64,000 nt of DNA from Dehalococcoidia bacterium (GTDB lineage: Bacteria; Chloroflexota; Dehalococcoidia; Dehalococcoidales; UBA3254): the NCBI GenBank assembly GCA_025361145.1, contig JANYAV010000014.1:1-64000 (forward strand), read 5' to 3'. The notes below the pieces were generated by a model, which was not told the DNA's origin, made no database searches, and saw only the letters and a list, made by a program, of their open reading frames with translations. The position numbers were made by a program, and so were the translations under genes. Below, piece by piece: positions 1 through 64,000 of the stretch (positions are counted from its first letter, which is position 1; the number at the start of each line of letters is the position of its first letter).

Positions 1-1
1 T

Positions 2-124
2 ATACGTCCTAAATTATTAGAATGGGAATTAACTTGTAATACGATCAGACCTAGTCAGGCTCTACATTACCTTACTCCAGCGGAAAACTTGGGATTGCTT
101 TTAAAGGAGGTAAGGTGTCACTGA
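2..124 (+). pseudogene. Transposase (integrase-core) C-terminal fragment
   Basis: An open frame enters from the left edge and stops at 122-124. Its last 40 residues include CNTIRPSQALHYLTP, which matches the conserved end of the rve/DDE integrase core of IS3- and IS481-type transposases (consensus YNTxRPHQALxYLTP). The glutamate of EWEL just before it fits the expected helix. No inverted repeat can be judged because the element lies mostly outside the window. It may be an intact gene reaching in from outside or a remnant; only the C-terminus is visible. Confidence 0.7.
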
Positions 125-146
125 TCAACCGAACGAGTACAATATT

Positions 147-175
147 TTGACATAAGATCGCTTTACTTCTAAAAT
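147..175 (+). promoter_or_regulatory. Sigma-70-type promoter for yebC-ruvCA
   Basis: TTGACA at 147-152 and TAAAAT at 170-175 are separated by exactly 17 bases. The predicted start is near 182, giving a leader of about 50 bases with a GAGGAG Shine-Dalgarno sequence before the yebC ATG. Confidence 0.7.
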
Positions 176-232
176 AAGCAAGGTAATAAAAATAGATAAT
201 TATCAAGAATTAACTGGCTGAGGAGAACCTAG

Positions 233-994
233 ATGTCAGGTCATAATAAATGGTCCAAAATTAAAAGGCAAAAAGGCATCGAAGATGCCAAAAAAGGTCA
301 AATCTATACCAAGTTGACCAAAGAGATCATTATGGCAGCCCGCGAAGCTGGCGATGATGTCGAGAACAACTTCAAATTAAAATTGGCCATTCAAAAAGCT
401 CGCGAATCCAGCATGCCCAAGGATAATATCGAAAGAGCTATTGAAAGAGGCGCTAAAGGCAATGAGGGCGCCATACTGGAAGAATTAACTTTGGAAGGGT
501 TCGGCCCCAGCGGGACAGCTATACTGGTTGATACCATCAGCGATAACCGTAACCGCATTGTTCAAGAAATCCGCAATGTCTTTAACAAAATGGGCGGCAC
601 CATGGGTTCAGCCGGCAGTGTTGCCTGGCTCTTTGATAAGAAAGGCATCATCACCATTGATAGTGAGGACAAAGATCCCGATGAGGTAACTCTGCAGGCC
701 ATTGATGCCGGTGCTGAAGACGTTAAAATAGAAGACGGCACTATTGAAATTTATACTAAACCTACTGAACTCGAAATGGTCAAGAAGGCTTTAGAGGCCA
801 AGAAATTACCCGCCGCTTCCGCTGAACTTTCCAAGATCCCCAAGACCGCGATAGACGTTGACGAGAAAGCCGCTATTCAGACCTTGAAAATGTTGGAGAG
901 AATGGAAGAATTAGATGACGTTCAAAAAGTCTACAGTAACGTCAACTTTACTGATAAAGTACTTGAAAAATTTGAATCTGGGGATTATGAATAA
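233..994 (+). CDS. yebC: YebC/PmpR-type translational or transcriptional regulator
   Basis: The 253-residue product has the family N-terminal signature SGHNKWSKIKRQKG and the full family length. It contains the three-domain TACO1/YebC fold, including the GPSG segment near residue 90 and a GSAGSVAWLF segment near 125. Family members are cytoplasmic and act either on DNA or on ribosomes stalled at proline stretches. The start is supported by a GAGGAG ribosome site seven bases upstream and a strong promoter. It is followed after three bases by ruvC, the classical yebC-ruvC-ruvA order, so co-transcription is very likely. Confidence 0.95.
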   Translation: MSGHNKWSKIKRQKGIEDAKKGQIYTKLTKEIIMAAREAGDDVENNFKLKLAIQKARESSMPKDNIERAIERGAKGNEGAILEELTLEGFGPSGTAILVDTISDNRNRIVQEIRNVFNKMGGTMGSAGSVAWLFDKKGIITIDSEDKDPDEVTLQAIDAGAEDVKIEDGTIEIYTKPTELEMVKKALEAKKLPAASAELSKIPKTAIDVDEKAAIQTLKMLERMEELDDVQKVYSNVNFTDKVLEKFESGDYE

Positions 995-997
995 GGC

Positions 998-1489
998 ATG
1001 ATTGTCTTAGGCATTGATCCGGGTACAATCAGTATGGGTTTCGGGGTCATAGAATGTCAGGACAATGCTGTGGCTCTAATCAAATACGGCGCTTTGAAGA
1101 CACTGGCACGCTCCCCAATCGGGGAGCGTTTGAGTTTCTTATACCAGAATTTACAATCTATTATTGCCCAATATCAACCTGCAGAGGTAGCCGTTGAGCA
1201 ACCCTTCGTGGCCAAGAACGCCAGCTCAGCGTTCGCTATCGGGCGCGCTCAGGCAATCGCGATTCTAGCCGCGGCTAATGCTCATCTGCCCTGTTTCGAA
1301 TATACACCCTCCGAGATTAAAATGAGAGTAGCCAATCACGGGGCTGCCGATAAAGCCCAGGTGCAGCAGATGGTTATGCTGCAGCTAGAACTCAAAGAAA
1401 TTCCGGAACCCAATGACGCGGCGGATGCTCTTGCGGTCGCTCTCTGTCATGTTCAGGTCATGCAACTTGAAAAATTACTTAACAGGTAG
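998..1489 (+). CDS. ruvC: Holliday junction endonuclease RuvC
   Basis: RuvC resolves Holliday junctions by paired nicking, working with the RuvAB branch-migration motor. The 163-residue protein has the RNase H-like fold signature GIDPGT. All four catalytic acids appear to be present: Asp7, Glu67 (AVEQPF), Asp140 and Asp143 (NDAADALAVA). The ATG lies three bases after the yebC stop, so translation is probably coupled. The short C-terminal tail after the last acid is normal for the family. Confidence 0.95.
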   Translation: MIVLGIDPGTISMGFGVIECQDNAVALIKYGALKTLARSPIGERLSFLYQNLQSIIAQYQPAEVAVEQPFVAKNASSAFAIGRAQAIAILAAANAHLPCFEYTPSEIKMRVANHGAADKAQVQQMVMLQLELKEIPEPNDAADALAVALCHVQVMQLEKLLNR

Positions 1490-1498
1490 AGGTCAAAG

Positions 1499-2092
1499 AT
1501 GATAGCAGGTGTAAAAGGTACTATCGAAGCCATCGGCAGCGGCTGGGTCAAGATTGATATAGGCGGAATCAGCTTTCAGATCTTTGTGCCAACCTCTACC
1601 CTCACTCAATTAGGCGTGGTAGGCCAGGCAGCCAGTTTACACACCCATTTGCATGTGCGTGAAGACAATTTAACTCTTTTTGGTTTCAGTTCAGCCAGAG
1701 AGTTATCTTTATTTGAAACCTTGATTACGGTCAAAGGCATAGGGCCTAAAATTGGCCTGGCCATGCTTTCGGCTATGCAGGTTGAACAAATAACCTCCGC
1801 CATCGCCTCTGGTGATTTCGCTATGTTAACTGCCATACCAGGCATCGGCAAAAAGACCGCGGAACGTATTGTGCTGGAATTAAAGGATAAAATCGGCGCC
1901 AGCTGGCTTTCTCAAGACCTGGTCTATGGGCAGGGCAATTCGGAAGTGCTGGCCGCTTTGACCTCGTTGGGTTACTCCGTCTCAGAAGCTTCCCGGGCGG
2001 TCGCTTCCTTACCCGCCTCTTCTTCCAGCCTTGATCTGGAAGCCCGGGTCAAACTCGTCCTCCGCTACTTCAACGATAAAAAAACTGGCTAG
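1499..2092 (+). CDS. ruvA: Holliday junction DNA-binding subunit RuvA
   Basis: RuvA binds four-way junctions as a tetramer and loads the RuvB helicase. The 197-residue protein has an N-terminal OB fold, tandem helix-hairpin-helix motifs (VKGIGPKIGL near residue 80 and IPGIGKKTAERIV near 115) and a C-terminal domain III of about 50 residues that contacts RuvB. It starts nine bases after ruvC behind a GAGGTC ribosome site. No ruvB follows, so the helicase gene must lie elsewhere in the genome. Confidence 0.95.
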   Translation: MIAGVKGTIEAIGSGWVKIDIGGISFQIFVPTSTLTQLGVVGQAASLHTHLHVREDNLTLFGFSSARELSLFETLITVKGIGPKIGLAMLSAMQVEQITSAIASGDFAMLTAIPGIGKKTAERIVLELKDKIGASWLSQDLVYGQGNSEVLAALTSLGYSVSEASRAVASLPASSSSLDLEARVKLVLRYFNDKKTG

Positions 2093-2109
2093 CCTTACCA
2101 TCCCTTCTC

Positions 2110-2190
2110 CCTTATCTTTACTCGCAGCAGTGAATAGGATAGCGGGAGACCCTTCAGGGTGCTGGAGAAGGTTAGGATGAGGGTGTATAA
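2110..2190. repeat. Mosaic intergenic repeat, copy 1
   Basis: This stretch shares blocks with copies near 8190 and 10080: ctttactcgc, gcag(t/c)gaatagg, a short palindrome around 'gacccttcagggt', and a tail ending in 'ataaatc'. The blocks are in the same order but the inner palindrome differs. It fills the gap between ruvA and the convergent oxidoreductase gene. From 2220 to 2258 there is an additional low-complexity 'actaattactc' tract. Confidence 0.6.
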
Positions 2191-2263
2191 ATCTTATCTT
2201 TTCAATTGAAGCAAGGGTGTGGACTAACTACTAATTACTCATTACTAATTACTCGATCACCCC

Positions 2264-2860
2264 TTACCCGTACCTCTCCTCCGTCCACGGATCCCCATGA
2301 TTATGGTAGCCGTTACTCTCCCAGAAGCCAGGTTGGTCCTTGTCGCTAAACTCCAGTCCTGTTACCCATTTAGCGCTTTTCCAGAAATAGAGACGCGGCA
2401 CAATTAAGCGTACGGGACCGCCATGTTCAGAGCTAAGATTTTCTCCGTTATGTTTGAGGCATAATAACACGTCTGGCTCAAAGAAATCCTCTAAAGTAAG
2501 GTTAGTAGTGAATTCTCCCTCGGCGTGTATGATCACAAATTTCGCCTCAGGTTTTATCTCGACCAGAGTTTTTATAGTGGCGCTGCTGACTCCTTCCCAG
2601 AGATTATCCAGTTTCGACCAGGTAGTTACGCAGTGTATATCGGAGAAGACCTTGACCTGAGGCAGAGCAGTAAAATCGGAGAAGCTGATTGTCTTCTCTG
2701 CTCGTACCAGGCCAAATAGCTTCAGTTTCCAGAGAGAGGTGTCGATTTTAGAGGCGGATCCGTAGTGCAAAACCGGCCACTTCTCAGTAAGATGCTGTCC
2801 GGGCGGGACCCTCTCGCTTCTCCTGGTATCGGGGCTGATTATGCTATTCTGCTCTTCCAT
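2264..2860 (-). CDS. Sulfite-oxidase-like molybdopterin-dependent oxidoreductase
   Basis: The product resembles the oxidoreductase molybdopterin-binding domain of the sulfite oxidase/YedY superfamily. The Mo-ligating cysteine is visible in IHCVTTWSKLDN, about residue 77 of the chosen start. Later segments HAEGEFTTNL, LKHNGENLSSEHGGPVRL and LEFSDKDQPGFWE are typical of the small cytosolic branch. No Tat or Sec signal is present, unlike YedY. An AGGAG site seven bases before the ATG at 2860 supports that start over one 12 codons upstream. It stands alone; the substrate and the electron-transfer partner cannot be told. Confidence 0.85.
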   Translation of the reverse strand: MEEQNSIISPDTRRSERVPPGQHLTEKWPVLHYGSASKIDTSLWKLKLFGLVRAEKTISFSDFTALPQVKVFSDIHCVTTWSKLDNLWEGVSSATIKTLVEIKPEAKFVIIHAEGEFTTNLTLEDFFEPDVLLCLKHNGENLSSEHGGPVRLIVPRLYFWKSAKWVTGLEFSDKDQPGFWESNGYHNHGDPWTEERYG

Positions 2861-3015
2861 TACCTCACTCCTTAGCGGTAACATTTCGCTGCTCATATAT
2901 TATAATTATACAAGAAGGATGATCAGCTGTGTCATTGCTTTCCAACTTATTCTACGGTTACACGTTATAATCTAATAAGGGGTTAAAATAACTTAAACTA
3001 CTACGGAGGCACCTA

Positions 3016-3435
3016 ATGAGAAAAATAGTTCTGATTATGGTTGGATTATTATTATCTTTTATGTCTCTATTTATTATAAACGCTTGTTCCAAACAAGGAG
3101 AGGTTAAAGCCAATCTTAACCAGCAGATTCGCTTGCCTGTGGGACAAACCCTGGTTGTTAACGCTGAAGACCTTGCTCTCAAATTTGTTGAAGTCATCAG
3201 TGACAGCCGCTGCCCTACTGGAGTTCAGTGTGTCTGGGCTGGCGAAGCCAAATGCCAGACTACACTCACTTTGAAAGGAGTTTCCTCTCCCCTGGTCTTG
3301 ACTGTCTCCGGCGGTAGCGACAGTCCCACTGTTTTTCAAGGTTATACTTTCAAGGTTAACGTGGAACCCTATCCCCAGGCGGGAAAAACCCTCGATAAAG
3401 CTAGCTATATCATGGTCTTAACCGTCATTAAATAG
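3016..3435 (+). CDS. Small lipoprotein of unknown function
   Basis: The 139-residue protein begins with a lipoprotein signal: basic MRK, a hydrophobic stretch and the lipobox INAC with Cys24 as the lipidated residue. The mature part is beta-rich and contains DSRCPTGVQCVWAGEAKC, a cysteine pattern seen in small secreted bacterial proteins of unknown function. The ribosome site is GGAGG nine bases upstream. It is divergent from the molybdopterin enzyme. It has its own start region and may not be in an operon with the protease downstream, since a 60-base AT-rich repeat-like tract separates them. Confidence 0.75.
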   Translation: MRKIVLIMVGLLLSFMSLFIINACSKQGEVKANLNQQIRLPVGQTLVVNAEDLALKFVEVISDSRCPTGVQCVWAGEAKCQTTLTLKGVSSPLVLTVSGGSDSPTVFQGYTFKVNVEPYPQAGKTLDKASYIMVLTVIK

Positions 3436-3495
3436 ATTAAGATACAAGGATTTAGCTTAAAGCTTGAAGCTTAAAGCTATTACCGGAGGTAATCA

Positions 3496-4644
3496 ATGCG
3501 GGGTTCTTTCAAGATAGGTAAAATCGCCGGGATTGAGATTGGTGTCCATTATACCTGGATTTTCGCCCTGGTCTTATTTGCCTGGATCTTCGCCCAGGAT
3601 ACATTCCCAGCGCTTTATCCGGGCTGGGCTGTGAAAACTTACTGGATTGCCGGGACGGTGGTCTCTCTGATGCTTTTCGTCTCAGTTTTAATTCATGAAC
3701 TCTGCCACTCTCTGGTGGCGATCAGTCGTGGAATGAAAGTCAGCAGTATTGTCTTTTTTATCTTTGGGGGTGTCAGCAATATTGAAAAAGAACCGGAAAC
3801 TGCCCGGGTAGAGTTCTTGATGGCAGCTGCCGGGCCTTTCTCCAGTTTGGTTCTGGGATTGCTCTTTATGGGCCTGGCCTTGCTTCTGAAAGCCAATACC
3901 CTCATTTCTGAACCTGTATTAGTCACCATTTACTATCTCGGTTACGTTAATATCATCCTGGCGGTCTTCAATCTCGTGCCCGGTTTTCCTCTGGATGGCG
4001 GCCGGGTTCTGCGTTCTATTATCTGGGGCATAACTAAAAATTTACATAAAGCTACCATGATTGCCGGGAATGTCGGGCGTTTATTTGGCTGGGCTATGAT
4101 TTTAGTGGGTGTCGCTCTGGTCTTTAATATTAATGTCTGGATTCTTCAAAGTGGCTTGTTCAACGGCATCTGGCTGGTTTTCATAGGCTGGTTTCTCACC
4201 AGCGCTGCTGATGCCGCTATGCGAGGCCAGACCATGCAGCAGCAATTAGCGGGGGTGAAAGTAAAAGACGTTATGGATCGTACTCCGGAATGTACCAGTC
4301 CAGCCGCTTCAGTTGAAAGTGTGGTGCATGAAAGTTTTATCCAACGCGGACGCAGGTCTCTACCGGTGTGTAATGAAAAGGGGCTGATCGGTATAGTTAC
4401 ATTGACGGATGCTAAAAGATTGTCTCAGGACGCCTGGTCCAATACCCCGGTCCAGGAGATTATGACCCGTGCGCCGCTGCTGACCGTAGACCAGGAAGAG
4501 GACCTCAACAACGCTTTGCAGATTCTGGCCAAAAACGGTTTGAATCAGATCCCTGTTTTGAACGGATCTCAATTTGTGGGGCTTTTAAGCAGGGCAGACG
4601 TGATTAGATATATGCAAACCCGCCAGGAATTGGGGATTAAATAA
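3496..4644 (+). CDS. Site-2 protease (peptidase M50) with CBS domain pair
   Basis: This is a 382-residue intramembrane zinc metalloprotease. The zinc-binding HELCH motif is at residues 67-71 in a transmembrane helix, and the third ligand lies in VPGFPLDGG (Asp167). About six hydrophobic segments span residues 20-240. Two CBS domains occupy about 255-375 and probably sense a nucleotide or energy state, as in archaeal and SpoIVFB-like S2P proteins. The start follows an ideal GGAGG site. No anti-sigma factor or other obvious substrate lies next to it. An intrinsic terminator follows. Confidence 0.92.
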   Translation: MRGSFKIGKIAGIEIGVHYTWIFALVLFAWIFAQDTFPALYPGWAVKTYWIAGTVVSLMLFVSVLIHELCHSLVAISRGMKVSSIVFFIFGGVSNIEKEPETARVEFLMAAAGPFSSLVLGLLFMGLALLLKANTLISEPVLVTIYYLGYVNIILAVFNLVPGFPLDGGRVLRSIIWGITKNLHKATMIAGNVGRLFGWAMILVGVALVFNINVWILQSGLFNGIWLVFIGWFLTSAADAAMRGQTMQQQLAGVKVKDVMDRTPECTSPAASVESVVHESFIQRGRRSLPVCNEKGLIGIVTLTDAKRLSQDAWSNTPVQEIMTRAPLLTVDQEEDLNNALQILAKNGLNQIPVLNGSQFVGLLSRADVIRYMQTRQELGIK

Positions 4645-4650
4645 CTTTAA

Positions 4651-4688
4651 AAAGGAGCTCTTCCTTGAAAGAGGAAGGGCTCCTTTTT
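4651..4688 (+). terminator. Rho-independent terminator after the S2P gene
   Basis: An inverted repeat AAGGAGC...TTCCT / AGGAAG...GCTCCTT closes on a short TGAAAG loop and is followed by a run of T at 4683-4689. Confidence 0.8.
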
Positions 4689-4759
4689 TACTGTATTTAG
4701 TAATTAGTATTTGGTAATTGGTAATTGGTATTTCCACACAACAAACTACCAACTACACA

Positions 4760-6841
4760 TTATTCCTTCTCCGCTGCCTTAGCTTCCAATTCAGCCTTGC
4801 GGGCGGCTGCGATCTTTTGAGCGGCGAAGGCTGGCACTTCCTCCATATGGCTGTAGGAGAAAGTATAGCGGCCTCTGCCCTGGGTGATCGATTTCAAATC
4901 AATGGCGTAGCGCTGTACTTCAGAGAGCGGTACATCAGCCTCGATAGTGTTATATCCGCCCTCAGGCAGCATACCGTGGACGCGTCCTCGTTTATTGTTA
5001 AGATCGCTCATAATATCACCGGTGTAGTGGTCCGGTACAATGACTTTCAGTTTGACGATGGGTTCAAGTAATACCGGATTAGCGGCTTCCATAGCTCTTT
5101 TGAAGGCGCCCGCCCCGGCGATCTTAAAGCAGATTTCAGATGAATCCACCGGGTGGAAACTGCCGTCGTAGCATTTGGCTTTGACATCTACTACCGGATA
5201 CCCGGCAACTGTGCCTTCCTTGATACCTTCCTTAACGCCTTTTTCCACTGCGGGTATGAAGTTGCGCGGGATAGTGCCGCCCACAGTGGTGTCTTCGAAC
5301 ACCACTGCTCCCGTACCGCGCGGCATAGGTTCTACTTCCAGCATGACGTGCCCATACTGGCCGTGTCCGCCGGTCTGTTTTTTATGTTTGTAATCGCCTT
5401 TGCCAGTACCGTGGATGGTTTCTTTATAGGGGACTTTGGGGATATCCAGAAGGACGTCTACCCCGAACTTGCGGTGCATCTTGGCGACTACCACTTCCAG
5501 CTGGGTTTCACCCAGACCGGACAATATCTGTTCGCCGGTATCTATTTCACGGTGCACCCGGATGGTGGGATCTTCTTCTGCCATGCGTGTTAAAGATGAA
5601 CCCAGTTTATCCAGATCGGTTTTGGTCTTGGGACTCACTGCGCCTTTGTAGATGGGGATGGGAAAAACGATAGGAGCTAATTTGACCGGTTTCTCTTTAG
5701 TAGCCAGGGTGTCGCCGGTACCGGTAGTGTTTAGTTTGGCCACCACGCCAATATCACCTGCCGTAACTGCATGTACCGCTTCCTGGGTCTTGCCGCGCAT
5801 CAGGTAAACCTGGCCGATGCGTTCTATTTCATTGCGGTTGGTGTTCCAGACTTGAGAGTTGCTAACGAAAGACCCCGCGTAAACGCGGAAATAGGTCAGT
5901 TTGCCCACAAAAGGATCGGCGCTGGTCTTAAAGACCAGGGCTTCCAGTGGCTCGCTAGCTGACGCAGTCACTTTTTTCAGCATGCCTTTGTCGTCGGCTA
6001 CGACCTCATACTGGCGTTCTTTAGGTGAAGGCAAATAGTGTTTAATCGCGTCCATCAATAGCGTAATACCAATATTCTGCGTGGCCGAACCGGTAATGAT
6101 AGGCACCAGTTTGCAGGTCAGAACAGAGGCTTTTAAGGCAGCTTCCAGTTCCTCCTGACTAATGGCCTGGTCGCCTAAAAATTTCTCGATTAGTTTTTCG
6201 TCGGCGGAAGCTATGGCCTCTACCATTTTAGCTCGGTAGCTGTCGGCCGTGGCTTTCATTTCGGTCGGGATATCGCTTTCTTTGGCGCCGATATAGGCTT
6301 TCATTTTTAATAAATCAATGACACCAGTGAAAGAGGTGTAGGTCCCGATCGGGATTTGCAGCGCCACGGTTTTGCCAGCCCATCTGGCTTGCAACTGATC
6401 GAATATTTTGTTGAAATCCGCGTTTTCACGGTCCATTTTATTAACAAAGATTAAACGCGGCAGGGCGGCTTCTTCACAATACTGCCAGACCTGCTCGGTA
6501 CCCACTTCGATGCCGGAGGTGGCGCCAATTAAAATCACCGCTCCTTCGGATACTCGCAGGGCGGATTTAACTTCGCCTACAAAATCCGAATAGCCGGGGG
6601 TATCCAGAAGATTAACTTTGACACCCTGCCAGGCGTATGGCAGCACTGAGAGGTTAAGACTTATTTTGCGTTGGATTTCGTCTGGGTCGTAGTCCGAAGT
6701 AGTGGTCCCTTCTTCTATTCTGCCCAGCCGGGTAGTAGCCTTGGCGTTAAACAGAATAGACTCGGATAAAGAGGTCTTTCCTGATCCCGCGTGAGAAAGT
6801 AAGGAAACGTTGCGGAGGTTCTCCAGTGTAAACTGTTCCAT
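4760..6841 (-). CDS. EF-G-like translational GTPase (second EF-G family)
   Basis: The 693-residue protein has the five-domain EF-G layout: GTPase G1 SHAGSGKTS near residue 17, G3 DTPGYSD, G4 NKMD, then domain II, III (GLGETQLEV) and the IV/V region (GGHGQYGHV, RGRVHGMLPEGG). The G1 and G3 variants and the N-terminus EKIRNVSLLSHAGSGKTS type place it in the EF-G-like group that accompanies a housekeeping FusA, rather than in FusA itself. The start at 6841 has AGGTGAG six bases upstream; an in-frame GTG two codons earlier is less likely. No str operon genes are adjacent, which supports the paralogue reading. Its 5' end was partially duplicated upstream. Confidence 0.88.
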   Translation of the reverse strand: MEQFTLENLRNVSLLSHAGSGKTSLSESILFNAKATTRLGRIEEGTTTSDYDPDEIQRKISLNLSVLPYAWQGVKVNLLDTPGYSDFVGEVKSALRVSEGAVILIGATSGIEVGTEQVWQYCEEAALPRLIFVNKMDRENADFNKIFDQLQARWAGKTVALQIPIGTYTSFTGVIDLLKMKAYIGAKESDIPTEMKATADSYRAKMVEAIASADEKLIEKFLGDQAISQEELEAALKASVLTCKLVPIITGSATQNIGITLLMDAIKHYLPSPKERQYEVVADDKGMLKKVTASASEPLEALVFKTSADPFVGKLTYFRVYAGSFVSNSQVWNTNRNEIERIGQVYLMRGKTQEAVHAVTAGDIGVVAKLNTTGTGDTLATKEKPVKLAPIVFPIPIYKGAVSPKTKTDLDKLGSSLTRMAEEDPTIRVHREIDTGEQILSGLGETQLEVVVAKMHRKFGVDVLLDIPKVPYKETIHGTGKGDYKHKKQTGGHGQYGHVMLEVEPMPRGTGAVVFEDTTVGGTIPRNFIPAVEKGVKEGIKEGTVAGYPVVDVKAKCYDGSFHPVDSSEICFKIAGAGAFKRAMEAANPVLLEPIVKLKVIVPDHYTGDIMSDLNNKRGRVHGMLPEGGYNTIEADVPLSEVQRYAIDLKSITQGRGRYTFSYSHMEEVPAFAAQKIAAARKAELEAKAAEKE

Positions 6842-6877
6842 TAACACTCACCTACTTTTACAAAATAACTTGTATGT

Positions 6878-6906
6878 ATTATAAACATAGTCGATAGCGA
6901 CGGCAA
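6878..6906 (-). promoter_or_regulatory. Promoter of the EF-G-like gene
   Basis: On the minus strand, TTGCCG (6906-6901) and TATAAT (6883-6878) are separated by 17 bases. The same arrangement recurs 442 bases away in the duplicated copy. Confidence 0.65.
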
Positions 6907-6989
6907 GTCGAGATCAGAAGGTCAATTAGAGGGCAGTGAAAATAATATGGAAGCAGAATTTACCTTTTTTAGCTCAACCTCTGAAGCAG

Positions 6990-7283
6990 TTAGGATTCTT
7001 TTTCAGCTTCGGTAATAGGTTCATCTTCTGTATCAAGCTCTTCGAAGGATTCGTCTTCGATTCCACTTTCATAAACAGAAGGTTCCTCTTCTTCGTTGGG
7101 TTTTAGAGGTCGAGGCCCTGGAGATTTCCTGGCTAGAGAAGTAGTGGTTCCTTCTTCTATCCTGCTTAACCGGGTAGTAGCCTTGGCGCTAAACAGAGTA
7201 GATACGGATAAAGAAACTTTTCCTGCTCCCACCTGAGAAAGTAAGGAAACGTTGCGGATTTTCTCCACTGTAAATTGTTCCAT
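6990..7283 (-). pseudogene. Chimeric partial duplicate of the EF-G-like gene 5' end
   Basis: The first 49 codons (MEQFTVEKIRNVSLL...) clearly copy the adjacent EF-G-like gene, and the similarity continues through the ribosome site and promoter. After codon 49 the frame runs into 48 unrelated, very acidic residues rich in Glu, Asp, Ser and Pro. The P-loop is damaged: GSGKTS became GAGKVS, losing the essential Thr/Ser. About 11 of the first 49 residues differ, mostly at important positions, suggesting relaxed constraint. It could still be expressed because its promoter (TTGTCG-17-TATAAT) and AGGTGAG site are intact. Function as a GTPase is excluded; another role is open. Confidence 0.75.
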
Positions 7284-7319
7284 TAACGCTCACCTGCTTT
7301 TACAAAGTAACTTGTATGT

Positions 7320-7348
7320 ATTATAAACATAGTCGTATACAACGACAA
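7320..7348 (-). promoter_or_regulatory. Duplicated promoter upstream of the chimeric ORF
   Basis: TTGTCG (7348-7343) and TATAAT (7325-7320) with a 17-base spacer on the minus strand duplicate the promoter at 6878-6906. The -10 box and its surroundings are identical. Confidence 0.6.
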
Positions 7349-7405
7349 GTTGTGATTAAAAGAACAATTACAGGTTACGGAAAATAATGTGGAAGCAGAA
7401 TTTGC

Positions 7406-7497
7406 TGGCGGAGGGATGGAGATTCGAACTCCAGACCCCACTTTCGTAGGGCAAGCGCTTAGCAGGCGCCCGCACTAGACCACTATGCGATCCCTCC
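7406..7497 (-). tRNA. tRNA-Ser (anticodon GCT)
   Basis: On the minus strand a 7-bp acceptor stem GGAGGGA/TCCCTCC, discriminator G and encoded CCA are present. The anticodon loop is CTGCTAA, giving GCT for AGC/AGU. The long variable arm typical of class II serine tRNA is visible, as is the GTTCGAATC T-loop. It ends at the boundary of the duplicated EF-G-like promoter region. Confidence 0.95.
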
Positions 7498-7683
7498 GCG
7501 TTGAATGCCTGAAAGAGGATTGTTATCAGGCCTCATTTATATTATCATAACAGCCAGATTTGCTCAATATGGATAATCAGCAGGGGCAATTACTCGAACT
7601 TATTTCTCTGGTTAAGTGTATTGATAGTCTTTTATATTGTTGCTAGAATGCCTTTAAAATATTTGATGCGTCGGGTTTGAAGA

Positions 7684-8109
7684 GTGGAAGAGAAACTGAT
7701 AGCGCCTTGCGGTATGAATTGTGGTCTCTGCGTCCGTTTTCTGGCGATGAAGAATGACCTGAATAGCAAAGGCTTTAGCAAGGGATACTGCCCCGGTTGC
7801 AGGCCGCGCGGAAAAAACTGTGCCTTTTTGAAAAAACACTGTGAGCGGTTGGGTAAAGGCCTGCTGCGATTTTGCTATGAATGCCAGGATTTCCCCTGCC
7901 TCCGCTTAAAAACTCTAGATGCGCGCTACAAAGCACGCTACCATATGAGCATGATAGAAAACCTGACTTTCATCAAAGAGCATGGCATCCAATCGTTTTT
8001 GGCCCAAGAAGAAGTCAAGTGGCGCTGCCCTGATTGTGGCGATGTGATCTGCTGTCATAATGGAATCTGCCTGAATTGTAAGCTTGATAAGCTGCGCCAG
8101 TATAAATAA
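7684..8109 (+). CDS. DUF3795-type cysteine-rich protein
   Basis: The 141-residue product matches the DUF3795 pattern: N-terminal APCGMNCGLC, then YCPGC, CAFLKKHC and CYECQDFPC, with a C-terminal pair CPDCG and CCHNGICLNC. The spacing of the cysteine pairs suggests metal binding, probably zinc or an Fe-S site. Function of the family is unknown. It starts at GTG with only a weak ribosome site, so the exact start is less sure. It stands alone between tRNA-Ser and a mosaic repeat. Confidence 0.8.
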   Translation: MEEKLIAPCGMNCGLCVRFLAMKNDLNSKGFSKGYCPGCRPRGKNCAFLKKHCERLGKGLLRFCYECQDFPCLRLKTLDARYKARYHMSMIENLTFIKEHGIQSFLAQEEVKWRCPDCGDVICCHNGICLNCKLDKLRQYK

Positions 8110-8166
8110 TACCGCTGGAATGAATATTTTTGAAAACTTAGTATGACCTCATACTCTCCACCAGTT

Positions 8167-8294
8167 TGTCATCCTTTAGCCTCGATCTACCTTTACTCGC
8201 CGCAGCGAATAGGATAGCTGGAGGCCCTTTAGGGCGCCTGCTGAAGGATCTGGGGCGGGGTTCATAAATCCTTAATCATAAATCTTAAATCAAA
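8167..8294. repeat. Mosaic intergenic repeat, copy 2
   Basis: The element opens with tgtcatcctt, contains the 'ctttactcgc...gaataggatagc' block shared with 2110-2190, and ends with 'gaaggatctggggcggggttcataaatcc' style sequence followed by several aatc-type repeats. The final 50 bases are almost identical to the end of the copy at 10047-10130. The outer 'catcct...aggat' parts are inverted, which suggests a palindromic element with an exchangeable centre. Confidence 0.65.
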
Positions 8295-8314
8295 CCTCGT
8301 CTCACACTGGAAAC

Positions 8315-8361
8315 TTGAAACCCAGATTTTGTTGTGTCATAATATCCCCCTGGGGGGGATA
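8315..8361 (+). promoter_or_regulatory. Promoter and G-tract operator of the metal-efflux operon
   Basis: TTGAAA (8315-8320) and CATAAT (8338-8343) are 17 bases apart. A perfect 8-3-8 inverted repeat, TATCCCCC-TGG-GGGGGATA (8343-8361), covers the expected transcription start. A/T-flanked G/C tracts are the known operator type of the CsoR/RcnR/InrS repressor family, so autoregulation by the next gene is the natural reading. Confidence 0.75.
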
Positions 8362-8364
8362 AAT

Positions 8365-8637
8365 ATGAACGGCATACATAAGCACACTCAGGCGGTTATC
8401 AATCGTCTTTCCAGAATTGAAGGGCACATCCGCGCCATTAAAACCATGTTAAAAGATGAACGCTCCTGTCCGGATGTGCTAATCCAACTGGCAGCGGTCA
8501 AATCGGCCATTACCAAAACCTCCAGGGTAGTCCTGGAAGATCATATAGAATCTTGTATTTATAGCGCTTCTCATGAAGGCGCACCGGACAAGGAATGGGT
8601 GAGTCTAAAAGAAGCTCTTGATAAATATATGATGTAA
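8365..8637 (+). CDS. CsoR/RcnR-family metal-sensing repressor
   Basis: The 90-residue all-helical protein has the family core RLSRIEGHIRAIKTML. The metal-binding set Cys35, His60 and Cys64 (SCPDVL; EDHIESC) matches the C-H-C arrangement of copper CsoR and of nickel InrS. His5 and His7 near the N-terminus could add ligands for Ni or Co. The chosen ATG at 8365 lies just after the operator; a longer start would put codons inside the operator. The gene is followed after 19 bases by an RcnA-like exporter, which favours nickel or cobalt as the effector. Confidence 0.88.
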   Translation: MNGIHKHTQAVINRLSRIEGHIRAIKTMLKDERSCPDVLIQLAAVKSAITKTSRVVLEDHIESCIYSASHEGAPDKEWVSLKEALDKYMM

Positions 8638-8656
8638 AGCAAAGGAAATATAAAAA

Positions 8657-9349
8657 ATGTTTGATTCTACTCTTATTGGTGTAGTAATACTTGGACTGGT
8701 ACACGGGCTCGAGCCCGGACACGGGTGGCCTGTCGCCATGCTGTATTCGGTGGGTAAAAAGAACCCTACCCTGAGCGCCATTCTCAGTTCGGGCATAATA
8801 GGTTTAGGGCATTTGATATCATCGATTGCTGTTGTGGTAGCTTATGTCTTGCTGAATTCTTGGCTGGACTTCGAAGCCCCCTGGTTAAAATATGTCGCCG
8901 CGGCCGTTCTGTTATTGCTGGCCGTCAAGCTCTGGTTGGAAAAACCGGATCAACTTGAGAAACAACATGGACATTTCCATGAACATATTCCAGAGATTGA
9001 ACACGAACATGAACATCAGCATCTGGGCCAAGCCCCCCACACTCATCTTCATAAGCACACAATGGAAATTAAATTAAGTCTGTGGGGACTAGCTTCGTTT
9101 GCTTTTATTTTAGGCTTTGCTCATGAGGAGGAGTTCGCCTTGCTGGCTTTAGTAGCTAGCGGCATCAATGCCTGGGTATTGATGCTTTCTTATGGCATGG
9201 CGGTATTGATAGGACTGGTCGCGATCACCGTCGCTTCAGTTAAAATCTTCAGGGTATTGCGGCCTAAACTGGTGCGTTATGAGCAATATGTACCAAAGAT
9301 AAGTGCGGGGCTTCTGGTGGTGATGGCGGTTTTGATAATAATCAGGTAG
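8657..9349 (+). CDS. NicO/RcnA-like nickel-cobalt exporter
   Basis: The 230-residue membrane protein has about six transmembrane segments. The first carries HGLEPGHG, the signature of the NicO/RcnA efflux family. A cytoplasmic or extracellular loop near residues 100-135 is packed with His and Glu (HGHFHEH, EHEHEHQH, HTHLHKH), as in RcnA. A second charged helix GFAHEEEF follows. It lies in an operon with the C-H-C repressor, so derepression by excess metal and export is inferred. The exact metal cannot be read from sequence. Confidence 0.87.
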   Translation: MFDSTLIGVVILGLVHGLEPGHGWPVAMLYSVGKKNPTLSAILSSGIIGLGHLISSIAVVVAYVLLNSWLDFEAPWLKYVAAAVLLLLAVKLWLEKPDQLEKQHGHFHEHIPEIEHEHEHQHLGQAPHTHLHKHTMEIKLSLWGLASFAFILGFAHEEEFALLALVASGINAWVLMLSYGMAVLIGLVAITVASVKIFRVLRPKLVRYEQYVPKISAGLLVVMAVLIIIR

Positions 9350-9389
9350 GAATATCAAAATAGTGACATCCTTAAGGGGGGAGAATTAT

Positions 9390-9986
9390 ATGAGTGAGCA
9401 GGGCAAGAAACAAGAAGGACAAATGGGGAGTTATGCGCCTTTTTACGATATAATTATGTTTTTGTTGACCTTAGGCCGAGAACAAAAGCTGCGGCAGGAA
9501 GAAATCAGACTGGCTCAGCTTAAGCCAGGGGACAAAGTTCTTGAAATTGGCTGCGGCACCGGGACTTTAAGTCTTGCCGCCAAAACATTTATTGGAACAT
9601 CCGCTGAAATGACTGGTATTGATATCGCTCCCGAGATGCTAGCGGCTGCCAGAAAAAAGGCTGCCAGGAAAAGTGCAGCTGTTACTTTTCAAGAAGGCAG
9701 TATTGCCAAAATTCCTTTTCCGGATAAGCGTTTTGATGTGGTAATATGCAGTTTCATGATCTTCCATATGCCCGAGGAAGTGAGATTGAAAGGATTTACA
9801 GAGATATATCGTGTTCTGAAATCCGGCGGTCATTTATTTATCTTTGACGGCGACTCAAAAAATCCGCGTTATAATGCGGATTCATTAGTTCCGATCTTAA
9901 AAGAGCGCTCCTTCACCGGCGTAGAAGCAGATAGATACAAATTCATCTATTTTAAGGCCTTCTTTATACGGGCTAACAAAGCGTAA
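9390..9986 (+). CDS. Class I SAM-dependent methyltransferase
   Basis: The 198-residue protein has the SAM-binding motif I VLEIGCGTGTLSL, an acidic motif II residue in MTGIDIAPEML, and a motif near DVVICSFMIFHMP. The overall type is UbiE/COG2226-like; the substrate is unknown. The start at 9390 follows a very strong AGGGGGGAG site; a GTG nine codons earlier is less likely. It is 40 bases downstream of the exporter and may be part of the metal operon. Methylation in metal or metalloid detoxification is possible but not shown. Confidence 0.8.
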   Translation: MSEQGKKQEGQMGSYAPFYDIIMFLLTLGREQKLRQEEIRLAQLKPGDKVLEIGCGTGTLSLAAKTFIGTSAEMTGIDIAPEMLAAARKKAARKSAAVTFQEGSIAKIPFPDKRFDVVICSFMIFHMPEEVRLKGFTEIYRVLKSGGHLFIFDGDSKNPRYNADSLVPILKERSFTGVEADRYKFIYFKAFFIRANKA

Positions 9987-10046
9987 TGCTGGGGCAATCC
10001 CGCGGAGACCACACGATACTAACTACTCCCACTAATTACCAATAGC

Positions 10047-10130
10047 CCTGTCATCCTGGAAGCCTCGAATGGCGAGGCTGAAGGATCTGGGGCGGGGTTC
10101 ATAAATCCTTAATCATAAATCTTAAATCAA
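10047..10130. repeat. Mosaic intergenic repeat, copy 3
   Basis: It begins 'tgtcatcctgg' and holds a perfect short inverted repeat 'agcctcg-aatgg-cgaggct'. Its last part is nearly identical to 8245-8294 ('gaaggatctggggcggggtt' and a cataaatcc-type tail). The region up to 10216 continues with 'actaattactcac'-type low-complexity sequence and a short inverted repeat GATACTGACTTCC / GGAAGTCAGTATC at about 10195-10223, which may serve as a terminator for the acetyltransferase gene. Confidence 0.65.
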
Positions 10131-10216
10131 TCTTCACCTTAATTCGGTGGAGCTTTCGTCCCTCACATTACTAACTACTAATTACTCACTACTAGATACT
10201 GACTTCCCTCAGGAAG

Positions 10217-10852
10217 TCAGTATCTAAGCCCAACCATAACCTGAAATACCCACTGTGATTCCCTTTCAGCCTTTTCCTTGAAAGGAAAAGTGCTTTCATA
10301 CTCGGCGAATTGGCTTTCATCGGCGGCGTACGCAGCGCTCTCAATAAATCTCCCCGGCATTTTAGCCAGGGCGCCTGGCTGCAGCTCCAGCGCTAGCAGA
10401 GCCCAGGCTAATTTGCCGTCAGAGGTTTGGATATCATATCTTTCGGCACATCTGAAACCGAAACGGCTGTAATACCTCGGATCTCCGTAAATGCACACCG
10501 CCGGATAGCCCATAGACCCGGCGATATTAAGACTATGTTTAATTAAGGCGCTGCCGATACCCTGTTTCTGTAACTGGGGCGGCACGCTGACGGGCCCAAA
10601 GCTGATGACGGGTACTTTTTTCCCTTCAGAGTCTTCAATGATTCCGCGGCTGTAAACAATATGCCCGACTATCTGTCCTTCTTTTTCAGCCACGAAGTCC
10701 AGCTCAGGAATAAAATCGGCATGCTTTCTGAGGTTGTGCAGCACAAAATGTTCGCCGCAGCCTGGAACATAAAGGTTCCAGAAGGCATCGCGTGTCAATT
10801 CCTCAACAGCCCTGAAATCCTTTTCATTTTCCCTTCTGATGCTAATAGCCAT
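10217..10852 (-). CDS. GNAT-family N-acetyltransferase
   Basis: The 211-residue product has the GNAT fold: the beta4 segment GPVSVPPQLQKQGIGSALI holds the acetyl-CoA pyrophosphate-binding motif (Q/RxxGxG/A). A segment FVLHNLRKHADFIPELDFVAEKEGQIVGH fits beta2-beta3. The type is the YhbS/COG3153-like branch; the substrate is unknown. The start at 10852 has AGGAG five bases upstream; a longer start eight codons earlier lacks this. It is isolated by repeats on its 3' side and by the divergent accessory operon on its 5' side. Confidence 0.85.
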   Translation of the reverse strand: MAISIRRENEKDFRAVEELTRDAFWNLYVPGCGEHFVLHNLRKHADFIPELDFVAEKEGQIVGHIVYSRGIIEDSEGKKVPVISFGPVSVPPQLQKQGIGSALIKHSLNIAGSMGYPAVCIYGDPRYYSRFGFRCAERYDIQTSDGKLAWALLALELQPGALAKMPGRFIESAAYAADESQFAEYESTFPFKEKAERESQWVFQVMVGLRY

Positions 10853-10954
10853 GTCCGCTCCTGATTGATTCACCATATTGCCGCATAATTATAATACAAA
10901 ATTAACCAGTGCTTTCAAAATACAAATTACACGCACTAAATCCAGTGGATCCCC

Positions 10955-10983
10955 TTGACATTCCTTCATATTCGCCTTAAAGT
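10955..10983 (+). promoter_or_regulatory. Promoter of the cyclase-like operon
   Basis: TTGACA (10955-10960) and TAAAGT (10978-10983) with a 17-base spacer. The predicted start near 10990 leaves a 58-base leader before the small ORF at 11048. Confidence 0.55.
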
Positions 10984-11047
10984 GCTATCATTATGAATAA
11001 AGAAACATACCATTTTATCAAGAAGATATTTTACTTAGGATAATAAC

Positions 11048-11209
11048 ATGGGTTGTAATCATGAGTACGGGGTTTTTACTCCTTTTTGTACTAAGAAAGA
11101 TTTGGCCAGGACACTTAAACTAATAATTGATATTGACGTTACACATCGAGGTGATCGAGTGAATTATTGTTATAGCCCAAATCATATTTCTGTTTGGCCA
11201 CTGGAGTAG
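11048..11209 (+). CDS. Small hypothetical protein (53 aa)
   Basis: A short ORF with ATG, an AGGA ribosome site seven bases upstream and a stop only four bases before the next gene's ATG. The product begins MGCNHEYGVFTPFC and has four cysteines with no recognised domain and no signal peptide. Codon use and AT content resemble the two genes that follow, and the promoter at 10955-10983 fits it as the first gene of the operon. I recognise no homologue. Confidence 0.5.
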   Translation: MGCNHEYGVFTPFCTKKDLARTLKLIIDIDVTHRGDRVNYCYSPNHISVWPLE

Positions 11210-11213
11210 AGAT

Positions 11214-11621
11214 ATGTTAGATACCATATCCAATATCTTCTTTAATATTTATGCTCGTTGGGCAGACCGTTCAATCATCAAGATTAAAATAAAACACCTG
11301 GATTATGTGCTACGAAACAACCACCCAAACAGTCCGTTTGTGATTATCTCATCTTGTTCTAGCTATTATTCTGCTGAGGTTGAATTCTCACATTCTGGGA
11401 AAGCCACTACCATCAAAGATGTAATGTTAATGATTAACGACCAGCAAAAACTTGAGCCAAGTTCATTTAACCCAATCAAACTTGAGCATGGGGATTATAA
11501 AAAAGAAACATTGTGTTTCCCTATTGAAGAAAAATTAGCGGTACAAACCGGCTCCTTTGAAATGCAGGTTATTTACGATTTAGAAAAAATCAAAAAGTTA
11601 AAAGGAAAATTTCCTTGTTAA
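11214..11621 (+). CDS. Hypothetical protein, accessory operon
   Basis: The 135-residue product is not recognised. It has a hydrophobic-aromatic N-terminus (ISNIFFNIYARW), a middle part likely rich in beta strands, and a lysine-rich C-terminus. There is no clear transmembrane segment or signal peptide. A GGAG site lies about seven bases before the ATG, which is four bases after the previous stop, so the two are translationally coupled. The third gene of this operon has a nucleotide-cyclase-like fold, so a sensing, regulatory or effector role is possible but unsupported by motifs. Confidence 0.55.
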   Translation: MLDTISNIFFNIYARWADRSIIKIKIKHLDYVLRNNHPNSPFVIISSCSSYYSAEVEFSHSGKATTIKDVMLMINDQQKLEPSSFNPIKLEHGDYKKETLCFPIEEKLAVQTGSFEMQVIYDLEKIKKLKGKFPC

Positions 11622-11657
11622 GGATGCTCGGTCATCGGATTCTCGGCAATTTAAATT

Positions 11658-12500
11658 ATGAATAAATCTGATATTTCATCTCAACGAAATGATGGATGCT
11701 TGATAAGAGGCAATCCTCGTGAGTTTTTTGGCTGGGCGATTGTTTGTTACATAGATATTCTTGGAATATCACTTAATGTTAGGGATAATTGGGGAGAACA
11801 TTACGAATCCGCTCACAATAAGTTGCTTCGTATAAAAGAGCATATCCCTACGGCTGATGAACATACACAAGCTATTTTTGCCATCTGTGACCCCAAAACA
11901 AATAGAGAGTTTGAAAGATACCTTTCAATTACAAGAACATGGTCGGATTCCATTGTGACTATGCTGGCTTTTCCAAATTCACCGACAAATTGTGATTCTC
12001 AAGAATTCAGTACACGAGTAATAAGCGTTCTTTATGCTTTAAGATTTATTTGGCGGCAATCTCTACGAGAAGGATTTACGATTAGAGGCGGAATTGAATT
12101 TGGGGAAATGTTTTGGAATGATACTGATTTCATCGGTCCTGCTCTCGTAAACGCGTATAAACTTGAAAATAAAATGGCACATACTTCACGTATTTTGATT
12201 GGTCCCACTTTACTAAATATAATCATCGAATTTTCTAATGTATCTTCCAAGGTTAGTCCAGATGTTCAAAGTCTAATAGATGCTTTTCTGGTTAGCGGAG
12301 ACCATAAAATATTCGTAAATCCTCATTTTGCAGTTGGCAAGGATATGATTGGAATACTGGAGGCATTGTGCCAAAAGGCTAGTGCAGACTCGATAAAAAT
12401 AAAATATCATAATGTAATTGAAATACTAAAAATTCCAGAAGGAAGATTGTCACATCCAACATTAGATGAAATCCGTAGATGCATAACACTTGGATATTGA
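11658..12500 (+). CDS. Class III nucleotide-cyclase-like protein
   Basis: The 280-residue protein is not a standard annotated cyclase, but its order of motifs follows the class III catalytic domain. CYIDILGISL matches the first metal-Asp motif (FxDIxGFT). TWSDSIVTML matches the second metal-Asp. GFTIRGGIEFGEMF matches the RxGIxxG strand, and GPALVNAYKLENKMA with SRILIGPTLL matches the dimerisation and hinge segment. Both metal aspartates are retained. There is no transmembrane or sensor domain. Base-specifying residues cannot be assigned. It is the last gene of an AT-rich three-gene operon in a repeat-rich island next to a toxin-antitoxin module. Pycsar-type cyclases share this fold, but no typical effector is adjacent. 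Confidence 0.6.
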   Translation: MNKSDISSQRNDGCLIRGNPREFFGWAIVCYIDILGISLNVRDNWGEHYESAHNKLLRIKEHIPTADEHTQAIFAICDPKTNREFERYLSITRTWSDSIVTMLAFPNSPTNCDSQEFSTRVISVLYALRFIWRQSLREGFTIRGGIEFGEMFWNDTDFIGPALVNAYKLENKMAHTSRILIGPTLLNIIIEFSNVSSKVSPDVQSLIDAFLVSGDHKIFVNPHFAVGKDMIGILEALCQKASADSIKIKYHNVIEILKIPEGRLSHPTLDEIRRCITLGY

Positions 12501-12652
12501 ATTTAATAATGAAGGGCGAAAAATTACGAGTGTTTAATAACCTGAGGGACATTGATTCCGAATGATACTTGTGAGTCTAATTTCCCCATTGAGTTCCTGT
12601 TTGATCTTCCCACTTTTCATTAAACCCCGATCCACCATCCAACCTGAACATG

Positions 12653-12699
12653 GCTCACAGGGTGACACATTCAAGGGCTCACCCTTTTTGTTGCCCAAT
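12653..12699 (+). repeat. Direct repeat flanking hicAB, left copy
   Basis: It shares the 15-base block ctcacagggtgacac, then ctttttgtt, then ccaatt, with the sequence at 13549-13580 in the same orientation. Here 16 extra bases lie between the first two blocks. The surrounding stretch 12501-12777 holds no gene I can support. Confidence 0.55.
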
Positions 12700-12728
12700 T
12701 TAATAATCCGTTCTCTGTAATTTGGCAT

Positions 12729-12764
12729 TTGTAGATTGATACATAGTGCCGTATATGGTACCAT
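12729..12764 (+). promoter_or_regulatory. Candidate hicAB promoter with overlapping palindrome
   Basis: TTGTAG (12729-12734) and TATATG (12752-12757) are 17 bases apart, a weak promoter. A perfect 10-base palindrome ATGGTACCAT (12755-12764) overlaps the -10 box. HicB antitoxins with a C-terminal DNA-binding domain commonly autoregulate at such palindromes. Confidence 0.4.
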
Positions 12765-12777
12765 TTATTGAGGGCTG

Positions 12778-13002
12778 ATGACTAAAAAAGACCGTCGTGA
12801 ACAGAAAATCCGCAATAATACGGCTAATGTCTCACTAACTGAGTTTGAGGCTTTAATAAAGCGCTATGGTGAAATTGTCGAAGGGGGCAGCCATCCTAAA
12901 GCCCATATTAACCAGCACTATTATCCCTATAAACGCAGTAATCCGGTAGATGGTCATTATGTCAGGGGTGTGATCCGCTTAATCGATGAGATGGAGGGGT
13001 AA
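12778..13002 (+). CDS. hicA: HicA-like mRNA interferase toxin
   Basis: The 74-residue protein fits the small dsRBD-like HicA family, which cleaves mRNA. The conserved Gly-Ser-His is in EGGSHPKAHIN, where His is the proposed catalytic residue, and the end VRGVIRLIDEM matches the family's final helix. The sequence is divergent from typical HicA, with a longer N-terminus rich in basic residues. The gene lies five bases upstream of a HicB-type antitoxin, and this gene order (hicA then hicB) supports the call. Confidence 0.7.
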   Translation: MTKKDRREQKIRNNTANVSLTEFEALIKRYGEIVEGGSHPKAHINQHYYPYKRSNPVDGHYVRGVIRLIDEMEG

Positions 13003-13007
13003 GAATA

Positions 13008-13529
13008 ATGGAGAAAGATATCAAAGCCCAGGTTGAATATTATTTAAAATTACCCTATACCATGACTGTCCAATATCAGGCTGAGCAAGGTGGCTATTAT
13101 ATCGCCGGCTTTTTGGAGCTGCCTGATTTAACTATGACTGGTTCTACTCGTGAAGAAGCTATTCGAGAATTACTTCTCGAAGCTCCTGAATGGTTTGAAT
13201 TGTGCATCAAAAGCGGATATAAAATACCCTTACCGTCTCAGCCTTCTACCTATAGTGGACGGATTAATTTTCGCATGCCGAAACACCTGCACCGTGCTGT
13301 CGCCGTAATCGCTGCCAGAGAGGGGGTTAGTATTAATCAGTATCTCCTCTCGGCCGTTGCTCAAGCTGCCGGAGCAGAAGAAAAGCAAGATGGTGATACC
13401 AGCCGTCGGGGGAAGATAGAGCAAAAAAGAAAGTCTCTAGCCACTCATGTGCGTGAAGCCAGAGCTGAATATCCAAAGGGCAGGACGAAAAAAGGTTCGG
13501 TTAATGATCTTCGGAAGGATCTTTCCTGA
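13008..13529 (+). CDS. hicB: HicB-family antitoxin with C-terminal extension
   Basis: The 173-residue protein has the HicB partial RNase H-like domain at about residues 15-70 (MTVQYQAEQGGYYIAGFLELP, GSTREEAIREL). A ribbon-helix-helix DNA-binding segment follows at about 84-115 (INFRMPKHLHRAVAVIAAREGVSINQYL). It neutralises HicA and probably represses the operon. The last 55 residues are a basic, charged tail not usual for HicB (KRKSLATHVREARAEYPKGRTKKG). Start ATG follows a GGGGTAAGA site. Confidence 0.82.
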   Translation: MEKDIKAQVEYYLKLPYTMTVQYQAEQGGYYIAGFLELPDLTMTGSTREEAIRELLLEAPEWFELCIKSGYKIPLPSQPSTYSGRINFRMPKHLHRAVAVIAAREGVSINQYLLSAVAQAAGAEEKQDGDTSRRGKIEQKRKSLATHVREARAEYPKGRTKKGSVNDLRKDLS

Positions 13530-13548
13530 TGACTGCTCTGATTTTAGC

Positions 13549-13580
13549 CTCACAGGGTGACACCTTTTTGTTATCCAATT
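13549..13580 (+). repeat. Direct repeat flanking hicAB, right copy
   Basis: It repeats the ctcacagggtgacac block and the ctttttgtt and ccaatt blocks of 12653-12699 in the same orientation, 20 bases after the hicB stop. Confidence 0.55.
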
Positions 13581-13730
13581 CCTCCTCCCCTCTCCTGCTT
13601 TACGCCTGCAAGGACGGACCTTGCACGCCTGGCTCGCCCCCTTATCTCTTCTTAAATCCTTAATCCTTAATCTTTAATCTTTAATCCCCTTCTTGTCTCG
13701 CAGCTCGTCGCTCTCAGCTGGAATTTTGTT
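13581..13730. repeat. Palindrome and aatc-type low-complexity intergenic repeats
   Basis: This part of the 318-base gap between hicB and the terminase small subunit has a hairpin TGCAAGG-acgga-CCTTGCA (13607-13625) and a tract of repeated 'ccttaatc/ctttaatc' units (13650-13690). These units recur after the mosaic repeats at 8260 and 10110. No gene is supported between 13530 and 13847. Confidence 0.55.
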
Positions 13731-13847
13731 GACTAATCTGTCACTTTACATTAGCTGATTATCTGTTACGATATAATAAGAACATTAGTTCGTATTAACT
13801 GGAATGATGAGCTTACCGAAATCATTACGTCCTTTAGGAGGAATATC

Positions 13848-14228
13848 ATAGACTACTTAATAAAACATAAAAGCGGGGGTCAACCGGGAAATCAGAATGC
13901 CCGTAAACACGGGTTATATTCTAAAACTCTGCCACGCGACCAGAAACGGCAATTTAATCGCGCTCTTAAAGTGACTGGCATTGACCAGGAAATTGCCCTC
14001 TTGCGCGTCCTTTTAAACCAGCTGGTTGCTAAGGATAACTCTAACTTTCCCCTTATCTTCCAGGCGATTAAAACCCTGGGCCATCTTTCTGATATTAAGT
14101 CCGGACATAATCAGGATTTTACCCAGTTGAAAGAAGCTGTCACCGCCGTCCTCTCCGAATGGGAAATCCCTGTTCCCCCCGAGAAAGACAGTGCTGCTTC
14201 ATCGGATAGCAAAAATCATAAATCGTAA
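13848..14228 (+). pseudogene. Phage terminase small-subunit-like protein, start codon ATA
   Basis: The frame encodes about 126 residues with SGGQPGNQNARKHGLYSK near the N-terminus, a signature of small terminase-like proteins of prophages. It continues through the helical part RALKVTGIDQEIALLRVLL. A perfect AGGAGG site at 13836-13841 lies six bases before an ATA codon at 13848, exactly where ATG would be expected. The next in-frame start is GTG at 13971, which would delete the signature. Either ATA initiates poorly or the start was lost by mutation. No other phage morphogenesis genes follow except the large subunit. Confidence 0.65.
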
Positions 14229-14297
14229 ATCACTCATCCAAAACAGGGTTAGGATTTAAAATTTGGTATTTATAAATTGGGATTTGTAATTTGAATT
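14229..14297. repeat. attt-rich low-complexity repeat at the terminase 5' end
   Basis: A 60-base tract of near-repeating units of the type 'atttggtatttataaattgggatttg' runs up to and into the first codons of the large terminase gene. The same word style occurs at 4690-4735 and 53227-53300. It removes any recognisable ribosome site. Confidence 0.5.
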
Positions 14298-15093
14298 ATG
14301 ATCTTCGTCCTTATCAAGATAAAATAGCCCGGGCCATCCTCAATAGCATTTTTTATCATAAGGGACTGACCTTTTCTGTCGAGATCGCCCGTCAGGGCGG
14401 GAAAAATGAGCTCTCCTCTCACCTTGAAAGGTTTCTTCTTACTATAAATATTAACAACCCTTTGCAGCTGGTGAAATGCTCTCCCACTTTCAAACCTCAA
14501 ACCCTTATCTCCATGACTCGTTTAAAGGACCGTTTAAATGATATCGGCTTGTACGGCTGGACTTCTGAGTCTGGCTATATCATTCGGTTAGGTGAAGCTC
14601 GTGCTGTTTTTCTTTCCGCTGATGTCGGTTCGCATGTCGTCGGTAATACCGCCCATCTGTTGCTTGAGATCGATGAGTCTCAGGATGTGACTAAAGATAA
14701 ATTTACCAAGGAATTCAAACCTATGGGGGCTTCCACTAATTGCACCGTGGTCCATTACGGTACTACCTGGGACGACTCCACTCTTCTTGAAGAAGTTAAA
14801 CAAACTAATCTGGAGTTAGAGAAAAAGGACGGCATTCAGCGCCACTTCCGTTATGACTGGCAGGAAGTTGCTAAATATAACCTCGACTATCTCAACTATG
14901 TCGAATCAGAACGTCACCGTTTGGGCGAAAACCACCCCTTGTTTCTTACTCAGTACCGACTGCTTCCCATCCATGGCGGTGGCGGCTTTCTCAATTCCAC
15001 ACAAGTAACTCAAATTCTAGGCAATCACCCTCGATTGCACCACCCCGCTGACCGCATTGTGCTAAATACTGGAACCCTTTCGTCTCCATTTTC

Positions 15094-15135
15094 CGAAACT
15101 AGAAGCTCGAAGCTCGAAGCTGGAAGCTCCAAGGT
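15094..15135. repeat. agctcga-type tandem repeat inside the terminase gene
   Basis: A run of imperfect 'gaagctcgaagctcgaagctggaagctcc' units adds about 14 residues (TRSSKLEAGSSK) between the ATPase domain and the first nuclease Asp. A similar 'agcttaaagcttgaagcttaaagc' tract lies between genes at 3456-3480. Confidence 0.55.
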
Positions 15136-15249
15136 TTACGTTGCCGGTATTGATCTCGCCGGTGAAGCCGAAACTGGCGATGATATTTTCCTCAGAACCT
15201 TGAACCCGCGTCGTGATTCCACTGTAATCACCATCGCTGAACTGACAAC

Positions 15250-15345
15250 TCAAGGTCTGACCTCGCCGTATGGCAGGTCAGACCCTGAGAAACCCTTCAT
15301 AAATCCTGATTCAAATCCCTTATACCCTTTTCTAAATCAATCTCT
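15250..15345. repeat. GGTC-palindrome element in frame inside the terminase gene
   Basis: An inverted repeat GGTCTGACCT (15254-15263) / AGGTCAGACC (15275-15284) is followed by 'gagaaacccttcataaatcc' and more aatc-type words. Its structure is the same as the intergenic element at 15857-15910. It adds about 30 residues of low complexity rich in Pro and Asn to the nuclease domain without breaking the frame. Confidence 0.6.
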
Positions 15346-15856
15346 TTGTATAAAGGTCGTCGAACACTATTCGTGGGTTGGGGCACGACACACCGACCTT
15401 TATCCTAAAATGGTCGATCTTTTAAAAAACGTCTGGCATTGTAAAAGGATCGTAGTGGATTCCACTGGTGTTGGTGAGCCGGTTGCCTCTTTTCTTCGAG
15501 GGGCTCTGGGCAGTCGGGTTGTCCCTTTTAAATTCACCGCTCGCTCTAAATCTGATTTGGGTTTTAATTTATTGGCCGCCATCAACTCCGGCCGATTAAA
15601 AATCTATGCCGCGGATGGTTCTCCTGAATATCAGGAAATGATGATGAATTTGACCAGAGCTAAGAGTGTTTATCGCCCTAATCAGACCCTTAACTTCTTT
15701 GTCGATCCCAGGGACGGACACGATGATTTCTTGATGAGTCTCGCTCTTGTCGTCGAAGCCGCCGGTCTCTACCAACCCCGTACCGCTAAAGGCAGCGGTA
15801 CTTTTCTTGAATCTTGCGTACATTAATAATTTTATAATTTTGACTTTTGACTCCTA

Positions 15857-15901
15857 AAGGTCGGACCTCGCAGTCCATTTGCCCAATGCAGGTCCGACCT
15901 T
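15857..15901. repeat. GGTC-palindrome element, intergenic copy
   Basis: A perfect 12-base stem AAGGTCGGACCT (15857-15868) / AGGTCCGACCTT (15890-15901) surrounds a 21-base loop and is followed by 'atgaaacccc', as in the copy inside the terminase gene. The stretch 15827-16497 has no gene; besides the palindromes it holds tandem-like words 'cacccgttcccactcg' near 16035-16100. Confidence 0.65.
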
Positions 15902-16182
15902 ATGAAACCCCGGTTTCCTTTACCCGCTTGATTACTTTTAAGTTTTCGCAGATCTCGCATGCGTGAAACGCATCGGGATGACTTTTGACCTTTGCCTTTT
16001 AACTTCACCTTCACTCGCATCGGCTCGTCTACCACCCGTGACCCACTGGTTCCGACCCGATAACCACCCGTTCCCACTCGTTTGGGACTCGTTTCCACCC
16101 TTGTAAGTCACCATTTTAGCCTCAAATACCCAGGTTTAAACTGGCATTCCCCTTGACTCGTTTCAAAAATAGCTCCTGTCTG

Positions 16183-16229
16183 AAGGTCGGTTCTTGCGCT
16201 CCATATCTCCTAACGCAAGGCCCGACCTT
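16183..16229. repeat. GGTC-palindrome element, second intergenic copy
   Basis: Stem AAGGTCGG..CTTGCG (16183-16197) pairs with CGCAAG..CCGACCTT (16214-16229). The outer arm is the same as at 15857 while the inner arm differs, a mosaic pattern. Confidence 0.6.
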
Positions 16230-16497
16230 ATAGTCTCACAAGGTTTCATCCTGTTTTAAGACGCAACAGGTTTTAACCCTTTGCTTTAGAATATATAGCA
16301 CTTCTTATTCTTCATTTTGTACCGAAGCTGCTGCCGGGACCGTCCCGTGGGTATAGATTATTGATGCTATAATAGAATAAATTCAGGTTCCTTTGGGCAG
16401 TACCATAAAGTATTGGCCTGCGACTTGTGAATCAATGCCCGCTATGATAGTTAGGTAAGACCCTCCTCAAATCGCAAATTAATTATAGGAGATGAAG

Positions 16498-18846
16498 ATG
16501 ACTCGTAAAATCGCTTTCCTGGCAGTGATAATTTTGGTGGCTATTACGCTTATTTTAAGTGCCTGCGGTGGCGGTAAAACCGATAATAACAGCCCTGCGA
16601 GCACAACACCTGGCGTAAGCACTGTCCCCCAGCGCGGCACAACGGGTACCATTACTACAGGCAAAGCGGTTGAATCCAGTCCCATCCCGGTAACTCCCCA
16701 GGGAGGTAGTTTTACGCTCAACCAACCCGATAGTCCGATTAATGGTATGGTGCTGGGAGTGCCTGCCGGAGCTTATGCCAACAATCTGGAATTTAAAATT
16801 TCTTACGTTCCCATCAACAAGCATACCTTTGGTGAGAATTTTAACCCCCTGACGCCACTGATAAAAATCGATAACGGCGGAGCTTACGCCGATGCAATCA
16901 TGGAAGTTACCATACCGGTCACGGTGCCGGCTGACAGTTTTGCCATGGGCTTTATCTACGACCAAAAAACTAAGACCTTGCAGGGTTTGCCCACGTTAGC
17001 CCAGACCCAGACCTCGATCACGGTGGGCACCCGGCATTTTACCGATTTTCTAATCAGTATGATTCCTCTCACTAAACTAAAGAGTGACATAGATTCAGGT
17101 TTTCGTCCAGGTATCGATGATTGGCAATTCACCAACCGCGGCTCCTACATTGCCAAAGGTGGTCATTGCGCCGGTCAAAGCGTGACTGCTCTCTGGTACT
17201 ACGTCACTCAACCGGATGGGAAAGATCTGACATTGTACAATCGTTATGATAATAACGGAGATAAGCCGGCCACCCCAGCTTTATGGCAGGATGATTCCCT
17301 GGGGTACAGGTTTGCATCTACCGTCCATCATGATATCAACTGGGATAGCTTTGAAAATGAATTCTGGACCAGCCTGGCCGGGGTAAATGACGATTGGACC
17401 TGGAAATTGTTCGCTTACTCTATGCAAATTACTGGAGAACCTCAGGAAGTGGGCATCTACAGCAACGCCGGCGGCGGCCATGATATGATCTGTTACCGGG
17501 TCAAAGACGGAAACCTGTATATAGCCGATCCTAATTATCCCGGTAATACCGAAAGGCGCATCGAATTTAAAGATGGCAAATTTGTGCCTTATAACTCGGG
17601 GGCAAATGCCGAAGAAATTGCTAAAGGCAACGGCAAAGCCTATGAAACAATCGAGTATTGCGCCAAAACTACCACTGTAAGCTGGGATCAAATCGCCCAG
17701 CGCTGGGCTGAGTTTAAAGATGGTACTATTGGTGATGATAGTTTTCCTGCCGTAAGCATTGCATATAAAGCCGCAGATGGCAATTTCACGCAGTTAACGG
17801 ATGGCTTTATTTCTGCCGAGAAACTGATTGCGATTACCACATCTTCAGCGACGCCAGAAACAGGTTGTTATGTATTCCGCGATGGAGTGCAACTCAAATG
17901 GGATGCTAATGGCAATTACGAGCTGAATCCGGGCATCAATAAATTGGGTATATATATCATCGCCTGGGTTGACGCTAAGGATAAGAACGGCAATCCGATT
18001 AAAGTTTCCAAATATATTGATTTCAAATATCTAAATGTAATTTACGGTGCGCTTACCATAGATCCCCCGTCGCTGGATGGCGAACCTAATACCAATTACA
18101 CTTTTACGGCCAAGATTGATGCTCCACCCGCTAATGCCGTTTACGATTGGTATTTTAATGGCACACCACTACAGAAAGGGGCTTCAAAAACCCTGGCTAA
18201 GAGTTTCCCTGCCCCAGGATTCTACACGATCTCAGTGAAGCTATTGGACAGCACGGGAAAGGAAATATTGGAGGCTCAATCCAATATAAATATTCAGACC
18301 AAGAAGCCCAGTCAATTGTCTCAATTACAAAAATTCAACCGGGTTAACGGTCATGCCACCGGAAAATATACTTATGAGACCTGGACGGCGGAGAAGACTT
18401 CAACTGAAGTGTACGGTTACAGCTTTGAGATACCCTGGAAGAACTATCCTCAGGATGGCCCTATGCCCATTACCTGGAGTGGTTCTACCTTTAGTGGGAA
18501 AATAGAATATAACAAAGACGGTAATATTTTTACCGCGGAAGTGAGCGGGAGTGTTTCTGAAGACGGCACCCTGATTAATTCCGTGACTTATAAAGATACT
18601 TACAAGAGCGGAGATCCAAGCACTTCACATTATGCTTTAGGTTATACGCACAGCCTTGCCTTCTCTAATCTTAAAATACTGCTCGTGGATTATGGCTATG
18701 CCCCCGCCCGCGGTACGACCACCCCGACGATAGTCGATGAAAAGATTGAGTATTATGATGGGGCAGTTTCAAAAACAGTCAAATTTAAATCGCTGGAATG
18801 GACTTCTAGCGCGACCTGCGAATTACGTCTCAGCTATGCCCCATAG
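16498..18846 (+). CDS. Secreted lipoprotein with cysteine-peptidase-like and PKD-like domains
   Basis: The protein of about 782 residues starts with a lipoprotein signal ending in LSAC. After a Thr/Ser/Pro linker comes a beta domain (about 60-190). A papain/C39-like region follows: Cys in GGHCAGQSVTALWYY near 225, His in GGGHDMICYRV near 325, and Asp/Asn in IADPNYPG, the order of a Cys-His-Asp triad. A PKD/Ig-like domain is near 520-600 (YDWYFNG) and a C-terminal beta domain ends the protein. It is probably anchored outside the membrane. Substrate is unknown. The ATG at 16498 is six bases after AGGAG; one two codons upstream has no spacing. Confidence 0.72.
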   Translation: MTRKIAFLAVIILVAITLILSACGGGKTDNNSPASTTPGVSTVPQRGTTGTITTGKAVESSPIPVTPQGGSFTLNQPDSPINGMVLGVPAGAYANNLEFKISYVPINKHTFGENFNPLTPLIKIDNGGAYADAIMEVTIPVTVPADSFAMGFIYDQKTKTLQGLPTLAQTQTSITVGTRHFTDFLISMIPLTKLKSDIDSGFRPGIDDWQFTNRGSYIAKGGHCAGQSVTALWYYVTQPDGKDLTLYNRYDNNGDKPATPALWQDDSLGYRFASTVHHDINWDSFENEFWTSLAGVNDDWTWKLFAYSMQITGEPQEVGIYSNAGGGHDMICYRVKDGNLYIADPNYPGNTERRIEFKDGKFVPYNSGANAEEIAKGNGKAYETIEYCAKTTTVSWDQIAQRWAEFKDGTIGDDSFPAVSIAYKAADGNFTQLTDGFISAEKLIAITTSSATPETGCYVFRDGVQLKWDANGNYELNPGINKLGIYIIAWVDAKDKNGNPIKVSKYIDFKYLNVIYGALTIDPPSLDGEPNTNYTFTAKIDAPPANAVYDWYFNGTPLQKGASKTLAKSFPAPGFYTISVKLLDSTGKEILEAQSNINIQTKKPSQLSQLQKFNRVNGHATGKYTYETWTAEKTSTEVYGYSFEIPWKNYPQDGPMPITWSGSTFSGKIEYNKDGNIFTAEVSGSVSEDGTLINSVTYKDTYKSGDPSTSHYALGYTHSLAFSNLKILLVDYGYAPARGTTTPTIVDEKIEYYDGAVSKTVKFKSLEWTSSATCELRLSYAP

Positions 18847-18867
18847 AATAAAATGGTTAAGAGTAAG

Positions 18868-18897
18868 CCCCCGGATCTTGATAACGCCGGGGGTTTA
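18868..18897 (+). terminator. Intrinsic terminator after the lipoprotein gene
   Basis: CCCCCGG (18868-18874) pairs with CCGGGGG (18887-18893), followed by TTTAT. It lies inside what would be an extended miaB N-terminus, arguing against that longer start. Confidence 0.6.
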
Positions 18898-18943
18898 TCT
18901 GAATTAGATAGCCTCTTGTATTTTGATACGGTCGTAAAATTTC

Positions 18944-18972
18944 TTGAATTAAATCCGCTATCCAGTTATTCT
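18944..18972 (+). promoter_or_regulatory. Promoter of miaB, leaderless arrangement
   Basis: TTGAAT (18944-18949) and TATTCT (18967-18972) have a 17-base spacer. Only six bases separate the -10 box from the ATG at 18979, so transcription would begin at or next to the start codon. Confidence 0.5.
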
Positions 18973-18978
18973 TACACT

Positions 18979-20235
18979 ATGTCTCAAAAATACCATATCT
19001 GGACCATTGGCTGCCAGATGAATAAAGCTGAGTCCGAACGGCTATCCTCTTATCTGGATTACCTGGGTTATCAGTCTTCAGAAAAACCGGATGAGGCCGA
19101 CCTTATTGTATTGAATAGCTGCGTGGTGCGGCAGGCCGCGGAAAACCGCGTGGTTAATAAATTGCATACCCTTAAAAATATCAAGAAGAGCCGGCCTGAG
19201 GTTAAGCTGGCCGTAACTGGCTGTCTGGTAGAATCAGATACAACTCGCTTGAAAAAGGCTTTTCCCTTTGTGGACTATTTTTTTGCCGCGGGTAGCTTCC
19301 CGGAATTTTTAGGCGAGTACCATGTAGAGAAAATGCTGCCTCGTTCCCCGCTGGTGGCTTCCTACGTTCCTATCATGCAGGGCTGCAATAACTTTTGCGC
19401 CTACTGCATCGTACCTTACCGCCGCGGCCGCGAACGCAGCCGTCCTCTGGCGGAAATAGTGCAAGAAGTAAGCGGACTAATCGAGCGCGGCATGAAAGAA
19501 GTTACTCTGCTGGGCCAAAATGTAGATTCTTACGGTCATGACCTGACGGACAAGCCGGATCTGGCCGATTTGTTAACCGTGTTGAACCCGATCGAGGGGC
19601 TTTGGCGTATCCGCTTTTTAACCAATCATCCCAAGGACATGAAAGATAAATTGCTTGAGGCAATCGCCGGACTGAACAAGGTCTGTGAGCAGATCAACCT
19701 GCCGGTGCAAGCTGGTGACGATAATATATTGAAAGCCATGCGCCGGGGATATACGGTAGAGCATTATACTGAGCTGATCGCCCGCATCAGGAGTAAAGTA
19801 CCCGGAATTGCCCTGAGTACCGATCTGATAGTAGGCTTTCCAGGCGAAACACAAGCCCAATTTGAAAATTCCTTCCAGTTGCTTTCCCAACTAAAGTTCG
19901 ACATGGTGCATGTGGCCGCCTATTCTCCCCGCAGCGGCACCCTGGCTGCCAGCGAGATGACGGACGACGTTTCTCCAGAAGTTAAAAAATCACGGGTAGC
20001 AGCAGTGGAAAAACTGCAGGCGCAAATCGCCGGGGATATCAACGCCAAATTGTTGAATACGAGTGTGGAAGTTCTAGTTGAAGGACAGGAAAAAGGACGC
20101 TGGTTCGGCCGTACCCGTACGGACAAACTCGTCTTTTTCAGGGACGAGGCCGATCACCAATCTAAACTGGTAAAGATTCAAATTAACCGCACCAGCCCAT
20201 GGTCACTCTCGGGAGTAATAGAGGCAGCAGGATAA
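18979..20235 (+). CDS. miaB: tRNA-2-methylthio-N6-dimethylallyladenosine synthase MiaB
   Basis: This methylthiotransferase adds a methylthio group to modified A37 of tRNA. The 418-residue protein has the N-terminal UPF0004 domain with three cysteines (IGCQMN, NSCVVR, TGCLVE), a radical SAM core with CNNFCAYCIVPYRRG (CX3CX2C) and a C-terminal TRAM domain (VEGQEKGRWFGRTRTDKLV). I chose the ATG at 18979 because homology starts there and an intrinsic terminator lies in the 42-codon upstream extension. No ribosome site precedes it; a promoter ends six bases upstream. The related MtaB and RimO are less likely given YRRGRERSR and overall length. Confidence 0.9.
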   Translation: MSQKYHIWTIGCQMNKAESERLSSYLDYLGYQSSEKPDEADLIVLNSCVVRQAAENRVVNKLHTLKNIKKSRPEVKLAVTGCLVESDTTRLKKAFPFVDYFFAAGSFPEFLGEYHVEKMLPRSPLVASYVPIMQGCNNFCAYCIVPYRRGRERSRPLAEIVQEVSGLIERGMKEVTLLGQNVDSYGHDLTDKPDLADLLTVLNPIEGLWRIRFLTNHPKDMKDKLLEAIAGLNKVCEQINLPVQAGDDNILKAMRRGYTVEHYTELIARIRSKVPGIALSTDLIVGFPGETQAQFENSFQLLSQLKFDMVHVAAYSPRSGTLAASEMTDDVSPEVKKSRVAAVEKLQAQIAGDINAKLLNTSVEVLVEGQEKGRWFGRTRTDKLVFFRDEADHQSKLVKIQINRTSPWSLSGVIEAAG

Positions 20236-20254
20236 CGATAAAGTATCGTTTTTA
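20234..20254 (+). terminator. Intrinsic terminator after miaB
   Basis: AACGATA-aag-TATCGTT followed by a run of T (20249-20253). Confidence 0.65.
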
Positions 20255-20296
20255 TACAGCTTCATAGATTGTCAATATTAAGGCGATAATTAGAGT

Positions 20297-20325
20297 TTGA
20301 CAATCCTAACTCATATATATAAAAT
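20297..20325 (+). promoter_or_regulatory. Promoter of the sucCD-malic enzyme-fumarase-sdh operon
   Basis: TTGACA (20297-20302) and TAAAAT (20320-20325) with exactly 17 bases between them. The leader to the sucC ATG is about 90 bases. Confidence 0.7.
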
Positions 20326-20423
20326 AGCAAAAGATATTACTTTCCGGTTGACATTTAGACACTGTTCCAGAGACCTTCCTTTACATCTGTATTAAAATAA
20401 GACACTTTGTCCAGGATGGTGCA

Positions 20424-21551
20424 ATGAAACTATTTGAGTATGAAGCCAAGTCCATATTGCAGAATTATGGAATCAGTATCCCCAGGGGCAAAGTAGCCCA
20501 AACCCCAGAAGCAGCAGCGGCTATCGCGCAAGAATTAGGCAGCAAGGTCTTTCTTAAATCCCAGATCACAGTTTCCGGACGGGGCAAAGCCGGAGGAATT
20601 TTAGCGGCTGCCAATCCCACGGAAGCCGCGACAGTGGCCGCCAGTCTGATCGGCAAAATCATTAAAGGCATACAGGTTCATACCCTTCTGGTGGAAGAAA
20701 GGCTGGATCTTAAAGAACAGTATTATGCCTCTATTACGGTCGACCGCCAGGCCAAATGCTTTGTAGCCCTGGCTTCAACCAGCGGAGGTGTGGATATTGA
20801 AGACGTAGCCAAAAACACCCCAGAAAAGATCTCCCGTTTGAAAATCGATCCTTTGATAGGTTTAAGCCAGGCAGCAGCCCTAAAAATGCTTGAACAATTC
20901 AAGTTGTCACAGGAAGACGCTGCTATATTTGCCCGTATATTAGTTATCTTATATAAAGCCGCTATCGAAAAGGACGCTGAACTGGTTGAGCTAAATCCTC
21001 TTGTGAAGACAGCACAAGGCGCTTTCATGGCCGCAGATGCCCGTATGACGATTGACGACAATGCCATGTTCCGCCACCCCGAATTCGCGGAAAGGTCCTT
21101 AAAACAGGAAGAAGATACCCCCCGCGAGGCCGAAGCCCGCAAACAACATTATTCTTATGTTGATCTTGACGGGGATATCGGCATCGTCGGCAATGGCGCC
21201 GGACTGGTGATGTCAACGATTGATTTTGTGCAGATTTTCGGCGGTAAACCAGCCAATTTCCTGGATATAGGCGGTGGAGCTCATGTCGAGGTGATCAAGA
21301 AGGGTATCCTGCTTGTAATGAATAAACCGGAGGTCAAGGCTGTCTTAATCAATATTTTAGGCGGAATTACCCGCTGCGATGTAGTAGCTACGGGTGTGGT
21401 GGAAGCCCTCAAAGCCGCTCCGGTTAAGAAACCCATCGCCGTTAGAATGATAGGGACAAATGAAAAGGAAGGCCAGGAAATCCTGCGCCAGCACGGCATA
21501 GAATTTTATCGGGACATGGATAAGGCCGTAGCGTCGATTATAAAGGCGTAG
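20424..21551 (+). CDS. sucC: Succinate-CoA ligase (ADP-forming), beta subunit
   Basis: SucC with SucD interconverts succinate, CoA and ATP with succinyl-CoA. The 375-residue protein has the ATP-grasp domain (GGKAGG-like SGRGKAGGIL near 50, LVEERLD near 93, VELNPLV near 188) and the C-terminal CoA-ligase domain (GAGLVMSTIDFVQIFGG, LDIGGGAHVEV, NILGGITRCD). It is the first gene of the block after a consensus promoter. A 125-base gap with 'caaaagttaaa' tandem words separates it from sucD, but the two are certainly partners. Confidence 0.93.
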   Translation: MKLFEYEAKSILQNYGISIPRGKVAQTPEAAAAIAQELGSKVFLKSQITVSGRGKAGGILAAANPTEAATVAASLIGKIIKGIQVHTLLVEERLDLKEQYYASITVDRQAKCFVALASTSGGVDIEDVAKNTPEKISRLKIDPLIGLSQAAALKMLEQFKLSQEDAAIFARILVILYKAAIEKDAELVELNPLVKTAQGAFMAADARMTIDDNAMFRHPEFAERSLKQEEDTPREAEARKQHYSYVDLDGDIGIVGNGAGLVMSTIDFVQIFGGKPANFLDIGGGAHVEVIKKGILLVMNKPEVKAVLINILGGITRCDVVATGVVEALKAAPVKKPIAVRMIGTNEKEGQEILRQHGIEFYRDMDKAVASIIKA

Positions 21552-21676
21552 AATGAAGTCAAAAGTTAAAACGCAAAGGTCAAAAGTTAAATTCAAAAGG
21601 TAAAAGTAAGAACGACATAAATTACACGTAGCGAAATTCTAGATTTATATAACTAATTTGAGTTTGGGGAATAATA

Positions 21677-22546
21677 ATGAGCATTATTGTAAATAAGGAC
21701 ACCAGGGTTGTAGTCCGAGGGATTACGGGCAACCAGGGGCGTTTTCATACTGCCTCCATGAAAGCTTACGGGACTAAACTCGTGGCTGGTGTTACTCCTG
21801 CTAAAGGTGGACAGGAAGTGGAAGGCATACCGGTTTTTAACAACATGCGAGACGCCATCGCAAAGACCGGTGCGAATACCTCCATCATGTTTGTCCCGGC
21901 CCGTTTTACTAAAGAAGCCGTCCTGGAAGATATCGAAACCGGCATCAAAACCATAGTTATTATCACTGAAGGCGTTCCTCTAGTGGACGAGATCGAGTTT
22001 GTCGCCCAAGCTAAAAAGAAAGGGGTAACCATCATCGGCCCCAACTGCCCGGGTATTATCAATCCGTTACTAAAAATTAAAGTGGGTATTTTACCCGACC
22101 AGCTTTTCTCTCCCGGGCCAATCGGCATTGTTTCCCGCAGCGGCACCCTGACATACGAAATCGCTAACTTTCTTTCCAAAGCGGGAGCTGGTCAGAGCAC
22201 CTGCATAGGCATGGGTGGAGATCCGATCATAGGGCTGGATTTCGTAACTCTGCTTGAGATGTTCAGAAAAGATGATGAAACCAAAGCAGTGGTACTTATT
22301 GGCGAGATAGGCGGCAATGCTGAAGAAATGGCCGCCCAATATATAAAAGAAACCAACTATCCTAAACAAGTGGTGGCTTACATCGCCGGCAGAATGGCGC
22401 CCAAAGGCAAACGCATGGGTCATGCAGGTGCAATAATTATGGGCGAGGCGGGGACCGCAGCCTCAAAAATAGAGGCTTATGCTGCGGCGGGTGTAATCGT
22501 GTCTGAAAAGCTCAGCGACATCGTTAAATTAGTGAACATAAAATAG
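21677..22546 (+). CDS. sucD: Succinate-CoA ligase (ADP-forming), alpha subunit
   Basis: The 289-residue alpha subunit has the CoA-binding Rossmann motif GITGNQGRFHT near residue 15, the GPNCPGIINP segment, and the phosphohistidine loop GHAGAI near 245. Active-site IGMGGDPIIG is also visible. It pairs with the upstream beta subunit. The ATG follows TTTGGGGAATAATA. The downstream gene starts 22 bases after its stop behind AAGGAG. Confidence 0.94.
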   Translation: MSIIVNKDTRVVVRGITGNQGRFHTASMKAYGTKLVAGVTPAKGGQEVEGIPVFNNMRDAIAKTGANTSIMFVPARFTKEAVLEDIETGIKTIVIITEGVPLVDEIEFVAQAKKKGVTIIGPNCPGIINPLLKIKVGILPDQLFSPGPIGIVSRSGTLTYEIANFLSKAGAGQSTCIGMGGDPIIGLDFVTLLEMFRKDDETKAVVLIGEIGGNAEEMAAQYIKETNYPKQVVAYIAGRMAPKGKRMGHAGAIIMGEAGTAASKIEAYAAAGVIVSEKLSDIVKLVNIK

Positions 22547-22568
22547 ACATATATTTAAGGAGATTAAC

Positions 22569-23927
22569 GTGGCACAGAAAAAAATGACCAAAGAGGAATT
22601 AGTGGCTAAAGCCCAAAAACCGGGCCAGGACGCCATGATTCTTCACCCCTTTTATCGCGGCAAGATGCAAACTGTTCCCAAATGCTGCATCCGCGACATA
22701 AACGACATGTCTGTCTGGTATTCCCCCGGCGTAGCCGCACCCTGCAAGGCTATTCAAGCCGATCCTCTCAAGGTCTATGACATGACCAGCAAGTGGAATA
22801 CGGTGGCCGTGGTTTCAGATGGCACCCGTGTTCTAGGACTGGGTGATATCGGCCCTGAAGCGGCATTACCGGTCATGGAAGGCAAGGCACTGCTCTTTAA
22901 ATATCTGGGTGGAGTGGACGCAGTGGCAATCTGCCTGGATACCAAAGACCCCGACGAAATCATCCGCACTGTCAAGCTTTTACAGCCGTCCTTTGGCGGT
23001 ATTAACCTGGAAGATATCAACAATCCCAAATGCTTTTACATCCTGGATCGGCTGCGCAAAGAAGCCCGCATTCCAGTTTGGCATGACGATCAACAGGGTA
23101 CCGCAGCCATCACCCTGGCCGGTATTATTAATGCCTTGAAAGTCGTCGGCAAGAACAAAAAGAACGTTAAAGTTTGTAATATCGGCGTGGGCGCCGCTAA
23201 CGTCGCCATTATCCGCTTGATGGAAGCTGACGGCTTTAAACCCGAGAACATGATCTTGGTGGACAGCAAAGGCATCTTGAGCAGTAAGAGAAAAGATATC
23301 GAAGCCCAGCAGAAAGAAAATCCTTATAAATGGGATTTGGCCAAACGTACCAATCCTGAGAATAGGGAAGGCGGTATCGAGGAAGCCTTAAAGGGTGCTG
23401 ATATCTGCATCTCCCTGTCTAAATCTGGACCTGACACCATTAAACCCGAATGGCTGAAGGGCATGAATAAAGATGGCATCGGCTTCTTCTGCGCCAATCC
23501 TGTACCGGAAATCTGGCCCTGGGACGCCAAAGAAGCGGGACTGCGCATCGTGGCTACCGGTCGTTCTGATTTCGAGAACCAGGTCAACAACTCGGTTGGT
23601 TTCCCCGGCATCTTCAGAGGAGCGCTGGATGTGCGCGCGACCACTATTACCGATGAAATGTGCATTGCGGCCTCTTATGAAATGGCCAAATTCGCCGAGA
23701 AAGGCGGTTTAAGCGAGACTCACATTGTTCCTACCATGGCTGACTTCGATGTCTACATCGATGAAGCGGTCGCGGTGGGTATGAAAGCTATTGAACAGGG
23801 CGTGGCCCTGAAACCCATGTCCCGTGAAGAACTTTACAAAACCTGCTCAACTATTATCAGACAGTCTCACGAGACGATAGACCTCTTATTGAAAAATGTA
23901 ATTCCTCCTCCCCCAGCTGGCGTATAA
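22569..23927 (+). CDS. NAD(P)-dependent malic enzyme
   Basis: Malic enzyme converts malate to pyruvate and CO2 or the reverse. The 452-residue protein has the N-terminal catalytic domain (SVWYSPGVAAPCKAI, GDIGPEAALPVMEGKALLFKYLGGVDA, with NLEDINNPKCF and PVWHDDQQGTAAI for metal and lysine chemistry). The Rossmann domain follows (NIGVGAANVAI). It lacks the PTA domain of MaeB. Starts at GTG behind AAGGAG. In this operon it could feed pyruvate into or drain malate from the C4 branch. Confidence 0.92.
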   Translation: MAQKKMTKEELVAKAQKPGQDAMILHPFYRGKMQTVPKCCIRDINDMSVWYSPGVAAPCKAIQADPLKVYDMTSKWNTVAVVSDGTRVLGLGDIGPEAALPVMEGKALLFKYLGGVDAVAICLDTKDPDEIIRTVKLLQPSFGGINLEDINNPKCFYILDRLRKEARIPVWHDDQQGTAAITLAGIINALKVVGKNKKNVKVCNIGVGAANVAIIRLMEADGFKPENMILVDSKGILSSKRKDIEAQQKENPYKWDLAKRTNPENREGGIEEALKGADICISLSKSGPDTIKPEWLKGMNKDGIGFFCANPVPEIWPWDAKEAGLRIVATGRSDFENQVNNSVGFPGIFRGALDVRATTITDEMCIAASYEMAKFAEKGGLSETHIVPTMADFDVYIDEAVAVGMKAIEQGVALKPMSREELYKTCSTIIRQSHETIDLLLKNVIPPPPAGV

Positions 23928-23969
23928 TAATTTCATTTAATGTGGTAAAACTGCCTGAAAGGAGAAAAC

Positions 23970-24815
23970 ATGAGGGAAATAAATGCCGCGGAAATTACCA
24001 AAACAGTAGATTCGCTTTTTCGCGAAGCCAATTTTTACCTAACCGATGATGTTCTGGCTGCCCTCAAAAATGCGGCCAAGAACGAAGAATCAACGGTGGG
24101 TAAAGAAGTCCTGGAACAGATTATCGAGAACGCGGCAGTAGCCGCTAAAGAACAAATTCCCCTATGCCAGGATTGCGGGGCGGCCGTTGTTTTCGTGGAG
24201 CTGGGACAGGAAGTCCACGTTACAGGAGGCGATCTGAACAGCGCCATTAATGAAGGCATCAAGAAGGCTTACGAGGGGGGCTATCTGCGTAAGTCTATGG
24301 TCAAACAGCCTTTTTCAGACAGAATTAATACCAAAGATAATACCCCCGGTATTATTTACACGGAGATTGTACCGGGTGACAAAGTAAAAATCACAGTGGT
24401 GCCCAAGGGCGGCGGCGCCGAGAACATGAGCCGGCTGGTAATGCTGACTCCTTCAGCCGGACGCCAGGGCATCATAGATCAGGTACTTAAGGCTGTAGAC
24501 GAGGCTGGTTCCAATCCCTGTCCGCCGCTAATTGTGGGCGTGGGTATTGGCGGTACGGCGGAAAAAACGCTGCTGTTAGCCAAGAAATCGCTACTGCGTA
24601 AAGTGGGTGAGCATAATCCTGATCCTGAATACGCTGAACTAGAAAAAGAGTTATTAACTAAAATCAATGCCCTTGGCATTGGCCCAATGGGTTACGGAGG
24701 CCGCACCACCGCCCTGGCGGTTAATGTGGAGGTTTTCCCGTCTCATCTGGCCAGTATGCCGATGGCAGTCAATCTAAATTGCCATAGCTCACGGCACAAA
24801 GAGGCGATAATATGA
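23970..24815 (+). CDS. Class I fumarate hydratase, alpha subunit
   Basis: This is the 281-residue N-terminal subunit of the two-subunit iron-sulfur fumarase (or L(+)-tartrate dehydratase-like enzyme), which hydrates fumarate to malate. Cysteines for the [4Fe-4S] cluster are seen in PLCQDCGAAVV and in SNPCPP and NLNCHSSRH. The motif GGGAENMSRLVML is characteristic. The matching beta subunit is not next to it but 3.5 kb downstream, after sdhACDB. The stop overlaps the next gene's ATG by four bases, so they are co-translated. Confidence 0.92.
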   Translation: MREINAAEITKTVDSLFREANFYLTDDVLAALKNAAKNEESTVGKEVLEQIIENAAVAAKEQIPLCQDCGAAVVFVELGQEVHVTGGDLNSAINEGIKKAYEGGYLRKSMVKQPFSDRINTKDNTPGIIYTEIVPGDKVKITVVPKGGGAENMSRLVMLTPSAGRQGIIDQVLKAVDEAGSNPCPPLIVGVGIGGTAEKTLLLAKKSLLRKVGEHNPDPEYAELEKELLTKINALGIGPMGYGGRTTALAVNVEVFPSHLASMPMAVNLNCHSSRHKEAII

Positions 24816-26521
24816 GAAAATTAAAACACGACGTAATCATTATAGGTTCCGGTCTGGCCGGGTTCAGAGCGGCGATTGAAGCCGCCAAAAATCCTGCGTT
24901 AAGTGTGGCGATTGTTTCCAAGGTACAGCTGATGCGTTCCCATTCAGTCTGCGCAGAAGGCGGTACTGCCGCGGTGATGCGCCCTGATTTGGGAGATAGC
25001 TACGAGCTGCATGCCTGGGACACTGTCAGAGGCGCAGATTTCCTGTGCGACCAGGATGTAGTCTGGCGCTTTGTGCAGGAAATACCCAAAGAACTGCTAA
25101 GGCTGGAGCACTGGGGAATTCCCTGGTCAAGGCAACCAGATGGACGCATGGACCAGCGCCCCTTCGGTGGACATAGCTTTGACAGAGCCACCTTCGCGGC
25201 GGACAAGACGGGCTTCTTCGAGATGCAGACACTGTATGATACTCTGCAAAAATATGATAATATCACCCGCTATGATGAGTGCTATGTTTCCTCAATTTTG
25301 ACTAAAAACGGACAATTCTGCGGTGTGGCGGTCTGGAGCCTGACCACTGGAGAATTCTTCGTAATACAGGGTAAATCCGTGGTGATCGCTACTGGTGGCG
25401 CTTGCCGTATGTATGGGTTTACCACTTACTCTTTGACTGCCACCGGTGATGGTATGGCCATGGCTTACAGGGCAGGCTTGCCCTTGAAAGACCTGGAGTT
25501 TGTGCAATTCCATCCTACCGGTTTAATTCCCTCTGGTATCTTAATGACGGAAGCCTGCCGAGGCGAGGGCGGTTATCTGCGCAACTCAAAAGGCGAAAGA
25601 TTCATGGAAAAATACGCTCCTGGCAAAATGGAACTAGCTCCGCGAGATATTGTGTCCCGTTCAGAACAAACAGAAATTGAAGCCGGCCGGGGCATTGTGG
25701 GTCCCGAGGGCATCCTGGGCATCAGCCTTGATCTGACTCACCTGGGCGCCAAGCAGATCAACGAGCGTCTGCCTTTAATCCGGGAAGTTACCATTAAACT
25801 GAATAATATTGATCCGATCAATGAGCCTATTCCGATTAAACCTGTCGCTCATTATTTTATGGGCGGCGTGCATACCGATATTGACGGAGCTACCCCCGTA
25901 GCGGGCATCTGGTGCGCCGGAGAGGCCGCCTGCGTGTCTCTGCACGGAGCGAATCGTCTCGGTTCCAACTCAACTGGGGAATGCCTGGTCTGGGGTAAAA
26001 TAACCGGTGAAAAAGCCGCTGAATTTGCGGTCAAGAACAAAACCCATCTGGAATTGCCGTCTGACGCAGCCCTGCAGGATGAAGAAAACAAGGTCTTCGG
26101 GCGCTTTAAAACTGAGGGCAAGGAAAGCTCTTACGCCATCCGCCATGAGCTTCAGAAAGCCATGGACAACTATGTGGGTGTTTTCCGGACTGAACCCGAA
26201 CTGGCGAAAGCCCTGAAAATTATCCAGGACCTTAAGCAGACTGTAGATCATTTCAAGGTAACGGACAAGGGCCGGATCTACAATACAGATCTGATGAGCG
26301 CAATTGAATCAGATAACCTGCTGGATCTATCCGAAGTAATCGTAACCGGAGCTCTGGCACGCCAGGAATCCAGAGGCGCCCATTCCCGCCGCGATTTTCC
26401 GGTGCGCGATGATGCGAACTGGTTTAAGCATTCGATGGCCTACTACACTTCCCAGGGACCCAGAATGGACTATATCCCTGTGGCAGTGAATATGTGGAAA
26501 CCTGTTGAGAGAAAATACTAA
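24812..26521 (+). CDS. sdhA: Succinate dehydrogenase/fumarate reductase flavoprotein subunit
   Basis: The 569-residue flavoprotein has the FAD-binding GSGLAGFRAA near residue 13 and SHSVCAEGG with His44 as the expected covalent FAD attachment. FVQFHPTGL, EACRGEGGYLRN and the HGANRLGSNS region contain catalytic and substrate-binding groups. The ATGA overlap with fumarase alpha indicates tight coupling. Direction (succinate oxidation or fumarate reduction) cannot be decided by sequence; the adjacent succinyl-CoA ligase and malic enzyme allow both. Confidence 0.94.
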   Translation: MRKLKHDVIIIGSGLAGFRAAIEAAKNPALSVAIVSKVQLMRSHSVCAEGGTAAVMRPDLGDSYELHAWDTVRGADFLCDQDVVWRFVQEIPKELLRLEHWGIPWSRQPDGRMDQRPFGGHSFDRATFAADKTGFFEMQTLYDTLQKYDNITRYDECYVSSILTKNGQFCGVAVWSLTTGEFFVIQGKSVVIATGGACRMYGFTTYSLTATGDGMAMAYRAGLPLKDLEFVQFHPTGLIPSGILMTEACRGEGGYLRNSKGERFMEKYAPGKMELAPRDIVSRSEQTEIEAGRGIVGPEGILGISLDLTHLGAKQINERLPLIREVTIKLNNIDPINEPIPIKPVAHYFMGGVHTDIDGATPVAGIWCAGEAACVSLHGANRLGSNSTGECLVWGKITGEKAAEFAVKNKTHLELPSDAALQDEENKVFGRFKTEGKESSYAIRHELQKAMDNYVGVFRTEPELAKALKIIQDLKQTVDHFKVTDKGRIYNTDLMSAIESDNLLDLSEVIVTGALARQESRGAHSRRDFPVRDDANWFKHSMAYYTSQGPRMDYIPVAVNMWKPVERKY

Positions 26522-26580
26522 TAAACAGTTTCGAGTTTTGAGTTACTAGTATCGTAAATCGATAATAAAAGGAGGCGTTT

Positions 26581-27030
26581 ATGCAGACCGAGGTTAAACC
26601 TCGCCCTAACCAACTCGGCATCGTCGGCTGGTTCTGGGGAGGTAATTATAAAATAGAACGCTACCTCTACATTCTTCATAGAGTAACAGGGGTGGGGCTG
26701 ATCTTATTTGCCATGTTTCACCTTTTTGAAACTACGGTAATGAGGAACCAGGGAGAATCGGTCTGGGAAATGACCATGAGGTTCCTGGCAAACCCGATTT
26801 TTGAAATTGGCCTGATCCTGGTGGGTTTCGCTTTTGTCATTCATATGCTGAATGGAGCCCGCCTGATAATACAGGAATTAGGTTATCTATTGGGCAGACC
26901 AAAACGCCCGGTCTATCCTTACTCTGATGCCATCCGCCGGAAACGGGGTATTACCATGATTTTCATGGCGGTGATCATCGTGTTGATGGTGGTCTTTGTG
27001 CTTAATCGATTCATAGGAGGTGCAGTGTAA
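26581..27030 (+). CDS. sdhC: Succinate dehydrogenase membrane anchor, cytochrome b subunit
   Basis: The 149-residue membrane protein has three main transmembrane segments. LHRVTGVGLILFAMFHLFET holds the HRxTG-type motif and histidines suitable for haem b ligation, and a third candidate His lies in FVIHMLNGARL. It follows sdhA after 60 bases with an ideal AGGAGG ribosome site. Its stop overlaps the start of sdhD (TAATG). It anchors SdhAB and transfers electrons to or from quinone. Confidence 0.88.
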   Translation: MQTEVKPRPNQLGIVGWFWGGNYKIERYLYILHRVTGVGLILFAMFHLFETTVMRNQGESVWEMTMRFLANPIFEIGLILVGFAFVIHMLNGARLIIQELGYLLGRPKRPVYPYSDAIRRKRGITMIFMAVIIVLMVVFVLNRFIGGAV

Positions 27031-27383
27031 TGTTAAAAACACGCATGCAGCTACTTTTCTATTTGTCCGCGATAGGCCTGGCGGTTTTTCTGGGAATACA
27101 CATGGCCGTACAACACCTGAATAACGTACTGGCAACCGGTGATACCGCTCCGACGTCCTGGTTATCCATGATTGGCAGGGCAACCCAGAATGGCTGGGTG
27201 GTAATTTACATATTAATGCTGGTTTTCGGCCTTTATCACGGGCTTTATGGTTTGAGAGGAATAATCATTGAAATGACCAAAAGCGATAAGGCCATCAACC
27301 TGGTCAACCGGATATTTATTGTGGGTGGAATAATTATATTCGCCTGGGCGGCTTATATACCGATCGCCCTGGCAACCAGATAG
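27030..27383 (+). CDS. sdhD: Succinate dehydrogenase second membrane anchor
   Basis: The 117-residue protein has three transmembrane helices (about 9-30, 50-75 and 92-112). His near residue 25 (GIHMAVQHL) and YHGLYGLRGIIIEM near 70 are candidate haem or quinone contacts. Sequence similarity to classical SdhD is weak, so the call rests on location between sdhC and sdhB and on topology. It overlaps sdhC by one base and is eight bases before sdhB. Confidence 0.82.
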   Translation: MLKTRMQLLFYLSAIGLAVFLGIHMAVQHLNNVLATGDTAPTSWLSMIGRATQNGWVVIYILMLVFGLYHGLYGLRGIIIEMTKSDKAINLVNRIFIVGGIIIFAWAAYIPIALATR

Positions 27384-27391
27384 GAGGTAAC

Positions 27392-28210
27392 ATGCCGGAT
27401 AAAGAGACCTCAGTAACGTTTAAAGTTCAAAGATTTGATCCTGAAAAGGATAAACAGCCAAGGATGCAGGAGTTTATTGTACCGACCAGACGGGGTATGA
27501 CGATACTCGACGCCTTACTTTATATTAAGGAAAACCTGGACGGCACGCTGGCCTTTAGGACTTCCTGCCGTATGGGTATCTGCGGTTCCTGTGGAATGTA
27601 TATCAATAACTATCCGAGACTGGCCTGTCACACTCAGATAGCTGAGTTGGAGAGCGCAGTAGTCACGGTCAAACCTTTGCCGAACTCTCCCATCATCAAA
27701 GACCTGGCGGTGGATCTTCAGCCCATGTTCGACAAGCATAAATCGATCAAACCTTATATCGTCCAGGAAAACAAAACGGAAGAAAGCAATTTAACCCATG
27801 AATACGTGCAGAAACCCGAGGAAGTAGAAGAGTACGAACAATTCTCTTATTGCATCAAATGCGGTATTTGCGTAGCGGCTTGCCCAACCTCCGCTTCTGA
27901 CGCTAAATTTTTAGGACCACAAGCGCTGGGACAGGCTTATCGCTATTGCGCTGACAGCAGAGATGCAGGTTCAGCCGAGAGATTAACAATAACTGAATCA
28001 AATCACGGCGCCTGGCGCTGCCATTTAGCCGGAGCATGTTCGGAAGCCTGCCCCAAGGGTGTAGACCCGGGGCTAGCTATCCAGTTACTTAAGAACAAGA
28101 TGGCTAAACAAGCCTTAGCGGGCCCCCAGAAAAATAAAAAGGTGGCGATCTATCCGGAACCTAAAGAAATCAAGCCCAGGGTAGCAGTGCCACCATTCAC
28201 GGCAAAATAA
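27392..28210 (+). CDS. sdhB: Succinate dehydrogenase/fumarate reductase iron-sulfur subunit
   Basis: The 272-residue protein carries a plant-type [2Fe-2S] site (SCRMGICGSCGM and LACHTQ, near 55-80). Two clusters follow with YCIKCGICVAACP and CHLAGACSEACPKG, the standard [4Fe-4S] and [3Fe-4S] ligands. It transfers electrons between flavin and quinone. The C-terminal 30 residues are a Lys/Pro-rich tail beyond the usual end. Start behind AGGAGG. The gene order A-C-D-B is complete. Confidence 0.94.
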   Translation: MPDKETSVTFKVQRFDPEKDKQPRMQEFIVPTRRGMTILDALLYIKENLDGTLAFRTSCRMGICGSCGMYINNYPRLACHTQIAELESAVVTVKPLPNSPIIKDLAVDLQPMFDKHKSIKPYIVQENKTEESNLTHEYVQKPEEVEEYEQFSYCIKCGICVAACPTSASDAKFLGPQALGQAYRYCADSRDAGSAERLTITESNHGAWRCHLAGACSEACPKGVDPGLAIQLLKNKMAKQALAGPQKNKKVAIYPEPKEIKPRVAVPPFTAK

Positions 28211-28310
28211 ATAACCAAATCACAAATAAGAGACTAAAAAACAAATACCAAATAAAATATTAGAGTTAAAGTAGTTTACATAAACAATAGTAATTCCTGA
28301 GGAGGCCTCA

Positions 28311-28868
28311 ATGATAAAAAATGTTTCTTTGCCGTTAACTGACGAGATTATTAAAGACTTACATGCCGGGGATAATGTGCTATTAACCGGCGTCTTATAT
28401 GTGGGACGAGACGCGGCGCATAAAAGATTGGTAGAAGCTTTAGACAAGGGCCAGGCTTTACCTTTCGATGTTAAAGGCCAGACAATTTATTACATGGGGC
28501 CTTCGCCGGCAAAACCAGGGCAGGTCATCGGTGCAGCCGGACCCACAACCAGCGGACGGATGGATAGCTATGCTCCCCGCCTGATGCAGGAAGGACTCAA
28601 AGGCATGATTGGCAAAGGCAACCGTGCTAAACCCGTTAAAGAAGCCATGGTTAAATACAAAGCAGTCTATTTTGCCGCCATTGGCGGAGCCGGGGCACTG
28701 ATAGCTAAAAGCATCAAGAAATCAGAAATTGTAGCTTACGAAGAACTGGGTGCTGAAGCAGTTCGCAGACTAGAAGTAGATAATTTCCCGGTGACGGTGA
28801 TCAACGATATTTACGGTAAAGACCTCTACGAAGAAGGAAAATGCAAATATCGAGTTGCCGTTAAATAA
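28311..28868 (+). CDS. Class I fumarate hydratase, beta subunit
   Basis: This 185-residue C-terminal fumarase subunit has the typical ending region with YYMGPSPAKPGQVIGAAGPTTSGRMD and the IGKGNRAKPV segment, then GGAGALIAKSI and the catalytic-site neighbour FPVTVINDIYGKDLYEE. It completes the enzyme begun by the alpha subunit at 23970. A 100-base AT-rich gap with 'aaataccaaata' words precedes it, with a clear GAGGAGG site. It is the last gene of the operon; a terminator follows. Confidence 0.92.
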   Translation: MIKNVSLPLTDEIIKDLHAGDNVLLTGVLYVGRDAAHKRLVEALDKGQALPFDVKGQTIYYMGPSPAKPGQVIGAAGPTTSGRMDSYAPRLMQEGLKGMIGKGNRAKPVKEAMVKYKAVYFAAIGGAGALIAKSIKKSEIVAYEELGAEAVRRLEVDNFPVTVINDIYGKDLYEEGKCKYRVAVK

Positions 28869-28899
28869 TACCAGGCCAATTTAGAATTTGAAAGCATAT

Positions 28900-28927
28900 A
28901 AGCCCAATCATAAATGATTGGGCTTAT
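28900..28927 (+). terminator. Intrinsic terminator of the C4-acid operon
   Basis: An 11-base perfect stem AAGCCCAATCA / TGATTGGGCTT with loop TAAA; the T-tract is short, so efficiency is uncertain. Confidence 0.6.
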
Positions 28928-28952
28928 TCCTAATAAAATTCCTGCATAAATT

Positions 28953-28981
28953 TTGAATTATTCTTTTTACGACTATATACT
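28953..28981 (+). promoter_or_regulatory. Promoter of nadB, leaderless arrangement
   Basis: TTGAAT (28953-28958) and TATACT (28976-28981), 17-base spacer. The ATG at 28994 is 12 bases after the -10 box with no ribosome site between. Confidence 0.55.
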
Positions 28982-28993
28982 TGAGTGAATACG

Positions 28994-30541
28994 ATGAACA
29001 ACTATTCTTACGTAATTTTAGGCAGCGGTATCGCCGGTTTATATACGGCCTTGCTGGCCTGCGAGCATGGTAAAGTTCTGATCATAACTAAAGGCAGCAT
29101 CGATGATTGTAACACCAAGTACGCGCAGGGCGGGATAGCCGCACCGATCGGCTCCAATGACTCCGCGGATCTGCATTATAAAGACACGCTTAAAGCTGGC
29201 GATGGACTGGTAGACCAGGAATCAGCGCATATTTTAGCAGAGGAAGCCCCCGACCGTATTTCAGATCTGGTAAGTTTCGGGGTACCTTTTGATACCGTCA
29301 ATGGAGCGATAGCCTTAACGATGGAAGCCGCTCACAGCGTGCCCAGAGTGCTGCACGCGGGGGGGGATGCCACAGGGGCGCACATCGAGGCTACACTGAG
29401 CAGTCGAGTAAGAGAACGTAAACAGGATATCAAAGTACTGGAAAATTGTCTGGTAACAGATATCCTGACAGAAAACGGTAAGATTGCTGGCGTACGCGCC
29501 CTGGATCTGCGGACTGGATCAACTTTGGAATTTACCTGCCGATGCATGATTTTAGCTACCGGCGGAGCAGGAAACTTATTTAAATACACTACTAACCCCG
29601 CGGTAGCCACCGGTGACGGCGTGGCATTGGCTTATACGGCCGGCGCGGAATTGACCGATATGGAGTTTTATCAATTTCATCCCACAGCTTTGCGTATGCC
29701 TGGGGTAGCGCCATTTTTAATTTCGGAAGCGGTGAGAGGGGAGGGCGGGATTCTGCGCAATGTAGAGGGTTATGCCTTTATGAAGGACTATACTCCGGAC
29801 GCCGAACTAGGCCCCCGGGATGTGGTAGCGCGAAGTATGCTTTTTGAAATGCAGAAGACGGGTTCCGACCGGGTATTTCTGGATGTACGGCACCTTTCTC
29901 CCAATCTAGTGACGACCCGTTTCCCCAATATCTATAAATATTGTTACGATCAGGGACTGGATATCACTAAGGGACTGATTCCGGTAGCTCCGGCAGCACA
30001 TTATATGGTAGGCGGCGTCAAAACCAATACCTGGGGCGAGACCAATATTGTCGGATTATTCGCCGGAGGCGAGGTAGCTTGCACGGGTGTACACGGAGCC
30101 AATCGGTTGGCTTCTAACTCCATGCTGGAAGTATTAGTGTTCAGTAAACGCACTATCGAAAAAAGCCTGCAAAGCAGAATTAAAAGCGAGCCGGTGAGCA
30201 GCAGTACTGCCGTGCGGACTACATTATCAAAGAGAAAAACAATGGGTTCGGTGACAACCGTCAGTTTAAGAGCCTTACAGGACTTGATGTGGAATAAAGC
30301 GGGAATAATAAGGAACAAAGAAGGCCTGGAACTGGCGAGAGAGACCCTGGCCGGTTGGCAAAAATGCCTACCTGAATCTACTGACCGTTCCACCTACGAA
30401 TTAAGTAATCTGGTAACTACCGGCCGGCTGTTAGTTGAAGCCGCATTGATAAGAGAAGAAAGCCGCGGAGCTCATTTCCGCTCGGATTTTCCGCTGCACT
30501 CGACAAATTGGGAAAAACACATCATCTTTACTCGCGGTTAA
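28994..30541 (+). CDS. nadB: L-aspartate oxidase
   Basis: NadB oxidises L-aspartate to iminoaspartate for NAD synthesis and can use fumarate or oxygen as acceptor. The 515-residue flavoprotein is an SdhA-type fold: FAD motif GSGIAGLYTAL, then TKYAQGGIAAPIG (no covalent-FAD His, as expected for NadB), MEFYQFHPTAL, SEAVRGEGGILRN and HGANRLASNS. The C-terminal helical domain is present. I chose ATG 28994 rather than a GTG three codons earlier because the promoter places the likely transcript start in between. No nadA is seen nearby. Confidence 0.92.
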   Translation: MNNYSYVILGSGIAGLYTALLACEHGKVLIITKGSIDDCNTKYAQGGIAAPIGSNDSADLHYKDTLKAGDGLVDQESAHILAEEAPDRISDLVSFGVPFDTVNGAIALTMEAAHSVPRVLHAGGDATGAHIEATLSSRVRERKQDIKVLENCLVTDILTENGKIAGVRALDLRTGSTLEFTCRCMILATGGAGNLFKYTTNPAVATGDGVALAYTAGAELTDMEFYQFHPTALRMPGVAPFLISEAVRGEGGILRNVEGYAFMKDYTPDAELGPRDVVARSMLFEMQKTGSDRVFLDVRHLSPNLVTTRFPNIYKYCYDQGLDITKGLIPVAPAAHYMVGGVKTNTWGETNIVGLFAGGEVACTGVHGANRLASNSMLEVLVFSKRTIEKSLQSRIKSEPVSSSTAVRTTLSKRKTMGSVTTVSLRALQDLMWNKAGIIRNKEGLELARETLAGWQKCLPESTDRSTYELSNLVTTGRLLVEAALIREESRGAHFRSDFPLHSTNWEKHIIFTRG

Positions 30542-30646
30542 ATATACATGATAGCCTCTTTTTTATATCTTCGTGGAGTGATATTATAGATGCTAAGTAA
30601 GCAAACCTCAGGCGCAAGTCGATAAAAGGATGGTTCTTTCTGTTTA

Positions 30647-31543
30647 ATGAAAATTGAGAAAGGAAAGCAATTTGCAGAGTTAGCGATAGATTATATAAAT
30701 AAAATCGTGGCTATCGCTCTGGCGGAAGATATCGGCAAAGGCGACATAACCAGCGAGATATTAATTCCGGTGGATCTGCAAGGCCGCGCTTATATGCTGG
30801 TTAAACAAAGCGGCGTCATAGCTGGCATTCCCGTAGTAGAGAGGGTTTTCCATCAAGTGGATCCCACTCTTAAAGTGGTAATTCAAATCCAGGATGGGAC
30901 AGCCGTCAAAAATGGCGATGTGCCCATGACTGTGAGCGGAAATGTGCGCAGCATACTGAAAGCGGAAAGAGTGGCCTTAAATTTTTTTCAGCGATTAAGC
31001 GGGATTGCCTCTACAACCGCTGAATATGTCGAAAAAGTGCAGGACTTATCGGTAGACATTGCAGATACCCGCAAGACCACCCCGGTACTGCGCGAGCTAG
31101 AAAAATACGCAGTGCGCATGGGGGGAGGCAAGAATCACCGCATGGGACTGGATGATGCCATTCTGATTAAAGATAACCACATCGCCGCCCTGCGCGCTCT
31201 AGGCATAAATTATCAAGAGATAGTGAGCAAGGCCAAAGGCAAAGCTGCCCCGGGAATGATGGTAGAAGCAGAAGCCACCACGATTCAAGAAGTGATGGAC
31301 GCGGTGGAGGCAGGGGCAGATATAGTGATGCTGGACAATATGTCTGTGACGGAAATGACCCGAGCAGTAGAGCTGATTGACGCCCGCGCTGAAGTGGAAG
31401 CTTCAGGTGGGATTAACCTGAAAAACGTGCGCGCTGTTGCCGAGACCGGAATAGATTTTATCTCTATTGGCGCTTTAACTCATTCTTTTAAAGCGATGGA
31501 CATCAGCCTCGAACTAGAGCCCCAGACATTTAAGCTACTTTAG
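30647..31543 (+). CDS. nadC: Nicotinate-nucleotide pyrophosphorylase (carboxylating)
   Basis: NadC makes nicotinate mononucleotide from quinolinate and PRPP. The 298-residue protein has the N-terminal open-faced sandwich (EDIGKGDITSE) and the alpha/beta barrel. Catalytic and binding residues are visible: RLSGIAS, DTRKTTPVLRELEKYAVRMGGGKNHRMGLDDAILIKDNH, and VEAE, MLDNM, EASGGI. It follows nadB by 105 bases that include AAGGATGG before the ATG. A weak inverted repeat TGATAGGGT / ACCCTATCA at 31560-31599 may end the transcript. Confidence 0.94.
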   Translation: MKIEKGKQFAELAIDYINKIVAIALAEDIGKGDITSEILIPVDLQGRAYMLVKQSGVIAGIPVVERVFHQVDPTLKVVIQIQDGTAVKNGDVPMTVSGNVRSILKAERVALNFFQRLSGIASTTAEYVEKVQDLSVDIADTRKTTPVLRELEKYAVRMGGGKNHRMGLDDAILIKDNHIAALRALGINYQEIVSKAKGKAAPGMMVEAEATTIQEVMDAVEAGADIVMLDNMSVTEMTRAVELIDARAEVEASGGINLKNVRAVAETGIDFISIGALTHSFKAMDISLELEPQTFKLL

Positions 31544-31621
31544 ACTGTTTTCAAAATAATGATAGGGTCTCTTCTAAATTGTGCAAAGAAACCCTATCAA
31601 TGAATACCGAGCATGATTTTA

Positions 31622-32008
31622 CTACTTAGAAGAAGTATTTACTTCGGAAACTCCCCTGGTTTTATTTTCAGCGATTAAAACGATGATCCCCCAAATGAGA
31701 GTCAGCGCCAGAGAAACGGCTATCCCTTCTGTAGCTATCTCATAAATAAAGGGAGCGACATTGACAGGGCTGCTCAAGGCAGTAAAAAAGGGTGGTTGAA
31801 GAGTCATTTCACCATGCCAGATATGCTCAAGCACCAGAAGAGCCGCACCGCTCCACAACATTTTGTTTAGCCAACCAAGCTTACGGCTCCAGGTAATTCC
31901 TGTTATTTCAATATGTTCTACCCCGGATTTCTGCTCTTTATTTTTAACAACTTTTTGAACTATGGTGGTCACAATTGCCTGACTCATGGGCACTAGAAAA
32001 CATCCCAT
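31622..32008 (-). CDS. Hypothetical membrane protein
   Basis: The 128-residue product has two clear transmembrane segments (about 48-68 and 88-112) and basic termini. No family is recognised. It lies between nadC (convergent) and fur (same strand, 48 bases upstream), so it may share the fur transcript. The segment SGVEHIEITGITWSRKLGWLNKMLWSGAALL resembles small membrane proteins of unknown function. GAGGAGGC precedes its ATG, a good ribosome site. Confidence 0.65.
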   Translation of the reverse strand: MGCFLVPMSQAIVTTIVQKVVKNKEQKSGVEHIEITGITWSRKLGWLNKMLWSGAALLVLEHIWHGEMTLQPPFFTALSSPVNVAPFIYEIATEGIAVSLALTLIWGIIVLIAENKTRGVSEVNTSSK

Positions 32009-32056
32009 AATACATGCCTCCTCTTTTAATAGTTATAGCAATGAGTATAAAACAAA

Positions 32057-32506
32057 TTAACTAATACACTTCGAGCAATGACCGAAAATGGCCAGATGTT
32101 CAATATCTGCCATGAATCCGTATTGATTTTTCAATTTTGATTTAAGTTCAATGAAAACTGATTCTTCCAGATCGATAATTGCTTGACATTCATGACAGAC
32201 CAGATGATGGTGATGTCCCTTAGAAGTGGGATGGTAGCTGACCCGTCCGTTACCCAGATCAGTCTCGGTCACCAACCCCTTGGCTTTAAGCAGGTCTAAA
32301 GTGCGATAGACGGTGGAGATATTAACATGGGGATATCTGGTTACAACCGAAGAGTAAATTTCCTCGGCGCTGATATGATTGTGGCTATTTTCGATGGCGT
32401 CTACGATCATAGCACGCTGCGGCGTCATACGATAGCCGGCTTGGGCCAGCTGCGTTAGAAGGCCGTTGTGGTCATGGGGATGAGTATGACCTGCATGATC
32501 TTGCAC
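32057..32506 (-). CDS. Fur-family metal-responsive repressor
   Basis: The 149-residue protein has a winged helix (GYRMTPQRAMIVDAI, SAEEIYSSVVTRYPHVNISTVYRTLDLLKAKGLV) and a dimerisation domain. The metal site is GHHHHLVCHECQAI, and the structural zinc site includes CHEC and the C-terminal CSKC. The His-rich N-terminus (HAGHTHPHDH) may bind extra metal. It could be Fur, Zur or PerR; sequence alone does not decide. The GTG start follows CGGAG by seven bases. A palindromic operator overlaps its -35 box, indicating autoregulation. Confidence 0.88.
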   Translation of the reverse strand: MQDHAGHTHPHDHNGLLTQLAQAGYRMTPQRAMIVDAIENSHNHISAEEIYSSVVTRYPHVNISTVYRTLDLLKAKGLVTETDLGNGRVSYHPTSKGHHHHLVCHECQAIIDLEESVFIELKSKLKNQYGFMADIEHLAIFGHCSKCIS

Positions 32507-32545
32507 AACGTATCTCCGAGGAAATGGATAGATTACGCTAAAATA

Positions 32546-32582
32546 TTAATATGTTTTCAGAATTATTGCAACAAGTTGCAAT
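32546..32582 (-). promoter_or_regulatory. fur promoter with overlapping Fur/Zur-type operator
   Basis: On the minus strand TTGTTG (32574-32569) and TATTAA (32551-32546) are 17 bases apart. A perfect 8-2-8 inverted repeat ATTGCAAC-AA-GTTGCAAT (32565-32582) covers the -35 box. A further TTGCAA half-site is at 32592-32597. TTGCNNNNNGCAA-like palindromes are typical for Zur/Nur/PerR-type Fur proteins. Confidence 0.6.
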
Positions 32583-32694
32583 TAATAACAATTGCAAGAC
32601 AAAACTCAAGTTTAAAAATAAGATAAAGCTCTAATTTAGACCTGCGAGGCCCGATCGTGCAGACGAAAAGGGTAGAGAAAAGAATGAAGGGTGG

Positions 32695-33159
32695 TTAAGG
32701 CGCCAGAGGAGCGAACTTATCGCGGCTGTCCAGCATAAGGGTAACAGGACCGTCATTATGGATTTCAACCAGCATATGGGTTTGGAAACGTCCAGTCTCA
32801 ACTCTCAGACCACTACGGCGGCATTCCTCGACAAAGAGATTAAATAATATTTCAGCCTGATCTGGAGGAGCGGCGTTGGTAAAACTGGGACGGCGGCCTT
32901 TTCTGGAATCAGCCAATAAGGTGAATTGGGAGACAGCCAGTATTGAGCCCCGGATGTCCTGAAGGGATAGGTTGAATTTACAATCTGAATCTGAAAATAT
33001 GCGTAGTCCAATAGTTTTTTTAGCCAGGTAGGAGGCGTCTTTAGCGCTATCTTCTGAGGCTACTCCAACCAGCACAAGCAGACCAGAGCCGATTTCACCG
33101 ACTGTTGCTCCATCAACTGTGACTGAGGCTTGGGAAACCCTTTGAAGCAGCACTTTCAA
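32695..33159 (-). CDS. dtd: D-aminoacyl-tRNA deacylase
   Basis: Dtd hydrolyses D-aminoacyl-tRNAs (and Gly-tRNA-Ala). The product has the diagnostic N-terminal strand [16 protein letters not shown], the [17 protein letters not shown] motif, and the Gly-cisPro motif region ([11 protein letters not shown]). The usual protein starts at this VLLQRVS strand, so I chose TTG at 33159 (154 residues) rather than an upstream ATG that adds 19 residues without homology. AGGAG lies nine bases upstream. Confidence 0.9.
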
Positions 33160-33367
33160 ATACCTTGACTCCTGTAGGTAAATCTTTCGAGCATATTTTA
33201 GCACAGGTATTACCAATAAACCATGCGGGTTTAAGTAGCTTAAATTAGAATATATAGGTAGAATCTCGTATGATAAAAGAGAATAGGTAATTCCTCAAAA
33301 CAAAAGGATAGTTATAAAATCTTAGGAAATGTCCCATTTCCTTTCAAATTAGGATAGTTAAGATAGA

Positions 33368-35584
33368 ATGTTGAACCTGATCAAACGCCTGCAACCCTTT
33401 ACCTGGTTAATAGTGATTATCTTCGCTCTGCTTTTCGGTCAAGCAATGACCGATTTGACCCTGCCAGATTATATGTCTCGCATTATCAACGTGGGTATTC
33501 AGCAGAACGGCGTTGAGAACCCGGCTCCGGAAGCGATACGCGCCTCGGAGATGGCTAAACTTAAGATATTGATGAGCGACGAAGATCGTGCCGTAGTTAA
33601 CGCGGATTATCGTTTTTTGAATAACACCTCGGAAAACTCTGCAGATCTGGAAAAGAAATATCCAATTCTAACCACTGAACCTATTTATGAATTAAAGACT
33701 GAAGCCCGAAGCGCCATGCCAGCCCTAAATACGATCTTCAGCAAGCCTGAAATGGTGGTTTACTTGATCGAGAAGAATGGACTGGGATCGATGACCGGCG
33801 GTAACATCCCAACTTTACCGGCAGGGGTAGATCCCTTTCAATATTTTGCTGAATTGCCAGCCGCACAGCAAGTTGCTGCGCGCACTATGGTACTCGAGCA
33901 GTTGAAAGCCATACCCGATAAAAGTGTGGCACAAACTGCTGTAGGTTATGTTTATAACGAATATACCACGATTGGCATAAATGTGGGGAAAATACAAAGA
34001 GATTACCTGATGCGGATCGGCGGTTTTATGCTCTTACTCGCTTTGTTAGGTGTAATCGCTTCCGTAACAGTAGGTTTACTGTCGGCACGCATCGCGGCGG
34101 CTTTTGCTAGAGATACCCGCCAGAGAATTTTTAGAAAAGTTGAGAATTTTTCCAACGCGGAATTTGATAAGTTTTCAACCGCTTCTTTAATCACTCGTTC
34201 CACCAACGATATTACACAATTGCAGATGGTCCTGATCATGCTCCTCCGGGTAGTATTTTACGCGCCAATTATGGCCATAGGCGGCATCATTAAAGCCGTG
34301 AGTTTGGACCTATCGATGTCCTGGATTATAGTAGCAGCTGTAATGGCTTTAATAATGATGATTGGTGTCGTATTCATCATCGCGGTACCTAAATTCAGAA
34401 TCGTGCAAAAATTAATTGACCGATTAAATCTGGTCACCCGTGAAATGCTGACCGGTTTGATGGTGGTACGGGCTTTTAATACGCAAGCTTATGAGCTGAA
34501 TAAATTTGATAAAGCTAATGTGGAATTAAATAACACTAACCTTTTTATCAACAAAGTGATGGTCTTTATGATGCCGGCTATGATGTTCATAATGAACGCT
34601 GTCATGCTGTTGATCATCTGGTTCGGTGCCAAGCAGATAGATGCCGGGGCGATGCAAGTGGGCAATATGATGGCTTATATGCAGTACGTAATCATGATTC
34701 TGATGTCCTTTATGTTCGTTTCTTTGATCTTCATTATGCTGCCACGCGCCAGCGTTTCCGCTACACGAATCAATGAAGTGCTAGAAACAGAGCTAACCAT
34801 TCTGGATCCCGCCCAACCACGCCATTCCGAAAGCGGCATCAAGGGCACAGTCGAATTTCAGAAAGTTTGTTTTAAATATCCAGGAGCCGAAGATTATGTT
34901 TTAAAAAATATAACCTTTGCTGTTAAATCCGGACAAACGACAGCTTTAATCGGTGGTACAGGCAGTGGTAAATCTACACTGATAAACTTGATTTTACGTT
35001 TCTACGATGTGACAGAAGGTAAGATATTGGTGGATAATCTGGATATCCGAGAGGTTACCCAACACGGTTTGCGGGAAAAAATAGGGTATGTGCCGCAAAA
35101 AAGCACCCTATTTTCAGGAACGGTAGAGGACAATATTAGATATGGTAATGAAACTGCTTCCGAAGGGGACATTGAGAAGGCGGCGACGATCGCCCAGGCA
35201 GTGGAGTTCATCAAGAGCAGTGATAAGGGTTTTAAGACCGATATTGCTCAGGGCGGCGCTAACCTTTCCGGCGGACAGAAACAAAGGCTTTCAATCGCCA
35301 GAGCATTGGCCAAAAAACCTGAGATTTACATCTTTGATGACAGCTTCTCTGCTCTGGACTTCAAGACTGATGCTGAGTTAAGAAAGGCTTTACGTAAAGA
35401 AACTAAAGAAGCCACAGTTTTGATTGTAGGCCAAAGAATAAGCACCATTATGAACGCTGATAGTATCGTTGTTTTGGATGATGGCCGAATTGCCGGAACA
35501 GGTACACATAAAGAACTAATGGAAACCTGTGGAGTGTACAGGGAGCTTGCTCAATCCCAACTTTCAAAGGAGGAACTGGCCTGA
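33368..35584 (+). CDS. Heterodimeric ABC exporter, degenerate-site half
   Basis: The 738-residue half-transporter has a six-helix transmembrane domain with an unusually long extracytoplasmic insertion (about residues 45-205), then a nucleotide-binding domain. Walker A is GGTGSGKST near 528 and the signature LSGGQ is intact. Walker B reads IYIFDDSFSALD, with Asp in place of the catalytic Glu. That makes this the partner with the non-hydrolysing site, as in BmrC/TM287-type exporters. It overlaps the next gene at ATGA, so the two are made together. Substrate is unknown; lipids, drugs or peptides are all possible. Confidence 0.9.
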   Translation: MLNLIKRLQPFTWLIVIIFALLFGQAMTDLTLPDYMSRIINVGIQQNGVENPAPEAIRASEMAKLKILMSDEDRAVVNADYRFLNNTSENSADLEKKYPILTTEPIYELKTEARSAMPALNTIFSKPEMVVYLIEKNGLGSMTGGNIPTLPAGVDPFQYFAELPAAQQVAARTMVLEQLKAIPDKSVAQTAVGYVYNEYTTIGINVGKIQRDYLMRIGGFMLLLALLGVIASVTVGLLSARIAAAFARDTRQRIFRKVENFSNAEFDKFSTASLITRSTNDITQLQMVLIMLLRVVFYAPIMAIGGIIKAVSLDLSMSWIIVAAVMALIMMIGVVFIIAVPKFRIVQKLIDRLNLVTREMLTGLMVVRAFNTQAYELNKFDKANVELNNTNLFINKVMVFMMPAMMFIMNAVMLLIIWFGAKQIDAGAMQVGNMMAYMQYVIMILMSFMFVSLIFIMLPRASVSATRINEVLETELTILDPAQPRHSESGIKGTVEFQKVCFKYPGAEDYVLKNITFAVKSGQTTALIGGTGSGKSTLINLILRFYDVTEGKILVDNLDIREVTQHGLREKIGYVPQKSTLFSGTVEDNIRYGNETASEGDIEKAATIAQAVEFIKSSDKGFKTDIAQGGANLSGGQKQRLSIARALAKKPEIYIFDDSFSALDFKTDAELRKALRKETKEATVLIVGQRISTIMNADSIVVLDDGRIAGTGTHKELMETCGVYRELAQSQLSKEELA

Positions 35585-37485
35585 TGAGCGAGCGTATAAG
35601 CGGGCGACCTGTGGATTCCCAATTCAAAGTAGAGCAACAACCTCGAGGCCCAGGTGGGCCAGGCAGAGGTGGGCCGATGCACATGGGCGGTAGCGGCGAA
35701 AAAGCTCGAAATTTTAAAGCCACTATGAAAACCATGTTGCATTATCTGCGTCCATATCGAGTTCCTATTCTGGCGGTACTTATTTTATCCATAATTAGTA
35801 CGGTGTTTGCCATATTTGGGCCCAAGATCCTGGGTTATGCTACCACACGGCTGTTTGAAGGCGCGGTGGCTAAAATCATGCATGTGCCCGGAGCTGCCAT
35901 CGATTACACCTATATCGGTAACCTGATTTTACTTTTGATTGTCCTATATATAATCAGCGCGGGTACCGGATATTTGCAGGGGCTAATTATGGCCAATGTT
36001 TCTGCAAGATTAACCTATGATCTAAGAAACAGAATAGCCGAGAAGATAAATCTGCTGCCTTTCAAATATTTTGATAAACAGTCATATGGCAACGTCTTAA
36101 GCCGGGTGACCAATGATGTAGATACGATCTACAATTCTTTAAGTCAGAGCATGTCCCAGTTGGTGTCTTCAGTCGTGATGATTATAGGTATTTTGATCAT
36201 GATGTTTACAATCAACTGGTTAATGACGCTGGTAGCACTGGTAGTCTTGCCCTTATCCGTGATTTTAATTTCTTTCTTTGTAAAAAAATCGCAGATATAT
36301 TTTAAGCAAAACCAGAATTACCTGGGCGAAATTAACGGACACATAGAAGAGATGTACAGCGGTCATAATGTAATGCGCGCTTTCAACGGAGAAGAGAAAT
36401 CCATCACCAAATTTGATGGAATAAATAAAAGATTATATACAGTGGGCTGGAAATCGCAATTTTTTGCTTCTATGATGATGCCGGTCACGCAATTTATCGG
36501 CAACCTTGGATATGTAGCGATCTGTATCTTGGGCGGCTATCTGGCAATTATTAAGACCATCACGGTGGGTGATATTTTGGCCTTTATACAGTACGTCAGG
36601 CAATTTAACCAGCCTATTACCCAGGCGGCCAATATGGCGGGTATTTTGCAATCTTTCGCAGCGGCTGCAGAACGTGTTTTCGAATTTTTGAATGAAGAAG
36701 AGGAAATTGCTGAATCAACTCAAGCTGTTAAGATCAATAATGTAGAGGGACGGGTCACTTTCGATAAAATTGATTTCGGTTACAATCCGGATAAAATCAT
36801 CATCAAAGATTTCTCAATCGATATAAAATCAGGACAGCGCGTGGCTATAGTAGGCCCAACAGGGGCAGGAAAGACGACTTTGGTGAAGCTGCTCATGCGT
36901 TTCTATGAAGTAAACAAAGGCGTGATAAAAGTAGATGGCGTGGATATTCGACAGATGAAGCGTAATGATTTGCGCAGTATCTTCGGTATGGTTTTACAGG
37001 ACACATGGTTATTTAATGGCACGATCAAAGAAAACATACGCTATGGCAATGCGGGCGCCACGGATGAAGATGTACTGGCAGCCGCGAAAATCGCCTATGT
37101 GGATCATTTTGTGCATGCTCTGCCCGGGGGCTATGATATGGTATTGAACGAAGAGGCCAGCAACATTTCTCAAGGACAAAAACAGCTTCTGACCATCGCG
37201 AGAGCGGTACTGGCTAATCCAAGAATATTGATTCTGGATGAGGCAACCAGCTCTGTGGATACCAGAACTGAGATTTTAATACAAAAAGCGATGGAAAAGT
37301 TAATGAAAAACCGGACCAGCTTTATCATCGCTCACCGGCTTTCAACAATTCGTAATGCCGATGTCATCCTGGTTATGAAAGACGGCGCGATTGTCGAGCA
37401 AGGCGATCACAATGGCCTGTTAGCTGCCAACGGAGCATATGCGTCGATTTACAATAGCCAGTTTGAAACCGGTCTGGTAAGCTGA
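35584..37485 (+). CDS. Heterodimeric ABC exporter, canonical-site half
   Basis: The 633-residue half-transporter begins with a cytoplasmic Gly/Pro-rich segment of about 45 residues (RGPGGPGRGGP), then six transmembrane helices and a nucleotide-binding domain. Walker A GPTGAGKTT and Walker B ILILDEATSSVD with catalytic Glu are canonical, but its signature is ISQGQ instead of LSGGQ. Together with its partner (good signature, bad Walker B) this gives exactly one competent and one degenerate ATP site. Start overlaps the upstream stop. An unusual feature is the glycine-rich N-terminus. Confidence 0.92.
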   Translation: MSERISGRPVDSQFKVEQQPRGPGGPGRGGPMHMGGSGEKARNFKATMKTMLHYLRPYRVPILAVLILSIISTVFAIFGPKILGYATTRLFEGAVAKIMHVPGAAIDYTYIGNLILLLIVLYIISAGTGYLQGLIMANVSARLTYDLRNRIAEKINLLPFKYFDKQSYGNVLSRVTNDVDTIYNSLSQSMSQLVSSVVMIIGILIMMFTINWLMTLVALVVLPLSVILISFFVKKSQIYFKQNQNYLGEINGHIEEMYSGHNVMRAFNGEEKSITKFDGINKRLYTVGWKSQFFASMMMPVTQFIGNLGYVAICILGGYLAIIKTITVGDILAFIQYVRQFNQPITQAANMAGILQSFAAAAERVFEFLNEEEEIAESTQAVKINNVEGRVTFDKIDFGYNPDKIIIKDFSIDIKSGQRVAIVGPTGAGKTTLVKLLMRFYEVNKGVIKVDGVDIRQMKRNDLRSIFGMVLQDTWLFNGTIKENIRYGNAGATDEDVLAAAKIAYVDHFVHALPGGYDMVLNEEASNISQGQKQLLTIARAVLANPRILILDEATSSVDTRTEILIQKAMEKLMKNRTSFIIAHRLSTIRNADVILVMKDGAIVEQGDHNGLLAANGAYASIYNSQFETGLVS

Positions 37486-37554
37486 CGGTTTATCTAAAAC
37501 GATGCTTTTATAAGTTATTTAGACGCCTTTGATTACTTATGTTTGATATCGGAC

Positions 37555-37587
37555 TTGACAAGACGGGGTAATAGGTACTATAGTACC
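37555..37587 (+). promoter_or_regulatory. Promoter with palindromic operator before the winged-helix gene
   Basis: TTGACA (37555-37560) and TATAGT (37579-37584) have an 18-base spacer. A perfect 14-base palindrome GGTACTATAGTACC (37574-37587) contains the -10 box, which is a repressor-type position. Confidence 0.6.
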
Positions 37588-37611
37588 CCCTATGATCAAG
37601 GGGAAGACTAA

Positions 37612-37890
37612 TTGAGAGTAAATCGAAGACGCTCTGATATTGAAATCATCGCCGAAATGCTGAAAGTAGGCGAGAATGGCGCGGGTAAAACCGAGATCAT
37701 GTATAGCGTTAACATGAGCTACAGTCAGATACAGAAGTATCTCGGTTACCTGTTAAGCGAAGGGTTTATCGATACTATAAAAATCGGGAATCCCTGCGTG
37801 TACTATCGTGTTACTGAAAAGGGTCAGCGTTTATTGACTCTTCTTACCGATGTTAAAGACATGTTAGGGCTGGACGATCTAGTTATATAA
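37612..37890 (+). CDS. Winged-helix DNA-binding protein
   Basis: The 92-residue protein matches short winged-helix regulators common in archaea and some bacteria (COG3432-like). It opens RRSDIEIIAEMLKV and continues GKTEIMYSVNMSYSQIQKYLGYLLSEGFI (helix-turn-helix), with a wing at YYRVTEKGQRLL. No ligand domain is present. It starts at TTG behind AAGGGGAAG. A palindrome overlaps the -10 box of its own promoter, suggesting autorepression. It may also control the ABC exporter 120 bases upstream, but that is inference. Confidence 0.75.
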   Translation: MRVNRRRSDIEIIAEMLKVGENGAGKTEIMYSVNMSYSQIQKYLGYLLSEGFIDTIKIGNPCVYYRVTEKGQRLLTLLTDVKDMLGLDDLVI

Positions 37891-37961
37891 CTTTCATACT
37901 GCGAATGGCTGCCTGTTAGAGTTTTCCCGGTTGTTCAAAGTATACTGATAAAGGAACTGAG

Positions 37962-38306
37962 ATGACTGACAAGAGAATGCTGATTGTAGACGAAGAGATC
38001 TTAAACCAGATCGATCAGAATCGTGGCGATATGAGCAGAGCAGAATTTATTAGCTTCCTCATAAATAGTCAATTAGGCGAAAACGAAAGTGAAAGTGCCA
38101 CAGCCATAGCTCCCCAATATGTAGATAGAGAAGAATTTCAAGAGTTCACTCAAGGCATGAAAGACCTCTTAAAGCGTTTTCTGGATTTCTTCATCAGCTA
38201 CGGGCTGGAATTGGGTCCAGAACCCAAGGACAATACTTTTTCTGACCTGGTGCAGAAATTGCAGACTCTTTCCGCCAACAGCGGTAAACCTAAGGTAAGC
38301 AAATAA
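37962..38306 (+). CDS. Ribbon-helix-helix-like small protein
   Basis: The 114-residue protein has a putative RHH DNA-binding N-terminus (RMLIVDEEILNQIDQNRGDMSRAEFISFLINSQL) and a helical C-terminal part with an amphipathic segment (FTQGMKDLLKRFLDFFISYGLEL). It could be a CopG-like regulator or an accessory dimerising protein. It follows the winged-helix gene by 71 bases behind AAGGAACTGAG. Target is unknown. Confidence 0.55.
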   Translation: MTDKRMLIVDEEILNQIDQNRGDMSRAEFISFLINSQLGENESESATAIAPQYVDREEFQEFTQGMKDLLKRFLDFFISYGLELGPEPKDNTFSDLVQKLQTLSANSGKPKVSK

Positions 38307-38553
38307 TCATCATATTTTCTTTTTTCAAGGCCTCAACATGTCTGAAAACTACCTCACTATAACTGTATATATTATGGGATAGAACAATCTTCTAGAACTA
38401 TATAGCTTCCGCATTCAATTCTAATCTGTCATTGTACTCTTGGGCTGAATAAAGCGCAGGAGTACTGTACCCTTTGTAAACGGCTATTTTGAACGTAATT
38501 CTTGCGCCACAGCCTCGATATCGATCCTTAATGGCTTCTGATATGGAGGTTTT

Positions 38554-40224
38554 ATGCCAAGAGCAATTGAGTTATTGAGACAAGGTCGTCATGACGAAAT
38601 CTGGGAGATGTGCTGCGGGTATCTTAAATTGGATATTACCCAATTCATGAAAGTACAGAAACGTCTTCTTTTAGGTCAAATAGAGCTTCTAAATCATTCC
38701 GGTATTGGTAAAAAAATCATGGGTGGATCCTTCCCTACAACTGTAGAAGAGTTCCGCGAGTCTGTGCCTCTGACAAATTACGGAGCGTATTGTCCAGAAC
38801 TCTCTGAGAAGATTGAAAACAATCTACCTGCAAAACCGGCGATGTGGGTTCATACATCTGGCAGAACAGGCGAATATTCATGCAAATGGATCCCCATAAC
38901 CACATCATATATTGAGAAATTGAGTGAAATATTATATGGCATAGGGTTACTCTCATCTGCCAGGAAATGGGGTGATTTGTCTCCTTTTATTGAATGTCCA
39001 AATATGATGTATACAGTTGCTCCCAGGCCCTATATGTCGGGTGCACTTGCGAGTATGTTAGAAAAACAGACTCCTTCTAGTTACTTTCCACCTTTAAACA
39101 CAGCTGAAAACTTACCTTTTGAAGAAAGAATAAAATTAGGATTTGATAATGCTTTATCAAACGGTTTAGATTATTTTTTTGGGCTATCTCTGGTTCTTTC
39201 AACAGTTGGTGATAAATTCACTCAGTCTTCAAAAAGTAGGAACATCCGTCCTTTGCTTTCCAGACCCAAAGCACTGACCAGATTAACCAAAGGATTGATA
39301 AAGAGTCGCCTGGCTAGACGCCAGATGCTTCCAAAAGACTTATGGAATTTAAAAGGAATTATTACAAGCGGGTTGGATAGCTCAGTTTATAAAGAAAAAA
39401 TAAAGGAATATTGGGGCAGATATCCCCTGGATATTTATTCAAGCACTGAAGCCGGGGTTGTGGCGACTCAAACCTGGGATTACGAGGGTATGACTTTTAT
39501 TCCTAATTTGAATTTCCTGGAATTCATTCCTGAAAAAGAACACATGAAATGGCAAATCAACCATAAATATCAACCTAAAACGGTATTATTAGATGAAGTT
39601 AAAGCAGGAGAATGCTACGAGATCGTTATCACAAGTTTCCATGGCGGATCCCTTATTCGTTATCGTATCGGTGATATGATTCGAATAACCTCACTTCAGA
39701 ATGAGAATTTGGGTATCAACACCCCCCAAATGGCATTCGAAAGAAGGGCCGATGATCTTATTGATTTCAATGTTATTAGATTAACAGAAAAGTCTATCTG
39801 GCAAGCTATCGAAAAAATCAAAATCCCCTATGAGGATTGGGTGGCTTTTAAATCCCCTGGGGAGATGACACTGAATGTATATATCGAACTTCGGGGTGGA
39901 AACCAAGTTAATGAAGCCATGATAGAAAAAGCTCTTCTACAGCAAATTATTAACGGAGATAATGATTCTTTTACCTCTTCACAGGTACACCAGGGAGTTT
40001 TGGATATGATTCCAATCAAGATAAAGGTAACAATATTACCATCGAGTACTTTTGCCCGGTATACCGCTCAAAAACGAGCTGAAGGAGCGGATATCGCCCA
40101 TCTTAAAGCACAACATGTAAATCCGTCGCAAAAAGTTTTGGCTTCGCTCTTAAGTACCTCAAATTATGTTTCAGGAATGACGAAAAAAGTGATATCACAA
40201 GAAACAACCGTTTCAGTGGTGTAG
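38554..40224 (+). CDS. GH3-family acyl-adenylating enzyme
   Basis: The 556-residue product belongs to the GH3/ANL superfamily, which activates carboxylic acids as adenylates and joins them to amines or amino acids. Motifs in order: ATP loop VHTSGRTGEYSCKWIP near 105, adenylate-binding YSSTEAGVVATQ near 297, and SLIRYRIGDMIRI near 368. The C-terminal domain follows. GH3 proteins are best known as plant auxin conjugases; bacterial homologues are mostly uncharacterised. The ATG follows a GGAGG site. It stands alone upstream of the c-di-GMP protein; a 247-base gap before it shows nothing I can assign. Confidence 0.83.
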   Translation: MPRAIELLRQGRHDEIWEMCCGYLKLDITQFMKVQKRLLLGQIELLNHSGIGKKIMGGSFPTTVEEFRESVPLTNYGAYCPELSEKIENNLPAKPAMWVHTSGRTGEYSCKWIPITTSYIEKLSEILYGIGLLSSARKWGDLSPFIECPNMMYTVAPRPYMSGALASMLEKQTPSSYFPPLNTAENLPFEERIKLGFDNALSNGLDYFFGLSLVLSTVGDKFTQSSKSRNIRPLLSRPKALTRLTKGLIKSRLARRQMLPKDLWNLKGIITSGLDSSVYKEKIKEYWGRYPLDIYSSTEAGVVATQTWDYEGMTFIPNLNFLEFIPEKEHMKWQINHKYQPKTVLLDEVKAGECYEIVITSFHGGSLIRYRIGDMIRITSLQNENLGINTPQMAFERRADDLIDFNVIRLTEKSIWQAIEKIKIPYEDWVAFKSPGEMTLNVYIELRGGNQVNEAMIEKALLQQIINGDNDSFTSSQVHQGVLDMIPIKIKVTILPSSTFARYTAQKRAEGADIAHLKAQHVNPSQKVLASLLSTSNYVSGMTKKVISQETTVSVV

Positions 40225-40264
40225 TATTTTAGTCCCTGTTTATTCTAAATATAGTCCGTAGAGC

Positions 40265-40293
40265 TTGACACTAGAAGCTTTTAAGACAATAAT
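40265..40293 (+). promoter_or_regulatory. Promoter of the GGDEF/HD-GYP gene, leaderless arrangement
   Basis: TTGACA (40265-40270) and AATAAT (40288-40293) are 17 bases apart; nine bases later is the ATG at 40303. No ribosome site is present. Confidence 0.6.
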
Positions 40294-40302
40294 TGGCTTT
40301 AC

Positions 40303-43300
40303 ATGAACATTTATGCTTTTATTCCATTATGTGCAACGATTGCTTATATTCCGTTACTGGTAACCACTGCCAGTACTCGGCCCTGGCGTTCGCAGCATAA
40401 GCTCTTTTTATTATTTCTCATAACCGCTATGTTATGGAGCTTGACGGATTACGTTTTCCGTGCAAATATTTTAATACAATATAATCCCATTTTGTTCCGG
40501 ACCACAATCGTTTTGGGTTTTGGCATGGCCATACAATTCCACTGCTTTGTTTCATACTTTTTCCCTTCGGGCAGAGCTCGTTGGTTACCATTTGCATATG
40601 GTTGTCTAATGTTAATTATTGTTCTCGTAATTTTTAAAATAATACCTCAAAACATTGGTATGCACGGAGACTTGCTTGTTCCCAATTATGGCTTCTCAGT
40701 TGTTTTTTTAACTGTTCCTCTATTAACACTTCTTTTCAGAGATGTATATGTTCTTATTCCAGGACTGAAGAGTCCGCAGAATCCAGTTTTATATAACCAA
40801 AAAATATCTCTCTTACTGAGTCTTGGAATACTGGCAGTATTCATGTCAATGTCAGTTTTTTCTTTTGGAAGCCGTTTTCCAATGAGCCATTTAGGCAATA
40901 CAATCAACGCACTGGTATTAAGTTACGCGGTGGTGGGTCGGCAATTAGTAGATATACGTTTTGTACTTCGCCGGGGTTTTATCTGGTTGAGTATTTCTTT
41001 AATTGGTATTGCTTGTTATCTAACATTACTTTTGGCTTTTCATGCCTTTATTGGGATTGAACTGACCACAGTTTCTATGTTTTGTGCCATAATTTCAGGC
41101 GTCATATCGGTAATATTGATTTACAAACTGCGAGATTTGATATCACGTACTATGGGCAGGGCTTTTCAGGGTGATAGTTTTAAATATCGTGAACAGTTGA
41201 TCGATTTTGCCAACAAAATCCATAATGTATTCAGCCTGAAAGAGCAAGGCGCTGAATTGCTTAAGTTAACCATTCGTGCGATCGGCTGCAGTAAAGCCGG
41301 ATTACTTTTCCTGGATTCGAACGGTGATTTCGAGACACAACTAGCTGAATCTGAGGATAGTATTGGAGCACTGAGTCACTTCAAGATAAGAGGCGATAAT
41401 CCTGTTATTGAATACATCAAGAGAGAGAGGCATCCGTTGACCAGAGAAAATCTGGCTATATTACCTGAATTTTTAGGGCTCTGGCAGCAGGAGAAAGAAA
41501 CCATCGATAAAAACGGTATAGAGCTTTTTATGCCGCTTATTAGCCGCGAAAGATTGATCGGTTTACTGATTATGGATAAAAAAAGGTTAGGACATTACAA
41601 TCTGGAAGACTATACCCTTCTGGAAGAAATTACTAACAAAGTAGCAGTCAGCATTGAGAAAGAATATCTGCGTGAACAACTAAAGGAGAGAGAGCAAGAG
41701 CTCTCGGTTATTAATCGTTCCAATGCCATTATATCTTCAAGCCTGGATATACAGAGAATATATGACAACTTTATAAAAGAATTAAAGAATGTGGTTGATG
41801 TTGATTGGGCGGCGATAAGTGTAATAGAAGATACAGAAATTCATTTTATGGCGATCTTTACCGAACTAGGCTCTCCCTGGAAAGTTGGGGAAACAATTCC
41901 ATTAAAGGGGACTGCCACGGAGTGGGTAGCCACACATCAGAAAACCTTGATTGAACCTGATCTGGCAATTGAAAATCGATTCTCTACCGGCAAGTATCAC
42001 CTGCAGCAATCGCTCCGCTGTTTCGCTTTTATGCCACTAATAATTTCGAATCAGGTCATCGGAGCACTATCCGTAGCCAGCAGGAAACCGGATGTTTACA
42101 ACCCACGTCATATTAAATTACTGGAACAATTGGCTTCACAGATTTCTATGCCTATAGAAAACGCACGGTTATATGCCAAGTCTGAACGCATGGCTAGAGT
42201 AGATAGCCTGACCGGTTTGCTGAACCGCCGTTCTCTGGATGAAATACTACCCAGTGAAGTCGGACGTCATTCTCGCTACGGTGGTGTATTTTCTCTTATG
42301 ATTCTGGATTTAGATTCTTTTAAAGCGCTGAATGATAGTTATGGGCATCTAGCTGGGGACGAATTACTGCGGCAGATAGGTATTATCATGAGCAATGCTA
42401 TACGTGAGTCCGACCGTGCTTTCAGATATGGTGGAGATGAATTTGCCATTCTACTACCTCAGACCTCTATCGAGGCAGCTACAAAAGTAGCCGAGCGAAT
42501 TCGTCAGCAGACTTATGCCATGATGGAAATAGGATCGAAACCTATTAGCATTAGCCTGGGTTTGGCTAGTTGGCCTGCAGACGGTGTGGTGGCTAACGAT
42601 ATTGTAGCTGCGGCTGACGTCGCTTTGTATCAGGCAAAACGCGGCGGTGGCAATCGGACTCAGTGTTCGGTTATCAAATTTAGTGCTGGGACGAAAGAGG
42701 CCGCCATAAGATCCAATGAGACCCATGATAGCAATGCTTTAAGCGCCATCTTTGCAATGGCGGCCACAGTGGATACCCGGGACAGGTTCACTCATAATCA
42801 CTCTAAAAGAGTGCATGAATTTACAATTGCTATCGGTAACGGCTTGGGGATGAAACCTCTGGAATTAAATCTCCTGGGGACATGCGCACTGCTCCATGAT
42901 ATTGGCAAGATCGGCATTAGCGATGAGATATTAAATAAACAAGAGATTTTATCAGAATATGAATGGGAAACCATTAGATCCCATCCAATGCTGGGGGCGG
43001 CCATTGTCAGTCATTCCACCCAACTTAAACCCTGCATTGCAGGAATATTGCATCATCACGAAAAATATGACGGTACAGGCTATCCGGATGCTTTGAAAGG
43101 GGGGGAGATACCTCTTGAATCACGCATACTGGCTATTGCGGATGCCTTTGCCGCGATGACCTCAGAACGGGTGTATTCAAAAGAATTGACTTATGAAGCG
43201 GCCATAAGTGAGATCAAAGGTGGTGCCGGAGTGCAATTCGATCCGAAATTGGTTAAAATATTTATTGAGGTAATACCCCATACCATCGCCTCTCCAGACC

Positions 43301-43323
43301 AGTCAAAGATAGGTATTGAATAA
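40303..43323 (+). CDS. 7TM-GAF-GAF-GGDEF-HD-GYP c-di-GMP signalling protein
   Basis: This 1006-residue membrane protein starts with about seven transmembrane helices (1-230; histidine-kinase N-terminal type). Two GAF domains follow at about 290-460 and 480-630. The diguanylate cyclase domain has an intact RYGGDEF near 710 and an inhibitory RxxD (RESD) five residues before it. The HD-GYP phosphodiesterase has HDIGKIG near 865 and HHEKYDGTGYP near 922. Both enzymatic motifs look competent, so it can probably make and break c-di-GMP in response to a membrane or GAF signal. It is followed by a LuxR-type regulator after 42 bases, probably in the same operon. Confidence 0.9.
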   Translation: MNIYAFIPLCATIAYIPLLVTTASTRPWRSQHKLFLLFLITAMLWSLTDYVFRANILIQYNPILFRTTIVLGFGMAIQFHCFVSYFFPSGRARWLPFAYGCLMLIIVLVIFKIIPQNIGMHGDLLVPNYGFSVVFLTVPLLTLLFRDVYVLIPGLKSPQNPVLYNQKISLLLSLGILAVFMSMSVFSFGSRFPMSHLGNTINALVLSYAVVGRQLVDIRFVLRRGFIWLSISLIGIACYLTLLLAFHAFIGIELTTVSMFCAIISGVISVILIYKLRDLISRTMGRAFQGDSFKYREQLIDFANKIHNVFSLKEQGAELLKLTIRAIGCSKAGLLFLDSNGDFETQLAESEDSIGALSHFKIRGDNPVIEYIKRERHPLTRENLAILPEFLGLWQQEKETIDKNGIELFMPLISRERLIGLLIMDKKRLGHYNLEDYTLLEEITNKVAVSIEKEYLREQLKEREQELSVINRSNAIISSSLDIQRIYDNFIKELKNVVDVDWAAISVIEDTEIHFMAIFTELGSPWKVGETIPLKGTATEWVATHQKTLIEPDLAIENRFSTGKYHLQQSLRCFAFMPLIISNQVIGALSVASRKPDVYNPRHIKLLEQLASQISMPIENARLYAKSERMARVDSLTGLLNRRSLDEILPSEVGRHSRYGGVFSLMILDLDSFKALNDSYGHLAGDELLRQIGIIMSNAIRESDRAFRYGGDEFAILLPQTSIEAATKVAERIRQQTYAMMEIGSKPISISLGLASWPADGVVANDIVAAADVALYQAKRGGGNRTQCSVIKFSAGTKEAAIRSNETHDSNALSAIFAMAATVDTRDRFTHNHSKRVHEFTIAIGNGLGMKPLELNLLGTCALLHDIGKIGISDEILNKQEILSEYEWETIRSHPMLGAAIVSHSTQLKPCIAGILHHHEKYDGTGYPDALKGGEIPLESRILAIADAFAAMTSERVYSKELTYEAAISEIKGGAGVQFDPKLVKIFIEVIPHTIASPDQSKIGIE

Positions 43324-43365
43324 TAAAGACGGTCTTTTTTTATTGACCGGACTTGGAGGAATGCA

Positions 43366-44046
43366 ATGGATTCGGAAAAGATTCAAGTCTATATAATAAG
43401 TCAGCAATCGTTGTTCAGACAGGGTATTCAGCACTCTCTGTCTAATATGCCAGATATTATAGTATCCGGTACTGTTGACATTAGCGATAGTGTCCTGAAT
43501 GTCGTGGATAATCTACCTCCGGATGTAGTACTTCTCGACATAGATGGATCTGCTGAAGCGGGTCTTACACTAGCTAAAAAGATCAAGCAGCATGCCCCCA
43601 GCGTCGCCATTGTAGTTTTGGCCTCTAATCCTAACGATGAACAGCTATTTGAAGTCTTAAAAGGCCAGGCTGCATCCTACCTTAGCAAGGAGAGTACGGC
43701 TGATCAGCTGTTAGATACTATCCGTCGCGTTGCCCATGGCGAGCATCCCATTAACGAAAGTTTGACTACTCGCCCTAAATTAGCAGAACAAGTACTGCTG
43801 CAGTTCCAGGAGCTTTCCAGAAGGTCGGTAGCTGAGGCAGTAATCTCGCCTCTAACTCCGCGAGAGATGGAAATTTTAAAATATATCGGTATGGGTTATT
43901 TAAATAAGCAGATAGCTGCTGAACTAAGTATCAGCGAGCAAACCATAAAGAACCATGTCACCTCTATACTAAGGAAATTGAATGCTAACGCTCGGACAGA
44001 AGCCGTGGTTTTGGCAATTAAGCAGGGTCTAATTACGATAAACTAA
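43366..44046 (+). CDS. LuxR/NarL-type regulator with altered receiver
   Basis: The 226-residue protein has an N-terminal receiver-like domain (1-125) and a C-terminal GerE helix-turn-helix (LTPREMEILKYIGMGYLNKQIAAELSISEQTIKNH). The receiver keeps the phospho-acceptor Asp58 (VVLLDIDG) and the Lys in YLSKES. The usual acidic pair near residue 12 is replaced by Ser-Gln (IISQQS). Without these Mg-binding acids phosphorylation is doubtful. It may act without phosphate or by small-molecule or partner control. The ATG follows GGAGG. It sits downstream of the c-di-GMP protein. Confidence 0.87.
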   Translation: MDSEKIQVYIISQQSLFRQGIQHSLSNMPDIIVSGTVDISDSVLNVVDNLPPDVVLLDIDGSAEAGLTLAKKIKQHAPSVAIVVLASNPNDEQLFEVLKGQAASYLSKESTADQLLDTIRRVAHGEHPINESLTTRPKLAEQVLLQFQELSRRSVAEAVISPLTPREMEILKYIGMGYLNKQIAAELSISEQTIKNHVTSILRKLNANARTEAVVLAIKQGLITIN

Positions 44047-44056
44047 TTACCATTAA

Positions 44057-44092
44057 TAAAAAGCCTGCTCTTATTTTGAGCAGGCTTTTTAT
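44057..44092 (+). terminator. Intrinsic terminator after the LuxR-type gene
   Basis: AAAAAGCCTGCTC pairs with GAGCAGGCTTTTT around a TTATTTT loop, followed by further T; it can work in both directions. Confidence 0.85.
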
Positions 44093-44115
44093 TTTACAGT
44101 GGAATATAAGTGAAC

Positions 44116-44214
44116 TTACTTAAAATTGGGCATAAAGGCAAACAATAAACTCACAATGATGATTAAAGCAAAGACAATATAAATAAAATAGGCGAATCCA
44201 CCAGTAATCTTCAT
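44116..44214 (-). CDS. Small membrane peptide (32 aa)
   Basis: A 33-codon minus-strand frame starting MKITGGFAYF encodes one hydrophobic helix (about 8-28) ending in MPNFK. It is typical of single-pass micropeptides. It is bounded by the bidirectional terminator at 44057-44092. No convincing ribosome site is seen (only AAGG too far upstream), so expression is uncertain. Confidence 0.4.
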   Translation of the reverse strand: MKITGGFAYFIYIVFALIIIVSLLFAFMPNFK

Positions 44215-44427
44215 CGAATCTAAAACCTTATATAAATTTATTCTTTGAGTATATATTACACCTGAGTAAACGACATTGTTTTTGGGCTCTTTTAAATAAT
44301 ATCATAATACGCGTTCAGAAATTGTAAATTAGATTGTATTATGCTATATCTTGACTAGCCAAGCGCCAGGGGTGCATATGGCTGGGAGACATCCTCCGAT
44401 TCTTTTATTAAATTCCAGGAGAGCGAT

Positions 44428-45606
44428 TTGCTGGATGTAGCAGTTGTTGGCGCTGGTCCAATTGGCAGCCGGGCGGCTTACCGTCTGGCACAAATGGGCT
44501 ACAGTGTAACCGTGTTAGAAAAGAGACCCTGCGCCGGTTTGAAAAACTGCTGTACAGGAATCATTAGTCAGGAATGTATTACCAAATTTAATATACCCCC
44601 AAATGTAATTTATCGCCAGGTAAGTTCGGCTAAGTTATTTTCCCCCTCCGGCCATTTTATAAAAATAAGCCAACCGCAGGCACAGGCATCAGTAGTTAAT
44701 CGTTCTGCGTTTGACCTTCATTTAGCCGAAAAGGCTAGAAAACAAGGCGTTCGCTACCTTTTTAATACTAGCGTAGAATACCTGGAAAGCCAAAGAGAAA
44801 AAGTGGTATTGTCCTGTAAAAGCGAAGAAGGGACATCAACACTCGAGGCTCGAACAACAATATTGGCTTGCGGATTCAATACTGCGCTAGTCAGCAAGAT
44901 CGGATTGGGGCAATGCCGCTATTTTACCACTGGTGTGCAAGCTGAAGTTCAAGTCAAAGAGCTGAAGGAGATCGAGATATTTTTCGGTAACCGAATAGCC
45001 CCGGGTTTTTTTGCCTGGCTAGTTCCCACCCATGACGATCAGGTACTGGCCGGTATGATGACTAATCACGCCGGAGGAGCTTTCCTGAAAAAGTGGATCT
45101 CGGAGCTAGTGGATCAGAAAAGAATAGAGCCTGGTATTCATAATATCTGTTATGCGGGAATTCCGATATATCCTCTAAAACGGACCTATGGGGACCGTCT
45201 ATTGGTGATAGGGGATGCGGCAGGCCAGGTTAAACCTACAACTGGCGGAGGGATATATTTCGGATTACTATGCGCCGATATCGCGGCGGATACTTTACAT
45301 AAATGTTTTACTGCTGATAAATTTACAGCTAATAATCTTTCGCCTTATCAGCATGAATGGCATAAAATCTTAAGAAAGGAATTAAGAACAGAGTATTTAG
45401 CCAGACGGATGTACCAAAATTTAAGCGATGCTAGATTAGACAAAATATTTGCAATGGCTAAATCAGGTAAATGGGCGGATAGAATCATAGCTAAAAACAG
45501 AATAGCTTTTGATTGGCACGGAAAAGTTTTGTTCCGCCTGATCTGGACAGGCCTATTTTCGATAATATTAGATAAAATACGTTTGGTTTTTAGGAATAAT
45601 AAATAG
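44428..45606 (+). CDS. Geranylgeranyl reductase family FAD-dependent oxidoreductase
   Basis: The 392-residue flavoprotein has FAD motif VGAGPIGSRAAYRLA at the N-terminus, EKRPCAGLKNCCTG, and the family hallmark GDAAGQVKPTTGGGIYFG near 273. Members reduce isoprenoid double bonds in chlorophyll, menaquinone or archaeal lipids, but many are uncharacterised. The C-terminal 80 residues are basic and amphipathic and may attach to the membrane. TTG start with AGGAG seven bases upstream. TatD follows after 74 bases. Confidence 0.85.
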   Translation: MLDVAVVGAGPIGSRAAYRLAQMGYSVTVLEKRPCAGLKNCCTGIISQECITKFNIPPNVIYRQVSSAKLFSPSGHFIKISQPQAQASVVNRSAFDLHLAEKARKQGVRYLFNTSVEYLESQREKVVLSCKSEEGTSTLEARTTILACGFNTALVSKIGLGQCRYFTTGVQAEVQVKELKEIEIFFGNRIAPGFFAWLVPTHDDQVLAGMMTNHAGGAFLKKWISELVDQKRIEPGIHNICYAGIPIYPLKRTYGDRLLVIGDAAGQVKPTTGGGIYFGLLCADIAADTLHKCFTADKFTANNLSPYQHEWHKILRKELRTEYLARRMYQNLSDARLDKIFAMAKSGKWADRIIAKNRIAFDWHGKVLFRLIWTGLFSIILDKIRLVFRNNK

Positions 45607-45680
45607 GCAAACATTCAAGTGTTAGGCAAATGCTCTGTTTGTAAGGCTTAGATAAGAACTATATTTGAAAGGAATTTACT

Positions 45681-46472
45681 TTGGAATTAAACGTTGTAGA
45701 TACCCATTCTCATCTGGATATGCCGGAATTTGCTATAGACCGAGAAGGTGTAATTAAAAGAGCCGGACAAGCCGGAGTTAAAACGATTGTAACTATCGGT
45801 ATCGATCTTAAATCCAGCCAGGAAGCGATCCAATTAGCTCGGAGTTATCCCGGTGTTTATGCCGCAGTGGGTATACATCCACATAATGCCGAGGGTGTAA
45901 CTGAAATGGATATTACTCAACTGCAAACCATGACAAAAAAATCCAGGGTAGTAGCTCTGGGTGAGATGGGATTAGATTATTTTCGCAATATATCCCCCAA
46001 AGAAGCACAATTAAAAGTTTTTAACTGGCAACTTGAGCTGGCTAATATGACCTCACTGCCAATCATAATACATTGCAGAGAGGCTCTCTCTGATATGCTG
46101 GAAATACTGGTGAAATGGTCAGCCAAGTCGGCTCTTAAGGGACCAAAGGGGATTATCCACTGCTTCAGCGGAGATTTGGCGACTGTAAAAACTTATGTAA
46201 ATATGGGCTTTTACTTAGCTCTCGGTGGATATATCAGTTATCCATCTTCAGCCTCATTCAGAGAAGTTATTCGTGAAATTCCACTGAAGAATCTGGTATT
46301 GGAGACAGATTGTCCTTTTCTGCCTCCCCAGCGATACAGGGGTCAGCGCAATGAACCGGCTTATACCTTATCAACACTTCAGTTACTAGCGAATATAAAA
46401 GGACTGTCAATCGAAGAAGTAGCGCAAACGACTACTACCAATGCACTGGAGGTTTTTAAAATTTCTTCTTGA
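45681..46472 (+). CDS. tatD: TatD-family metal-dependent DNase
   Basis: The 263-residue TIM-barrel hydrolase has the HxH metal motif in DTHSHLD at residue 8-12. Further ligands are in GEMGLDYFR (Glu), IIHCREA (His), HCFSG (His) and LETDCPFLPP (Asp). TatD acts as a 3'-5' nuclease in DNA repair or D-tRNA processing. It starts at TTG with AAAGGAA upstream. This is the common bacterial position near tmk and methionyl-tRNA synthetase, although metG is not in view. Confidence 0.92.
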   Translation: MELNVVDTHSHLDMPEFAIDREGVIKRAGQAGVKTIVTIGIDLKSSQEAIQLARSYPGVYAAVGIHPHNAEGVTEMDITQLQTMTKKSRVVALGEMGLDYFRNISPKEAQLKVFNWQLELANMTSLPIIIHCREALSDMLEILVKWSAKSALKGPKGIIHCFSGDLATVKTYVNMGFYLALGGYISYPSSASFREVIREIPLKNLVLETDCPFLPPQRYRGQRNEPAYTLSTLQLLANIKGLSIEEVAQTTTTNALEVFKISS

Positions 46473-46629
46473 GGATAGTGTTAGGTTATTCAGCATTCTT
46501 CAGGATTTGGCTGAGTGTTGGTTATAAAAATATATTTCAATTAAATCAGGTTTGATAAACCCTTGCATCCATAGTAGAATTAACTCTGAAAAGAGAAATT
46601 ACAATTTAATAAAAAAGGATTGATTCAAT

Positions 46630-47511
46630 ATGGAAAGTGGGACGTGGAAAGTTAAGACTGGTTTGGCTCAGATGTTGAAGGGCGGCGTCATTATGGATGT
46701 GGTCAATGCTGACCAGGCCAAAATCGCTGAAGAAGCCGGGGCATGTGCGGTCATGGCGCTCGAAAGAGTTCCCGCCGATATCCGGGCAGATGGCGGAGTA
46801 GCCCGCATGGCTGACCTTGAAATAGTAAAAAAAATCATGCAGTCGGTTTCTATTCCTGTAATGGCCAAGTGCCGCATAGGGCATTTTGTGGAAGCTCGTG
46901 TATTGGAAGCTCTCGGTGTAGATTTTATTGATGAATCTGAGGTATTGACACCGGCTGATGAAAGCTATCATGTTTGGAAGCAAGACTTCACAGTCCCTTT
47001 TGTTTGCGGCTGTCGCGACCTGGGAGAAGCATTACGCCGTATTGGTGAAGGCGCCGCCATGATCCGCACCAAGGGCGAAGCCGGAACAGGCAATATTGTT
47101 GAAGCTGTCAGACACATGCGCACAGTGCAAGACGCCATACGCAAACTAATTAATATGCCTCAGGAAGAGCTGATGTCATATGCCAAAGAAATCGGGGCGC
47201 CCTTTAACCTAGTCCAAGAAGTATATAAAACGGGTAAACTTCCTGTGGTCAATTTTGCTGCGGGGGGCATAGCTACTCCATCTGACGCTTCTTTGATGAT
47301 GCACCTTGGAGCTGAAGGTGTTTTCGTGGGCTCTGGTATATTTAAGTCCGATAAACCATCTGTATTGGCTAAAGCTATCGTTAAAGCGACTACTCATTAT
47401 AAAGAATATAAAATTATTGCTAAAGTCTCTCAAGGACTGGGTAAGGCAATGCCCGGTAAAGATATCAAACAAATCCCAGAAAATGAGCTTTTGGCCAAGA
47501 GGGGCTGGTAA
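46630..47511 (+). CDS. pdxS: Pyridoxal 5'-phosphate synthase, PdxS subunit
   Basis: PdxS makes PLP from ribose 5-phosphate, glyceraldehyde 3-phosphate and ammonia. The 293-residue barrel shows [28 protein letters not shown] (catalytic Lys), [26 protein letters not shown] and [10 protein letters not shown]. It is among the most conserved bacterial proteins and all landmarks are intact. The glutaminase partner PdxT is not adjacent. An AAAGGA site lies about 11 bases upstream. Confidence 0.95.
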
Positions 47512-47526
47512 GCAAGGGGGGATATT

Positions 47527-49050
47527 TTGCAGAAGGTAATAACCGATGACCTGAACTCCTTACTGGATATTCTACCTGAACACATACGTCGACCCTTAAG
47601 CGAGCAGCCAGATATCAGCGAACTGGTTGAAGTTATACTTGATCTGGGCAGAAAGCCTGAAGCCCGCTTTTTTAATCGTGAAATCACCATCATTCCTCAG
47701 GACATCTCCGAACTTGATCTGGAATATACTATTCATCGGGTAAGTGTTTTTGGTGCGGATAATCGTGCCGGCATCGAACGTACTCTTCACAGAATTTCTG
47801 CAATTCGCAATCGTAAAGGCACTGTGGTAGGTTTGACCTGTCGTGTGGGACGGGCTATCTATGGGACCATTAGCATCATTCAAGATCTGGTGGAATCCGG
47901 GAAGAGCGTTTTATTGATGGGTCGACCAGGTGTCGGGAAAACTACCATGCTGCGTGAAATTGCCCGTGTATTGGCGGATGATATTAGAAAAAGGGTAGTA
48001 ATCGTAGACACCTCTAATGAAATCGCAGGAGACGGGGATATCCCTCATCCTGGCATAGGACGCGCGCGCCGTATGCAAGTGCCTACACCTTCTTTGCAAC
48101 ACGATGTAATGATTGAAGCAGTGGAAAACCATATGCCGCAGGTCATTGTGATAGATGAAATCGGTACAGAACTGGAAGCCCGGGCAGCTCGTACTATTGC
48201 TGAACGCGGGGTACAATTGATCGGTACCGCTCATGGTAATACTCTGGAGAATTTGGTAGTAAATCCCACTCTCTCCGATCTTATTGGTGGTATTCAAACT
48301 GTTACCCTAAGCGACGAAGAAGCGAAAAGGCGCGGCACTCAGAAGTCAATACTAGAACGCATGTCGCCACCAACTTTTAATATTTTGGTTGAAATACAGG
48401 AGAGGGACAAAGTAGCTGTCCACACCGACGTAACTGAAGCGGTAGATTCATTATTACGGGGGCAACCTCTGGATAGTGAAATTCGCTGGCAAGACGAAAA
48501 AGGTGAACTACAAATCGCCAAAGAAAAACCGGCTGGATTGGAGACAACTACAGCGCCTAAAGCTAAAAAGATTAAAGAAGATAAAAAACCCCGTCTATAC
48601 CTTTTCGGTGTAAATAAGAGCAGATTGGAACAAATTGCCAAAGAGATGCATTTGGTGCTGGATATAGTAAGCAACGCCAACATGTCCAATATTTTTATTA
48701 CATCCAAGGCCTATTATCGAAACCGTCCACAGAAGATCCAGGATGCTGAGGCGGCCAACATCCCTATCCATGTATTAAAGAGCAATGCTCCTAACCAGAT
48801 ACGACAACTGCTTGATTCGATCTATACTACTGATGGTCAAAAAGACCCGGTATCCGAGGCTATGCAAGAGGTTCAAACCGCTATAAATCAAGTGATGAAA
48901 GGAGATCCGGTGGTGGAACTCAGACCGCAAGGAGCCTATATACGCCGTTTACAGCACCTGGTGGCAGAACAAAACAATTATTTTTCAGATAGTACCGGCA
49001 AAGAAACGGATCGGCATGTCAGAATTTATCGTCGTGGAATGAAGGGTTAG
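47527..49050 (+). CDS. R3H-domain SpoIIIAA-like AAA ATPase
   Basis: The 507-residue protein has an N-terminal alpha/beta part, a RecA/AAA-type ATPase with Walker [11 protein letters not shown] near 137, Walker B VIVIDEIG near 205 and [12 protein letters not shown], and a C-terminal R3H nucleic-acid-binding region near 460-507. It matches the cyanobacterial/plastid ycf45 family and resembles SpoIIIAA. Function is unknown; RNA or DNA remodelling is plausible. TTG start behind GGGGGGATATT. It is between pdxS and tmk, with a 15-base gap and a one-base gap to its neighbours. Confidence 0.85.
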
Positions 49051-49051
49051 G

Positions 49052-49672
49052 ATGAAACTATTTGTCACGTTTGAGGGTGGCGAAGGTTGCGGGAAAACCT
49101 TGCAGTCCAAAAATCTTTACCTTAAGATGGTAAAACTGGCGATGCCGGCGATATTAATTCATGAACCTGGAGGTACTCCTCTGGGAGAAAAAATACGTCA
49201 TTTATTGAAAAAGTCATGCGATATCCCGATATCCTCACTGAGTGAACTTTTGCTCTTCAATGCATCGCGCAGTCAAATTGTTGCGGATGTAATTTTACCC
49301 GCATTAGAAGAAGAGAAAATAGTTATTTGCGATAGGTTTTCTGATTCCACTGTAGCTTATCAAAGTTTCGCCCGAGGCTTAGATATTAGCACTGTTGAGC
49401 ACGTGAACGGTATAGCCTGCCAGGGAGTGATACCAGATGTCACTTTTCTGCTGGATGTACCCCCAGAGATTGGTTTAGCGCGTAAGAGGGCCGGTGCTAA
49501 TGACCGATTCGAACAAGAAGATTTGGATTTTCATCACAGGGTTAGGGAAGGATTTCTCAAAATGGCAAAACAACGCCCACGCCGCTGGGTTATTATAGAT
49601 GCCACATTACCTGTAAAAGAAATTAGGGAAATAATCTGGAAGCGGGTGAGCCGAGAAATAGAAAAGGCCTGA
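49052..49672 (+). CDS. tmk: Thymidylate kinase
   Basis: Tmk phosphorylates dTMP to dTDP. The 206-residue protein has the P-loop FEGGEGCGKT at residues 6-15, the DRFSDSTVAYQ motif (DRx) near 91, and the LID region RKRAGANDRFE near 148. It starts one base after the upstream stop, so translation is coupled. An intrinsic terminator overlaps its stop codon. Confidence 0.93.
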   Translation: MKLFVTFEGGEGCGKTLQSKNLYLKMVKLAMPAILIHEPGGTPLGEKIRHLLKKSCDIPISSLSELLLFNASRSQIVADVILPALEEEKIVICDRFSDSTVAYQSFARGLDISTVEHVNGIACQGVIPDVTFLLDVPPEIGLARKRAGANDRFEQEDLDFHHRVREGFLKMAKQRPRRWVIIDATLPVKEIREIIWKRVSREIEKA

Positions 49673-49695
49673 ACTTAACAAGTTCAGGCCTTTTA
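49662..49695 (+). terminator. Intrinsic terminator after tmk
   Basis: AAAAGGCCTGAACTT pairs with AAGTTCAGGCCTTTT around AAC, with T residues on both ends. It overlaps the tmk stop codon and may work for both strands. Confidence 0.85.
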
Positions 49696-49711
49696 TTAAT
49701 AAAGTAAAATA

Positions 49712-50098
49712 TTACTTGGGTTGATCTTTCTTTTCTTCGGTCGATTGAGCCGGAGCGGGCTTGGCATATTTCTCTGCTAAATTTCCAACAACAGGAAGTT
49801 TAAGCATTTCTCCCTTATAAGCTTTATACATCAATATTATCCAGAGAATAAAAACGATTACACCCAAAATCCCCATAATTATGCCGCCAAGTATGGGTAT
49901 CCAGCCAATTATTATCCAAAGTATGGTATAGGCACCAGAGAGAAAAATTGATTGCCAGGCATGGAAACGGACAGTTTTATTTTCCTTTTCAATTAGCAGA
50001 AATATTATTCCTGTGATCCAGCCAAATAAGTAGCATAACAAACTTGCCACATTTTCCTGCAGACCGCTGCTTGTCTTTTTTACAGGTTGTTCACTCAT
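49712..50098 (-). CDS. DUF4870 membrane protein
   Basis: The 128-residue protein matches DUF4870: a short polar N-terminus, then NVASLLCYLFGWITGIIFLLIEKENKTVRFHAWQSIFL, a hydrophobic pair of helices and a C-terminal YKAYKGEMLKLPVVGNLAEKYA. Function of the family is unknown. The acidic, Pro/Ala/Gln-rich tail is cytoplasmic. AAGGAG precedes its ATG. Convergent with tmk and sharing its terminator. Confidence 0.85.
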   Translation of the reverse strand: MSEQPVKKTSSGLQENVASLLCYLFGWITGIIFLLIEKENKTVRFHAWQSIFLSGAYTILWIIIGWIPILGGIIMGILGVIVFILWIILMYKAYKGEMLKLPVVGNLAEKYAKPAPAQSTEEKKDQPK

Positions 50099-50246
50099 TT
50101 TTTCTCCTTATACTTATAAGATAAAGTTAGTTGAGTTTATCTTTTAGCGAGGCGATTGTCAAGATGCAAAGTTTAATTGGCAGGTATTATCCAGGAAACC
50201 ATTAAAAAGGAATAACAAAATAATAAAGTGGATAAAGAAGGGGCTT

Positions 50247-50320
50247 TGGCTGCCGATCCAGGGCTCGAACCTGGGCATACGGATTCAAAGTCCGCTGTGC
50301 TACCACTACACAAATCGGCA
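50247..50320 (-). tRNA. tRNA-Gln (anticodon TTG)
   Basis: Minus strand: acceptor TGCCGAT/ATCGGCA, discriminator G, encoded CCA, anticodon loop CTTTGAA (TTG), T-loop GGTTCGAGCC. First of four tRNA genes in a minus-strand cluster with 11-18 base gaps. Confidence 0.95.
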
Positions 50321-50331
50321 ATCAGCAATAC

Positions 50332-50417
50332 TGCCGAAGGTCGGGGTCGAACCGACATGAGAGTTGCCTCCCAATGGTTTTTGAGACCATCGCGTCTGCC
50401 TATTCCGCCACTCCGGC
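50332..50417 (-). tRNA. tRNA-Leu (anticodon CAA)
   Basis: Minus strand: acceptor GCCGGAG/CTTCGGC with one G-T pair, anticodon loop CTCAAAA (CAA), long variable arm of class II tRNA. CCA is not encoded, unlike the neighbouring Gln and Gly genes. Confidence 0.95.
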
Positions 50418-50431
50418 CCGAAAACTCGATT

Positions 50432-50506
50432 TGGAGCGGAAGACGAGGCTCGAACTCGCGACCTCCTCCTTGGCAAGGAGGCATTCTACCACTGAACTAC
50501 TTCCGC
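50432..50506 (-). tRNA. tRNA-Gly (anticodon GCC)
   Basis: Minus strand: acceptor GCGGAAG/CTTCCGC, discriminator T, encoded CCA, anticodon loop TTGCCAA (GCC), T-loop GTTCGAGC. Confidence 0.95.
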
Positions 50507-50514
50507 GTGAAAAG

Positions 50515-50587
<73 letters not shown>

Positions 50588-50763
50588 ATTACGCATAGAA
50601 TTATACCAATTATGCAGGCTGAACGCAACCTGAGCCGTATCAAGCGACCTGAGATTGTAATATTTATGTATTGATCAAGCCTCTATGGTCGGTTTTATGA
50701 AGATAGCGGGGAATAACAACTGTTGTGAAGGTTTATTATCAAGAAGAATAGACTGTCCAAGTT

Positions 50764-51012
50764 TTACTTATTGATTAATTCCACCTCAGTTGCCCCATAA
50801 CCACCGCTCCAGCGATCTGCCTGGTGATAAGATTTAACCAGCGCATGTGTGGAAAGATAGCGGCCGACTTCTTGTTTTAATACGCCGGTACCTTTGCCGT
50901 GGACGATTAGAGCATAATGCAACCCTGCGGAGTATATATCATGCAGGAAATCATCTATTTTGGGCAGAGCCTCATCCACTGTCATCCGATGTAAATCCAG
51001 TTCCGGTCCCAT
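50764..51012 (-). CDS. Stand-alone Smr domain protein
   Basis: The 82-residue protein is an almost bare Smr (small MutS-related) domain. ELDLHRMTVDEALPKIDDFLHD starts it and the nuclease-type loop VHGKGTGVLKQEVGRYL follows; the end GGYGATEVEL is typical. Free Smr proteins or MutS2 tails nick DNA or cleave RNA. It overlaps the 3' end of the CinA-Nudix gene by 41 bases in another frame, with AAAGGGGG before its ATG. It lacks the rest of MutS2, so it is either a naturally short protein or a relic. Confidence 0.78.
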   Translation of the reverse strand: MGPELDLHRMTVDEALPKIDDFLHDIYSAGLHYALIVHGKGTGVLKQEVGRYLSTHALVKSYHQADRWSGGYGATEVELINK

Positions 51013-51925
51013 CCAGCCCCCTTTCCGGCATTACCGAGATTAATGCTTCTTCCAAGCCAGGCACAATATCAAAATTGCCTATAACCGCCGGGTCTATCCA
51101 CTTAGATTCGGTGTGTTCCCAATCTATTTTAATGGCATCCAGACGAGAAACCTTAAAGAGATAAGGGTGCACAATCCAGCGTGTTTTGATAGATATATCC
51201 ACGATTTCAAGTGGCTGTCCCTTAACCACCATGCGAGCCTCTTTTTTAGTGAGACCGGTTTCCTCTCGAATTTCAAGCCAAGCCTGCTCGTCGGCAGGCC
51301 GGTCCATATAGCCACTGACAGTGCCCCACATATTTTTGTAGGAGCTTACCTTGTTTGAGCGTTTTAGTAACAGGATGCGATTATTAGCGCTCAAAAAACA
51401 GGTAACGACTTGTTTGATCTTAATATTCTCAGTATTGGCCCGGGGGCGTCCGTAATCCGTTAAATATTCCTTAAGCCAATTCAAACCTGCAGTCGCGGCC
51501 ATTTGCTGGTTTTGCTGCCGGCTACCGGTAAAGATATGTTTACGATTGAAAGAGCCCTCTTTAGAAGCTAAGCCAAGATAAAATAACCCAAGCGGCTTAT
51601 TTGGGGTAGCTCCGGCGGGTCCGGCAATTCCTGTATCAGAAATACAGACATCGCAACCCAGGACACGACGTCCGTTATTGGCCATCTGTTCAGCAACCTG
51701 GGGGCTCACGGCACCATATTGTTCAAGGGTTTCAGATTTTATCCCCACCAAGCTAATTTTGACGCTATTGTTATAAGAAACGATAGATCCTTTATAATAT
51801 TCCGAGCTGCCTGTAACTGAGGTTATCAGGTGGGCAATCAGACCGCCGGTGGCAGACTCTACAGTCCCCAAGGTTAGATGATGTTTATTAAGCAGGATAC
51901 CGATTTCCTTCGCAGTGTTTTCCAT
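50972..51925 (-). CDS. CinA C-terminal (NMN amidohydrolase)-Nudix fusion protein
   Basis: Residues 1-155 are a CinA-C/PncC domain, which deamidates nicotinamide mononucleotide: TVESATGGLIAHLIT, GSIVSYNNSVKI, YGAVSPQVAEQMA and DTGIAGPAGATPNKPLG. Residues 170-310 form a Nudix domain (VVTCFLSANNRILLLKRS, WGTVSGYMD). Its Nudix box GYMDRPADEQAWLEIREETGL is two residues short and has Leu where Arg is usual, though the EExGL end is intact. Both domains point to nucleotide or NAD salvage. Start ATG overlaps the stop of the radical SAM gene upstream by one base. Confidence 0.85.
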   Translation of the reverse strand: MENTAKEIGILLNKHHLTLGTVESATGGLIAHLITSVTGSSEYYKGSIVSYNNSVKISLVGIKSETLEQYGAVSPQVAEQMANNGRRVLGCDVCISDTGIAGPAGATPNKPLGLFYLGLASKEGSFNRKHIFTGSRQQNQQMAATAGLNWLKEYLTDYGRPRANTENIKIKQVVTCFLSANNRILLLKRSNKVSSYKNMWGTVSGYMDRPADEQAWLEIREETGLTKKEARMVVKGQPLEIVDISIKTRWIVHPYLFKVSRLDAIKIDWEHTESKWIDPAVIGNFDIVPGLEEALISVMPERGLDGTGTGFTSDDSG

Positions 51926-53061
51926 TATATGAAATCTTCCATCAGTTTGAAGATAACCTTAGGGTCTAATTTTTTATCTGTCTGATTCAATTTAAATTTA
52001 ATCTGTTCTACCAATTCATGTCGCTGGGAATCTTCCAGATCAATCAGGTTCTTATAAAGGCCAACTCGGCGACCCACCATAAAATTGGCTTTTTCAGATA
52101 TATTCAGAGACTCAAACCTATCTATTATGGCAATGAATTTATTCCTATCTTGGGGAAGCTTGCCGTCCAGCTCAGGCAGTAGATTAGAAACATGGTCACT
52201 AACTAAATTTGAATTGACATTCAATTTCTCGATAAAAAGGCGTTCTTCCCTAATAATCTCCTCATCAGTGGCACGAATAAAACTGCCTTTCTCAATATCC
52301 AGCCTAAGCGGCACCTGATTATTGACAGTTAGTGTACGCATGCGGATAAATTCAGGATTGATTTCATTTAAGGCAGAAGCCGTATATTTAGCATGCTGGA
52401 TGGAAAGGTCCTTACCCCCCAAACCAAGGATAACATATTCACTAAGAGAGATACCGGATTCGACTACTTTACGCCCAGCTTTTATATGCATTTCGGCGGT
52501 TTCGCCTTTATTCATAAACTCTAGAATGGGATCGTAACCTGATTCCAGGCCTATATTTAAACGCGAAAGACCAGCCTGTCTGAGCTGCAATAACTCAACC
52601 GGTTTCTTCTTGATAACGGTCTGAGAACGAGCATAACTGGTGATTCTTTTAGCTCTAGGGAAAGAGGTTTTTAGGTTTACCAGCACCTGCCCCAGATCTT
52701 CAGTTTTCAAGATAAGACCATTCGAGTCCTGTAGAAAAATATTCTCTCCTCCGCCCAGCAGCCACAAAGCCACGTTACGGAAAGATTCGTTAGGCGGATC
52801 TTTGAGTACCATACCGATTACTTTCTGCATACCGCCGGATTGTCCGGCTTTAATAGTGATCTCCATTATCCGGTCGCGCAGAATTTTGGCGACAGCGATG
52901 TCTCGTTTTATATCTTGCAGAGAACGGATTTCAAATTTATGGCCTTTATAAGCATTGCAGAATTTGCATTTGTTCCAATCACAATTGCGGGTAACGCGGA
53001 TAAGCAGCGAGTTTGACTCGTTTGGCGGTCTAATCGGCCCAATTTCAAAAGAATATGCCAT
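51925..53061 (-). CDS. Radical SAM protein, Elp3/B12-like branch
   Basis: The 378-residue protein has the radical SAM cluster motif RNCDWNKCKFCNAYKG, with CX4CX2C spacing instead of CX3CX2C. The Elp3-like core is present: LWLLGGGENIF, RITSYARSQT, LSRLNIGLESG, KAGRKVVESGI. The C-terminal part is helical and basic. The spacing is usual for an uncharacterised family of such proteins. Substrate is unknown. Its stop touches the ATG of the CinA-Nudix gene (one base shared), which suggests a functional link. Confidence 0.8.
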   Translation of the reverse strand: MAYSFEIGPIRPPNESNSLLIRVTRNCDWNKCKFCNAYKGHKFEIRSLQDIKRDIAVAKILRDRIMEITIKAGQSGGMQKVIGMVLKDPPNESFRNVALWLLGGGENIFLQDSNGLILKTEDLGQVLVNLKTSFPRAKRITSYARSQTVIKKKPVELLQLRQAGLSRLNIGLESGYDPILEFMNKGETAEMHIKAGRKVVESGISLSEYVILGLGGKDLSIQHAKYTASALNEINPEFIRMRTLTVNNQVPLRLDIEKGSFIRATDEEIIREERLFIEKLNVNSNLVSDHVSNLLPELDGKLPQDRNKFIAIIDRFESLNISEKANFMVGRRVGLYKNLIDLEDSQRHELVEQIKFKLNQTDKKLDPKVIFKLMEDFI

Positions 53062-53226
53062 TTACTTTTTATCTATTCCTTAAAGTTCGAATAGGCCATT
53101 CATAGAATATCTGAGCGTTCAGTCTAATTATGCTGAATATATACTATTTATAGAAAGCGTACTTAACCATTGGATTGATTATAAAATAGCAGACAGATAA
53201 AATAAAGGATGAAATATGGAAAGATA

Positions 53227-53300
53227 AACTCATTTCCAAATTCCACATTGAAATTTGGAGATTAAATTCCAAATTCCGATAGTTCAGTTCCAAATAGGTG
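53227..53300. repeat. aaattcc-type low-complexity repeat
   Basis: Imperfect units such as 'tttccaaattccaca', 'aaatttggag', 'aaattccaaattccg' and 'ttccaaatagg' alternate over 70 bases directly before the DUF167 gene. Similar word-like tracts lie at 4690-4735 and 14249-14297. The rest of the 53062-53304 gap shows no gene. Confidence 0.5.
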
Positions 53301-53304
53301 AAAA

Positions 53305-53595
53305 ATGTCCACCAAAATAACCAGGTTATCTATTAAAGTTCAACCCAATGCGGGACACAATCAGGTGGTTGATTTTAATAATAATGTCTGGAAAGTAAAA
53401 ATTGCTGCTCCTCCTGATAAAGGCAAGGCAAACAAGGAAATGATCGAATTTTTAAGTGACGTACTGAGATTGCGTAAAGACGATATAACTATTTTGAAAG
53501 GTGAAACCTCACATAATAAATTAGTAGTGATTATCGGCCTAAATCCGGAAGAAGTGAACAGCCTACTTAAAGCAATTTGCAACAAAGACCGATGA
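53305..53595 (+). CDS. DUF167/YggU family protein
   Basis: The 96-residue protein matches YggU/DUF167: LSIKVQPNAGHNQV, VKIAAPPDKGKANKEMIEFLSDVL (the most conserved segment), and ILKGETSHNKLVVI. Function is unknown; structures exist for the family. AGGTG precedes the ATG. It is the only plus-strand gene within the 50.7-58.2 kb minus-strand block and converges on comEC with a six-base gap. Confidence 0.88.
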   Translation: MSTKITRLSIKVQPNAGHNQVVDFNNNVWKVKIAAPPDKGKANKEMIEFLSDVLRLRKDDITILKGETSHNKLVVIIGLNPEEVNSLLKAICNKDR

Positions 53596-53601
53596 TTCTC
53601 G

Positions 53602-56016
53602 CTAAATCTTCCTCGCTGTTTTCACCCTAAAAGTTGAACTTTTATCATCTATCACGAATGTAATTGTGCCATCTAAGTCAGTGCGGTAGATTGTTTTAAT
53701 GCCTGCCTCATGTATCCTTGCCAGAACAGATTGATCAGGATGACCAAATTGGTTATTTGCACCAACAGATATAACCGCTATCGCAGGATTGGTTACCATT
53801 AAAAATGAAGCTGATGAAGATGTGGCTGAACCATGATGAGCTATCTTTAATATATCCGTATTTTTAACTAAGCGTTCGCGTAAAAGCAATGATTCAGTTT
53901 TACTACCAATATCGGAAGTTAGAAAAATACTATGGTCGCCATAAGTTAAGAGCATAACGAGAGAACAATCATCGATTTCAACAGAGGATTCTGTGTAAAT
54001 ATTATCAGAAGGATTAAGAATATTCAGTAGTGCCCCGTTGCTTAACATAAACTGTTGCCCACTTTTCGCGATAAGGTATTCTATTTTATTTTCCACCGCT
54101 CTTTGCAGGAATTCTTGATAAGAGGGCAAATCAGAAGATAAAGGAGACGCCAAAATTTTTCCGATTTGGTACCTTTTCATAACCTCCAGCAAACCAGTAA
54201 GATGATCGAGGTGGGGATGGGAAAGAATAAGCAGATCTATCTTACGTTCCCAGAAGGGCAACAACTTACCCAGTTCTTGACAAACGGTCTGTCCACTGGG
54301 TCCGCCATCAATTAAAATATTCTGTCCATTAGCTTGAATTAATATGGCATCCCCTTCGCCTACATCCAAGAAACTTACCTGAAGGTTATTTTCAGGCAAA
54401 CTAGTGCAGGCTAATGACGTCAAAATCGTAATAATCAGCAAAGGCGGAATAATATATTTAGACCTCGAACCAATAATTTCTCCAACTGAATTGCTCCAAT
54501 TGGAAAGGTTAAACTTGATTGTGCCAAACAACGCATGGAGTTTATTAAGGGCTGTTTTAAGGTTGATGAATAGTAAAAACAAAACATAATAAAGCCAGAT
54601 AAATCTATAATCAAATGGATTATTCTTAATGAAAGCCGAGGGAAGGGCGGCAAAGGAAACGGCTATTACGATCATATACGAAAGGAACAGCCAGGCAACC
54701 CAGCCTATCGCCTGGGCAATTGCCAGGTTGAAAAGACCCACGAAAGCGGTCAGCGATCCGAATATAATAATCGGAGTTAACGCTGGAGAAATGAGGAAAG
54801 TAGTTACAGGGCCGACAAGTGATATAATCCCGAATGTATAGGAACTGATGGGCCAAACAGCAATGACAGCGCCCAGTGAAACGCTAAAACTGTCCGTGAT
54901 GGCAGTTAAGGGCTTAGCCCAGGAACTTTCTTCTCCCAAACCAGCATAAACGGCCTTTCGTCCAATCTCGGTAAAGTAGGGAGTGATAAATATCAGACCG
55001 ACCATAGCCATAAAACTCAATTGAAATGAAAGATTGAACAAGACTTGAGGTGAAAAAGCTACCATGATGGCGGCACTGAAAGCCAGAGTAGGAAAAGCAT
55101 TTTTTTGCCGGCCCAGTATTTCAGCAATAAGAAAAATACTGGCCATAATAGCGCTACGAATAACTGGGGCTTGTAAACCGGTCAAAACGGCGTAAAACCA
55201 GATAATGCACAGAGTAAGCCAGACATAGATAAAATATCGGCGCCCGCAAAACAAGAGCGTTAATGATAGCAACAATCCAGCAACAATAGTTAAATTAAGA
55301 CCTGAAATTGCCAATAAATGAGTGGTTCCTGATTCAGAGAGTTCTGCTCTGAGCTCCTGAGAAATATTACTGCGAATACCTAATACAATACCCTGGCAGA
55401 GGGAAGCCTGAGGCTCGGGCAAAGATGCTGCCAGGGATTGTGATAGATTTTCGCGCAGGTCGAAAAGCCATGTCATCCCTGTTGACCCTGCGCCCCTATC
55501 GATTATTTTATAGTCCATTACCTGGACGATAGAATAGATACCCTCTCCTGCCAGATAAGCCGCATAATTGAAGTTCCCGAAAGTAGGAGGCTCCTCTAAA
55601 ACAATTTGTCCAATAATAACATCCCCGTATTTAAGGTTTGAATTGGAGTAAGTAGTGTAAAGGACTTTACCATAAACAGAATGATGGTTAATTTCCTGGA
55701 TGGATATAACCAATTGATTTTTATTGTCTTGCTTTTCCGGTGCTTCAGCGATAATTCCATTAAAATCAAGGGGGCCAAGGTGGTTATAAATCTTGATTGA
55801 GTTATATGTATGACTCAAGGTGGGAGACAACCAAGCTCCAGAGAATAAGAATAAAAGAACAAGTGCCAATAAAATAAGGTGTTTTCGGTGGTTCTTGAGA
55901 CCGAAAATCAGTGGCACAGGTAAAACAGCACTCAAAATAAGAGCAGCAGGAATACAAAACTGACTGCCCAGCCAGATTCCAGCAATCCAGGCGCAACTGA
56001 TGCCTATAAGCAGCAT
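53602..56016 (-). CDS. comEC: ComEC/Rec2-family DNA uptake channel
   Basis: The 804-residue protein has the ComEC architecture: an N-terminal DUF4131-like part with transmembrane helices, the Competence domain with THLLAISGLNLTIVAGLLL near 235, and a C-terminal metallo-beta-lactamase domain (about 545-790). The latter has DVGEGDAILI, LSHPHLDHLTGL with HxHxDH, and KIAHHGSATSSS. It forms the inner-membrane pore for transforming single-stranded DNA and may degrade the other strand. It lies 14 bases downstream of comEA in one operon. Confidence 0.92.
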   Translation of the reverse strand: MLLIGISCAWIAGIWLGSQFCIPAALILSAVLPVPLIFGLKNHRKHLILLALVLLFLFSGAWLSPTLSHTYNSIKIYNHLGPLDFNGIIAEAPEKQDNKNQLVISIQEINHHSVYGKVLYTTYSNSNLKYGDVIIGQIVLEEPPTFGNFNYAAYLAGEGIYSIVQVMDYKIIDRGAGSTGMTWLFDLRENLSQSLAASLPEPQASLCQGIVLGIRSNISQELRAELSESGTTHLLAISGLNLTIVAGLLLSLTLLFCGRRYFIYVWLTLCIIWFYAVLTGLQAPVIRSAIMASIFLIAEILGRQKNAFPTLAFSAAIMVAFSPQVLFNLSFQLSFMAMVGLIFITPYFTEIGRKAVYAGLGEESSWAKPLTAITDSFSVSLGAVIAVWPISSYTFGIISLVGPVTTFLISPALTPIIIFGSLTAFVGLFNLAIAQAIGWVAWLFLSYMIVIAVSFAALPSAFIKNNPFDYRFIWLYYVLFLLFINLKTALNKLHALFGTIKFNLSNWSNSVGEIIGSRSKYIIPPLLIITILTSLACTSLPENNLQVSFLDVGEGDAILIQANGQNILIDGGPSGQTVCQELGKLLPFWERKIDLLILSHPHLDHLTGLLEVMKRYQIGKILASPLSSDLPSYQEFLQRAVENKIEYLIAKSGQQFMLSNGALLNILNPSDNIYTESSVEIDDCSLVMLLTYGDHSIFLTSDIGSKTESLLLRERLVKNTDILKIAHHGSATSSSASFLMVTNPAIAVISVGANNQFGHPDQSVLARIHEAGIKTIYRTDLDGTITFVIDDKSSTFRVKTARKI

Positions 56017-56030
56017 GTTTTTTGTCCTGT

Positions 56031-56543
56031 TTATTCGGAAATAGTAATAAAGCCCTTGATCTTATCAAAAATAGATTGGCTTAAACCCGGAACATTCATT
56101 ATTTCCTCAATATTCCTGAAAGGCCCATTTTGAGTGCGAAAGTCGACGATATCTTGAGCTCGCACATCTCCTATACCGGGTAAAGCTTTGAGCAGCCATA
56201 TATCCGCCCGGTTAATATCTATTTTTTGAGAAATGGGCAAGTCGCCTGTTGGAGAAACAATGATTTTAATAGTGGATGAGTCGGCGTTTTGCTTAAATCC
56301 GCCGGCAGAATCTATAAGATCGCTGAGAGTATCATCAGCTAGTAGGGGAAAGGAACCGGGATTTGCTACCGAGCCTTCAATAATGACCTTGTTAGAAACA
56401 ATTGTGTGGTTTTCTGGTGATAAAAGGATGATTTCCTGCCCTTTATCCCGGCCCAGCCAGATCACCAAAGAACCCACAAGGATAATCAATATGAGGACGC
56501 CGGTAGCCAGTAACCAGAGGCGGTTCAGCTTATCTGGGGTCAT
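56031..56543 (-). CDS. comEA: ComEA-type DNA receptor
   Basis: The 170-residue protein has a single N-terminal transmembrane anchor (LLATGVLILIILVGSLVIWL), a short SLBB-like domain (about 45-110: VIIEGSVANPGSFPL, TLSDLIDSAGGF), and two helix-hairpin-helix motifs at the end (INRADIWLLKALPGIGDVRAQDIVDFR). It binds DNA outside the membrane and delivers it to ComEC, encoded next. The SLBB plus HhH arrangement matches Bacillus-type ComEA. Confidence 0.92.
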   Translation of the reverse strand: MTPDKLNRLWLLATGVLILIILVGSLVIWLGRDKGQEIILLSPENHTIVSNKVIIEGSVANPGSFPLLADDTLSDLIDSAGGFKQNADSSTIKIIVSPTGDLPISQKIDINRADIWLLKALPGIGDVRAQDIVDFRTQNGPFRNIEEIMNVPGLSQSIFDKIKGFITISE

Positions 56544-56617
56544 TTATAAACCTCCAGTTTTACGCTTCTAAGTAAAAACAAGAAACCCAGCTGCCGAAAT
56601 TGGGCAATAAAGAATAT

Positions 56618-57280
56618 CTATTTACCTTTCAAAGCGAGTTTAAGCTGATCTTCGGTATCAGTAGGGGTCAAGGCGATAATTTGGTCACCGGTCTGAATAT
56701 ATAGATCGGGAGTCGCAGTTACGGGTTTTTGGTCACGGTGTATGATGAGTGTAAGTATACTGCCAGCGGGTAATTCCAGGTCTTTGATCTTTTTCCCTAC
56801 GCTCCTGGCATCGGCAGGAATCTTGATCTCCACCATTTCCATGCCTCTCTCGTGCAGAGTCATAAGGTGGGTTAACATGTGGGTAGGCATTTCTTGCTGG
56901 ATGCTTTCCATGATCACATCGGTGCTGTTAATAGTGACATCTATACCAAGCAGTCGGAAGATAGCTTCGTTATTAGGATTATTAATACGAGCAATAGTGC
57001 GGGGAACATTAAATTTATGCTTGGCAACCTGACAAGCTACCAAATTATCCTCATCGTCGCCAGTGACTGAAATCAACATATCAGCTCTGGCAGCACCGGC
57101 ATCAGCTAGAGTAGATACTTCACAGCCGTCACCCAGCATACAGACGGCACCTAAATCATTGGAAATGAATTCGATCCGACTGCGTTCTTTTTCAATGATC
57201 AAAATCTCATTTGATTCTGTTAGCAAAGCTTTTCCCAGGTGGTAGCCTACTTTACCGCCTCCAATAACGATGATATACAT
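56618..57280 (-). CDS. trkA: TrkA-type potassium channel regulator with RCK-N and RCK-C
   Basis: The 220-residue protein has an NAD-binding RCK-N (IIVIGGGKVGYHLGKAL, LVACQVAKHKFNVPRTIARINNP) and RCK-C from about 135 (ITLILIIHRDQKPVTATPDLYIQTGDQIIAL). It gates Trk/Ktr potassium uptake. It overlaps the ATG-adjacent end of the shorter RCK gene upstream by one base. No membrane pore gene (trkH/ktrB) is present in the window. Confidence 0.88.
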   Translation of the reverse strand: MYIIVIGGGKVGYHLGKALLTESNEILIIEKERSRIEFISNDLGAVCMLGDGCEVSTLADAGAARADMLISVTGDDEDNLVACQVAKHKFNVPRTIARINNPNNEAIFRLLGIDVTINSTDVIMESIQQEMPTHMLTHLMTLHERGMEMVEIKIPADARSVGKKIKDLELPAGSILTLIIHRDQKPVTATPDLYIQTGDQIIALTPTDTEDQLKLALKGK

Positions 57281-57687
57281 TATTGACCTCGATCCAGTAG
57301 ATTACTTTTTAAAAGCTGGGCGAAAATAATAGTAGGGCTAAATGCTTCCAGACCAAGGTTATTATATAATTCGCGGCGTAATGGATCATAAACGCGCAGC
57401 AAGACCTTAGGTACTTTAAAAATATATTTGGCAATCTGAGCAGCCATAATGTTACGATTGTCACCCTGGGTTACAGCAACGAAAGCTTCTGCAGACTCAA
57501 TCCCAGCTTTCTTGAGAGTTTCATCGTTAGTACCGTCGCCGACAAGAGCAGTGCCTTTAAAATCTGCAGGAAGACGGCGAAAACTAAACTCGCTAACATC
57601 CAAAACAGTAACCTGATGACCTTCAGCATCCAGCGTTGTAGCTAGTTGCGCACCGGTACGACCGCAACCCATAATAAAAATCTTCAT
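57280..57687 (-). CDS. RCK-N-only TrkA-like protein
   Basis: The 135-residue protein is a single RCK-N domain: IFIMGCGRTGAQLATTL (dinucleotide-binding GxGxxG), VLDVSEFSFRRL, GTALVGDGTNDETLKKAGIE, and MAAQIAKYIFKVPKVLLRVYDPLR. It lacks RCK-C. It lies between uspA (four-base overlap) and the full-length TrkA (one-base overlap), so the three are co-translated. It probably forms hetero-oligomers with the longer TrkA. Confidence 0.87.
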   Translation of the reverse strand: MKIFIMGCGRTGAQLATTLDAEGHQVTVLDVSEFSFRRLPADFKGTALVGDGTNDETLKKAGIESAEAFVAVTQGDNRNIMAAQIAKYIFKVPKVLLRVYDPLRRELYNNLGLEAFSPTIIFAQLLKSNLLDRGQ

Positions 57688-58154
57688 ATCTTGTTCCTGT
57701 CGCCTGTTTCCCTAATATATTGAGAACATAACATTACCCGACAAGATGCGTTTCGGAGAACATAAGGAACAATGGACCCTAAGTTAAATTGTCCGAAGCG
57801 GGATTGAGGTTTGATACCCATTAAAATCAAATCAATTTTGCGGTCAACTGCTTGATCGATTATGGTGGGAGCGACTTCCCGTGCTTGCAATAAATCAGTT
57901 TCTATTACATAATCCTCATCTTCGGCAATCTTTTCCATACGGATAAGGATTTCCTCAGCTCTACGTGTTTCTGATTCTATTTCTGCCTCTAACGGTAAGG
58001 AACGTTTGATAGTGATAACATATAAAACATAAAGCTTGCTTTTATCGCGACTAGCTATCCAGCAAGCAGTTCTTATAGTTTCCTCATCTGTATCTGTCCC
58101 GGTCACGGGCACAAGAATACGGTGGATAATGTTCCTTTTTTTCTCTTCGCTCAT
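57684..58154 (-). CDS. UspA-family universal stress protein
   Basis: The 156-residue protein has the Usp fold: IHRILVPVTGTDTDEETIRTA at the start and KIDLILMGIKPQSRFGQFNLGSIVPYVLRNASCRVML with the nucleotide-binding GxxG-9x-G(S/T) motif in the form GIKPQSRFGQFNLGS. It is the first gene of an operon with two RCK proteins. In several bacteria Usp domains are tied to potassium transport, so a linked role in turgor or energy control is likely. ATG follows no strong ribosome site other than AAAGG further upstream. Confidence 0.85.
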   Translation of the reverse strand: MSEEKKRNIIHRILVPVTGTDTDEETIRTACWIASRDKSKLYVLYVITIKRSLPLEAEIESETRRAEEILIRMEKIAEDEDYVIETDLLQAREVAPTIIDQAVDRKIDLILMGIKPQSRFGQFNLGSIVPYVLRNASCRVMLCSQYIRETGDRNKI

Positions 58155-58352
58155 AAGTATTGTAGTATTATATGATTATCTGGTTAATTTAATCAATAGT
58201 CTATTACGCATGATGGGCTTTACGTTTACTTTTTAAAATAATGCCTTTAGTAGGCTGAAAATCCACCAGATTATGGGTTTCCAACGACTCAAAACAATAA
58301 TCTCTTATAACTAAAATAGATTTTGTTGGTTGGGTTTAGTGGATACGAACAG

Positions 58353-58382
58353 TTGCCATGTTTAGCGATAATGGCATATTAT
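58353..58382 (+). promoter_or_regulatory. Promoter of remA-gmk with inverted repeat
   Basis: TTGCCA (58353-58358) and TATTAT (58377-58382) are 18 bases apart. An inverted repeat TGCCAT (58354-58359) / ATGGCA (58371-58376) lies within it. The rest of the gap 58155-58416 shows no gene. Confidence 0.45.
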
Positions 58383-58416
58383 ATTAACATATTAAAACTA
58401 CTGTGAGGGGATAATT

Positions 58417-58707
58417 ATGTCTATCGAGTTAGTACATGTTGGGTTTGATAATTTTCTGGCGGTTAAGCGAATTGTTGCTATTGCCTCACCGGCTTCTACT
58501 AATATTAAGCGAGCGATAAAAGAGGCCATTGCTAAAGGTGTATTAATAGACATGACTCACGGCCGTAAGACAAGGGCAGCCATTTTTACAGATAACGGAC
58601 ATATCTTTTTAACCTCTCGTGCTCCAGAAATCATTGCCGGTCGTTTGCAGGTCAGCCATGTGGGTTCAATTTTAAAATCAGAGCAGGAAGATGATACCAA
58701 CGAATAA
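58417..58707 (+). CDS. remA: RemA/DUF370 family regulatory protein
   Basis: The 96-residue protein matches DUF370/RemA: LVHVGFDNFLAVKRIVAIASPASTNIKRAIKEA, IDMTHGRKTRAAIF and SRAPEIIAGRL. RemA in Bacillus is a DNA-binding activator of biofilm matrix genes and osmoprotection. It is usually next to gmk, as here (17-base overlap). A GAGGGG ribosome site precedes the ATG. The C-terminus has a short acidic extension. Confidence 0.92.
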   Translation: MSIELVHVGFDNFLAVKRIVAIASPASTNIKRAIKEAIAKGVLIDMTHGRKTRAAIFTDNGHIFLTSRAPEIIAGRLQVSHVGSILKSEQEDDTNE

Positions 58708-59326
58708 GATACAAGAGGACACTTCTGAATATACGAGTGCTCCTCTGGTTATTATAATGTCCGGCCCTTCCGGCGTGGGTAAAGATGCTATCCTCAGCCG
58801 TATGAAGGAACGACGATACCCGTTTTTCTTTGTAACTACCATGACCACACGTCAACGTAGGGAAACTGAAATAGACCAGGTTGACTATCATTTTGTCTCG
58901 GTTCAGGATTTTCAAGCGTTGCTTAATAGCAAGGGACTCTTGGAATCTGCTAATGTATATGGAAATTGGTACGGTGTTCCCAAAAAACCAATTGAAGAAG
59001 CTATTGCCAAAGGTCAGGATACAATCATAAAAGTGGATGTACAGGGCGCGGCAAATATAAAAAGAATTTTACCTGAGGCTGTTTATATTTTTATCAATGC
59101 GCCTTCTTTGGGTGAATTGTGTAATAGATTAATAAGCCGCTGTACGGAAAATGCCGCTGATCTATCATTGCGGATAAAAACCGCTCAATCCGAATTGGCC
59201 AAAATGGCTGATTTTGACTACGTGGTGATGAATCCCCCCGGTGATATTGAAAGCGCTGTAAAAGATATTTTAGCAATAGTAAAAGCCGAAAAATGCCGGG
59301 TTAAGCAGCGCCAAATCAATTTATAA
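58691..59326 (+). CDS. gmk: Guanylate kinase
   Basis: Gmk phosphorylates GMP. The 211-residue protein has the P-loop SGPSGVGKDAI near residue 20 (Asp instead of Ser/Thr after GK is a noticeable variant), TTMTTRQRRETEIDQVDYHFV for GMP binding, VYGNWYGVPK and VDVQGAANIKRI. The N-terminus overlaps remA. GGAAGATG lies just upstream. Confidence 0.88.
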   Translation: MIPTNKIQEDTSEYTSAPLVIIMSGPSGVGKDAILSRMKERRYPFFFVTTMTTRQRRETEIDQVDYHFVSVQDFQALLNSKGLLESANVYGNWYGVPKKPIEEAIAKGQDTIIKVDVQGAANIKRILPEAVYIFINAPSLGELCNRLISRCTENAADLSLRIKTAQSELAKMADFDYVVMNPPGDIESAVKDILAIVKAEKCRVKQRQINL

Positions 59327-59370
59327 TATTTTATAGCTATCTTAAACAATACGCCACACGTTTGCCTTCT

Positions 59371-59399
59371 TTTATAAACTCCTCAAATCCTGTAGAATG
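59371..59399 (+). promoter_or_regulatory. Candidate promoter of mutS, leaderless arrangement
   Basis: TTTATA (59371-59376) and TAGAAT (59394-59399) with 17 bases between. The -10 box is nine bases from the ATG at 59409 and overlaps another in-frame ATG at 59397. Confidence 0.35.
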
Positions 59400-59408
59400 A
59401 TTTTTACC

Positions 59409-61985
59409 ATGATTGAGAATCTGACACCTATCCGCCAGCAATATCTAAAAGTTAAACTACAATATCCTCAGGTTATAGTTTTTTTTCGCTTGGGTGATTT
59501 TTACGAGACCTTCGATGAGGATGCCCGTATAGCATCGAAAGAACTCGAAATCGTCCTAACCGCGCGTAGTATGGGGAAAGGTAATTCTATCCCCATGGCT
59601 GGGATTCCATATCATGCGGTAGATAATTATCTGGCCCGTTTGATAAATCGCGGTTATAAAGTAGCCATTTGCGAACAAATGACCAAAGCTGGAGAGACAA
59701 AGGGGATTGTCCAAAGAGAAGTTGTGAGGTTGGTTACACCTGGCACTGTAATCGAGCCTGGATTATTAATAAGCAAAGTAAATAATTATTTGCTGAGCGT
59801 ATTTATAGACCGTGCTCAAGCCGGTTTAGCTTACGCAGATATCACAACCGGAGAATTTGAGGTAGCGCAGACATCATTGAACAGGGTAATAAATGAGATA
59901 GAAAGACTTAAGCCATCAGAAATACTTGTTCCCAAAACTTTAGATATTACTTCTTTCAAAATTACCAGCCCCATGACTCGTTTGGAAGATTATGACTATG
60001 ACCTAGAATCGGCCTCAAAGATTTTGTTAGATCAGTTTAAAGTGGCGTCTTTAGATGGATTTGGTTGCGCCAATCTGCCTTTGGCTCTAAGGGCGGCAGG
60101 AAGTATCCTGCATTACTTGAAAGAAACTCAAAAGAATTCACTTAATCACTTAAACGGGTTAACAACTTACTCAACTGAAAGTTTTATGGCTTTGGATCTA
60201 CAAACGCAGAATAATCTGGAGTTATTACACAGCAGCCGTACTTTAAAGGCAGAAGGATCGCTTCTCTCTGTTTTAGATTTTACACGAACTGCAATGGGCG
60301 GTAGGTTACTTAGAAAATGGCTTGGGCAACCACTATTAGATATACAGCAGCTTAACCAGCGTTTGGATGCGGTTCAGTGGGCTTATAACGAAAGCCTAAA
60401 AAGGTTAAAATTTATTGCTCTCTTAAGCGATGTGGCTGATATGGAGCGCTTGATTAATCGCATCAAGACTGGCATTGCTTCTCCGCGAGAGATCATTGCG
60501 CTAAGAAAGGGCCTTGAGGTTATTCCTGAGATAAAGTCAATTATCGAAGCAAGTCCTTTGAATTGGTTGGAAAAGGACTTGCATCCTCAACCTGAAATAG
60601 TTGAGTTGATCGGTAAGGCGATAAACGATCACCCACCCGCTGTTTTGGATGAAGGTGGAGTAATTAAAGTAGGGTTCTCTCCTGAGCTTGATGAGTTGCG
60701 TAATCGTTCTAACAGTTCCAAACAATATTTAGCTGGATTAGAAAAGCGGGAAAGAGAAAAAACCGGGATAAAATCACTTAAAGTGGGATATAACCGAATT
60801 TTTGGATATTACATTGAAGTTTCCAATGCTAACCTGGGGCAAGTGCCCCAACATTTTATTAGAAAACAGACATTAGTGGGAGGAGAGAGATTTTATACTC
60901 CAGAATTAAAAGAATATGAGGCGCTTATCTTGCATGCACAGGAGCGCATAATCGAAATGGAGTCAGATCTTTTCAAGGTTATTTGCGGTCAAATAGCTGC
61001 AACTGGTGAAGCAATTGCCACCCTGGCGCAAGCTATTGCTACCATAGATGTGATAAATGCCCTCGCTGAGGCCGCTATCCGTTATAACTACGTAAGACCA
61101 AATTTAAATTCAGGAAAGGCTTTAACAATAAAGGATGGAAGACATCCGGTAGTGGAACGTAGTTTGCCCGAGAACGTTTTTATCTGCAATGACACTTATC
61201 TATCTAACGAGGATGCCCGGTTAATCATTTTAACGGGACCAAATATGTCAGGTAAGTCAACTTATTTGCGGCAAGTAGCTTTGATCGTATTGATGGCGCA
61301 GATCGGCAGTTTTGTGCCGGCATCTTCAGCAGATATAGGGATAGTAGATAGAATATTTACGCGTATAGGTGCAGGAGAAGATCTGGCGGCAGGAAAGTCT
61401 ACCTTCATGGTTGAAATGTCTGAAACTGCAAATATTCTGAACAACGCCACGGCGGAATCCTTGATAATATTGGATGAAATAGGCCGAGGGACCAGCACTT
61501 ATGACGGCTTGTCTATCGCGCGGGCTGTGGCCGAATATATTCATAATTCCCCCAGATTGGGCGCGAAGACCCTTTTTGCTACTCATTATCATGAGTTAGT
61601 AGAGTTAGCAGGATTTTTACCTTTTGCCAAAAATTTCAATGTATCGGTTATTGAAGACAAAGGTGAAGTAGTATTTTTGCGTAAAGTTGTCCCAGGGGGA
61701 GTTGATAAAAGCTATGGCATCCATGTTGCCAAATTAGCCGGATTGCCCAGAACAGTGATTAATAGAGCACAAGAAGTTTTGACCACCCTTGAAAATAATG
61801 AGAGCAATATATCTGTCTCAAAACCTAAAAGGGATATTATTAATAACCAAATTAGCCAGATAACATTTTTGGGGACTAAATCGGTGGTTTTAGAAGAACT
61901 CGAAGATATTGATTTAGACGGTCTAACGCCTCTGGATGCACTGAATAAGCTTTATGTGCTGCAGAAGAAGGCCAAAGAAGCTTAA
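59409..61985 (+). CDS. mutS: DNA mismatch repair protein MutS
   Basis: MutS recognises mismatches and signals to MutL. The 858-residue protein has the mismatch-binding FFRLGDFYETF near 30 (Phe-x-Glu), the connector and core domains, and a C-terminal ABC-type ATPase: Walker A TGPNMSGKST near 618, ST(F/M)MVEMSET, Walker B IILDEIGRGTSTYDG, and LFATHYHEL. Length is normal for the MutS1 branch. I chose the ATG at 59409 because family proteins begin at this ENLTPIRQQYL stretch; another ATG four codons earlier overlaps the -10 box. No mutL follows. Confidence 0.94.
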   Translation: MIENLTPIRQQYLKVKLQYPQVIVFFRLGDFYETFDEDARIASKELEIVLTARSMGKGNSIPMAGIPYHAVDNYLARLINRGYKVAICEQMTKAGETKGIVQREVVRLVTPGTVIEPGLLISKVNNYLLSVFIDRAQAGLAYADITTGEFEVAQTSLNRVINEIERLKPSEILVPKTLDITSFKITSPMTRLEDYDYDLESASKILLDQFKVASLDGFGCANLPLALRAAGSILHYLKETQKNSLNHLNGLTTYSTESFMALDLQTQNNLELLHSSRTLKAEGSLLSVLDFTRTAMGGRLLRKWLGQPLLDIQQLNQRLDAVQWAYNESLKRLKFIALLSDVADMERLINRIKTGIASPREIIALRKGLEVIPEIKSIIEASPLNWLEKDLHPQPEIVELIGKAINDHPPAVLDEGGVIKVGFSPELDELRNRSNSSKQYLAGLEKREREKTGIKSLKVGYNRIFGYYIEVSNANLGQVPQHFIRKQTLVGGERFYTPELKEYEALILHAQERIIEMESDLFKVICGQIAATGEAIATLAQAIATIDVINALAEAAIRYNYVRPNLNSGKALTIKDGRHPVVERSLPENVFICNDTYLSNEDARLIILTGPNMSGKSTYLRQVALIVLMAQIGSFVPASSADIGIVDRIFTRIGAGEDLAAGKSTFMVEMSETANILNNATAESLIILDEIGRGTSTYDGLSIARAVAEYIHNSPRLGAKTLFATHYHELVELAGFLPFAKNFNVSVIEDKGEVVFLRKVVPGGVDKSYGIHVAKLAGLPRTVINRAQEVLTTLENNESNISVSKPKRDIINNQISQITFLGTKSVVLEELEDIDLDGLTPLDALNKLYVLQKKAKEA

Positions 61986-62048
61986 TATAAACATAATAAC
62001 CTTTTTGATTAAATACAGTGTTAACCCTTTTCTGTCCCGGGTAAAAGG

Positions 62049-62303
62049 TTAGTGAGAGTAAGCTCCGGAGATAAAATATAACGCAGCGATCAGGGCTATT
62101 ATCATTATTGCTAGCGTAATAATAAAGCGTGTGTTATATTTCCCGTTGGGAAACCGCCAGACAATAACCGGCCGATTAGCTAATCGATTTCTAACAATAG
62201 CGGCTGCTTCTTCCGAGGTTAGTTTTCTGCTAATGGGTTGCGGATTAATATTGTTAGCAGGCGTTTCAGAGCCTTTTCTTTTAGATTCTTTTTCTTTAGA
62301 CAC
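62049..62303 (-). CDS. Small single-pass membrane protein, unknown function
   Basis: The 84-residue protein has a charged N-terminus (MSKEKESKRKG), a segment KLTSEEAAAIVRNRLANRPVIVWRFPNGKY, and one C-terminal transmembrane helix (FIITLAIMIIALIAALYFISG). I recognise no family. It is convergent with mutS and divergent from the small transcription unit downstream. The ribosome site is weak. Confidence 0.6.
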   Translation of the reverse strand: MSKEKESKRKGSETPANNINPQPISRKLTSEEAAAIVRNRLANRPVIVWRFPNGKYNTRFIITLAIMIIALIAALYFISGAYSH

Positions 62304-62393
62304 TTATTCGGTCACCCTTTTATTTATTTCCATTATTATAGCATTGAGAGTTGCTTTGCGCATATTTATTCAGTGATCATAGAAGTTCTAAAT

Positions 62394-62423
62394 TTGACAA
62401 AGTTGTTTAATAGCGATTAGAAT
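62394..62423 (+). promoter_or_regulatory. Promoter of an orphan small transcription unit
   Basis: TTGACA (62394-62399) and TAGAAT (62418-62423) with an 18-base spacer. No known gene follows before the terminator at 62594-62624. Confidence 0.5.
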
Positions 62424-62434
62424 TTTAATGTAAT

Positions 62435-62563
62435 ATGACTCAGGAAGAACAAATATTAATGTCGGTGTATAATCCGGGAAATAGAGAAATAAGGCGTATA
62501 AGGTTTACCTCAATATTTGAGGCAGGTCTAGTATGTCTCTTTACCCCCGCGAAAGGTGTTTAG
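62435..62563 (+). CDS. Putative 42-aa small protein or small RNA region
   Basis: A 43-codon frame (MTQEEQILMSVYNPG...) lies 11 bases after a good -10 box and 31 bases before an intrinsic terminator. No ribosome site precedes it, but the promoter spacing fits a leaderless mRNA as seen for other genes here. The same stretch could instead be a small RNA of about 195 bases. I recognise no homologue; the peptide is basic in the middle (NREIRRIRFTSIFEAG). Confidence 0.4.
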   Translation: MTQEEQILMSVYNPGNREIRRIRFTSIFEAGLVCLFTPAKGV

Positions 62564-62593
62564 TTACCAGAACAACATTGTTTAGAGCACATC

Positions 62594-62624
62594 AAGCCTG
62601 GAATCGATTTATTCCAGGCTTTTA
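62594..62624 (+). terminator. Intrinsic terminator of the orphan unit
   Basis: AAGCCTGGAAT (62594-62604) pairs with ATTCCAGGCTT (62611-62621) around CGATTT, followed by TTTT. Confidence 0.8.
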
Positions 62625-62684
62625 TTGTTTAAAAGATACGAAATTAAAAATAAGGAGTAATGCCATAAAAGCGGTTGGTTCAAA

Positions 62685-62713
62685 TTGATAGAGCGAGCGT
62701 AATATGGTATATT
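62685..62713 (+). promoter_or_regulatory. Promoter of argJ, leaderless arrangement
   Basis: TTGATA (62685-62690) and TATATT (62708-62713), 17 bases apart. The ATG at 62726 is 12 bases after the -10 box, with no ribosome site between. Confidence 0.5.
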
Positions 62714-62725
62714 TTGAGAGTATAA

Positions 62726-63946
62726 ATGAGCACAACAATAGAAATAATCCCTGAGGGTGGTGTGACTTCTCCTCGAGGTTTTACGGCGGGAGCCACCTAT
62801 GCAGGTATAAAAAAATATTCTAAAGACGCACTGGATTTAAGTGTGCTTTATTCTGAGACTATTTGCACAGCGGCCGCCGTGTTTACCACCAATAAGATCA
62901 AAGCTGCTCCGGTCATTATCGATCAAAATAATCTGGCAAAAACTGGAAAAGCGCAGGCAGTCGTTATTAATAGCGGCTGCGCTAATGCCTGTACCGGAGA
63001 ACAGGGAATGGCAGCAGCTTTAACCACGGCGGATCTTACTGCTTCTTTCCTGGGGCTACCTTCTGACATGATAATGCTGGCAAGTACCGGTGTTATTGGC
63101 GTTCAACTAGCTGTAGATAAAATTAAAACCGGTTTATCCAATATCATTTTAAGTGTGGAAGGTGGAAACTCTCTGACCATGGCTATTATGACCACGGATA
63201 CAAGACCGAAAAAGATAGCTGTGAAAATTGAGGATGGCGGGATTAGTTACACTATTGGCGGGACCTGCAAAGGGGCAGGGATGATTCATCCTGATATGGC
63301 AACGATGCTGGGTTTTATAACTACAGACGCAGCGGTAGACGGGGTATTTCTTAAGGAAGCGTTAAACAAAGCTGTGGCTGATTCTTTCAACCTAATTTCC
63401 GTAGACGGTGATACTAGCACTAATGACACAGTGCTTTTAATGGCAAATGGTTTAGCTGGAAACCCATTAATAAATTATGGGTCCACTTTAGGTTCAAGTT
63501 TTCAAAAGGCACTTAATCAGGTCTGTTTATATCTGGCTAAAAGCATCGCCAGGGATGGCGAAGGCGCCACACGCTTAATTGAGGTCGTAGTAAATGGGGC
63601 TATGAGCATTAATGACGCCCGCTTAGCAGTCAGGACCATTACCAGTTCTCCTCTAGTCAAAACAGCTGTTCATGGGGGCGATCCAAACTGGGGACGTATT
63701 ATCGCTGCGGTTGGGAGAAGCGGTGCTGCCATAGTGCCTGAAAAGTCAGATGTTTATATCGGTGATATGTGCCTGTTGAAACACGGTTTGCCTCTGGTTT
63801 TTGATAAGAAGGCTGCAGCAGCCTTATTGAAAAGAGAAGAGGTTGTTTTAAGAGTGGAATTAAATATCGGGAAGGCATGTGCGATAGGGTGGGGCTGTGA
63901 CCTCTCTAAAGAATATGTTGAAATAAATGCAGAGTACACTACTTAA
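62726..63946 (+). CDS. argJ: Glutamate N-acetyltransferase / amino-acid acetyltransferase
   Basis: ArgJ transfers the acetyl group from N-acetylornithine to glutamate (arginine pathway) and may use acetyl-CoA. The 406-residue protein has GFTAGATYAGIK, NSGCANACTGEQG, and the self-cleavage site ATMLGF (HPDMATMLGFITTDA), where the Thr becomes the catalytic N-terminus of the beta chain. Further landmarks are VDGDTSTNDTVLLM, RDGEGATRLIEV and GGDPNWGRIIAAVGRSG. It is followed by argB after one base, so the arginine operon continues outside the window. Confidence 0.94.
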   Translation: MSTTIEIIPEGGVTSPRGFTAGATYAGIKKYSKDALDLSVLYSETICTAAAVFTTNKIKAAPVIIDQNNLAKTGKAQAVVINSGCANACTGEQGMAAALTTADLTASFLGLPSDMIMLASTGVIGVQLAVDKIKTGLSNIILSVEGGNSLTMAIMTTDTRPKKIAVKIEDGGISYTIGGTCKGAGMIHPDMATMLGFITTDAAVDGVFLKEALNKAVADSFNLISVDGDTSTNDTVLLMANGLAGNPLINYGSTLGSSFQKALNQVCLYLAKSIARDGEGATRLIEVVVNGAMSINDARLAVRTITSSPLVKTAVHGGDPNWGRIIAAVGRSGAAIVPEKSDVYIGDMCLLKHGLPLVFDKKAAAALLKREEVVLRVELNIGKACAIGWGCDLSKEYVEINAEYTT

Positions 63947-63947
63947 A

Positions 63948-64000
63948 ATGAATAAACACATATTAGTAGTAAAAATAGGCGGATCTACTCTAGGCCAACA
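63948..64000 (+). CDS. argB: Acetylglutamate kinase, N-terminal fragment (cut by window)
   Basis: The first 17 codons read MNKHILVVKIGGSTLGQ, typical of the amino acid kinase fold start (VKIGGS) of ArgB, the next enzyme after ArgJ. The gene begins one base after the argJ stop and continues past the window edge. The family of kinases is sure; ArgB specifically is inferred from position. Confidence 0.75.
   Translation, partial: MNKHILVVKIGGSTLGQ

Follow-up and report, generated by a model that had tools for sequence, protein, structure and literature searches.

Intergenic heptamer and palindrome repeats, probably captured in frame, in two loops of a terminase large subunit from a Dehalococcoidia bacterium

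Rickettsia palindromic elements (RPEs) are palindromes found in frame inside open reading frames (Ogata 2000, 2002, as reviewed in PMC10969869). REPs occur in repair genes, and two Xanthomonas species are hit at about the same recB site (PMC3733652). Heptameric repeats are over-represented between genes in Xanthomonas, Nostoc and Calothrix, where a slippage mechanism related to the footprint of the polymerase has been suggested (PMC4692102). In-frame palindromes are therefore already known; heptamer capture, and loops of one protein that are filled again and again, appear to be new: the open-access literature searched held no report of a heptamer tract that became a protein loop, or of a terminase in which the same loops captured repeats more than once.

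The DNA analyzed here (the window) is a stretch of 64,000 nucleotides, positions 1 to 64,000 of contig JANYAV010000014.1 from a Dehalococcoidia bacterium of the order Dehalococcoidales (GenBank GCA_025361145.1), whose assembly is 1.7 Mb in 25 contigs. An initial annotation of the window had described intergenic repeats inserted in frame inside a terminase gene; the observation is confirmed, and the evidence below supports its interpretation as largely right. The most probable account is that two loops of the terminase large subunit (TerL) captured repeat DNA of the type found in gaps, only in-frame events in tolerant loops having survived. The terminase genes and the tracts that adjoin them are as follows.

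13755-14228, forward strand: terS-like ORF upstream of terL, 157 aa if read from the codon that directly follows a stop (putative start); matches the terminase small subunit families phrog_1889 (E 1.7e-5) and phrog_509 (E 8.7e-5)
14210-14239, forward strand: AAATC-type heptamer tract over the 3' end of terS, stop codon included; lag-7 identity 0.62 over 14205-14240
14260-14297, forward strand: ATTT-type tract between terS and terL that reaches the TTG start; lag-7 identity 0.57
14291-15826, forward strand: terL, terminase large subunit, intact, 511 aa; open ORF with a TTG start

Profile and predicted-structure matches identify the gene at 14291-15826, first noted as a terminase gene, as an intact gene for the terminase large subunit. 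It matches phrog_5909 (E 3e-6), and its AlphaFold model, of moderate confidence because the mean pLDDT is 71.8, resembles the HK97, T4, Sf6 and D6E terminases, with HK97 terminase 6z6d as the best Foldseek match (E 5.5e-13). The Pfam Terminase_6C score of 22.5 falls marginally below the cut-off of 22.6, and a PDB sequence search gave no match. ATPase and RNase H-like nuclease domains are both present with the conserved residues that characterize terminase large subunits, and the family-conserved columns are retained in the homolog alignment. Between the window gene and its relatives, differences are about three times as frequent at third as at second codon positions, a pattern that argues for purifying selection on TerL over most of its history. 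Three repeat tracts had been assigned to this gene: the AGCTCGA tract and the palindrome stand, whereas the ATTT tract is intergenic, and its overlap with terL amounts to the TTG start plus about two codons, with no insertion inside the gene.

Homologs of TerL come mostly from Dehalococcoidia and other Chloroflexota MAGs, and also from IMG/VR contigs. The window protein was aligned with 97 of them (98 TerLs in all), which have next to nothing opposite its residues 253-277 and 325-346 (residue 1 being the one that follows the start); the segments at these two places, site 1 and site 2, are present in 0/97 homologs. The outcome named beforehand as refuting the insertion reading, namely these segments as conserved protein sequence in homologous terminases, was thus looked for and did not occur. 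Relative to the commonest homolog length, site 1 has 40 residues against the usual 15 (+25) and site 2 has 46 against the usual 24 (+22), a net gain of 47 residues where about 45 had been estimated. In the predicted structure, site 1 follows the final ATPase-side helix (235-241) and precedes the first nuclease-domain strand (281-287), and site 2 is the loop of a nuclease beta-hairpin whose strands are 309-319 and 351-362. The pLDDT is <50 over the greater part of the two sites, so the earlier placement of the repeats in linkers or loops holds, as does the statement that heptamer tract and palindrome keep the frame open. By alignment, the two segments appear to be insertions relative to the family; terL is absent from the one same-genus genome examined, which leaves no empty site from a close relative, and insertion is accordingly read from the family rather than seen. 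The two sites contain the following features.

15047-15130, forward strand: site 1 insert in the linker that joins the ATPase to the nuclease, +25 aa net; absent from the 97 homologs; no recognised source for its 5' half
15094-15135, forward strand: AGCTCGA heptamer tract of 5 units inside site 1; the one coding example among period-7 tracts that reach 20/28 within 464 kb
15252-15295, forward strand: GGTC palindrome with a loop about 10 nt shorter, inside site 2; predicted fold -24.0 kcal/mol; matches the consensus
15296-15343, forward strand: A+T-rich tail tentatively resembling the AAATC intergenic tracts; 63% identity to the tract at 10098-10140; lag-7 identity 0.35

The palindrome at site 2, AAGGTCTGACCTCGCcgtatGGCAGGTCAGACCctgAGAAACCC at 15252-15295, agrees with the consensus CTAAAGGTCGGACCTCGCAGTC..CAATGCAGGTCCGACCTTATGAAACCC of a palindrome (A-type) that has 11 strict copies in the genome, against 0 for a reversed-pattern control; the covariance-model E value of the in-frame copy is 6.5e-13, that copy being itself one of the 11 training sequences. 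A full GGTC element had been reported at 15250-15345; the palindrome is present, but it is about 44 nt long, ends near 15295 and is followed by about 50 nt of A+T-rich, weakly heptamer-like sequence. Possibly this tail, which runs to 15343, is what remains of a heptamer tract. Among 12 sites that match the palindrome pattern, the terL copy alone is within a real ORF; one other overlaps a 99-aa ORF judged spurious, and the remaining strict copies are outside genes. Two further copies follow terL.

15854-15910, forward strand: canonical GGTC palindrome copy, intergenic, about 28 nt past the terL stop; consensus and covariance-model match
16183-16229, forward strand: diverged GGTC palindrome copy, intergenic; model E 5.1e-5; predicted fold -22.6 kcal/mol

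The in-frame copy thus lies inside a conserved protein gene whose homologs do without it, as is characteristic of RPEs, which are likewise dispersed palindromes in frame within ORFs, encoding peptide segments judged compatible with fold and function (PMC10969869). It differs from RPEs as described there in its length (about 44-57 nt vs about 150 nt), in having one coding copy rather than dozens, in encoding no conserved peptide, and in that a heptamer tract has been captured too. Because the TerL homologs belong mainly to Dehalococcoidia and Chloroflexota, a likeness to RPEs is noted and membership is not claimed. The stem carries two changes, each compensated on the other arm. Such compensation, and the recurrence of length gains in the same two loops described below, would be expected if the inserts were themselves selected, either as longer linkers that tune the packaging motor or as an RNA hairpin that regulates terL expression. 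This reading is hardly credible: inserts in different lineages have no sequence or length in common and are predicted to be disordered, most homologs do without them, and compensated arms could be explained by template switching within palindromes or by a variant source copy as well as by selection.

Short, dispersed in many copies and mostly intergenic, the A-type palindrome resembles RAYT-associated REP/TIR elements in these respects. The genome has four RAYT-like genes with the PF01797 (Y1 transposase) domain, and for each the sole NCBIfam match is NF047646, the model for REP-associated tyrosine transposases, at 35-59 bits, below the cut-off of 80. Three of the four, on contigs C6, C23 and C15 (C15:98140), have related AAGG..CCTT palindromes on both sides: the C6 gene is flanked by AAAAGGTGAGACCTTAAGGTCTCACCTTTT-type palindromes, the C23 gene has TGCAAGGACGGACCTTGCA copies all around it (11 genome copies at <=1 mismatch; 0 for the reversed-pattern control), and the C15:98140 gene is flanked by AAAAGGTGACACCTTTT and AAAAGGTGGCACCTTTT. 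A B-type palindrome, whose plan is common to the A-type, lies upstream of the RAYT-like gene at C15:110981, and an array of B-type palindromes lies 1.1-1.5 kb from the C6 gene. One palindrome of the kind found around the C23 gene occurs in the window.

13607-13625, no strand assigned: TGCAAGGACGGACCTTGCA palindrome upstream of terS

The suggested check for a RAYT-type transposase gave these four RAYT-like genes, three of them bracketed by related palindromes, but the A-type palindrome brackets none of the four, so that its link to these transposases is by likeness only; for the in-frame copy the link is indirect, because that copy has diverged. A GTAG or CGTC tag is absent next to the A-type stem in the copy alignment, which has CTAAAGG at its conserved 5' edge. 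The resemblance to REP/REPtron and TIRtron systems (PMC3733652) lies in palindromes that are short and mostly intergenic, that form an array near a RAYT-like gene and bracket such genes, and of which a few copies are inside ORFs; the differences from them (PMC3733652) are the lack of a GTAG/CGTC tag, RAYT-like proteins that score below the NCBIfam equivalog cut-off, and an A-type palindrome detected in 1/151 genomes of the order (E 1e-7). The palindrome at site 2 would then be a REP-like element that does not encode its own mobility, probably dispersed by RAYT-like (HUH/Y1) transposases of this genome, and perhaps arrived with the A+T-rich tail. Two side observations concern these families. 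The B-type array (C6:117770-118104) consists of five nearly identical palindromes of 47-48 nt, spaced 68-83 nt apart, and resembles a REP array. Inside the C23 RAYT-like gene, a TGCAAGGACGGACCTTGCA copy lies in frame (C23:83618-83636; L179 1472-1490) and encodes about LQGPSLQ, with no obvious change of length relative to the C6 paralog.

Repeats were surveyed in the window plus 400 kb of this genome (464 kb in total), with 20/28 or more as the strict threshold for period 7. This gave 38 strict tracts, 37 non-coding and 1 coding, the latter being the AGCTCGA tract at 15094-15135, where identity is 80% at lag 7 vs 12-19% at lags 5, 6, 8 and 9. At the same threshold, lags 4-6 and 8-13 gave 0-6 tracts in all and lag 14, a multiple of 7, gave 13, while no strict period-7 tract occurred in non-coding DNA simulated with a dinucleotide Markov model or in 150 kb of E. 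coli. With the other palindrome copies also outside genes, such repeats are otherwise nearly restricted to gaps, in line with the earlier view. The repeat unit is precisely 7 nt and over-represented between genes, as in heptameric tandem repeats elsewhere; Xanthomonas, Nostoc and Calothrix share this specific excess of a mostly intergenic 7-nt unit (PMC4692102), whereas here many degenerate words replace one G-rich word and one tract is in frame in a protein loop.

Heptamer words vary from one tract to the next in this genome, and exact matches to AAGCTCGAAGCT number 9, against 3 for the reversed-pattern control. The segments had been called inserted; absence from homologs agrees with this, but the heptamer tract need not be an inserted copy, since every tract has its own word, and slippage that lengthens a tract on the spot is no less likely. 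Probably, tracts of the class seen at site 1 grew as a 7-nt unit slipped during replication, or came with a short duplication. A 59-nt block with an AAATC heptamer tract is duplicated in the window (8240-8298 and 10077-10135; 97% identical, 1.8 kb apart), so heptamer tracts can move inside larger duplications. A looser threshold adds the end of terS and a TerL paralog on contig C20 as period-7 tracts; other tracts found in this way (14203, 33685, L186, L189 and L192) were set aside by eye as gene-edge or conserved-protein matches. A tract in the linker of a PIF1-like helicase (L198 3280-3327) was rejected as an insertion: in an alignment with two orthologs at 69% identity, the segment has counterparts and is no longer than theirs.

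Throughout the 98 TerLs, internal insertions of at least 5 residues occur at site 1 and site 2 only. The C20 paralog from the same genome (60% identity) has different inserts at both, an AAATTTC heptamer tract at site 2 and a segment of no recognised source at site 1. With a period-7 threshold for TerL genes of 15/21 or more, six tracts were found in the 98 genes, all at the two sites (the window, C20, L044, L101 and twice in L102), and 0 were found at the control lags 5, 8, 10, 11 and 13. Hairpins or REP-like sequence occupy site 2 in L129, L112, L084 and L071, and site 1 of L074 holds a CCTTCGGCAGGCTCAGGAC element with relatives around the terL genes of L079 and L080. No second copy of the L129 palindrome turned up in IMG/VR, and it is at most a candidate for a dispersed element. 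Exact inverted repeats of at least 9 in all homologs show no general concentration at the two sites (2/25), and the hairpin claim therefore rests on individual long hairpins. That the loops are ordinary fast-evolving protein segments, resembling repeats by chance or through amino-acid composition, would suit two variable parts of the TerL family and repeats as weak as the A+T-rich tail and some hairpins; the lag-7 specificity with its empty control lags, together with palindrome arms that match a genomic family in a compensated stem, makes this very improbable, and it is largely refuted for the two main segments, excepting the 5' half of site 1 and the tail.

A quick TerL tree, built without the site 1 and site 2 columns and with partial branch support, gave parsimony counts of 4 changes for site 1 inserts, 7 for site 2 inserts and 4 for heptamer tracts. 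About 8/11 independent length gains were read, from the insert survey and this tree, as captures of non-coding repeats. A broader claim, that the two loops are recurrent landing sites across Dehalococcoidia and phages, that most length gains are captured non-coding repeats (heptamer tracts or palindromes), so that protein linkers here would be built from gap DNA, and that heptamer tracts can enter genes as units, is offered tentatively, at somewhat under an even chance.

The branches of the window and C20 genes are long on the same tree (0.53 and 0.55, vs a median of 0.13), and relaxed constraint or the slow start of decay possibly follows. The main rival to capture and filtering is built on such decay: terL would be an orphan in a decaying prophage remnant, accumulating repeats as non-coding DNA does, its open frame temporary luck. 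No portal or capsid gene was found beside the window terS-terL pair, and elsewhere in the genome terL occurs twice more as a decayed fragment, with palindromes or heptamer tracts adjoining, both in keeping with decay, as is the long window branch. Decay is nonetheless unlikely, given that two separate inserts are both stop-free and in frame, that conserved columns and the third-position excess persist, and that phage-type loci with portal and capsid genes (L101 and L129) have repeats in the same two loops.

Capture followed by filtering is the simplest account, because it explains the position, frame and disorder of the inserts and the lack of common sequence between lineages. Under capture and filtering, gap-type repeats would arise or land everywhere in the genome, selection would remove nearly all events falling in genes, and in-frame events between domains or in the nuclease hairpin loop would persist as disordered loops. 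We infer RAYT-like transposases as the mover, slippage as the origin and neutrality of the added residues. If true, this is a route from intergenic repeats to protein sequence that is repeated at two places in an alignable family of about 100. Heptamer tracts, and a lineage of the Chloroflexota, would join the known cases of in-frame repeat capture, and TerL loops would offer a natural test bed for how selection filters selfish or slippage-born repeats and for the origin of flexible linkers.

Some minor observations concern the wider loci. In these MAG genomes, terS-terL pairs usually lack portal and capsid genes, and may be domesticated modules, satellites or remnants: a portal match is absent downstream in 46/52 MAG terS-terL loci with at least 1.5 kb of downstream sequence (L029-L098, L009 and the window), and present in 40/41 IMG/VR loci (L099-L142). 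Upstream of the paralogous terL at the end of contig C20 (L009; genome G000) lies a CRISPR-like array with CCCCTCACACGGGGGCGTGGATTGAAAC repeats. The window also contains a direct repeat of 266 nt (6696-6961 and 7138-7403), the copies being 85% identical and 442 nt apart.
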